Source: a bacterium
Lineage (GTDB): Bacteria; Pseudomonadota; Alphaproteobacteria; Rhizobiales; JAKIUO01
NCBI GenBank assembly: GCA_024228495.1
Contig: JAAETJ010000898.1
Coordinates: 1 to 32,987, forward strand
DNA length: 32,987 bases
Reading direction: 5' to 3'
Positions 1 to 32,987 of this stretch are shown here, piece after piece. The translations under genes and the position numbers were made by a program. Every line of letters begins with the position of its first letter. Position 1 is the first letter of the stretch. The notes under the pieces were generated by a model. That model had not been told where the DNA came from. It ran no database searches and saw only the letters and a list, made by a program, of their open reading frames with translations.

Positions 1-168
1 TTTGTAGCTCGTTTTGCTAATGACGAATCCGGCGCCACTGCTATTGAGTATGGCCTCATTGCTTCAGGTATTGCTGTTGCGATCATCGTTGCTGTACAGT
101 CAATCGGTACCAAGCTTGACACTATGTTCGATGCTATTGGCACTAAGATCGATACTGCTGTCGACTAA
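1..168 (+). CDS. flp: Flp/Fap-type pilin, 3' part of gene (5' end outside window)
   Basis: Reading frame 1 is open from the first base and ends at TAA 166-168, giving 55 residues. It contains the Flp prepilin processing motif G|ATAIEYGLIA: the cleavage Gly is residue 11, followed by the conserved Glu and Tyr at mature positions 5 and 6, then a hydrophobic stretch (about residues 17-37) and a short polar tail. Only the leader is cut off by the window edge, so the whole mature pilin of about 44 residues is visible, a normal size for Flp. The pilin is the major subunit of the Tad pilus assembled by the genes that follow; CpaA at 1601 would be its leader peptidase. A strong terminator follows at once, as expected for an abundantly and separately transcribed pilin gene. 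Confidence 0.93.
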   Translation, partial: FVARFANDESGATAIEYGLIASGIAVAIIVAVQSIGTKLDTMFDAIGTKIDTAVD

Positions 169-180
169 GTCTATGATTAG

Positions 181-197
181 TCACGTAATTTACGTGA
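181..197. repeat. short perfect inverted repeat after the pilin gene
   Basis: TCACGTAA-T-TTACGTGA is an 8-bp perfect inverted repeat 13 bases after the pilin stop codon and just before the terminator hairpin. It may be a second stem in the 3' end of the pilin mRNA (stabilising role) or a protein-binding palindrome. Function is inference. Confidence 0.4.
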
Positions 198-209
198 TGT
201 CAGGGAAGG

Positions 210-240
210 CCGCTCTTCGAAAGAAGAGCGGTTTTTTCGT
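210..240 (+). terminator. Rho-independent terminator of the pilin gene
   Basis: A 9-bp perfect GC-rich stem CCGCTCTTC / GAAGAGCGG closes a GAAA tetraloop (219-222) and is followed by six T residues. It lies about 40 bases after the pilin stop and separates pilin transcription from the rest of the Tad cluster. Confidence 0.93.
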
Positions 241-376
241 TTTCAAACCCAATTTTTTTGAGGGGCTGAAGGCGTGTTAGCAAAATATCAATTTACAACT
301 GCTATTTTTGATTTTACTGGGCGTCGATTGGCGTCTGATCATTGTTTCAAAACTTGCGAGATGCAGGAGAGTTTGT

Positions 377-1516
377 ATGCGTTCACCAGCAATCGCCGTC
401 AACCGGATTTGGTCCGGTATAGTACTTTCTCCTCGAGGCGCGCGCTTCGCGTCGCAGTTAATAGCGAGCCTGAAAGTCCATCTTTTCTTGTTTATTCTCG
501 TAGCAGCTTATCTGGCTGGCCTGGCTTTTGCGGTGCATCTTTCTGTTCAGCCAGTAAATCTGACATTTATGGGGCTTGTGACCAAATTTATTGGTCTTGT
601 ACCCACAACATTGCTTGGCGTTGTTATTCTGCGCTTTATGCACATGGTTTACTATGTGCAGCCCGAGCACCCCATCGCCTATCTTGCCAAGGATTCATGG
701 CAGTATATGTCGGATCGGACAAGATTGCTAAACGCTCTTCCCGTAACCTTTGCTTTGGTGCTGGTTATTTATTGTTTTGCCACCATCAAGAATATCATTC
801 CCGTGATCAATCCTTACACTTGGGATCTGTCATTGATGGAGCTTGATCGCCTGCTTCACTTTGGTGTTGATCCCTGGCGGTTACTGCATCCAATTCTTGG
901 TTATTGGCCGATAACATTTGTCATCAATATTATTTACAATCTGTGGTTTGTGGTGATTTGGGTCGTGTGGATCGCCTTGGCCTTTGCTACCAAACAAAGT
1001 GAGTTGCGGTTGCAATATCTCACGACCTATTTCCTTGTCTGGACTATTGGCGGATCGGTGTTGGCGATTGTTTTTTCTTCTGTAGGGCCTGCGTATTATG
1101 GCCATCTTGTTGAGGGGGCAGATCCCTATGCGCCCTTGATGAGCTATCTGCGAGATGTACATGCCTTTATTCCTCTTTGGGCGATCCAGACGCAGGATAT
1201 GTTGTGGCAGGCCTATGTCAACAATAAAGACCAATTTGGTTCCGGTATTTCTGCGATGCCCAGCATGCACAATACCACTGCTTTCATCATCGCTCTGCTT
1301 GGATGGCGGGTCAATCGCACGGCAGGCATTGCAGGCTCTTTGTTTGCGCTGTTTATTTTTATTGGGTCTGTTCATCTTGGCTGGCATTATGCGGTCGATG
1401 CCTATCTGGGATTTGCCATTGCCGGTCTGTGTTGGTGGGTTTCTGGCCATTTTGCTCGCTGGTATATGGCACAGCACTTTGTTCAACGCAATTTGAGTAA
1501 GCAACAAGAGGCCTGA
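377..1516 (+). CDS. PAP2_3 / AUR1-like integral membrane phosphatase or phosphotransferase
   Basis: This 379-residue protein has about seven or eight hydrophobic segments and, near its C-terminus, the PAP2-type catalytic signature: PSMH at about residues 295-298, then HLGWHYAVD at 334-342, where the His and Asp form the usual phosphate-transfer dyad. The spacing and the GSGISAMPSMH context resemble the PAP2_3 branch (AUR1/inositol-phosphorylceramide synthase-like) rather than the classic KX6RP PAP2 family. The likely reaction is hydrolysis or transfer of a lipid phosphate head group at the outer face of the inner membrane; the substrate cannot be read from sequence. I chose ATG 377 because AGGAGA lies six bases upstream; an in-frame TTG at 308 would extend it without a good ribosome site. 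It sits between the pilin terminator and cpaA, an unusual place in a Tad cluster. Confidence 0.82.
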   Translation: MRSPAIAVNRIWSGIVLSPRGARFASQLIASLKVHLFLFILVAAYLAGLAFAVHLSVQPVNLTFMGLVTKFIGLVPTTLLGVVILRFMHMVYYVQPEHPIAYLAKDSWQYMSDRTRLLNALPVTFALVLVIYCFATIKNIIPVINPYTWDLSLMELDRLLHFGVDPWRLLHPILGYWPITFVINIIYNLWFVVIWVVWIALAFATKQSELRLQYLTTYFLVWTIGGSVLAIVFSSVGPAYYGHLVEGADPYAPLMSYLRDVHAFIPLWAIQTQDMLWQAYVNNKDQFGSGISAMPSMHNTTAFIIALLGWRVNRTAGIAGSLFALFIFIGSVHLGWHYAVDAYLGFAIAGLCWWVSGHFARWYMAQHFVQRNLSKQQEA

Positions 1517-1600
1517 TTTCCCGCTTTTTTTACGTGCGGTTTACCTGAATGAGGTATGGTAGGTACAAATAAAGTCTAATTTTCTTGAGGTTACGGTTTA

Positions 1601-2104
1601 ATGCTTGAAATTGCCATCCTGACGATTTTCCCCCTGGCCATGTTGGTGTCTGCCAGCATGGATATTCTGACGATGACCATTCCAAACAAGATTACCCTGG
1701 CGCTGGTCGCGGGTTTCTTTTTGCTGGCGCCATTTATAGGGCTTGGCTGGATGGATCTGGCGATTCATGTCGGCATGGCCTTTGGTCTACTGCTGATTGG
1801 TATGTTCATGTTTGCCATGGGATGGATCGGGGGAGGGGACGCCAAACTGTTCGCGGCTACTGGTCTGTGGCTTGGCTATTCCACTCAGATGTTTGAATAT
1901 GCGCTTTACGCAAGTTTGATGGGCGGCGTGCTGACCCTGTTGATTTTGAAATTGCGGTCATTGCCAATGGTGCCCAGTTTTTTGAACTTCAAATGGATGC
2001 TTCGTTTGCATGATCCAAATGAGGGCGTGCCCTATGGTGTTGCCCTGGCTGGCTCGGCGTTGCTGATCTATCCTCATTCCATATGGATTACAGGGATTTT
2101 GTAA
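1601..2104 (+). CDS. cpaA: CpaA/TadV prepilin peptidase (A24 aspartic protease)
   Basis: The protein cleaves the leader from the Flp prepilin at the inner membrane. It has 167 residues, the normal size for the short TadV/CpaA branch, which lacks the N-terminal methylase domain of PilD, and about five hydrophobic segments. Both expected catalytic aspartates are visible: Asp21 in MDILTMTIPN and Asp80 in the GGGDAKL motif. The start ATG has GAGG ten bases upstream. It lies 84 bases after the PAP2_3 gene on the same strand and may be cotranscribed with it; a hairpin plus T-run about 90 bases downstream separates it from cpaB. Confidence 0.94.
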   Translation: MLEIAILTIFPLAMLVSASMDILTMTIPNKITLALVAGFFLLAPFIGLGWMDLAIHVGMAFGLLLIGMFMFAMGWIGGGDAKLFAATGLWLGYSTQMFEYALYASLMGGVLTLLILKLRSLPMVPSFLNFKWMLRLHDPNEGVPYGVALAGSALLIYPHSIWITGIL

Positions 2105-2193
2105 GAGAATCGGCGAATGAAACAGGCTGCTTTGCTTGTTGATTTTCATTGAACCATTTAAAAAATATAGAAATAAACGAATGAAACTATATT

Positions 2194-2219
2194 AAACTCG
2201 CAGTTTTGCGGGTTTTTTT
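2194..2219 (+). terminator. probable Rho-independent terminator between cpaA and cpaB
   Basis: AAACTCGC / GCGGGTTT (2194-2201 and 2208-2215, one G-T pair) encloses a six-base loop and runs into seven T residues. It implies that cpaB and the genes after it have their own promoter, or are reached by read-through. Confidence 0.7.
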
Positions 2220-2336
2220 GTGTCTGTTTCAAAATGGTTCAAAAATGACACGGCGGTTAATACTCCATTGACCATGTTGCGCGACACTGGGTTCAGGAAT
2301 TTAGTGAAACCGTTCGAGTCGAAGGACCATATTCAA

Positions 2337-3116
2337 ATGAATCGCGGAAGAATTATCGTAGTGGTGATGGCAGTGGCGTGCGCTGGATTAGCCATGCTGT
2401 TAATGAAAAATATGGTCAAGGGCCCACAAACCAGGATTGTGAAACAGGAAGTTTCAGAAATACAGGTCCTTGTTGCAAAAACTGATATTGGCCTTGGTGG
2501 TCGCCTTAGATCCAACGACATGAAATGGCAGCCTTGGCCGGGTTCAGCCGCCAAGGGATATATTACCAAAAAACGTAATCCCAAAGCGATCCAGGAATTC
2601 ACTGGATCTGTTGCACGAGTTTCAATTGGCCTTGGTGATCCGATCCGAGCAAAGAAACTCGTCAAAGCTGACGAGGGTGGCGTCATGGCAGCGATCTTGC
2701 CGTCCGGTGTACGAGCGATTTCTATTGAGGTTAGCAACGCCGCTGGCGTGAGTGGTCTTATTTTGCCAAATGACCGGGTCGACCTTATTTTGACGACCAA
2801 AACCGGTCGCGGTGGCGACAAGAAGTCAGCCAGTGAAACATTGTTGAACAATGTACGCGTGTTGGCAATCGGTACCACATTCGAAACAAGAAATGGGCAA
2901 AAGTCCATGAAAGCCAAAACAGCAACATTGGCGCTTACGCCAAATCAGGTGGAAATTGTCACGCAGGCCAGATCGCGCGGAAAAATCTGGCTTTCATTGC
3001 GCTCCTTGACAGATTCATCAGAACAACAAGGTCCCACAGTCAAACGTGCGGTCGGTTCTTCAAGTGTAAAAATGTTGAAATTTGGAGTTGCTTCTCAGGC
3101 ATTCGGCGTCGAATAG
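2337..3116 (+). CDS. cpaB: CpaB/RcpC, periplasmic Tad pilus assembly protein (SAF domain)
   Basis: CpaB is anchored in the inner membrane and acts in the periplasm, where it helps couple the secretin to the inner-membrane platform. The protein starts with a short cytoplasmic end and one membrane segment (MNRGRIIVVVMAVACAG...), then has the SAF-like region (VLVAKTDIGLGGRLRSNDMKW, about residues 44-65) and the RcpC region (about 110-220, with LPNDRVDLILT and the NVRVLAIG strand). At 259 residues it fits the family. I chose ATG 2337 because AAGGA lies ten bases upstream and family members begin just before the membrane segment. The longer frame from GTG 2220 starts directly in the T-run of the upstream terminator and has no ribosome site. 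Confidence 0.92.
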   Translation: MNRGRIIVVVMAVACAGLAMLLMKNMVKGPQTRIVKQEVSEIQVLVAKTDIGLGGRLRSNDMKWQPWPGSAAKGYITKKRNPKAIQEFTGSVARVSIGLGDPIRAKKLVKADEGGVMAAILPSGVRAISIEVSNAAGVSGLILPNDRVDLILTTKTGRGGDKKSASETLLNNVRVLAIGTTFETRNGQKSMKAKTATLALTPNQVEIVTQARSRGKIWLSLRSLTDSSEQQGPTVKRAVGSSSVKMLKFGVASQAFGVE

Positions 3117-3186
3117 GCTGCTCGCAATCACAGAGCAAGCTGACGCCTAAATTGTTGGTAAGTACATATTATTTAAGAAGGTTAGT

Positions 3187-4677
3187 GTGATGATGATGAT
3201 GATGATGATCAAGAACAAGCTGGCGACCCCCATATCGCTGATTGCTGCAGGACTTCTTGCAATGTCTGTTTTTGTGATGCCAGGTGGCGTGCAGGTACAA
3301 GCGGCTGAACAAGGACCCGGCAAGAACGCCTCGATCCTCAATATTTCGTCTGCGGATGCAAAAAAAGGCGCTAAATATATCAAGATCGGTCTTGGCAAAT
3401 CCATTGTGCTAGAGCTTCCGCGTCCCGTGCGAGATGTGCTGGTATCCAATCCAAAATTGATGGATGCCGTCGTTCATACTTCTAACCGTGTCTATTTGAT
3501 TGGCCTCAAGGTCGGCCAGGCCAACGCGTTCTTCTTTGATCGTGATGGCAAGCAGATCCTGACGCTTGAAGTCAGTGTCGAGCAGGATATGGAGCCGGTC
3601 AAACAGCTGTTGAGCCGTCTGATCCCAGGTAGCAATATCAACCTGGAAAGTATCAATGACAATGTCATTATGACGGGCTCTGTTCGCACCCCCGCGCAAT
3701 CAAATCGCGCCTCTGATATTGTTGGCCGCTTTATCGCCAAGGGCGGTAAGGAAAAAGAAGGCGCCTTGCGCGTCGTCAACATGTTGGCAGTTGAAGCACG
3801 TGAGCAGGTGATGCTCAAAGTGCAAGTCGTTGAGATGAACCGTCAGATCATCAAGCAGCTGGGTGTAAATCTTGGTGCTGTGGCCACGTCGGGCAATCTG
3901 ACTTATAGCCTGCTATCGAGCACGCCGTTTTCAGCACTTGGTAAAGAGGTCATCGATGGTGTATCGGGGATGTCAAACGGCACGAGCCTTGTTGGTGGAA
4001 CAAGCAAATTTTCTGTCACTGCCATGCTGAAGGCGATGGAGCGTAACGGTATGACCCGGACGCTTGCGGAGCCAAATTTGACCGCAATTTCAGGGGAAAC
4101 AGCGAAATTCCACGCAGGTGGTGAATTTCCAATCCCTGTCGCAACGGAAGGCGATACCATTTCTGTGGAATGGAAGAAATTTGGTGTCTTGCTGAACTTC
4201 ACGCCAGTTGTTTTGTCAGAAGGCCGGATCTCCCTGCAGATCAAATCTGAAGTTAGTGAGCTGTCTACAGAGGGTGCCATTGAGGTCGCCGGGATCACAT
4301 TGCCTGCCATAGCCACACGCAACGCTGAATCAACCGTTGAGCTGCCAAGTGGTGGAGGCTTGATGATGGCGGGTCTTATCTCGTCAAAAACACGACAGGC
4401 CGTCAATGGTTTGCCAGGCCTCAAAAACCTGCCAGTGCTGGGAACACTTTTCAGAAGTCGTGACTTTGTCAAACAGGAAACTGAGCTGACGATTATTGTC
4501 ACCCCTTATATTGTCAAGCCGGTTTCAGCTCGCAAATTGACATCCAGTGATGTGGGGTATGCTCCGGCCAGCGATGCCAAAGCAAATCTGTTAGGCCATT
4601 TCAACCGCATTTACGGGCGCCGTGGACGAATGCCACGAGGTCGCCAGCACGGTGACTATGGTTTCATCGTCGAGTAA
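3187..4677 (+). CDS. cpaC: CpaC/RcpA, outer-membrane secretin of the Tad pilus
   Basis: CpaC forms the outer-membrane channel through which the Flp pilus passes. The 496-residue protein has a signal peptide (hydrophobic core about residues 13-30, cleavage near VQAA-EQ), a pilus-assembly N-terminal domain (about 55-130, with SKSIVLELPRPVRDVLVSNP-type sequence), a BON-like segment (about 135-200) and the C-terminal type II/III secretin domain (about 255-445), including VEWKKFGVLLNFTPVV and the end motif LTIIVTPYIVKPV. The N-terminus is odd: GTG followed by six ATG codons, so seven in-frame start codons stand in a row behind AAGAAGG (3175-3181); the GTG and the first two ATGs have the best spacing. 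It precedes cpaD by 27 bases and belongs to the cpaC-F/tadB operon. Confidence 0.95.
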   Translation: MMMMMMMIKNKLATPISLIAAGLLAMSVFVMPGGVQVQAAEQGPGKNASILNISSADAKKGAKYIKIGLGKSIVLELPRPVRDVLVSNPKLMDAVVHTSNRVYLIGLKVGQANAFFFDRDGKQILTLEVSVEQDMEPVKQLLSRLIPGSNINLESINDNVIMTGSVRTPAQSNRASDIVGRFIAKGGKEKEGALRVVNMLAVEAREQVMLKVQVVEMNRQIIKQLGVNLGAVATSGNLTYSLLSSTPFSALGKEVIDGVSGMSNGTSLVGGTSKFSVTAMLKAMERNGMTRTLAEPNLTAISGETAKFHAGGEFPIPVATEGDTISVEWKKFGVLLNFTPVVLSEGRISLQIKSEVSELSTEGAIEVAGITLPAIATRNAESTVELPSGGGLMMAGLISSKTRQAVNGLPGLKNLPVLGTLFRSRDFVKQETELTIIVTPYIVKPVSARKLTSSDVGYAPASDAKANLLGHFNRIYGRRGRMPRGRQHGDYGFIVE

Positions 4678-4704
4678 TTACGGGAATTTCAAGGAGTATT
4701 TTCA

Positions 4705-5460
4705 ATGACTATTGTACAGCCCTCAATGCTTTTGAGCAAGAGAAGTTTTATGAACAAAAAATCTATGATGATCAAGATTACTGTCGGATGTATTTTGGCA
4801 GCCGGTCTGGCAGGGTGTGAAGCTCATAGCGACCAGCCGGTCAAAGTGGGAAAAATGCTGATCACTAATCCAAGAGGAAATCATCCGATCAGGGTTTCCA
4901 AGCAGATGATCAAGATGCACATTCCTGTTCGTCGTGGGGACTATGGTCTTAATGCCGAAAAGAAAATGGAACTGGGCAATTTTGTCGACCAGTACCGCCG
5001 TGAAGGGGAGGGACGTTTGATATTATCCGCCCCTGCAGGGCAGCCAAACGAAGTGGCAGCTTTCAACGTCTTGAACGATGTGAGGGACAGCATGAAATCT
5101 CATGGTATTGTGCGCCAGATGGTGAAGCTTTCTCCTTACTCACCCAAGGGCGATCCAGAAGCGCCAATCGTTGTTTCTTATCTTGGCTACAAGGCAGAGG
5201 GTCCCAAATGTGGCCCTTTGACAAGAGACATTGGTGGCGAAAGACGCAATCTTTCTTATGAGCAACATTCATGTGCGACGCAAGCCAATATTGCGGCCAT
5301 GGTTGCCAATCCCAAGGATCTGGTTGAGGCTCGCGACGAGTCACCTCGTTCTGGCGAGCGCCGGGATCAGCTCTGGGATAAATATGTCAAAGGTGACAGC
5401 ACCGAGACGAAGAAATCCAGTGATCAGAAGAAAACTCTAAGCAGTTCGGTAGGAAACTAA
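4705..5460 (+). CDS. cpaD: CpaD, Tad pilus-associated outer-membrane lipoprotein
   Basis: CpaD is a lipoprotein partner of the CpaC secretin. The 251-residue protein has a lipobox LAGC with the lipidation Cys at residue 38 and the CpaD-family body, including a conserved segment rich in VxYLGYxAEGPxCGP and a C-terminal CATQANIAAMVANPKDLVEAR motif typical of rhizobial CpaD. ATG 4705 has AAGGAG eight bases upstream and is the better translation start, although it leaves a long n-region; ATG 4750 (MNKKSMMIK...) would give a textbook lipoprotein signal but a weaker ribosome site. The stop codon is one base before the cpaE start. Confidence 0.92.
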   Translation: MTIVQPSMLLSKRSFMNKKSMMIKITVGCILAAGLAGCEAHSDQPVKVGKMLITNPRGNHPIRVSKQMIKMHIPVRRGDYGLNAEKKMELGNFVDQYRREGEGRLILSAPAGQPNEVAAFNVLNDVRDSMKSHGIVRQMVKLSPYSPKGDPEAPIVVSYLGYKAEGPKCGPLTRDIGGERRNLSYEQHSCATQANIAAMVANPKDLVEARDESPRSGERRDQLWDKYVKGDSTETKKSSDQKKTLSSSVGN

Positions 5461-5461
5461 T

Positions 5462-6751
5462 ATGAGCAGTGTCGAATATACCGAAGCTGGAAACGAGATC
5501 GTGTCCGAGAATAACCAGCGAAAATCATCGCAGGTTTCAATGGACCGAACCCGGGTGGTGCCTCGCATCACCATCCAAGCTTTTTGCGAAAATGAAGAGA
5601 CGGCTGAAGCGATTTCTAATGCTTCAGCTGATCGACGGCTCGCAAAATCACATGTGACGGTACAGATGGGGGGAGCGCGAGCTGCCAACAGCTTTTATCA
5701 AAGTGCACCGACACCCAATCTGATTATCATCGAAAGCCAGGCTGAACGCGACGCCATGTTGAGCGATCTCGATAAGCTGGCTGAATCATGCGACGCTGGC
5801 ACCAAGGTGTTGGTCATTGGCATGGTCAATGATGTGGTGCTGTATCGCTCGCTGATGCAGCGCGGGGTCAGTGAATATATGGTGGCACCGCTCGAGCCTT
5901 ATCAGGTGATCGAGGCGATTGCCAATCTGTATGCTGATCCAGATGCCGAACCCGTTGGTGAAGTTGTTGCCTTTGTTGGGGCAAAGGGGGGCTCTGGTTC
6001 CTCAACGATCTGTCACAATACTGCCTGGGCAATGTCAAAAATTACCCATGCGGATGTTGTGATCTCTGATTTTGATCTGGCATTTGGCACCGCTGGTCTG
6101 GACTTTGATCAAGACCCTGTGCAGGGGATTGCTGACGCTTTGTCGGCACCTGAGCGTCTTGATGAAGTGCTGCTTGATCGCCTGCTCACAAAATGTTCTG
6201 AAAATCTTAGCCTGTTCGCAGCGCCAAGCACGCTTGATCATGTCTATGATCTTTCAGAAAAGCAGTGTTCGACGGTGATCGATGTCATGCGTTCTAACCT
6301 GCCATATGCCTTTGTGGATATTCCTCACATGTGGACAGGTTGGTCGCGTCAAATGCTGGTTCATGCTGATGATATTATCATCACGGCGACCCCTGATCTT
6401 GCCTCCTTGCGCAATACAAAAAACCTGATTGATCTAATTGGCAAGGAACGCACAAATGATGATCCCCCACACGTTGTTCTAAATCAGGTCAACATTCCAA
6501 AAAAGCCAGAGATTTCGGTTGCAGATTTTAATAAATCTCTCGATAGGGATGTTGATTACATCATTGATTTTAATCCGCAACTTTTTGGTACAGCAGCAAA
6601 CAATGGTCAAATGATCCTGGAGTTTGAGCCCAAAGCCAAAGCTTCGGAACAATTTAATGATCTTGCTTCAAAGATTGCAGGTATATCCGATCAAAATGTT
6701 GAAACGGGCTCAGCTTTTGCAAAACTTCTTGGGAAGTTAAACCGCAAATAA
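5462..6751 (+). CDS. cpaE: CpaE/TadZ, ParA/MinD-like pilus localisation ATPase
   Basis: CpaE is a cytoplasmic ParA/MinD-type ATPase that places the Tad machine in the cell, typically at a pole. The 429-residue protein has an N-terminal receiver-like domain (about residues 35-155, ending in SEYMVAPLEPYQVIEAI) that appears atypical for phosphorylation, then the ATPase domain with a deviant Walker A GAKGGSGSST (residues 173-182, signature Lys175) and a switch region DFDLAFGTAGLDFDQ. Its start lies one base beyond the cpaD stop, behind AGGAAAC, indicating translational coupling. cpaF follows after 14 bases. Confidence 0.94.
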   Translation: MSSVEYTEAGNEIVSENNQRKSSQVSMDRTRVVPRITIQAFCENEETAEAISNASADRRLAKSHVTVQMGGARAANSFYQSAPTPNLIIIESQAERDAMLSDLDKLAESCDAGTKVLVIGMVNDVVLYRSLMQRGVSEYMVAPLEPYQVIEAIANLYADPDAEPVGEVVAFVGAKGGSGSSTICHNTAWAMSKITHADVVISDFDLAFGTAGLDFDQDPVQGIADALSAPERLDEVLLDRLLTKCSENLSLFAAPSTLDHVYDLSEKQCSTVIDVMRSNLPYAFVDIPHMWTGWSRQMLVHADDIIITATPDLASLRNTKNLIDLIGKERTNDDPPHVVLNQVNIPKKPEISVADFNKSLDRDVDYIIDFNPQLFGTAANNGQMILEFEPKAKASEQFNDLASKIAGISDQNVETGSAFAKLLGKLNRK

Positions 6752-6765
6752 CAGGATGAGAATAG

Positions 6766-8268
6766 ATGTTTGGGAAACGAAGTGATACCGATAGTTCAGC
6801 AAATGGACGGGCCATTGCCCCTGTTCAATCAAATACCAGTTCTCCAACAGTCGATGGACTGGTTCCTGATCTGGTTGCCGAGGCAGCAGTCCCGGCAAGA
6901 ACTGAACCGGTAGCGAAACCGGACGAAACTGCCGTCGAAGAAAATCTACGTACGTCCGAATATTATTCGGTTAAGACTACTGTCTTTAACGCCCTTATCG
7001 ACACCATCGACCTAGCGCAGCTGTCGCAGGTCGATAAAAGCGTTGCCCGTGACGAGATTAGAGATATCGTCACCGAGATCTTGTCGATCAAGAACGTCAT
7101 CATGTCCATTTCGGAGCAGGAAGAGCTACTAGAAGATATCTGCAATGATGTGCTTGGATATGGCCCCCTGGAACCGCTTCTGGCTCGTGATGATATCGCC
7201 GATGTTATGATTAACGGTGCCCACACCTCTTATATTGAGGTTGATGGCAAGATGTTGAAGGCGGGTGTCCAGTTTGCTGACAATGCCCAATTGATGAATA
7301 TCTGCCAAAGGATTGTTAGTCAGGTTGGCCGTCGTGTCGATGAATCAAGCCCCATTTGCGACGCGCGTTTGCCAGATGGCTCACGTGTTAACGTCATCGC
7401 GCCACCCCTTGCGATTGATGGGCCTTGCCTGACTATTCGTAAGTTTAAGAAGGACAAGCTGACCCTGGCGCAGCTCGAAAGCTTTGGCTCGATTACGCCT
7501 GAAGGCAGAACGATCTTGGAAATTATTGGCCGTGTTCGCTGCAATGTTGTTATTTCAGGTGGTACGGGTTCTGGTAAAACAACCTTGCTGAACTGCATGA
7601 CCGCTTCCATCGATCTTGATGAGCGTATCATTACTTGCGAAGATAGTGCCGAGCTGCAATTGCAGCAGCCTCATACGGTGCGCCTTGAAACACGTCCCCC
7701 CAACCTTGAAGGGGAAGGGGAGATCACCATGCGTGATCTCGTCAAGAACTGTCTGCGTATGCGCCCGGAAAGAATAATCGTTGGTGAGGTTCGTGGGTCC
7801 GAAGCCTTTGACCTATTGCAGGCCATGAACACCGGGCATGATGGCTCGATGGGAACGCTGCATGCCAACTCCCCGCGTGAAGCGATATCGCGTCTTGAAA
7901 GCATGATCATGATGGGTGGATTTTCGCTGCCTTCACGGACCATCAGGGAAATGATTGTTGGCTCTGTTGATGTCATCGTACAAGCCTCTCGCATGCGCGA
8001 TGGTTCGCGTAAGATCACTCATATTACAGAAGTGATCGGCATGGAGGGTGATGTGCCAACCTTGCAGGATCTGTTCGTCTACGAGATGAATGGAGAAGAT
8101 AAAGACGGTATGATTATCGGTCAGCATCGTTCAACTGGTATCGCACGGCCAAAATTCTGGGAACGTGCTCAATACTTTAACGAACAACACCGATTGGCAA
8201 AAGCACTGGCCGATGCCGAGACGGGTACAGGATTTAGGAACAATAACGAGGAGGCGAGTTTTGTTTAG
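6766..8268 (+). CDS. cpaF: CpaF/TadA, pilus assembly ATPase (VirB11/GspE superfamily)
   Basis: CpaF is the hexameric cytoplasmic ATPase that powers Flp pilus extension and retraction. The 500-residue protein has a variable N-terminus (1-80), the N-terminal domain of secretion ATPases (about 95-240, with [16 protein letters not shown]), Walker A GGTGSGKT at 265-272, an Asp box around [11 protein letters not shown], Walker B-like [13 protein letters not shown] and the His box [14 protein letters not shown]. It shares its last eight bases with the start region of tadB, so the two products are probably translated in a coupled way. Confidence 0.96.
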
Positions 8269-9250
8269 CCCTGAGATGATACAATTTGCCATCATTATAC
8301 TTGGCGCACTGGCGGTTGGCGGCTTTGTCTATGCTATTGCAATGCCCTATTTTAATGGTGAGAAAAAAGCCGTTCAGCGCGTTGCCAATCTGGTGTCCGA
8401 GAAAATGGATCGTTCTCGGTATTCGCCGGAACAAAAACGCCGCAAGGTTGTGCAAGATGTTCTTGAAGAACTGGACACTCGCCAGAAAGAAAATGCCAAG
8501 GTGTCGATGCGCCAGCGGCTTTCTCAGGCCGGCTTGTCTATCAGCCCGTTCGTCTTTTATCTGATTAGCGCTGTGAATGCCGTTATATTGGGCGCGATCA
8601 CTTATATGTTTGTAGGTGAGAGCATCGCCCCTTTTGCGGCAGGCGCCGCAAGTTTTACTGGCGGCATTGGTTTGCCACGCTGGGTTATCAAATTTCTATC
8701 CGCACGTCGGCAACGTAAATTCGTGGATCAACTCGCCAACGCCATCGATATTATTGTACGCGGTGTGAAAACCGGTTTACCACTCAACGATTGTATCGGC
8801 ATCATTGCTGCAGAATCTCCAGCGCCGCTCGGTCAGGAATTTGCCAAGATTGTTGAGGAGCAGCGTATTGGCGTCACCCTGGCGCAGGGCATCGAGCGTA
8901 TGTATGAGCGCGTGCCTTTGCAAGAGGTCAGCTTTTTGTCGATCGTCATCTCCATTCAGTCTGCCGCCGGTGGTAACCTGGCGGAAGCTTTGCAGAACTT
9001 GTCCAATGTTTTGCGTGAGCGTAAAAAACTGGAAGGTAAAGTGCGTGCTTTTTCTCAAGAAGCCAAATCATCGGCAGCTATTATTGGTTCACTGCCCGTC
9101 CTGGTCATGGGGGCCGTTTATATGTCGAAACCCGATTACATCATGATCCTTTTTGATGAACGATCAGGCAATATGATGCTGGCGGGTAGTGCAGTCTGGA
9201 TGCTTATGGGTGTTCTCATGATGCGCAAAATGATAAATTTCGACTATTAG
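8261..9250 (+). CDS. tadB: TadB, inner-membrane platform protein of the Tad pilus
   Basis: TadB is one of two GspF-like platform proteins that pair with CpaF. It has an N-terminal membrane helix, a central pair of helices (about residues 95-140), the T2SSF domain (about 165-295, with FVDQLANAIDIIVRGVKTGLPL and the conserved SAAGGNLAEALQNLSNVLRER) and a C-terminal pair of helices. I chose TTG 8261 as start: GAGGAGG (8248-8254) stands six bases before it, it overlaps the cpaF stop, and it gives 329 residues, the family length. The next ATG (8276) would be 21 bases from that ribosome site, and the longer reading frame from 8165 lies inside cpaF. Confidence 0.92.
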   Translation: MFSPEMIQFAIIILGALAVGGFVYAIAMPYFNGEKKAVQRVANLVSEKMDRSRYSPEQKRRKVVQDVLEELDTRQKENAKVSMRQRLSQAGLSISPFVFYLISAVNAVILGAITYMFVGESIAPFAAGAASFTGGIGLPRWVIKFLSARRQRKFVDQLANAIDIIVRGVKTGLPLNDCIGIIAAESPAPLGQEFAKIVEEQRIGVTLAQGIERMYERVPLQEVSFLSIVISIQSAAGGNLAEALQNLSNVLRERKKLEGKVRAFSQEAKSSAAIIGSLPVLVMGAVYMSKPDYIMILFDERSGNMMLAGSAVWMLMGVLMMRKMINFDY

Positions 9251-9359
9251 TCATTGTACAAACGTGCGTTTTGCGCGTCGCATGATGCGGCGGAACGATT
9301 TATTTATTCGGGACTTTTAGTGAGGCTCGATCACATTTTAAAACACAGGTCAGGTGATC

Positions 9360-10331
9360 ATGTACAATTTTATTGATCAGTTTTTTACAGTCGAGATCGC
9401 AATCATAGCGCTTATCGGCCTCGCCACATTTGGCACGATCATAACCGTTGTGGGTCCATTGCTGGCTGGCAGTAAACTGAATGCCCGGATGAAATCGGTG
9501 TCTACCGAGCGCGATGTACTGCGCAAAGCCCGTTTGGACGAACTCAATGCGAGCAATGTCAATTTGCGGCATGGAATCCAGGGTCCCGTCAAGGTGATTG
9601 TTGAAAAACTTCATCTCGACAAGGCGCTTGATCCCGAAAAAACCCGCAATAAATTGAAAACTGCCGGGTTGCGTGGCCCCGGGCCCCTCATGATGTTCAT
9701 GTTCTTCCAGATTGTCATGCCCGTTGTGGTGGGTATTGGAGCAATGCTCTACCTGACTTACGTCAATGATCATGGCCATGAGCCTGCGATGAGGATTGGT
9801 CTTAGTATTGGTGCGGCACTGGCTGGTTATTATCTGCCGACTCTGTTTGTTCATAATATCGTGCAAAAACGCAAGGATTCTATCAGGAAAGCGTGGCCAG
9901 ACGCCCTCGATCTACTGCTGATTTGTGTGCAGTCCGGCATGTCAATTGAAGCTGCGTTCAAACTGGTATCCAGCGAGATTGGCACGCAGTCTGTTCCGCT
10001 CGCCGAAGAGCTGACCTTGACCACTGCCGAGATGTCTTATCTGCAGGAGCGGCGTCAGGCCTATGAGAACCTGGGTATTCGCACCGGAATTGAGGGCGTT
10101 AAATCAGTGACTACCTCTTTGATGCAGGCCGAACGTTATGGTACACCGCTGTCACAAGCGCTAAGGGTGCTGGCACAAGAAAATCGCGATATGCGCATGG
10201 CGGAAGCCGAACGAAAAGCGGCCGCCTTGCCTCCCAAACTGACGGTGCCGATGATTACATTTTTCTTGCCGGTTCTGTTCGTTGTGATTTTGGGACCAGC
10301 CATTATTCAGGCTCTTGCGACCCTTAAATAG
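9360..10331 (+). CDS. tadC: TadC, inner-membrane platform protein of the Tad pilus
   Basis: This is the second GspF-like platform protein, paralogous to TadB. The 323-residue protein has an N-terminal helix, a paired helix segment (about residues 112-165) and the T2SSF domain (about 180-310, with AWPDALDLLLICVQSGMSIEAAF and the ERYGTPLSQALRVLAQENRDMR motif), ending in a hydrophobic helix. ATG 9360 has AGGTCAGG a few bases upstream; the frame also contains GTG 9354 two codons earlier. A 109-base gap separates it from tadB, so it may have its own promoter. A strong terminator follows, closing the pilus operon. Confidence 0.94.
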   Translation: MYNFIDQFFTVEIAIIALIGLATFGTIITVVGPLLAGSKLNARMKSVSTERDVLRKARLDELNASNVNLRHGIQGPVKVIVEKLHLDKALDPEKTRNKLKTAGLRGPGPLMMFMFFQIVMPVVVGIGAMLYLTYVNDHGHEPAMRIGLSIGAALAGYYLPTLFVHNIVQKRKDSIRKAWPDALDLLLICVQSGMSIEAAFKLVSSEIGTQSVPLAEELTLTTAEMSYLQERRQAYENLGIRTGIEGVKSVTTSLMQAERYGTPLSQALRVLAQENRDMRMAEAERKAAALPPKLTVPMITFFLPVLFVVILGPAIIQALATLK

Positions 10332-10361
10332 GCCGCGAAACTCATACATGAATTTGAAACA

Positions 10362-10391
10362 CCAGTGACTTTCTTGTCACTGGTTTTTTTG
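10362..10391 (+). terminator. Rho-independent terminator after tadC
   Basis: A perfect 8-bp stem CCAGTGAC / GTCACTGG with loop TTTCTT is followed by seven T residues, 30 bases after the tadC stop. It ends the + strand Tad operon. Confidence 0.93.
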
Positions 10392-10469
10392 TGTGCTTGA
10401 TTTAAGTGGCTATTCACGCCATGTGTGTTTCTCGCATTCATTATCTCATTCGATAGAGCAGCTGATAAA

Positions 10470-11402
10470 TTGCTTGTCACGATCATCAATATTATTGCGC
10501 CAGTGTTTATCGTTATTGGTGCGGGCTATCTTGCCGTCAAAGGTAAACTGATGAGCCATGGTATGGTGGATGGCCTCAACAGGTTTGTTGTGCTGTTTGC
10601 CATTCCATGTCTGTTGTTCAACGCGACCTCCAGGCTGGATCTTGGTGCGGCTTATAATTGGCGCGTCCTGATCTCGTTTTACACGGGCGCAACGCTCAAT
10701 TTTGTCATAGTCACCACCCTTGCCATGAAGTTGTTTCACCGTCCGCCTCGTGAAGCGGTGGCGATTGGATTTGGTGCGCTGTTCTCCAATTTGTTGCTAC
10801 TTGGATTGTCGATATCAGAGCGTGCTTATGGCGTTGAAAGTCTTGATCCGGCCTATGCCATTATTTCCTTGCATGCCCCGTTTTGCTATTTGCTAGGTAT
10901 CACTGTGATGGAGTTTATGGGAGCGCGAGATCCAGCTGTTTTGGGGACCGCGCGCAAGGTTGTTAATGCTATGTTTCGTAACAGCTTGATGATCGGTCTG
11001 GGGCTTGGGTTTGCGGTCAATCTAAGCGGTCTGGCGCTGCCAGATGTCGCGCAATCGGCCGTTGACATGATTAGTCGTGCGGCATTGCCCGCTGCCCTGT
11101 TTGGGCTTGGGGGTGTGCTGACACGCTATGTGGTCTCCGATACTATTTATGAGGCTGGCATGGTTTCTGGTCTGTCGCTCATTTTGCATCCAACTATCGC
11201 TTATGGGCTCTGTGTGTTGCTGGAGGTGCCAGACGCCACCACACGCTCGGTAGTCTTGCTCGCCGCGATGGCTCCCGGGGTCAATGCTTACCTTTTCGCA
11301 GCCATGTATAACAAGGCCCTCAACACGGCAGCGAGTGCCGTCATTCTGGGCACATCTTTTTCTGTGATTACCATTAGCATCTGGTTATGGGTTTTGGGGT
11401 GA
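10470..11402 (+). CDS. AEC (auxin efflux carrier) family transporter
   Basis: The protein is a 310-residue membrane permease with about ten hydrophobic segments arranged in two halves and the AEC/Mem_trans N-terminal pattern (IIAPVFIVIGAGYLAVKGKL). Family members move organic anions or unknown metabolites out of the cell; the substrate is not evident here. The start is uncertain: TTG 10470 gives the usual family N-terminus, while GTG 10425 would add 15 residues; neither has a strong ribosome site. It is isolated between the tadC terminator and the facing tadD gene, so it appears to be an insertion into the pilus region rather than part of the pilus machine. Confidence 0.85.
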   Translation: MLVTIINIIAPVFIVIGAGYLAVKGKLMSHGMVDGLNRFVVLFAIPCLLFNATSRLDLGAAYNWRVLISFYTGATLNFVIVTTLAMKLFHRPPREAVAIGFGALFSNLLLLGLSISERAYGVESLDPAYAIISLHAPFCYLLGITVMEFMGARDPAVLGTARKVVNAMFRNSLMIGLGLGFAVNLSGLALPDVAQSAVDMISRAALPAALFGLGGVLTRYVVSDTIYEAGMVSGLSLILHPTIAYGLCVLLEVPDATTRSVVLLAAMAPGVNAYLFAAMYNKALNTAASAVILGTSFSVITISIWLWVLG

Positions 11403-11405
11403 GCG

Positions 11406-11445
11406 CAAAAAATAACGCCGAACGAGATATTGGCTCGGGGTTATT
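11406..11445 (-). terminator. terminator for the - strand tadD-like gene
   Basis: AATAACGCCGA (11411-11421) pairs with TCGGGGTTATT (11435-11445) with one internal mismatch. Read on the - strand it is followed by a run of T residues (the A-run 11407-11412 on +). It lies between two convergent genes and fits transcription coming from the right. Confidence 0.7.
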
Positions 11446-11470
11446 GATGTTACGTGTTGTGAAATACCGC

Positions 11471-12397
11471 TTATTGCTGCGCAGGATCCAATTGCACGGG
11501 AGCGCCGACACTTGCCGTTGTGGCTGGCCCTTCATTTAGATTGCCAGCCATGGTATTGGCGACTGGCGGCGTGGTTTCATCGGTCAGCTCAATACCATCC
11601 TGAGAGGTAGTTGTGGACAGCATGCTTTTCAGATATGCGATGTTTTTCTTGGCCTGAGCAGGGGGCAAGTCGGTTGTTGCCATTGCCTGCGCTTCATCAT
11701 ATTTTCCTTGCAGGGCTAAAACCAGCGCTAGGTTTTGGCGCAAGCGGGCTCCAAAGCGGCCACTGTCATCGGCGTTGCGGAGCAGGTTCTCGGCTTCATC
11801 TGGCTTGCCGCCAAGAGCAATCGAGAGAGCAAGATTATTAAGAACGGAGGCCTTTTTGGGAGCCAGTTCACGAGCCTGCTGAAAATAGCTGGTTGCTTTT
11901 TCATAAGAGCCATTGCGCGCTTCGATGGTGCCAAGAGCCGACAGGGTGTGCCAGTCAGGGGAAGATTTTTTTTCTATCCGGCCAAGCACTCTTCGCGCTT
12001 GCACTGTTTTACCAGATCCCAGTAACAAACGTCCGTATTCAGACGCGATGACGGGATGCTCGGGATTGGCTTGATATGCGCGGTACAAGATATTGACCGC
12101 TTGCTGCTGCAAACCAAGTGAGCGCAGGTGATAGACATAGTTGATGGCAAGCTTGCTATTGGCCGGGTTTTTATTAAATGCCTTGGCCAATTTGGTTGTG
12201 TTGTTGGCAAGCGGACTTGCCTTGACCGGCAATTGCGCTCGGGTGGAGTTTTTGGCAAGACTATTGCGTTTTAGGCTGCCGGTGACGCCTGGGCTATGCG
12301 ATTTCTTTGCATTTGTACATCCCGCTAACAAAAAAATCATAGCCATGCTCGAAAGCAGGACATTCCTGTAAAAATCGAAGGATCGATTACGTACCAT
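11471..12397 (-). CDS. tadD: TadD-like tetratricopeptide repeat lipoprotein
   Basis: The 308-residue product starts with a lipoprotein signal (LLAGC, Cys27) and contains several TPR units from about residue 65 to 235, for example HPVIASEYGRLLLGSGKTVQARRVL, WHTLSALGTIEARNGSYEKATSYFQQARELAPKKASVLNNLALSIALGGKPDEAENLL. TadD proteins of Tad systems are TPR lipoproteins that act as pilotins for secretin assembly. The start ATG has CAGGA about eight bases upstream. It is encoded opposite to the main Tad operon and separated from it by the AEC gene, so its assignment to the pilus rests on homology plus proximity. A generic TPR lipoprotein is the alternative. Confidence 0.82.
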   Translation of the reverse strand: MVRNRSFDFYRNVLLSSMAMIFLLAGCTNAKKSHSPGVTGSLKRNSLAKNSTRAQLPVKASPLANNTTKLAKAFNKNPANSKLAINYVYHLRSLGLQQQAVNILYRAYQANPEHPVIASEYGRLLLGSGKTVQARRVLGRIEKKSSPDWHTLSALGTIEARNGSYEKATSYFQQARELAPKKASVLNNLALSIALGGKPDEAENLLRNADDSGRFGARLRQNLALVLALQGKYDEAQAMATTDLPPAQAKKNIAYLKSMLSTTTSQDGIELTDETTPPVANTMAGNLNEGPATTASVGAPVQLDPAQQ

Positions 12398-12579
12398 GTG
12401 CTATTCCTGACTAATAAATGGACGCAATACAGACCGAAGCATAATTATTATTGGGGATTTTAGGCGGGAACTCTTAAGAAATCGCTTAAGCGCGGGTCAA
12501 TATGAACCGTTTTTGTCCGCCATGCCATGGGAGGCAATCGAGAGCTGTTGTATAATCCATATGGACTTCAAGCGTTCAT
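12398..12579. other. divergent intergenic region between tadD-like and aminopeptidase genes
   Basis: The region drives two divergent genes. It holds a perfect TATAAT at 12551-12556, about 24 bases before the first aminopeptidase start codon, though no good -35 partner is visible, and a pair of CTTAAG palindromes (12473-12478 and 12485-12490) separated by six bases, which also gives TTAA-N8-TTAA. No gene is seen here. Confidence 0.4.
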
Positions 12580-14034
12580 ATGTTAAAAATGGAAGCCATG
12601 AACAAACACGACAGCAAAAAACGTAAAAGCAATCTCATGAATGTGCTCTTGTCAAAGAGCTCAAAAGTGAGAACCATACCAATCTATTTCGCGGCACCCG
12701 GGTCTCTTGAAAAAGATCTGGGAGCATTGTCAAAACAGCAAAGGGCCTGGCTGCATGATACCGGCTGGAAATCTGACAAGGGGGCGATTTCGATTTTGCC
12801 CGGTACCGATGGCCTCGTTGGCGGCGTTGTGCTTGGCCTTGGTGCCATACGCGACAAGGCCGAGATGGCTCTGTTGATCGGTCAGCTGGCACGTACCATT
12901 CCCGCCGGTGCATATCATTTTCACGATGATCCGCCAGACGGCGAGTTGTCGGTGATCAGCTGGCTGATGGGGGGCTATTATTATGATCGATATAGTGACC
13001 GACATGGGCGCCTTGTGCGTCATTTAAGGCTTCCCGAAGGCGTGGACAAGGATAATGTTATGCGCATTGTCAATGGCATGGTGCTGGGGCGTGATTTGAT
13101 CAATACGCCGCCCAATGATCTGGGACCAGCCGAACTGTCAGCCGCCGCACGGCACATCGCGGACCAGCATGGGGCTGAATTTAAAGAAGTGGTTGGCGAT
13201 GAACTGTTGTCTGAAAACTATCCACTCATTTATGCGGTGGGGCGTGCGTCTGATCGTCTGCCAAGGCTTATCGAACTGCGTTGGGGGGAAAGCGAACACC
13301 CCAAGGTGACGCTGGTTGGCAAGGGCATCACCTTCGATACCGGCGGGCTTAACCTGAAGCCGGGCAATTCCATGGCATTGATGAAAAAAGATATGGGGGG
13401 AGCTGCGACCGTGCTGGCTCTTGCCATGATGATCATGAGCGCTGATCTGCCGGTTTGCCTGCATGTATTGGTGCCAACCGCTGATAATAATGTCGGGCGC
13501 GATGCGTTCCGACCCAGCGATGTGATTGCCAGCCGCAAGGGTATGAGTGTTGAAATTGGCAATACGGACGCCGAGGGCCGATTGGTGCTGGCGGATGCGC
13601 TAGCCAAGGGCGATGAAGACGATCCTGAACTGATGATTTGTATTGCCACATTGACGGGGGCAGCTCGTGTTGCTCTTGGCGTTGAAGTGTCGCCTTTTTA
13701 TGTTGATAATGACGACATCGCGCAGGAGTTATACAAGATCTCACTTGAAACACGGGACCCCTTGTGGCGGATGCCGTTCTGGAAGCCTTATGATGCGCAA
13801 TTGGCCAGTAAAATCGCTGATGTCAGTCATATTGCAGATTCAGGATTTGGCGGTAGTATAACGGCCGGTCTGTTCCTGAAGCGCTTTGTGACAAAGGCCA
13901 AGGATTTTGTCTTTCTGGATATTTATGGTTGGGTGCCGCAAGATCGCGCTGGCAAGCCTCGCGGTGGGGAACCGCAAAGCGCACGCGCTTTGTTCGAATT
14001 TTTAAAAAAGCGTTATGGAAAACATCAGGCATGA
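12580..14034 (+). CDS. M17 family leucyl aminopeptidase
   Basis: This is a two-metal cytosolic aminopeptidase that removes N-terminal residues from peptides. Counting from ATG 12580 (484 residues), the catalytic domain shows VGKGITFDTGGLNLKPG (metal/catalytic Lys248, Asp253, Lys260), MKKDMGGAA (Asp271) and the family signature NTDAEGRL (328-335), plus the end motif GGSITAGLFLKRF. All expected ligands are present. The N-terminal domain is the shorter alphaproteobacterial type. The start is ambiguous: ATGs at 12580, 12589, 12598 and 12637 are in frame and none has a good ribosome site; 12637 would match typical family length best, 12580 would suit the TATAAT at 12551. The stop overlaps the NlpC/P60 start as ATGA. 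Confidence 0.92.
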   Translation: MLKMEAMNKHDSKKRKSNLMNVLLSKSSKVRTIPIYFAAPGSLEKDLGALSKQQRAWLHDTGWKSDKGAISILPGTDGLVGGVVLGLGAIRDKAEMALLIGQLARTIPAGAYHFHDDPPDGELSVISWLMGGYYYDRYSDRHGRLVRHLRLPEGVDKDNVMRIVNGMVLGRDLINTPPNDLGPAELSAAARHIADQHGAEFKEVVGDELLSENYPLIYAVGRASDRLPRLIELRWGESEHPKVTLVGKGITFDTGGLNLKPGNSMALMKKDMGGAATVLALAMMIMSADLPVCLHVLVPTADNNVGRDAFRPSDVIASRKGMSVEIGNTDAEGRLVLADALAKGDEDDPELMICIATLTGAARVALGVEVSPFYVDNDDIAQELYKISLETRDPLWRMPFWKPYDAQLASKIADVSHIADSGFGGSITAGLFLKRFVTKAKDFVFLDIYGWVPQDRAGKPRGGEPQSARALFEFLKKRYGKHQA

Positions 14035-14939
14035 ATAACACCAGCAGCACTGATCAGTCTCAAACGCCGTTGGATGTGCGCATAAACGCCTACCGCTCGG
14101 ATTGTGCTGCTGCCCATTTGCACGGATTGGTCGAAGCGCCAAACTATGTTGAGGGGCGTTTGGCCCGTATCATAGCTGCCAAAGTATCTTTGCATAATGG
14201 CCCTGACTATGACACCGGCGCCGTCAGCGAAATCATTTATGGGTATGATGTCACGGTCTATGATGAGGCGTCAGGCTGGGCCTGGGTGCAAAATAATCGC
14301 GACGGCTATGTGGGCTATCTGCCCTCTGGCTGCCTGTCGTCCGACATGACGCAGCCGACCCATAAAGTGACGGCCCTTTCAACATTTTCCTATGGTGCAG
14401 CCGATTTGAAAACCCCTTTGCCCCACAAGCTTTACATGAATTCGCAATTGCACATTGTTGAGCGTGAGGATGATTATATGCGGCTGCGCGATGGCCGCTT
14501 TGTGCATTGCCAGCACGTGGCGGAGCTGCACGAGATCGCTGATGATTTTGTCTCGGTTGCCGAACGTTATCTGGAGGTCCCCTATCTTTGGGGCGGGCGC
14601 ACATGTGATGGTATCGATTGTTCCGGGCTGGTACAGATCGCATTTGAATTTTCGGGTCTTTCTTGTCCGCGTGATAGTGATATGCAGCAATCATTGCCCG
14701 GGCGGACTCTTGATCTTGGTAGCATGGAAGAGATGCAACGAGGCGATCTGGTGTTCTGGCCGGGCCATGTCGCTATCATGGTGGACGATACCATGCTTTT
14801 GCACGCCAATGCTCGTGATATGGCCGTAAGCGTCGAGCCGTTTTTCGCGGCCGTCACGCGGATTGCATCGCGCGGCGATGGTGATGTCTTGAACGTTCTT
14901 CGCCCCCCAGCCTTATCGGCTGGCGATCTGCCTGAGTGA
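14031..14939 (+). CDS. NlpC/P60 family peptidoglycan endopeptidase with SH3-like domains
   Basis: The protein cuts cell-wall peptides, typically the D-Glu-meso-diaminopimelate bond. It has 302 residues: an N-terminal SH3-type region (about 40-160, two small beta domains of the kind found in gamma-D-glutamyl-L-diamino acid endopeptidases) and an NlpC/P60 domain (about 170-290). The catalytic triad is visible: Cys197 in GIDCSGLVQ, His246 in WPGHVAIMV and His258 in LLHANA. No signal peptide is seen, so it may act on recycled wall peptides in the cytoplasm, which fits its four-base ATGA overlap with the aminopeptidase gene: together they could degrade muropeptide-derived or other peptides. The long reading frame starting at 13929 lies inside the aminopeptidase gene and is not used. 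Confidence 0.92.
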   Translation: MNNTSSTDQSQTPLDVRINAYRSDCAAAHLHGLVEAPNYVEGRLARIIAAKVSLHNGPDYDTGAVSEIIYGYDVTVYDEASGWAWVQNNRDGYVGYLPSGCLSSDMTQPTHKVTALSTFSYGAADLKTPLPHKLYMNSQLHIVEREDDYMRLRDGRFVHCQHVAELHEIADDFVSVAERYLEVPYLWGGRTCDGIDCSGLVQIAFEFSGLSCPRDSDMQQSLPGRTLDLGSMEEMQRGDLVFWPGHVAIMVDDTMLLHANARDMAVSVEPFFAAVTRIASRGDGDVLNVLRPPALSAGDLPE

Positions 14940-14990
14940 TGTCAGGCCGGGTTGAGTAGCGTTTGCCCCAACCAATTTAATTTATAAGAG

Positions 14991-15004
14991 TTGATCTATT
15001 TCAA
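14991..15004. promoter_or_regulatory. FNR/FixK-type operator upstream of hemN
   Basis: TTGATCTATTTCAA differs from the consensus TTGAT-N4-ATCAA by one base. A TATTAA -10-like element lies at 15024-15029, so transcription would start near 15036 and the box centre would be about 39 bases upstream, close to the class II activator position. Anaerobic hemN genes are established targets of FNR/FnrL/FixK regulators. Confidence 0.68.
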
Positions 15005-15068
15005 GGAGATCAGCTTGATCTGGTATTAATGTCTCGACAATGAATATACAAAATGAGCTGGCTAAATC

Positions 15069-16418
15069 ATGAAACCTGAACATCTGAAATATGCGATGAG
15101 CGAAGTACCGCGCTATACGAGTTATCCAACGGCGGCGCAGTTTGATGAACTTGGCGAGCCGCAGTATTTGCAATGGCTTGGGGAACTGAGCGATGATCAA
15201 CCGATCTCTCTTTATGTGCATGTACCGTTTTGTCATGAGATGTGTTGGTATTGCGGGTGTCACACCACAATTGTTGCCGGTTATGATCGGGTCGGGGCCT
15301 ATTTCAAGACTTTGATGCGCGAAGTTGAGTTACTGGCGGCAGCCTTGCCATTCAAGGCTAAAATCTCTCATCTGCATTTTGGTGGCGGTACGCCGACGAT
15401 CCTGTCACCCGAGCATTTTGGCAGGTTCATGACCCAGGTGGGGACACATTTCATGTTTCTCCCCGATGCCGATCTGGCGGTGGAGATGGACCCGCGCACG
15501 CTGACGCCTGAAATGGTCCAGACGCTGGCAGATTCGGGTATCAATCGCGCCTCGCTTGGCGTGCAGGATTTTTCTCCCCAAGTGCAGGCCAATATACATC
15601 GTATCCAGCCGTTTTATATTGTTGATCGCTCGGTCAAATGGCTACGCGCTGCTGGCATCAATGCGATCAATTTTGATTTGATGTATGGCTTGCCATACCA
15701 AAAGCTCATGGATGTGGAGCGTACGGTTATGCGGGCGCTGTCGCTTGAACCTGACCGGATCGCCATGTTTGGGTACGCGCATGTGCCCTGGTTCAAAAAG
15801 CATATGCAGGTCATCACGGACGACAGCCTGCCCGATGTGCTTGAGCGCTACGCCGAGGCGCAACTGGCGGCTGACTTGATCAAGCAGCATGGCTATCAGG
15901 AAATTGGTTTCGATCATTACGCCAAACCTGATGACGCCATGTCAATAGCTGCGCGCGATGGGTCTTTGAAACGAAATTTCCAGGGCTATACGGTAGATGA
16001 AGCCGATATCATGCTGGGACTTGGGGCATCTTCAATTGGCCAGATGCCGCAAGGTTACGTGCAAAATGCCCCTAAACTCAATGAATGGCGCGATATCGTT
16101 GAAGCGGGCCATCTGACAGTCATGCGCGGGTTGGCGATCAATGACGATGATATTTTCGTTCGCGCGGCCATCGAAAAAGTCATGACCGATCTAGCCTTGG
16201 ATTTGGAGGCGCATTGCCGCGAACATGACCGCCCGCTCGATGCTCTTGATGAGGCTTTGCTAAAATTACAAGCGCTGGATACAGATGGTCTTGTCACGTT
16301 GGATGGTCATAAACTCACCGTCGTTGAGCCCCAAGGGCGGCGTTTTTTGCGCTCAATTGCCGCCAGCTTTGATAAATACTGGAAGCCCAGCAAGTCAAAA
16401 CATTCCAAGGCAGTTTAA
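15069..16418 (+). CDS. hemN: oxygen-independent coproporphyrinogen III oxidase (radical SAM)
   Basis: HemN converts coproporphyrinogen III to protoporphyrinogen IX without oxygen in haem (and, where present, chlorophyll) synthesis, in the cytoplasm. The 449-residue protein has the radical-SAM cluster motif as HVPFCHEMCWYCGC (Cys55, Cys59, Cys62, plus the HemN-specific Cys64), the HFGGGTPTIL glycine-rich SAM site, the typical N-terminus with RYTSYPTA, and the C-terminal HemN domain (about 360-440). Length and motifs match true HemN rather than HemW. The FNR/FixK-like box 65 bases upstream suggests induction at low oxygen. The stop TAA shares its last A with the ATG of the methyltransferase gene. 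Confidence 0.95.
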   Translation: MKPEHLKYAMSEVPRYTSYPTAAQFDELGEPQYLQWLGELSDDQPISLYVHVPFCHEMCWYCGCHTTIVAGYDRVGAYFKTLMREVELLAAALPFKAKISHLHFGGGTPTILSPEHFGRFMTQVGTHFMFLPDADLAVEMDPRTLTPEMVQTLADSGINRASLGVQDFSPQVQANIHRIQPFYIVDRSVKWLRAAGINAINFDLMYGLPYQKLMDVERTVMRALSLEPDRIAMFGYAHVPWFKKHMQVITDDSLPDVLERYAEAQLAADLIKQHGYQEIGFDHYAKPDDAMSIAARDGSLKRNFQGYTVDEADIMLGLGASSIGQMPQGYVQNAPKLNEWRDIVEAGHLTVMRGLAINDDDIFVRAAIEKVMTDLALDLEAHCREHDRPLDALDEALLKLQALDTDGLVTLDGHKLTVVEPQGRRFLRSIAASFDKYWKPSKSKHSKAV

Positions 16419-17035
16419 TGTCAAAGAGTAATAAACAACATTGGAACCAGATTTATGCGGACAAGGATCCGCTGCAAGTTAGCTGGTATCAAAGCGAGCC
16501 ACTGAGCTCGTTGCGGCTGATTGAAAGATCAGGCCTTCAAAAAGACGAGGCCCTGATCGATATTGGTGGTGGTGCCTCCGTACTGGTGGACAGGTTGCAA
16601 GTAGATGGGTTTAGTCGGTTGGCGGTTCTCGATATTTCAAAAAAAGCCCTATCGATTGTTCGGCAACGACTGAAAAAAGGGGCAGGGCGTGTCGATTGGT
16701 TTGAAACAGACATAACCCAATTTCGCCCGCCGCATCAGTTTTCCCTTTGGCATGATCGCGCAGTGTTTCATTTCCTGACAAAAAAACGTGACCGGCAAAA
16801 ATATGTCGAGGTGCTAAAAAACACTCTGCGACCGGGTGGTCATGTGATTATCGCAGCCTTCGCTATCGGTGGGCCGCGCCAATGCAGTGGACTGGATATT
16901 GTGCAATATGATGCGTCTGGGCTTCTTGGTGAACTCGGCCAAGAGTTCGAGCTTGTTGAAGAGCAGTCCGAGATGCACATAACACCATCGAAAAAGAAAC
17001 AAAAGTTTTCCTATTTCTGGATGATTAAAAAATAG
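16418..17035 (+). CDS. class I SAM-dependent methyltransferase
   Basis: The 205-residue protein has a Rossmann-type methyltransferase fold: motif I LIDIGGGASVLVDRL (about residues 47-61), an acidic loop at the end of strand 2 (AVLDISKKAL), DITQF, and WHDRAVFHFL followed by LRPGGHVIIAAFAIGGPRQCSGLDIVQYDA. This pattern belongs to a small stand-alone family found next to varied genes in proteobacteria; the substrate is unknown. The start overlaps the hemN stop (TAATG), so it should be translationally coupled to hemN and share its low-oxygen control. Its stop is only six bases from the facing transporter gene. Confidence 0.85.
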   Translation: MSKSNKQHWNQIYADKDPLQVSWYQSEPLSSLRLIERSGLQKDEALIDIGGGASVLVDRLQVDGFSRLAVLDISKKALSIVRQRLKKGAGRVDWFETDITQFRPPHQFSLWHDRAVFHFLTKKRDRQKYVEVLKNTLRPGGHVIIAAFAIGGPRQCSGLDIVQYDASGLLGELGQEFELVEEQSEMHITPSKKKQKFSYFWMIKK

Positions 17036-17041
17036 CGCTCT

Positions 17042-18025
17042 TTACTCTGGCACACAGATTTTGCCTTGCATTGCAGCTTTTAGCGTATTGAGCAGCAAGA
17101 TGAAGATCAGTACGCCGGTGATTCCGTAAAGGGCGATACCGGTCGTTTTCATATAGGCCAGACCAGAGAGTTCATAAAATTTGAACGACGCCATGGTCAG
17201 CGCGGCCATTGGGAATGAGTAAGCCCACCATGGCAGCCCGAATTTGAGTTTTGCCAGCAGGTTGAACTTGGTGGCCAGCAGCAGGAAAAACAAAAAGCTC
17301 GCATAATACAAGAAATGTGCAAATGGATCGATGGTGGTGGCGTTGGTCAGGGTCGTATAAGATAAAAATCCAACAGCTGGCGGTGCGATCAGAATAAACA
17401 GGGTCGGCAATAAGCGTTCTGGCAGGGGCGTATGAAAAATCAGGCGATTAAAAATAATGGCTTGTAAAATGATCCAGAACAGCAGGCCAAAGGAAAAGAA
17501 AAACCAGCTGATTTCAGTAAAGCCATGAGCCATGCCAGCGACAGGCACGAGGATATTGCCAACCGCCGGGATGAACCAGGCCGGGTTGAGATGCTGTTCC
17601 TTGAAGTGCGCCTGCTTGATCCAGTAACGGATCACCGATAGCGCGGTGATCAATTGAATTGTCGCGCCATTTATCCAGACCCACAATGATAGCTGCTTGT
17701 TGATGGCCAAAAAGCATATGGAAAGAATGAGCATGGAAATGCTGATGGCGGGGAAGAAGGACAGCTTGATCGGATGGTTCCATTCCGCCCTCACAGCAGC
17801 CGGATAGCGGACCAGCTTGAGCAGATAGATTGCCAGCAAAAACAAGAACATCCCGGAGGCAAAGATAACAGCTGCCATGCTGAGCGTATCGGTCCAGCCC
17901 AGGGTCGTTTCCAGCTTGTGGGTGGCAATGCCAAAGCCGCCAAGCCCCATGATCAGCGCGAAAATATTGATGGGAAAATGCTCGAGTCGGTTATGTGCCG
18001 GTTTATTAGAGGTTGGTTTGCTCAT
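17042..18025 (-). CDS. SLAC1 / tellurite-resistance-dicarboxylate transporter (TDT) family protein
   Basis: The 327-residue product has ten hydrophobic segments in the TehA/SLAC1 pattern: the N-terminal PINIFALIMGLGGFGIATHKLE, a central helix with NPAWFIPAVGNILVPVAG and the C-terminal LPWWAYSFPMAALTMASFKFYE, which contain the family's conserved motifs. Such proteins are anion channels or carriers for small anions; TehA relatives were named for tellurite resistance. I chose ATG 18025 because GGAAG lies about ten bases upstream; a TTG 20 codons earlier (18085) adds residues without family support. Same strand as the phosphoesterase upstream (94 bases apart). Confidence 0.86.
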   Translation of the reverse strand: MSKPTSNKPAHNRLEHFPINIFALIMGLGGFGIATHKLETTLGWTDTLSMAAVIFASGMFLFLLAIYLLKLVRYPAAVRAEWNHPIKLSFFPAISISMLILSICFLAINKQLSLWVWINGATIQLITALSVIRYWIKQAHFKEQHLNPAWFIPAVGNILVPVAGMAHGFTEISWFFFSFGLLFWIILQAIIFNRLIFHTPLPERLLPTLFILIAPPAVGFLSYTTLTNATTIDPFAHFLYYASFLFFLLLATKFNLLAKLKFGLPWWAYSFPMAALTMASFKFYELSGLAYMKTTGIALYGITGVLIFILLLNTLKAAMQGKICVPE

Positions 18026-18119
18026 AGTCGGGTTTCTTCCGTTCAAGATTTGGATTTGCAGCGGGAAAACCTCCCGAACAAACAAAATATCACACTATAA
18101 ATACTCATCAATACGAATA

Positions 18120-19103
18120 TTAATCAACTGCCGCAATGTCGCGCTGGTCGGGGCTTTTGAGTTGAGGTGCTAAATGCTGGCCGTTTTTTACATGGTCGAA
18201 CAGATCAATCTGCGACAGGGTCTCGATTGGGCTGGTATTGGTGCGCAGGCCGCGCCCGCTCATTTCACAGTGCCAACCGGTATTGGTTCGCTCAATATTG
18301 TATAGATTATAGCGCGAAAGCGGTTTGTGCCGGTGGCTGATCGCTGAGGCGGAGGGAATCCCCACCACTGGAATGGGGCCGCTGGGACCTTGAATGGTAC
18401 GAATTTTATGGTTGTGATCGTGACCATGTAAGATGAGCTCGGCACCGGTGCTGGCAATGATTTCCTGAAAATTCAAAGCGTCGCGCAATCCACGTACCCA
18501 GTTGCCGGCATGCGAAAAGGGCGGATGGTGAATGAGGACGACACGAAACAGTTTTTCTTTGCCAAGTGTCACAAGATAGTTATGTAGTTTCTGACGTTGC
18601 GTCACGCCTAGTCGCCCGGCCGCAATCAGCGGCATGGTGGGCATGGCGGATGAAAGGCCAATGATCGCCACATCATCGCGGCGGCGCACATAAGGAAACC
18701 CCTCACGGCTTGACGAGTGAATATGTTCGCTTTCGCCATCATTGGTCATGAATTGGTTCCAGCGGCCAATGCCGGGCTCTTTGAGCAAGGGTACATAGAC
18801 GTCATGATTGCCCGGGATAACACTGACATCCTTGCTTGCACCGATCTGTTTGAGCCAGTTCAGAGCCTGTAAATATTCCTCACGCATGCCGATATTGACT
18901 ATATCACCTGTAATCACCACATGGTCAGGATTTGTGCCGCGCAGATCATCCTTGAGCCGGTCAAGGGTTGGGCGGTGATGAATGTTTTTGCGGCTCTTGT
19001 GCCAGTTGAGATAGCCAAACAGGCGCTTGTTTACGATTTCCAGCCGCTTTGGGGTGGGCAAGGGGCCGATATGCAAGTCTGACATATGTGCAAGTGAGAA
19101 CAA
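18120..19103 (-). CDS. calcineurin-like metallophosphoesterase
   Basis: This is a cytosolic two-metal phosphoesterase of 327 residues. All blocks of the family are seen: DLH (Asp9, His11), GDIVN (66-70), GNHD (98-101), HHPP and HGHDHNH near residue 235. Its substrate, for example a cyclic nucleotide or a lipid or nucleotide phosphoester, cannot be assigned. The start is a TTG at 19103: GGGAGGT stands nine bases upstream and family members begin directly before the DxH motif (MFSLAHMSDLH), so the non-ATG start is well supported. The downstream - strand neighbour is the SLAC1/TDT gene. Confidence 0.88.
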   Translation of the reverse strand: MFSLAHMSDLHIGPLPTPKRLEIVNKRLFGYLNWHKSRKNIHHRPTLDRLKDDLRGTNPDHVVITGDIVNIGMREEYLQALNWLKQIGASKDVSVIPGNHDVYVPLLKEPGIGRWNQFMTNDGESEHIHSSSREGFPYVRRRDDVAIIGLSSAMPTMPLIAAGRLGVTQRQKLHNYLVTLGKEKLFRVVLIHHPPFSHAGNWVRGLRDALNFQEIIASTGAELILHGHDHNHKIRTIQGPSGPIPVVGIPSASAISHRHKPLSRYNLYNIERTNTGWHCEMSGRGLRTNTSPIETLSQIDLFDHVKNGQHLAPQLKSPDQRDIAAVD

Positions 19104-19223
19104 AATCGATTACCTCCCTTCAATCATCAAATGAGGACTATAGTAATCAGATTGGGCGCTATAAAGCCATGATCAATAGGTTCGAAACCGTTGAATATGC
19201 AAGAATGAGTGGGAAATTACATA

Positions 19224-19694
19224 ATGCAAAGACTGATGGGTAAGATTTTGCAACCGTTCTGGCGGATGACACGGGGTCTGACCCTGGGTGTACAGGGCAT
19301 GATCATTGACGAAAATGATCAGATATTGCTGGTTCGTCATGGCTATCGTCCCGGTTGGCATCTGCCAGGCGGCGGGGTTGAGAGGGGCGAAACCATTATT
19401 CAGGCATTGGGGCGTGAACTGCACGAAGAAGTGGGGGTCGAACTCGCGCAAGCACCAAAACTGCATGGCATTTTCGCCAATTTCACGCATTTTCCCGGCG
19501 ATCATATCGCTGTCTATATCGTGCGCCACTGGCACCAGATCAATATTCCACAGCCAAGTGTGGAAATATTGGAACAAAAATTTGTCTCTCTTGACAAGTT
19601 GCCAGAAGAGCTTGCAGCAGGTGCTGGCAATCGTATTCGCGAACATTTTGAAGATGTTGCGATCACTGCGGGCTGGATTGAGGGGGAGATATAG
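19224..19694 (+). CDS. Nudix hydrolase
   Basis: The 156-residue protein hydrolyses a nucleoside diphosphate linked to another group. The complete Nudix box is present: G-x5-E-x7-RELHEEVGV, residues 50-72, with the metal-binding REXXEE at 64-69. The N-terminal RMTRGLTLGVQGMIIDENDQILLVRHGYRPGWHLPGG segment is typical of small alphaproteobacterial Nudix proteins of unknown substrate. ATG 19224 has GGGA nine bases upstream; an in-frame GTG (19209) is less likely. It is transcribed away from the phosphoesterase gene. Confidence 0.9.
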   Translation: MQRLMGKILQPFWRMTRGLTLGVQGMIIDENDQILLVRHGYRPGWHLPGGGVERGETIIQALGRELHEEVGVELAQAPKLHGIFANFTHFPGDHIAVYIVRHWHQINIPQPSVEILEQKFVSLDKLPEELAAGAGNRIREHFEDVAITAGWIEGEI

Positions 19695-19776
19695 CGCGGC
19701 TTGTGGGCCACAGCAGGGATAAAAATCACCTATAGTGAGGGGGCTTGCTTCCAAATATGTCTATTCTTTGGCAAAG

Positions 19777-19791
19777 TTAATAACTTGTTAA
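19777..19791. promoter_or_regulatory. TTAA-N7-TTAA element (CtrA-like) upstream of mlaE
   Basis: TTAATAACTTGTTAA lies 20 bases before the mlaE start and fits the alphaproteobacterial CtrA half-site spacing TTAA-N7-TTAA. Its left part also forms the palindrome AAGTTA-A-TAACTT (19774-19786). AT-rich sequence produces such matches by chance, so the call is tentative. Confidence 0.3.
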
Positions 19792-19811
19792 AGTTTTCAG
19801 ATTGGTAAACC

Positions 19812-20996
19812 GTGACTATAATAGAGGGTGCTCTTGAAGGTTTTTCCCATTGTGAAGATCACCGTGTGGGATTTCACGTTGAGCACGAAAGCAATATATT
19901 TCGCTTGAGAATAACAGGCGAGTGGACGATCCGGGAGGTTGCGCAATTGCAACGCGAGATCGATGCTATTCTTATGCCTTCTACGCTTTTTTCAGATCAT
20001 GTAGGTGAAATCGAGCTGGGCGGATTGTCCAAACTTGATGTTGCTGGTGCCTGGCTGATCAATAGCACGCGCAAAAAATGGTCGAAACGTGGCCTTAAAA
20101 CAAGGTTCGCGGGGGCAGGATCAGAACATCATATCCTGATAGATGAAGTGCGGCGCTCGGATAAAGCTGGGCAACCTCAGCAACGGCAAAAGAGCCCTTT
20201 TCAAAGATCACTAGATGATGCCCTCAAGGGCATTGGCGGCATCGGCAGTGATGCCATGATGATCCTCGGGTTTTTGGGCACGATCGCGGCGACTTTCACC
20301 CATAGCCTTGTTCATCCCAAAAGATTTCGCTGGGTGGCCTTTGTCCACCAGCTCGAACACGTGGGTTTTCGCGCCATTGGCATTGTCAGCCTGATCTGTT
20401 TCTTGATTGGTGCGGTGATCTTGCAGCAAGGCGTCGTACAGCTAAGCTATTATGGGGCCGAACCGCTGGCGGTGAATATGTTGGCGGTGCTGTCTCTTCG
20501 TGAGGTTGGCGTGTTGTTGACAGCGATTATTGTTGCTGGGCGCTCAGGTTCGGCCTTCACCGCTGAAATCGGTTCCATGAAAATGCGAGAAGAGATCGAC
20601 GCCATGCGCATCATCGGTCTCGATCCCATTGAGGTGTTGGTGCTGCCGCGGGTGCTGGCATTAGTTGTTATGGTGCCGCTCCTGGCTTTTTGGGGAGACC
20701 TGATGTGCATGCTTGGTGGCGCCATGATGGCGTCGTTTTATCTGGGACTGGATTGGTCCGGATATGTGGACAATCTGCACGCGTCAGTCACTATGAACCA
20801 TTTTCTAGCGGGTATGATCAAGGCACCGTTCGTGGCGCTGATCATCGGTATTGTTGGCTGTATGGAGGGTTTTAAAGTTGAAGGGTCGGCTGAAAGTCTG
20901 GGCTATCACGTGACGGTTGCGGTCGTGAAAGCGATCTTTCTAGTGATTATTGTCGATGCGGTATTCGCGATGTTTTTAGCTTCGATTGGATTTTAA
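19812..20996 (+). CDS. mlaE: MlaE-family permease with N-terminal STAS domain (MlaB-MlaE fusion)
   Basis: MlaE is the inner-membrane permease of the phospholipid transport ABC complex that keeps outer-membrane lipid asymmetry. The 394-residue protein has a STAS-like domain (about residues 20-115, with GEIELGGLSKLDVAGAWLI) that stands in for the separate MlaB, then the MlaE permease (about 150-394) with five hydrophobic segments, the EVGVLLTAIIVAGRSGSAFTAEIGSMKMREEIDAM coupling signature and PRVLALVVMVPLLAFWGDLMCMLGG. GTG 19812 is the first start in frame and its ribosome site is weak, so the start is less sure than the gene. mlaF follows three bases after the stop. Confidence 0.94.
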   Translation: MTIIEGALEGFSHCEDHRVGFHVEHESNIFRLRITGEWTIREVAQLQREIDAILMPSTLFSDHVGEIELGGLSKLDVAGAWLINSTRKKWSKRGLKTRFAGAGSEHHILIDEVRRSDKAGQPQQRQKSPFQRSLDDALKGIGGIGSDAMMILGFLGTIAATFTHSLVHPKRFRWVAFVHQLEHVGFRAIGIVSLICFLIGAVILQQGVVQLSYYGAEPLAVNMLAVLSLREVGVLLTAIIVAGRSGSAFTAEIGSMKMREEIDAMRIIGLDPIEVLVLPRVLALVVMVPLLAFWGDLMCMLGGAMMASFYLGLDWSGYVDNLHASVTMNHFLAGMIKAPFVALIIGIVGCMEGFKVEGSAESLGYHVTVAVVKAIFLVIIVDAVFAMFLASIGF

Positions 20997-20999
20997 TTC

Positions 21000-21800
21000 A
21001 TGAGCGAAATCAACCACAAAAGGGCAAAATCCAGATCGCGCGAAGTGGTTATATCGGTTCGAAATCTTTCGAAAGGGTTCGAGCAGCAAATCGTTTTTGA
21101 CAAGCTCAATCTGGATGTTTTTCGCGGCGAGGTACTGGGTATTGTCGGGGGGTCTGGTACAGGTAAATCGGTGCTGATGCGCTGTATCACTGGCCTTTTG
21201 TCCTATGAGAGGGGCACGATTGAAATTTTTGGCAAGGATGTGGAAGCACTAAATCAAAGGGAACGGATCGCCATGGATACGCGGCTGGGCGTGTTGTTCC
21301 AGGATGGTGCCCTGTTTGGGGCTTTGACCGTTTTGCAAAATATTCAAGTGCCCATGCGTGAGCATCTTGATATGCCCAAATCGATGATGGATGAACTGGC
21401 TTTGATCAAGTTGAAAATGGTCGGATTACCAGCCAATGCCGCTTACAAGTTTCCCTCGGAACTGTCCGGGGGTATGAGAAAGCGGGCCGGATTAGCAAGG
21501 GCTTTGGCGCTTGATCCAGAGATCGTCTTTCTTGATGAGCCGACATCTGGTCTTGATCCAATTGGTGCTGCCGCGTTCGATCGGTTGATCTGGCAATTGC
21601 AATCGACCCTTGGTCTGACGGTTTATATGGTGACCCATGATCTTGACAGTCTGTTTTCTATTTGTGACCGTGTGGCAGTTTTGGCAGATTGGAAAATAGT
21701 ACGCACTGGGTTGCCAGAAGAGTTGCGTGAAATGCCGAATCACCCTTGGGTGGAGAGATATTTTGGTGGTCCAAGAGCGATGGCGAGAACTTTTGGCTAG
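21000..21800 (+). CDS. mlaF: MlaF-family ABC transporter ATPase
   Basis: This is the cytoplasmic ATPase of the Mla complex, 266 residues. Walker A is GGSGTGKS (residues 50-57), the ABC signature LSGGM (155-159), Walker B IVFLDE (175-180), followed by a D-loop SGLDP and the switch His in YMVTHDLDSL. The Met in LSGGM and the KRAGLARALALDP context are typical of MlaF rather than other importers. The gene starts three bases after the mlaE stop and mlaD follows after 46 bases, forming one operon. Confidence 0.95.
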   Translation: MSEINHKRAKSRSREVVISVRNLSKGFEQQIVFDKLNLDVFRGEVLGIVGGSGTGKSVLMRCITGLLSYERGTIEIFGKDVEALNQRERIAMDTRLGVLFQDGALFGALTVLQNIQVPMREHLDMPKSMMDELALIKLKMVGLPANAAYKFPSELSGGMRKRAGLARALALDPEIVFLDEPTSGLDPIGAAAFDRLIWQLQSTLGLTVYMVTHDLDSLFSICDRVAVLADWKIVRTGLPEELREMPNHPWVERYFGGPRAMARTFG

Positions 21801-21846
21801 GAAGTTTGATTGAATTGAACGAAGCGACGAAGAGAGCGCATTTGAA

Positions 21847-22998
21847 ATGGAAACAAAAGCAAATCATATCCTGATTGGTGCGTTCATTTTGTTGGCGACC
21901 ATAATCGGCTTTGCCTTTGTATTCTGGATACAAAACTATGGAACGGGGACGTCGATCAATCGCTATCAGATTGTCTTTAAAGGGCCTGTCACGGGACTTG
22001 CACCCGCCAGCACAGTGCTTTTTAACGGGCTTAAAGTTGGTAAAATCGAGCGCTTTGAAATAGACCCTGTTGATCCGCGTATCACCAGAGTGTTTGTGAC
22101 TGTAAAGAAAAATATACCGGTGCGGCGCAATTCTTATGCTCGCATTGTTTCTCAGGGGCTGTCGGCCTATTCATCGGTGATGATTACGCCGGGGACGCCT
22201 GATGAAGAATTGCTGGTGATGCGCGATGATGGCAAGTTGCCGGTCATTAATGCAGCTCCTGGCGGTTCGAGCGCTTCCTTGTTTGAAGCGGCTCCCAAGG
22301 TCCTTGATAATGTCAATACGGTGTTGCGACGCGTTGATGAATTGATTGCCAATAATGAGCAACTTGTGCGCGATACTCTCAAAAATATCGAACGGTTTAC
22401 CGCCGAACTTGATCGCAACAAGGGAAAAATTACGAGCTTGATGATCAATGCGGACAAAGCCCTTGTTACGGCCGATGAGGCAGCCAAAAAGGCCAGCGCC
22501 GCGATGACGCGTGTTGACAAGCTCATCGCCGCCAATGAGAACGAGATAAAGGACATCATTGCAAGCATTGGTGTGACCTCAAAAAATGCTGAAAAATTTA
22601 GTGCCATGCTCGCCAACAAGGAAAGCGATGTCGCCGCAATTATCGATAATGTGCGCTCCATGAGCGTACAGTTTAAAGGGGTTGCCGCCAAACTAGAGAC
22701 GGCGCTTGATGGCGTTTCAAGCCTGTTGTCCAATGACAATGGCACCTCAATGATGAACGAGATCAGCTTGGCAGCGACCTCGTTTCGAAGCTTGGCAGAA
22801 AAGCTAGACAAGTCGCTGGGCAATAGTGCTGATGGCATGGCCCGGTTTGCCAAAAGTGGTTTGAAAGAATTTGAAGGGCTAATGCGAGAAGGCCGCCGAA
22901 TGGTCAAGGCGATGGAGCGCGTGATGAATAACCTGGAACGCAATCCTCAAGGTTTGATCTTTGGGGCCAAGCAGGTAAGAGAGTATAAATCGAACTGA
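21847..22998 (+). CDS. mlaD: MlaD-family MCE-domain substrate-binding protein
   Basis: MlaD is the membrane-anchored periplasmic lipid-binding subunit. The 383-residue protein has one N-terminal membrane helix (about residues 8-28), an MCE domain (about 38-115, with GPVTGLAPASTVLFNGLKVGKIERFEID) and a long, mostly helical, Ala/Lys/Asp-rich C-terminal region (about 150-370) with heptad-like repeats. That extension is much longer than in E. coli MlaD and resembles alphaproteobacterial and mycobacterial MCE proteins, in which it may help bridge the periplasm (inference). A GAAGAGAG stretch stands upstream of the ATG. Confidence 0.92.
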   Translation: METKANHILIGAFILLATIIGFAFVFWIQNYGTGTSINRYQIVFKGPVTGLAPASTVLFNGLKVGKIERFEIDPVDPRITRVFVTVKKNIPVRRNSYARIVSQGLSAYSSVMITPGTPDEELLVMRDDGKLPVINAAPGGSSASLFEAAPKVLDNVNTVLRRVDELIANNEQLVRDTLKNIERFTAELDRNKGKITSLMINADKALVTADEAAKKASAAMTRVDKLIAANENEIKDIIASIGVTSKNAEKFSAMLANKESDVAAIIDNVRSMSVQFKGVAAKLETALDGVSSLLSNDNGTSMMNEISLAATSFRSLAEKLDKSLGNSADGMARFAKSGLKEFEGLMREGRRMVKAMERVMNNLERNPQGLIFGAKQVREYKSN

Positions 22999-23099
22999 TA
23001 ATCTGTTAGTGTGCCGCGTTAAGATTGTTGATAGACCCAGATGCACCAAAAAGAGTACGCAATCGGGGTTTTGTAAAGACAAGCGAAAGGGGACAGCCG

Positions 23100-23747
23100 G
23101 TGTTGTCAAAAACCGGTTCAGCTATTGTGATGGTTCTGATGAGCCTTGTTCTGTCAGGGGGGCTGACGGGATGTACTGTTGCGTCTTTGGTTGGCGCGAA
23201 CAGCGAACCTGCGCCCGTCACACATGATTTGCTGGCTACAACTCGTCGCGATCTTGGTCATTTGCCAATTCAGCTGACAGTCGCCGAGCCAAGCGCGGTG
23301 CAGGCCTTGTCGAATTCGCGTATCGCCATCAAGCCCGGCCCCCAGGAAGTGAGCTATTTCGCAGCAGCCGTGTGGACCGATAAACTGCCTCGCTTGTTGC
23401 AGCTGCGTTTGATTGAAACCTTCGAGAACAGCCGTATATTGAGAGCGGTCAGCAGCGGCAGTGAGCGTATTCGCGGTGATATCCGCCTAGCTTGGGAAGT
23501 GCGCGATTTTCAGGTTGAGGTGAGCAATGGATCTGCCCGCGCGCATGTGCGTTTTTATGTGAAACTGGTTGATGAGGACAACGGTGCCCTGGTTGCGGCT
23601 AAAGAATTTTCGGCCACTGTTCGCGCTTCGAACGATAGCGTTGAAGCCGGGGTCGAAGCTTTGAAAGACGCCTTTGCGGCGAGCTCCACGAAAATCATGC
23701 GCTGGATCACCTCAAGGCGCATCATTGTTGCCGATGCTAGCGAATAG
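23100..23747 (+). CDS. ABC-type transport auxiliary lipoprotein of the Mla operon
   Basis: The 215-residue product carries a lipoprotein signal with lipobox LTGC (Cys25) and then a body matching the ABC_trans_aux (PqiC/YmbA-like) family: TVAEPSAVQALSNSRIAIKPGPQEVSYFAAAVWTDKLPRLLQLRLIETFENS and a second half with VRDFQVEVSNGSARAHVRFYVKLVD. Such lipoproteins sit at the outer membrane as partners of MCE systems. GTG 23100 is the chosen start: AGGGGA lies six bases upstream. A longer frame from TTG 23025 has no support. It is the last gene of the mla operon, about 100 bases after mlaD. Confidence 0.9.
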   Translation: MLSKTGSAIVMVLMSLVLSGGLTGCTVASLVGANSEPAPVTHDLLATTRRDLGHLPIQLTVAEPSAVQALSNSRIAIKPGPQEVSYFAAAVWTDKLPRLLQLRLIETFENSRILRAVSSGSERIRGDIRLAWEVRDFQVEVSNGSARAHVRFYVKLVDEDNGALVAAKEFSATVRASNDSVEAGVEALKDAFAASSTKIMRWITSRRIIVADASE

Positions 23748-23801
23748 ATGATGAACCTTTCGCGCCACTCTATTTGGTTTCTTTGGTCATTCGAAAATTA
23801 A

Positions 23802-23819
23802 GGGAACATCTAAAAATCC
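23802..23819 (+). repeat. left terminal inverted repeat of the IS5-family element
   Basis: GGGAACATCTAAAAATCC is preceded by the target repeat TTAA. It differs at two positions from the right end. Confidence 0.85.
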
Positions 23820-23885
23820 TCCAGGGCGCATTCTGATCAACTAGACTGTGAATATGAGAAACTGATTTGGTGAGCGGGGATTGTG

Positions 23886-24190
23886 ATGGGACAGCTGGGC
23901 TTTTTTGATCTTTCCAAAAGATATGCGGGACTTGACAAGATCGGCGATCTGCCTGTGTTGCTGAAAATCAAAGTACCGTTCGAGAATTTCCGACTTGATC
24001 TAAAAGCCATTTTGCGCACACCAAAAGAGCGGCGCAAATCCAATGCCGGTCTCCACCCCGGGACGAGGTGTTGATGTTTAAGGTGCTCGTCGTTATTGAG
24101 CGCGCCAGCGTCCGCATCGGCACGATGAATCTGGTCTACAACATGAAAAGGTTCATTGCCTTTGAGTGTGGCCTCGTTACGCCGGGTTGA
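23886..24190 (+). pseudogene. IS5-family transposase remnant (N- and C-termini only)
   Basis: From ATG 23886 the frame reads MGQLGFFDLSKRYAGLDK...VPFENFR...RKSNAG, the conserved start of IS5-type transposases. Near 24060 the frame shifts (two bases appear to be missing in what should be PWDEVLMFKVLV) and continues at 24062 as DEVLMFKVLVVIERASVRIGTMNLVYNMKRFIAFE, jumping directly to the C-terminal RIGxxNLVYNMKRFxxxE motif and ending at TGA 24190. The whole DDE core of some 200 residues is gone, so the product cannot be active. Confidence 0.82.
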
Positions 24191-24336
24191 GTGTTTTGAC
24201 ACGAGCAGTGTGTGCAGTGTCCGCGCAAAATCCGGACAACCGGATTGGAACCTTCGACGACCCCGGGCTACTGTCCGTATCAATCAGGCCGCCAGGTGGA
24301 AAAGTCAGCCATCCGGATATAGGGGGAGGAAACAGG

Positions 24337-24354
24337 GGATTTATAGAGGTTCCC
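24337..24354 (-). repeat. right terminal inverted repeat of the IS5-family element
   Basis: GGATTTATAGAGGTTCCC is followed directly by the second TTAA target repeat (24355-24358). Confidence 0.85.
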
Positions 24355-24483
24355 TTAAAACAGTTGCTTGAACCTTGTTCAACAAAGTCCTAAACTAAAT
24401 CAGGCACGCGCCTTAAAAAAACCTGAGGAGGCGTAGTACATGTATAGGGGGGGACGATCATTGGATATAGAGGGATATGTTAT

Positions 24484-25068
24484 ATGTTTTACAAGTTGAT
24501 GGGATTGGCCACTGCCGCAGGATTGGCTTTGAGCCTTGGCACCATACCCGCGAATGCCCAAAAAGCGGCTGAAAATATGGCCAAGCCTTTGGAGCGTGAG
24601 TGTAAAGCCAAGGAAGTCTCGCGCACTGGCGGTCGCTCCAGATTCCAGATCACAGCGCGCAAAAAAGCTCGCGATGCGTGGCGTCAGAAAATTCGCGAAA
24701 GAGAAGGCAAGCAATGGGCTTCGTGGCTGTTTTCCAAAGATGCAAAGTATAATTGCTTTAAGGAGAAAGGGCGCAATCGTTGTACTGTGATAGCCACGCC
24801 GTGCAAACTAACGGCTGTATTAAGTGGGCCGGGCAAGGTTTGCTCTTTCTACAAGATCGCTGGCACGGGCAACCCCTCCAAGCTGAAAGAATGGGCCAAG
24901 CATAAAGCCCGCAAGGTCTGGGCCGCAAGAGTGCGCGATTTTTATGGTACGAAAATGGATACATGGTTGCTGTCCAACAGTAAGGACACCAAATGCACGG
25001 ATCATGCAAATGGTACGCATACCTGCACAGTGACATCACAACCATGCCGGTTCCGTGTCTTGAACTAG
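24484..25068 (+). CDS. secreted protein with two Cys-rich tandem repeats, unknown function
   Basis: The 194-residue product has a signal peptide (hydrophobic core about 6-20, likely cleavage after ANA-Q, residue 25). The mature part is an internal duplication: Cys at 40, 91, 100, 107 and again at 120, 171, 181, 188, giving spacings 51-9-7 and 51-10-7. Each unit of about 80 residues carries a KARxxW...W helical segment (Trp66/Trp81 and Trp146/Trp161) followed by a CxnCTVxxxPC end. The pattern is seen in small alphaproteobacterial exported proteins of unknown role; the paired Cys suggest two disulfides per repeat in the periplasm. The mature protein is Lys/Arg-rich. GAGGGA stands ten bases before ATG 24484. 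It follows the IS5 relic and ends in a strong terminator; dsbB lies 640 bases away. Confidence 0.75.
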   Translation: MFYKLMGLATAAGLALSLGTIPANAQKAAENMAKPLERECKAKEVSRTGGRSRFQITARKKARDAWRQKIREREGKQWASWLFSKDAKYNCFKEKGRNRCTVIATPCKLTAVLSGPGKVCSFYKIAGTGNPSKLKEWAKHKARKVWAARVRDFYGTKMDTWLLSNSKDTKCTDHANGTHTCTVTSQPCRFRVLN

Positions 25069-25087
25069 GCCTCTGGAAAACAACAGA

Positions 25088-25128
25088 AAAAGACCGGACT
25101 TTGAGCATCTCAAAGCCCGGTCTTTTTG
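25088..25128 (+). terminator. Rho-independent terminator after the Cys-repeat gene
   Basis: AAAGACCGG-A-CTTTGAGC... folds on CAAAG-C-CCGGTCTTT as a long, nearly perfect stem ending in a T-run (25121-25125). The A-run on the left side makes it potentially bidirectional. Confidence 0.9.
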
Positions 25129-25141
25129 TGCGCTCAACAAT

Positions 25142-25181
25142 AAAAAAGGCGGCTAAAACACTGGATTTCAGTGTTTCAGCC
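25142..25181 (-). terminator. terminator for the small - strand gene at 25319
   Basis: GGCTAAAACACTG (25151-25163) and CAGTGTTTCAGCC (25169-25181) form a 13-bp stem with one mismatch. Read on the - strand the stem is followed by six T residues (A-run 25142-25147 on +), fitting transcription from the right. Confidence 0.75.
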
Positions 25182-25242
25182 ACCAATCTACGCAATGCTC
25201 TTTAAATGAATTGGTCACCAACGCGACCACTGATTAAAACTG

Positions 25243-25265
25243 CTCTACTCTACTCTACTCTACTC
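25243..25265 (+). repeat. CTCTA pentanucleotide tandem repeat
   Basis: There are four complete CTCTA units plus three bases in non-coding DNA, between the terminator at 25142 and the stop codon of the small - strand gene. Pentanucleotide tracts are prone to slippage, but no reading frame crosses this one. Confidence 0.85.
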
Positions 25266-25318
25266 AACGAAACAAATACACAAACTCAATACGCAACTAA
25301 CTACCGATACGCTCCTAT

Positions 25319-25534
25319 CTAGTTGGCGAGCCTTGTCGGTGTACACATGGCCAGAGCGATAATCATCTCAGCCTTCCCCCAATCAGCGGGATCAGTATCA
25401 AGTTTGAAAAGACCATATGCGCGCACGGCGTCGGTTGGAGTCCCACCACGACGGTCAATTGCCGTGCAGTAATTGTGGGCGCGACCAACAGCTTCCGTCC
25501 ATTGTGCGGGATTGACCTGGTTCTCAATATTCAT
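25319..25534 (-). CDS. small hypothetical protein, 71 aa
   Basis: I do not recognise a family. The product is soluble, has no signal peptide or membrane helix, and is balanced in charge; it contains TEAVGRAHNYCTAIDRRGG and a C-terminal EMIIALAMCTPTRLAN with two Cys in total. ATG 25534 is supported by GGAAGGA about ten bases upstream; a longer frame to 25585 lacks this. The gene has its own terminator at 25142, which supports it being real. It lies alone between the Cys-repeat gene and dsbB. Confidence 0.6.
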   Translation of the reverse strand: MNIENQVNPAQWTEAVGRAHNYCTAIDRRGGTPTDAVRAYGLFKLDTDPADWGKAEMIIALAMCTPTRLAN

Positions 25535-25707
25535 ATCGGTTTTTCCTTCCAGATGCCGGTTGGTTATCGATCGTTTCGATAACATCTCGTTGCCTGAGAT
25601 AAGTTAGTCAGCGTGGAATGGTGAAAATGGGTACGAATTGTGATTTGATTGTGGTTGTCCACGAGCCGCCCGGCAGGCACTCCGTTTATCAACAGGCACT
25701 GGATTAA

Positions 25708-26262
25708 TCAGCGTGGGCAGCTGTTCTTCATGCGCAAAGCGACCATGAGCCACGTGCCAAGGGCAATCACCCCGGCCAGCAGCGACAATAGAAAATTATA
25801 TCCGGAAAAAGATAGGCCAAACAGGCGGAATTCGGCGATATCACAGCGGATCACCTTGGTCTTGGTAAGGGCATCCAGCAGACCGCCAGCGCCGCCACCA
25901 AGCTTGTCCAGCTGATCACCAGTGCAAGATGTGGGGCCAGCCCACCATTTCCATTCGACACCTGCATGAAAACCAGCAAGATAGGCATTGTACAAAAACC
26001 AAACACCGATGACGCCCATAAGCAAAAGAGCCAGATACCCCCCGTCAGATTTTGATTTGGAGCCCATAAAGACAAAAACCGAGGCGATTAGCGTAAAATA
26101 CCACGCATAGCGCTCAATAAGGCAGAGCGGGCAGGGTTTATAGCCACCAATATGTTCAAAGCCCAGAGCCGACAAAACGACGGCGGCAGATAGTAAAAAC
26201 AACAAGGTGGCGCTGGCACCCAGGGGGTTCTCGTTGAATTTAGCATGCAGGTTGGTGAGCAT
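25708..26262 (-). CDS. dsbB: DsbB-family disulfide bond formation protein
   Basis: DsbB re-oxidises periplasmic disulfide donors (DsbA) and passes electrons to quinone. The 184-residue protein has four membrane segments, the first periplasmic pair CPLC (Cys44 and Cys47) and the second pair Cys113 (PTSCTG) and Cys140 (VIRCDI) in the larger periplasmic loop, the expected redox architecture. ATG 26262 has AAGGA upstream. It follows the yqaA-like gene on the same strand after about 100 bases, a pairing common in Hyphomicrobiales. A supply of disulfides would matter for the two Cys-rich exported proteins nearby (inference). Confidence 0.93.
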   Translation of the reverse strand: MLTNLHAKFNENPLGASATLLFLLSAAVVLSALGFEHIGGYKPCPLCLIERYAWYFTLIASVFVFMGSKSKSDGGYLALLLMGVIGVWFLYNAYLAGFHAGVEWKWWAGPTSCTGDQLDKLGGGAGGLLDALTKTKVIRCDIAEFRLFGLSFSGYNFLLSLLAGVIALGTWLMVALRMKNSCPR

Positions 26263-26366
26263 GGAGGCTGGATCCTTGGATGTTACAAATCAGTTTTGTG
26301 TTCTGATACGCCATTCGAGCGTAGAAATAAATGGCAGGACGACTACAAATTTCAGTGATCAGCAGG

Positions 26367-26948
26367 TCAGGCCAAAAATTTGATCAATATGAAACCGCTA
26401 AATAGCAGGACAAAAAAGATGATGGTCACGAGGCCGAAATAGCGCTCGATAAAGGAGCGGATTTGCGGACCGAACCAGTAGAGCATGGCGCTGACCGCAA
26501 AAAAACGGATCGAGCGGGCGACCATGCTGGCGACAAGAAAGACAGGGAAAGACAGCCCCGTGACGCCGCTGGCAATGGTTATGACCTTGTAGGGAAAAGG
26601 TGTGATGCCCGCCATCAGGACAATCCAGGCGCCCCATTCATTATATTGCGCTGCAAAGGAATTGAATTTTTCGCCATAGCCGTAAAAATTGAGTACTGGC
26701 TGGCCGACCATATCAAACAAGAAATAACCAATCGCATAGCCAAGCATGCCGCCAAGCACCGAAGAAATAGTGGCATAAGACGCATAGACAAAGGCTTTGG
26801 CACGCTTGGCCAGGACCATGGGAATGAGCATCATGTCAGGGGGCAGAGGGAAGAATGAGCTCTCGGCAAATGACACTGCAGACATGGCCCACACGGCTTT
26901 GGGGTGCTCAGCCATTTTCATCATCCATTCATAAAGACGTCGAAACAT
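26367..26948 (-). CDS. YqaA/DedA-family inner membrane protein
   Basis: The 193-residue protein has the SNARE-associated/DedA-like core: FAESSFFPLPPDMMLIPMVLA near the N-terminus, GGMLGYAIGYFLFDMVG in the middle, and the characteristic GITPFPYKVITIASGVTG re-entrant motif (about residues 113-130), with several membrane helices and a hydrophobic end. DedA relatives take part in lipid-carrier recycling at the membrane; the YqaA branch has no fixed function. ATG 26948 has GGGA six bases upstream and gives the usual MFRRLYEW start; ATG 26984 would add 12 residues. Confidence 0.88.
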   Translation of the reverse strand: MFRRLYEWMMKMAEHPKAVWAMSAVSFAESSFFPLPPDMMLIPMVLAKRAKAFVYASYATISSVLGGMLGYAIGYFLFDMVGQPVLNFYGYGEKFNSFAAQYNEWGAWIVLMAGITPFPYKVITIASGVTGLSFPVFLVASMVARSIRFFAVSAMLYWFGPQIRSFIERYFGLVTIIFFVLLFSGFILIKFLA

Positions 26949-27074
26949 GTTTTTCCCTAAATTCGGCTGCACCGATTTGTTCATTTCTATTAGCTGTCCC
27001 TACTAGCGCAATGCCGCTAATCTGTGAAGGAATTTTCCCGTGGTGCGGAAAAGTTCTTGTTCGCTCATTCTGTA

Positions 27075-27103
27075 CTTGCTCATCAGGGCTGCGCACGATA
27101 TGA
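27075..27103 (+). promoter_or_regulatory. possible promoter of tRNA-Leu
   Basis: TTGCTC and TATGAC are separated by 17 bases, giving a predicted start near 27110, some 54 bases before the tRNA. Match to consensus is moderate. Confidence 0.35.
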
Positions 27104-27163
27104 CACTTTGGAGCAATGGTGAAGTGGTCCGGGTAACCCCCCGAAGATCGACGCTTACCCATT

Positions 27164-27250
27164 GCCCCTGTGGCGGAACTGGTAGACGCGACAGATTCAA
27201 AATCTGTTTCTCGCAAGGGAGTGCCCGTTCGAGTCGGGCCAGGGGCACCA
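27164..27250 (+). tRNA. tRNA-Leu (anticodon CAA)
   Basis: The 87-base gene folds as a class II tRNA: acceptor GCCCCTG / CAGGGGC, anticodon stem ACAGA / TCTGT around loop TTCAAAA (anticodon CAA, reads UUG), a long variable arm, T-arm with GTTCGAGTC, and an encoded 3' CCA. It is a potential integration site, but no second copy of its 3' end is seen in this window. Confidence 0.95.
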
Positions 27251-27554
27251 ATAAAACAGGGGTTAGTCAATTATGCTGGCCCCTTACTGGCCTCCAAGTA
27301 ACCGCTAGGCACCACATAGGAACTTGGATTTTTGTAGCATTCTTGCTTCACATCGTCTTGTTTTTGCTATTACAGCACTGTCAACGCTAGCAAACGTTCT
27401 AATCCTTCCATTTGTTTCTAGCAGGTAATCAAATTCGCACCAACGCCCCATAAGAACAGATTTGCAGACCGCAAACGGCCTTGCTGCAAGCGATGGGTGA
27501 TATCCATACTCGTTTTCCGAATACAGGACTAGAGGTTCCCCAAAGGAAAAATTC
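27251..27554. other. non-coding stretch between tRNA-Leu and the IS982 fragment
   Basis: I find no supported gene or RNA here. The open frames overlapping it either run through the tRNA or lack a ribosome site. It may hold decayed DNA belonging to the IS982 relic. Confidence 0.4.
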
Positions 27555-27851
27555 CAAAAATTTTGGAAAAAAGGACTTCATGTTTTTCCAGGTATTCGCA
27601 AAAACATGAAGTATTATCTACTGCCACTTTGCAATAAGCCACTGATACGCAAGCTATTTCTTGTGGGAGCCGTCTTTGGGGTGCTCAAGAGCGATATGGG
27701 GCTGGAGCATTCACGCCATCGCTCATCGACAAATGCACTCGTCCATATCATCTCATGCCTCGTCGCCCATTGCCTGAAAAACAACAAGCCTGAAATGACG
27801 TTGATGACAAAGCAAAAGCTGGAGGCTTATCAATTAGGGGTTATTTATTGA
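27555..27851 (+). pseudogene. IS982-family transposase C-terminal fragment
   Basis: The frame reads QKFWKKGLHVFPGIRKNMKYYLLPL...KPLIRKLFLVGAVFGVLKSDMGLEHSRHRSSTNALVHIISCLVAHCLKNNKPEM and ends at TAA near 27851. The IRKNMK, FxVLKSxMGLEHSRHRS and NALVHIxSCLVA motifs are those of the C-terminal third of IS982-type transposases. The upstream catalytic part is absent or unrecognisable, and an ATG at 27606 lies inside the motif, so it is a relic, not a small gene. I could not identify terminal repeats. Confidence 0.72.
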
Positions 27852-27866
27852 CACCGAAGCCAACGC

Positions 27867-28724
27867 CTATTTCCGTTCACATGTATTGACCAGGTTTGAT
27901 AACAGTCCTAAGCGGGCCCTTTTGAACTGCTTCAGCAAATTAATCCCTGGCTTACTGGCGTGCAGACATTCATTGCGTATTGCCGCTTTGCTTGTTGGTA
28001 CGCTCAGTCGGTTTTTGCAAACTCGCAACGCTTCACGTGTGGTTGCATATGCTTCACGCGTATAACTCGCGCAGATGTCAGCGACTGCACCCGAGGGCTT
28101 TTGCGTTGAGCCCTGATTTGATTGTCGCGATCCAGATTTAGATCTTCCTGGTTTTGATCTTAGCGCCTTTTTCTTTCTGACGATACAGGTATTGCCGCGC
28201 TGGCGTGCCAATTTCGTGCGTTGCTCGGCTCGTCTTTTGGAGGACGCATAGCAATATTTATAATGCGCTTGCCGTGTTTGGGTACCCGCTATCTGGCAAC
28301 CACGATCGGCGTAATATTTTTCTACTGCAACCTGATCATAAGCCCAGTTGTTGCACCAGAGTCCATGATTTTTGCTGCGTGTACCCTGGTTTGGTTTTTT
28401 GTTGGATCCTTTTTGTTTTGGATTTGGTACAATTTTGATTTTGCCCGGGACCACTTTAATCTTGCACTCTTCAATCTTGCGCTTTCGGTAGTTGTAATGA
28501 GCTGACCGTACTTTGGGAGTGTTGAAGGCGCACCATACCTTATGACTGGCCTTGTTGTAGTGCCATCGGTCACCCTTATATCCGCATTTTAATGAGTAAT
28601 TGTGTTCAGCTTGTTTGACCGCTTCGCGAGCATAGTCCTCGCAATTCAGGGTGTATGCTGTCTGACTATTCAGCAGCAATATAATAAAAACACTCAAAAA
28701 TATGGACTTCTTTGTAAAGAACAT
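27867..28724 (-). CDS. secreted Cys-rich protein with three degenerate repeats, unknown function
   Basis: The 285-residue product has a signal peptide (hydrophobic core about residues 8-22, cleavage near TAYT-LN). The mature protein contains twelve Cys in three groups of four. In numbering that begins at the upstream ATG 28739 they are 33/52/70/92, 129/148/163/185 and 223/241/258/287. The first unit reads CEDYAREAVKQAEHN...CGYKGDRWHYNKASHKVWC; the later ones keep the CxxYA/CxxWA start and Cys spacing but little else. Two Lys/Ser/Pro-rich linkers (about 95-122 and 187-215) separate them. I chose ATG 28724 because GGAGA lies eight bases upstream. No enzyme motif is seen; a structural or binding role in the periplasm is inference. 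Confidence 0.72.
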   Translation of the reverse strand: MFFTKKSIFLSVFIILLLNSQTAYTLNCEDYAREAVKQAEHNYSLKCGYKGDRWHYNKASHKVWCAFNTPKVRSAHYNYRKRKIEECKIKVVPGKIKIVPNPKQKGSNKKPNQGTRSKNHGLWCNNWAYDQVAVEKYYADRGCQIAGTQTRQAHYKYCYASSKRRAEQRTKLARQRGNTCIVRKKKALRSKPGRSKSGSRQSNQGSTQKPSGAVADICASYTREAYATTREALRVCKNRLSVPTSKAAIRNECLHASKPGINLLKQFKRARLGLLSNLVNTCERK

Positions 28725-28908
28725 TACCGTGTTCTCCATTTTGAAATTGTTTTTTGATCACATGCAGGTTTGGTTAATGAGCAAATGCGATCTCTGGAAG
28801 TTGTTTCCCTAGCTCATTTCATGCGCCGCGTGATGCTAGAATCGATTATAAAGTACTCCGTTCAGAAAGTGAAGATATTCCCGTAAAATCTGTATGCAGG
28901 CAGGAAAG

Positions 28909-29031
28909 ATGATTGCCCTTTTCGAAACATTCGCAAACAAAACTTTGATGGATGTCAAAGAAACAGATATGAGGGTTCTCTTACAAATGGTTGGAGTTCC
29001 AAGCGAGTGCGAAATCGATTATTGGCGCTGA
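28909..29031 (+). CDS. possible 40-aa small protein
   Basis: ATG 28909 follows AGGCAGGAAAG and opens a 40-codon frame ending at TGA 29031 (MIALFETFANKTLMDVKETD...CEIDYWR). It has no recognised family and overlaps the 3' end of the facing gene by 13 bases. It could be the end of a decayed gene or chance. Confidence 0.25.
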   Translation: MIALFETFANKTLMDVKETDMRVLLQMVGVPSECEIDYWR

Positions 29032-29699
29032 TATCTGAAGAGTTTTCCTTCGAGGTCTTTTACCAGCGTGTCCCGGTATTTTAAAACCAGGACATCGCGT
29101 CCCTCACGCTGTAAGCGGACACCGTCAAACGTTTTCTTTCCTAGATCTCCCGGATCGAACTCAAATACGTAAGCTTTGCCGTCACCAGATGATTTTGGAA
29201 GCTTCAAGGGCTGATAACCCAGCCCCACCATTGCAACACCAAGTTCAATCTTCTGCAGCGAATTCGTGCAACTTGTCGCAAAGCCATAATATTGCGTATA
29301 ACCTTCACTTGTTTTGGTTCCGCAGTTCGCGCGCACGTCTATGCCTGCAATACCGCCGCCAACCTTATTTACGACGATGATTTCATAGGTATCCCCTTTA
29401 GCAGCGCGGCGTTCTTTAAAACGAAACTGCGGTTTCTGGGCATAAGCCTTACTTTTCAGAATAATTTCCGCCCCCCCGGCGCGCCATTCTCCCTCTGATT
29501 CCTCATCATAAGCGCCGTAAGCGAGGAAATATTTAAAACGTCCGTCCCCGATCAGCTGAATACAAGAGCCGACTTCTCGCACTCCAGTTAAACAGTAGGA
29601 GCCGACATTTTTATCAAGGACCTGGGCCGCTAATGTCGAGAAAAGGAGTAGCCCCGCCGAAAGAGTTGCCAGGAGAAATTTCGGGATTGTGGAAAACAT
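29019..29699 (-). CDS. hypothetical exported protein, 226 aa
   Basis: I do not recognise a named family. The protein has an N-terminal signal sequence (hydrophobic core about residues 7-22, possible cleavage after LAA-Q) and a likely beta-rich body that begins GSYCLTGVREVGSCIQLIGDGRFKYFLAYGAYDEESEGEWRAGGAEIIL, a pattern like small lipocalin-type or META-like hypothetical proteins in which a Gly-x-Trp strand closes a barrel (inference). Four Cys are present in the mature part. ATG 29699 is taken as start; GTG 29714 is five codons earlier. The ribosome site is weak. It stands alone on the - strand. Confidence 0.65.
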   Translation of the reverse strand: MFSTIPKFLLATLSAGLLLFSTLAAQVLDKNVGSYCLTGVREVGSCIQLIGDGRFKYFLAYGAYDEESEGEWRAGGAEIILKSKAYAQKPQFRFKERRAAKGDTYEIIVVNKVGGGIAGIDVRANCGTKTSEGYTQYYGFATSCTNSLQKIELGVAMVGLGYQPLKLPKSSGDGKAYVFEFDPGDLGKKTFDGVRLQREGRDVLVLKYRDTLVKDLEGKLFRYQRQ

Positions 29700-29714
29700 T
29701 GATCGCTCGTGCAC

Positions 29715-30203
29715 AAACAGAATAGAACCGAATAATTGTCAGGTCCCCTTATAACTGTTATTGTGAAAAAAGTAGAGTAGTATTGAATGCAGCGCCGAAA
29801 CCAATCCCAGAAGTAAACTGCTTTTTATCAAGCCAAGTATGGAACTATTCCTGGGTATCAAGTGCCAAATTCACAGCAGCGCCTGTGACCAATCAGAAGT
29901 GTGCGCCGCACCTGAAACGGACGTTTGAATGTCTGTTATCGAGGGTAGGGCGGACTGTACGATGAAATCGTAATGCTCAAACATCAATGTCAGATCAAGT
30001 CGGAACTAATACACTTGAGGATTGATGCGGTGCGATCACATACCTAAATGATTTATGCGATCAAAGGTGATTTGATGGTGTAACCGTGGCCATGCTGTGA
30101 TACGTTTCGAGCGTTACCGGGAGCGAACTCCAAATTGGGCAATCGGGTCCTGAAATTTATCGATAGGGTTTGAATTTTCCATTGCCGGTGACATCATTGG
30201 AAT
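29715..30203. other. about 490 bases without a supported gene
   Basis: I see no convincing coding frame, RNA or terminator. TGCGATCA occurs at 30031-30038 and 30056-30063 (25-base period) and is the only clear repeat; the region should contain the promoter of the carboxypeptidase gene. Confidence 0.45.
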
Positions 30204-31199
30204 TTGAAAGTCGGATTGTCCATTTTGAAGTATATAATCAGTTTTTTGAGTATGGTTGCCGTTTTGGTGACTTTTATATTTGGCCAGGCAAATGCTGGCC
30301 CGACGCTGTTGATGGATGCACAAAGCGGCAAGATCTTTTATGCGGAAGATCAGGATTTGCCCTGGCATCCCGCTTCCACGACAAAATTAATGACGGCCTA
30401 TTTGGTTTTTGACGCTATCAAGAACGGCAAAATGAAGCTCACAGATGCGGTTTTGCAATCCGAGCGCTCCATTTTGGAGCCGCCTAGCAAGATCGGTTAT
30501 CCCGTAGGTATCGGCATGTCTGTAGAACTTGCCCTGCAATCCCTGATTATCAAATCGGCCAATGATGTGGCAGTGATGTTGGCGGAAAAAATCGGTGGCT
30601 CGGTTGAGGGCTTTTCGGCTCGCATGAACGCCAAGGCTAAATCACTTGGCATGAACAACACCAATTTTGTCAATCCAAATGGCTTACACCACATCAAACA
30701 TGTTTCGACAGCGCGTGATCTGGCGCTCTTGACCCAGGCTCTATGGAAAGATTTCCCTGAACATCGCGCCCGTTTTTCTAGAGCTTCAATGAAGATCGGC
30801 AGGCGCAAGCTGCGTTCTTATAATTCTCTATTGCGTACCTTTGAAGGTACGGACGGAATGAAGACGGGCTTTGTCTGCGCGTCAGGCTTTAACATTGTCG
30901 CGAGTGCCACCAGAGATGGTCGCCGTCTCATCGCGGTTGTGTTGGGGGCAAAAAATCCAGGGCAGCGGGCCGAGCGGACCAAGGCATTACTGAGTTATGG
31001 TTTTGAGCATTTCGACTGGAAGATGTTGCTTGGCGGTGAAAAGAAAGAGCTGTTTCTAGCTGGCTTTCCCATGGGCGATAATCATAAGGCGGAACCCGCT
31101 AATATGCGCCCCGTCGCCTGTCGTCCCCGTCGCCGTGTTGTCCGGAGCAAAGCCAGGAAGCGCAAAAAAAAAAGGCGCCGACGCAAACGCGGTGGGTAA
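30204..31199 (+). CDS. D-alanyl-D-alanine carboxypeptidase (S11 penicillin-binding protein)
   Basis: This enzyme trims the terminal D-Ala of peptidoglycan stem peptides in the periplasm. In the 331-residue frame, a signal peptide (core about 13-28, cleavage near ANA-GP) is followed by the three active-site motifs: STTK (Ser58, Lys61), SAN (118-120) and KTG (220-222). The penicillin-binding C-terminal domain is absent or short. Instead the protein ends in a strongly basic tail (about residues 305-331, mostly Arg/Lys), part of it encoded by a run of ten A residues (31164-31173). The start is uncertain: TTG 30204, TTG 30216 and ATG 30252 are possible and none has a clear ribosome site. Confidence 0.9.
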   Translation: MKVGLSILKYIISFLSMVAVLVTFIFGQANAGPTLLMDAQSGKIFYAEDQDLPWHPASTTKLMTAYLVFDAIKNGKMKLTDAVLQSERSILEPPSKIGYPVGIGMSVELALQSLIIKSANDVAVMLAEKIGGSVEGFSARMNAKAKSLGMNNTNFVNPNGLHHIKHVSTARDLALLTQALWKDFPEHRARFSRASMKIGRRKLRSYNSLLRTFEGTDGMKTGFVCASGFNIVASATRDGRRLIAVVLGAKNPGQRAERTKALLSYGFEHFDWKMLLGGEKKELFLAGFPMGDNHKAEPANMRPVACRPRRRVVRSKARKRKKKRRRRKRGG

Positions 31200-31246
31200 A
31201 CAGAGCTTTTGTTGACGAGGGCTAGAGGTGAACCAGGGTGGATGAT

Positions 31247-32987
31247 ATGAAGAAGATAACCAAGGCTCTCCAACCACATCAAAACAGTCCGCGCAAAAAG
31301 CAGCATCGGGCATCCTCCGGGAAGCCAGACGTTGAAATCAACCAGATTATCGAACGCGTTTTATCGCGCCGCTCCTTTGTTCGTGGTGGCGCGGCATTGG
31401 GCATGGCGGCCATCGTCAGCGGCGGACTGCCTGTTCCTCAAGCTCGTTCCCTTGCACGTAAGTTTTTGTCATTTCAAGCAGTGGCCGCCAATAGCCGCGA
31501 TAGCGTCACCGTCCCCCCCGGATACAGCTGGGATGTGGTCATGTCATGGGGCGACGAGTTGTGGTCCAACGCTTCCCCTTTTGATGAGCACACAGGTGGC
31601 ACGGGTGATAGTCAGGAAATGGCTGTTGGTGACAATAATGATGGCATGTATTTATTCACTTATGAGGGTCGCTCAATCCTCGCATCAAATAATGAATATG
31701 CCAACCGCCCGACGCTGTTTGGCAATCGTGACGATGATCGACCTAAAACACCCGATGATGTGCGCAAGGGCATAGCAGCTCACGGCGTTACCATCTGCGA
31801 GATTTCTCAAAAGCACGGCAAGTGGAGGATTGTAAAAGATAGCCCGTTTAATCGGCGCATCACGCCAACGACCCCCATGCAGATCACTGGCCCCGCCGCC
31901 GGGTCTGATTTGATGAAAACCTCGGCTGATCCAACGGGCACTCAAACGCTTGGCACCTGGGCCAATTGCGCCAATGGCCACACGCCGTGGAGCACCTATC
32001 TGACCTGCGAAGAAAATTTTGATGGGTATTTTACACAAAGCGATGACGACGAGGACATCTCGGATGAATTGAAGCGCTATGGCATTGGCAACAAGGACTG
32101 GGGTTATAACTGGGCCTCAATCGATGAGCGCTTTGATCTCACTGAAAATCCACATGAGCCCAACAGGGTTGGCTATGTGGTGGAAATCGATCCCTTTGAC
32201 CCAAAATCAACGCCCAAAAAACATACTGCTCTTGGCCGCTTCAAGCATGAAAATGCCGAGCTGGTGATCAACAAGGATGGGCGCGTCGTGGTTTATATGG
32301 GAGATGATGAGCGCGGTGAATTTCTCTATCGGTTTATTAGTGAGCGCAAATATGTTGAGGGTGCTGACAATCGCGATTTGCTTGAAAGTGGCCAGCTTTA
32401 TGCCGCCAAATTTCATGATGATTTGCGCGGCGAATGGCTGATTCTGACACCTGAAACCACTGGCATGGCAACACAAGCCGAGATTTGTATTCATACAAGG
32501 CAAGCCGCTTCACAGGTTGAGGCCACTACAATGGACCGCCCGGAATCAATCGCCGTAAATCAGGCGACATCTGAGGTCTATTGCACACTGACCAACAACA
32601 AGCATCGCGGTAAGAAAACCAATCGGGGCGGCGATGACATGCCGGTAGGCGGCCCTAATCCAAGACGCAAAAACAAATATGGTCAGATCGTTCGTTGGCG
32701 ATCAGATGGTGGTGATCACACCAAGAACGGCTTTGACTGGGAACTATTTGTGCTGGCTGGCAATCCCACCGTTCACACCGATGCGCGTAAAGGATCGGCC
32801 AATATCAATCCGGGCAATATGTTCAATTCCCCCGACGGATTGAAGTTCGATCAAACTGGCACCTTGTGGATACAGACCGATGGCAAAACTTCCAACAAGG
32901 GACACTATGTCGGCATGGGTAATAATCAGATGCTGGCAGCTGACCCGGTCAGCGGCGAAATCCGGCGTTTTCTGGTAGGCCCCAAAA
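31247..32987 (+). CDS. phoX: PhoX-family alkaline phosphatase, Tat-exported (3' end outside window)
   Basis: The open frame of 580 codons runs off the window without a stop; it starts at ATG 31247 with AGGGTGG about six bases upstream. A twin-arginine signal (SRRSFVRGGAALG, Arg41-Arg42) indicates export of a folded, cofactor-bearing protein. The body matches PhoX/DUF839: VPPGYSWDVVMSWGDEL, an acidic GDNNDGMYLF segment, SNNEYANRPTLF, TPWSTYLTCEENFDGYF, GRFKHENAELVINKDGRVVVYMGDDERGEFLYRF and GNMFNSPDGLKFDQTGTLWIQTDG. The family uses calcium and iron to release phosphate from organic esters in the periplasm, normally under phosphate starvation; no Pho box was identified upstream. Typical length is 600-700 residues, so only the last part should be missing. 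Confidence 0.9.
   Translation, partial: MKKITKALQPHQNSPRKKQHRASSGKPDVEINQIIERVLSRRSFVRGGAALGMAAIVSGGLPVPQARSLARKFLSFQAVAANSRDSVTVPPGYSWDVVMSWGDELWSNASPFDEHTGGTGDSQEMAVGDNNDGMYLFTYEGRSILASNNEYANRPTLFGNRDDDRPKTPDDVRKGIAAHGVTICEISQKHGKWRIVKDSPFNRRITPTTPMQITGPAAGSDLMKTSADPTGTQTLGTWANCANGHTPWSTYLTCEENFDGYFTQSDDDEDISDELKRYGIGNKDWGYNWASIDERFDLTENPHEPNRVGYVVEIDPFDPKSTPKKHTALGRFKHENAELVINKDGRVVVYMGDDERGEFLYRFISERKYVEGADNRDLLESGQLYAAKFHDDLRGEWLILTPETTGMATQAEICIHTRQAASQVEATTMDRPESIAVNQATSEVYCTLTNNKHRGKKTNRGGDDMPVGGPNPRRKNKYGQIVRWRSDGGDHTKNGFDWELFVLAGNPTVHTDARKGSANINPGNMFNSPDGLKFDQTGTLWIQTDGKTSNKGHYVGMGNNQMLAADPVSGEIRRFLVGPK

Follow-up and report, generated by a model that had tools for sequence, protein, structure and literature searches.

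A diverged accessory member of an unnamed four-cysteine module family in a Rhizobiales genome

The minus strand of a 32,987-nucleotide stretch of DNA from a member of the Rhizobiales (the window) encodes a protein, P0001, with three sets of four cysteines, which raises the question of whether these sets are true repeats, to which family they belong and which function such a protein could serve. The open reading frame (27867-28739) would yield 290 residues if the ATG at 28739 were used. The ATG at 28724, corresponding to Met6, appears to be the better start because a GGAG ends 9 nt upstream of it, and the gene was placed at 27867..28724 (285 residues). When the translation is read by eye, residues 6-30 (28650..28724) resemble a signal peptide, in agreement with an earlier note on this DNA, which had taken the protein to be exported. 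The cysteines occupy positions 33, 52, 70 and 92 in unit 1 (residues 31-94; 28458..28649), 129, 148, 163 and 185 in unit 2 (residues 127-187; 28179..28361), and 223, 241, 258 and 287 in unit 3 (residues 221-290; 27870..28079), all on the minus strand. Their spacings, 19-18-22, 19-15-22 and 18-17-29, are exactly those reported before, and unit 2 is distinguished by a short distance between the second and third cysteine (C2-C3). The CxxYA or CxxWA start previously ascribed to all units does not hold for unit 3, which begins with C-x-x-Y-T. The two intervening linkers are rich in Lys, Arg, Pro and Ser and were rightly described as basic, with a net charge of +8 for linker 1 (residues 95-126; 28362..28457, minus strand) and of +9 over residues 189-220 of linker 2 (residues 188-220; 28080..28178, minus strand). 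The mature protein has a pI of 10.2, with 58 Lys/Arg against 16 Asp/Glu residues. Searches with P0001 returned no Pfam or NCBIfam family at E ≤ 10, and thus neither PAN/Apple (PF14295, PF00024) nor H-type lectin, WSC or Tectonin domains; the only row in a PDB sequence search had an E of 0.9, PHROGs gave nothing below E 0.087, and no match was found in the phage or genome_contigs searches.

Unit 1 nevertheless belongs to a recognizable family. It is a canonical copy of a mobile extracytoplasmic module of about 64 residues with the pattern C..YA..A..Q...C...G..W......H..WC....R...L..C (gaps abridged), for which no name was found in the Pfam copy used (models to 2025), NCBIfam 20.0, PHROGs 4 or PDB sequences, and no description in the titles and opening parts of abstracts of open-licence literature. 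Conservation was assessed on 96 of 126 units, kept at less than 72% identity and found by a model that was trained on such units and so favours its own columns. The four cysteines are conserved in 96, 94 (of 95 letters), 96 and 96 of these 96 units, which bears out the expectation that their positions would be kept among homologues. Further conserved positions are W29 (89 of 92 letters), R55 (81/96), H36 (80/96) and Leu or Ile at position 59 (89/96). Among 164 distinct matched stretches, 131 contain all four cysteines; 31 of the remaining 33 are, judged by eye, cut off at the end of the locus or open reading frame, one (L043) shows a shift by one residue, and one (L046) is without C2. The latter is the only complete unit without one of its cysteines, and it shows no second loss that would reveal the disulfide pairing. 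The joint conservation of H36 and the four cysteines could also reflect binding of a metal or cofactor instead of disulfide formation. Disulfides are the better fit to exported proteins in which nearly all complete units have an even set of four cysteines, and PAN domains, the most frequent companions of the module, are themselves disulfide domains, so that a metal or cofactor site appears very improbable.

The module is concentrated in a single order, as shown by 53 positives among 297 genomes drawn from the order, in contrast to 4 of 385 in a draw from the class and 3 of 398 in a draw from the phylum. These numbers were obtained at a threshold of E ≤ 1e-4 with a profile (A2) whose 11 diverse units stem from the own genome and three class-level genomes. 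Within the order, 48 of the positive genomes lie outside the genus of P0001, and 32 of 122 genera are represented. The class-level matches comprise the own genome and three others, and the same four are found by a profile (A1) that contains no units from these three; the phylum-level matches are the own genome and two of the same order. Searches of plasmids with one of the large relatives from the own genome (C326, see below) and with a three-unit relative gave no match. The module is unnamed in the searched Pfam and NCBIfam releases, yet 53 of the 297 order genomes sampled have it, with up to eight copies per protein, and naming it would provide a label for many secreted proteins currently called hypothetical. 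Small, exported, cysteine-braced repeat modules that are shuffled among surface proteins are a well-known kind. The recognition of the family, and the location of P0001 on a segment missing from sister genomes (see below), go beyond the earlier note, whose interpretation of the protein as a whole is partly supported, its two disulfides per domain and its divergence of the later units for a different partner being putative.

Whether all three units of P0001 are members of this family was evaluated with a profile of 173 units from other proteins, from which P0001 and its closest paralogue (C16) were left out, and with shuffled sequences in which the cysteines were kept fixed. Unit 1 scores 64.8 bits, unit 2 13.4 bits and unit 3 3.0 bits, in line with the previous statement that only the first unit keeps the pattern well. 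Because the scores of units 1 and 2 are reached by only 0 and 2 of 2000 shuffles, respectively, both are real members of the family. For unit 3, 118 of the 1997 shuffles that received a score did as well as the native sequence. A second model, built exclusively from the nine C326 units, gave a similar ranking, with 50.0 bits for unit 1 (0/1000 shuffles), 12.8 for unit 2 (1/1000) and 2.5 for unit 3 (67/996). The C16 paralogue has a likewise weak third unit (24/2000 shuffles), and its unit 3 matches unit 2 of P0001 with an E of 3e-8. As both share the shortened C2-C3 spacing, a divergent subtype of the module exists. For P0001 unit 3, the sequence by itself does not establish membership, which would have to be argued from its cysteine register and its predicted structure. 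P0001 could accordingly consist of two family units and an unrelated helical cysteine domain, a view compatible with any of the functional readings below. It is favoured by the low scores of unit 3 in both models and by the finding that the unit 2-3 half of the protein has no relatives in the order beyond C16. The weak third unit of C16 speaks against it, as do the equal helix count and the similar placement of cysteines relative to helices in the model of unit 3, for which the input alignment had already set the cysteines in register. An unrelated third domain is therefore regarded as rather unlikely.

The module is predicted to be a three-helix domain. An AlphaFold2 model of unit 1, based on 78 aligned units (alignment A3, which leaves out units 2 and 3 of both P0001 and C16, among others), has a mean pLDDT of 96.2 and a pTM of 0.82, with helices at 4-20, 34-42 and 46-66. 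The model of the mature protein was based on an alignment of 14 three-unit proteins (A4; model residue n corresponds to P0001 residue n+29) and reached a pLDDT of 81.4 and a pTM of 0.41. It contains three helix triplets, 4-20/34-42/46-67, 94-115/127-136/139-165 and 189-212/222-232/237-260, separated by stretches with pLDDT below 50 at 68-88, within linker 1, and 174-184, in the low-scoring linker 2. The prediction thus agrees with the proposal of three similar helical domains, and no difference in fold between them was seen. In each triplet, helix 1 has C1 in its first turns, and C2 follows at or just past its end; C3 is close to where helix 2 ends, and C4 falls in the later portion of helix 3. 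Since alignment A4 had already placed the cysteines of unit 3 in register, its in-register helices are support for, not proof of, a common fold, and the low pTM means that the model assigns no fixed relative position to the three domains.

Foldseek found nothing at E ≤ 0.001 for the unit in the PDB or BFVD, a missing match that does not show a new fold, and the only Foldseek row bearing on a saposin-like fold was 4ddj at E 5.4. With VIA-align, the best alignments were to the designed three-helix minibinders 7uhb_K (Z 4.3) and 9cwp_K (Z 4.5, the maximum). The unit shares the general three-helix arrangement with these and other helical bundles in the PDB, but the low Z and an identity of 8-10% give no sign of kinship, and the alignment may reflect only the common arrangement of helices. 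Designed three-helix minibinders run up-down-up; if the unit did the same, the cysteines might pair as C1-C3 and C2-C4, a suggestion made by analogy.

The architecture of module-bearing proteins was determined in a census of 78 proteins from 69 loci in 52 genomes (49 of the 53 matching genomes of the order and three from the class). It leaves out G414, G449, G589, G640 and some further matches in other genomes, and its counts are not independent, because 13 of the 78 proteins come from the genus of P0001 and other entries are close relatives of each other. One unit is present in 37 proteins and two to eight in 41; the census model misses unit 3 of P0001, which was therefore counted as a two-unit protein. 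Among the 75 open reading frames closed at both ends, 71 show a hydrophobic run of ten residues before the first unit in a crude test for export, and three of the other four appear by eye to have a signal as well. A PAN_4 domain accompanies the module in 30 of the 78 proteins, while WSC, Tectonin, H_lectin, FG-GAP, Peptidase_C14 and TPR were each found in one member at E ≤ 0.001, the H_lectin match with a score of 23.7 just under the gathering score of 24. By a pattern devised for this analysis, PAN-like sequences occur in 29 of the 41 multi-unit proteins versus 2 of the 37 single-unit proteins. The module resembles PAN/Apple proteins (PF14295 PAN_4, PF00024 PAN_1) as a small, exported, cysteine-rich recognition module, but none of the PAN models matches it, and its predicted structure contains helices only. 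The Peptidase_C14 protein (L096 3099-4499, minus strand) carries its caspase domain together with one four-cysteine unit at the C-terminus. Three proteins from different genera (L102, L103 and L108) share, as judged by eye, a C-terminal region rich in Cys and Trp that resembles W..S..GKCPL..CDC...C..Y.PG......P.GC.

In the own genome, a tblastn search with P0001 detected the C16 paralogue, a 325-residue three-unit protein (L010 5586-6563), and two large proteins on C326. The C16 paralogue is similar to P0001 in having three units, long linkers and no PAN domain, and in combining a canonical first unit with divergent later ones. The two first units match each other with an E of 3.6e-12, and the proteins are 27% identical over residues 10-201, but unit 3 of P0001 is without a counterpart. 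The searches did not detect the paralogue in the sister genomes, where all nine profile A1 matches per genome lie on the contig of the PAN-containing pair. This pair, which corresponds to the two C326 proteins, is present in all five genomes of the genus and consists of one protein with PAN and five units and one with PAN, three units, an H-lectin-like region and a further unit. Their units are true relatives of P0001 unit 1; in contrast to the pair, P0001 is devoid of PAN, its basic linkers are long, its units 2 and 3 have diverged, and it was detected in no genome but its own. P0001 is thus a PAN-less, diverged member of the family that is found only in this lineage. Whole-length orthologues were also sought with residues 100-290 in 294 genomes of the order, and the matches obtained in 40 of them at E ≤ 0.05 were treated as chance: 32 of the 39 rows other than the own copy and C16 run through stop codons, and none of nine re-read matches (L114-L122) contains a readable four-cysteine unit.

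Within the genus, the PAN/H-lectin-like protein varies at its C-terminus, ending in a Tectonin domain in sister G004 (L051 2040-4886) and in a different, unnamed domain in its orthologues L009, L049 and L050, which represents a C-terminal domain swap. In sister G001 (L048 4902-7480), two overlapping frames of 610 and 305 residues take the place of the single large gene, a frameshift that could be an error in the sequence. L009 encodes, downstream of the PAN pair, a long simple repeat, (TRD)n, that precedes a folded-looking region (9313-9942, minus strand).

The partner domains and the charge of the module suggest a function at the cell surface. The average net charge of 180 family units is +6.1, with 92% of them positive. 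Among the partner domains, H-type lectins bind GalNAc-type sugars. Rhizobial PAN proteins were proposed as adhesins (PMC4653623), LPS is a ligand of a human tectonin protein (PMC2707011), and in fungi, WSC proteins act as sensors of the cell wall (PMC9024836). On the basis of the partners PAN_4, WSC, H_lectin and Tectonin and of the basic charge, the likeliest reading of P0001, although it falls somewhat short of an even chance, is a polycationic protein of the envelope with multivalent binding to an anionic glycan. P0001 would be exported, as its N-terminus suggests, and oxidized outside the cytoplasm, and would fold into three small three-helix domains, each probably with two disulfides. These domains would form three rigid knobs on flexible, strongly basic tethers; the protein would probably be retained in the envelope or matrix, where its basic faces and linkers would bind an anionic surface polymer (LPS, exopolysaccharide or capsule) in a multivalent manner. 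The association with glycans is weaker for P0001 itself, because it contains neither PAN nor a lectin domain and because single-unit proteins are PAN-like in only 2 of 37 cases. In addition, the caspase, TPR and FG-GAP partners give no hint of a glycan ligand, and basic proteins exported via Sec are common for other reasons.

The main rival reading places the unit in the periplasm or at the cell surface as a spacer or as a module for protein-protein interaction, with P0001 as a scaffold or adaptor for a protein ligand. Short helical bundles commonly bind proteins, and caspase and TPR are among the partner domains. PAN domains bind proteins as well (PMC4653623). The WSC, H-type lectin and Tectonin companions, though single cases, favour sugars over a protein ligand, and the scaffold reading is considered possible, with a modest likelihood. 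Returning to glycan binding, a bolder and doubtful version would regard the unit as a new class of small, basic, lectin-like domains with three helices and two disulfides that bind an anionic glycan made by these alphaproteobacteria and were shuffled together with PAN, WSC, H-lectin and tectonin domains; P0001 would then be a lineage-specific variant on an accessory segment, in which units 2 and 3 have changed in specificity. The pairing with PAN and, in single cases, with lectin-type domains makes a role in surface recognition testable with one soluble domain of 65 residues.

The genomic setting identifies P0001 as an accessory gene. It is located on a segment (approximately 27271..30013, with edges that differ by sister) that is absent from four sister genomes. 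In all four, a tRNA-Leu gene is followed directly by a dacA-like gene, with DedA-like and DsbB genes on its other side. In the window, some 2.7 kb separate the tRNA-Leu (CAA) gene detected by ARAGORN (27164..27250, plus strand) from the dacA-like gene, named by eye (30204..31199, plus strand). The GC content of the segment is 0.455 versus 0.498 in the rest of the window and below that of all 245 overlapping stretches of equal size to its left. As in integrated tRNA islands, the extra DNA directly follows a tRNA gene and is absent from every sister; no repeat of the tRNA end was detected at the far edge of the segment (the longest shared word is 10 nt, on the reverse strand), nor an integrase among its open reading frames when these were inspected by eye. 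A gain of the segment in this genome is the simpler reading compared to a loss in the sisters. P0001 and a secreted-looking companion of 231 residues (29019..29714, minus strand) were, by reading, taken as its genes, and short open reading frames are also present, including one of 81 residues (27606-27851, plus strand). The companion matches no Pfam or NCBIfam family and has relatives in 3 of 199 genomes of the order, including the own one, and in none of the four sisters. One of these relatives, in G473, is 43% identical and another is partial, and weak partial matches were seen in seven plasmid records.

This setting also permits the view of P0001 as a secreted polycation that acts on other cells, as an antimicrobial or a competition factor, since it is very basic, secreted-looking, accessory and next to another rare gene for a secreted-looking protein. 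Against this, no immunity-like gene was seen, P0001 matches no toxin family in Pfam or NCBIfam, and the family consists mostly of stable multi-domain proteins that are kept in all five genomes of the genus. Such an action on other cells is thus improbable.

The DsbB gene near P0001 (25708-26262) was considered as a functional partner and rejected, because DsbB and the DedA-like gene are kept at this position in all four sisters without P0001, which marks the neighbourhood as ordinary. A secreted-looking protein of 194 residues (24484-25068, plus strand), without a match in Pfam or NCBIfam, consists of two similar cysteine-containing halves (KAR..W..., W..W/L..., C...C). Three of the four sisters carry relatives in their syntenic stretches; the stretch from the fourth ends short of this position. 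Elsewhere in the window, a run of genes (1601-10331, plus strand) reads by eye like a Tad/Flp pilus cluster.
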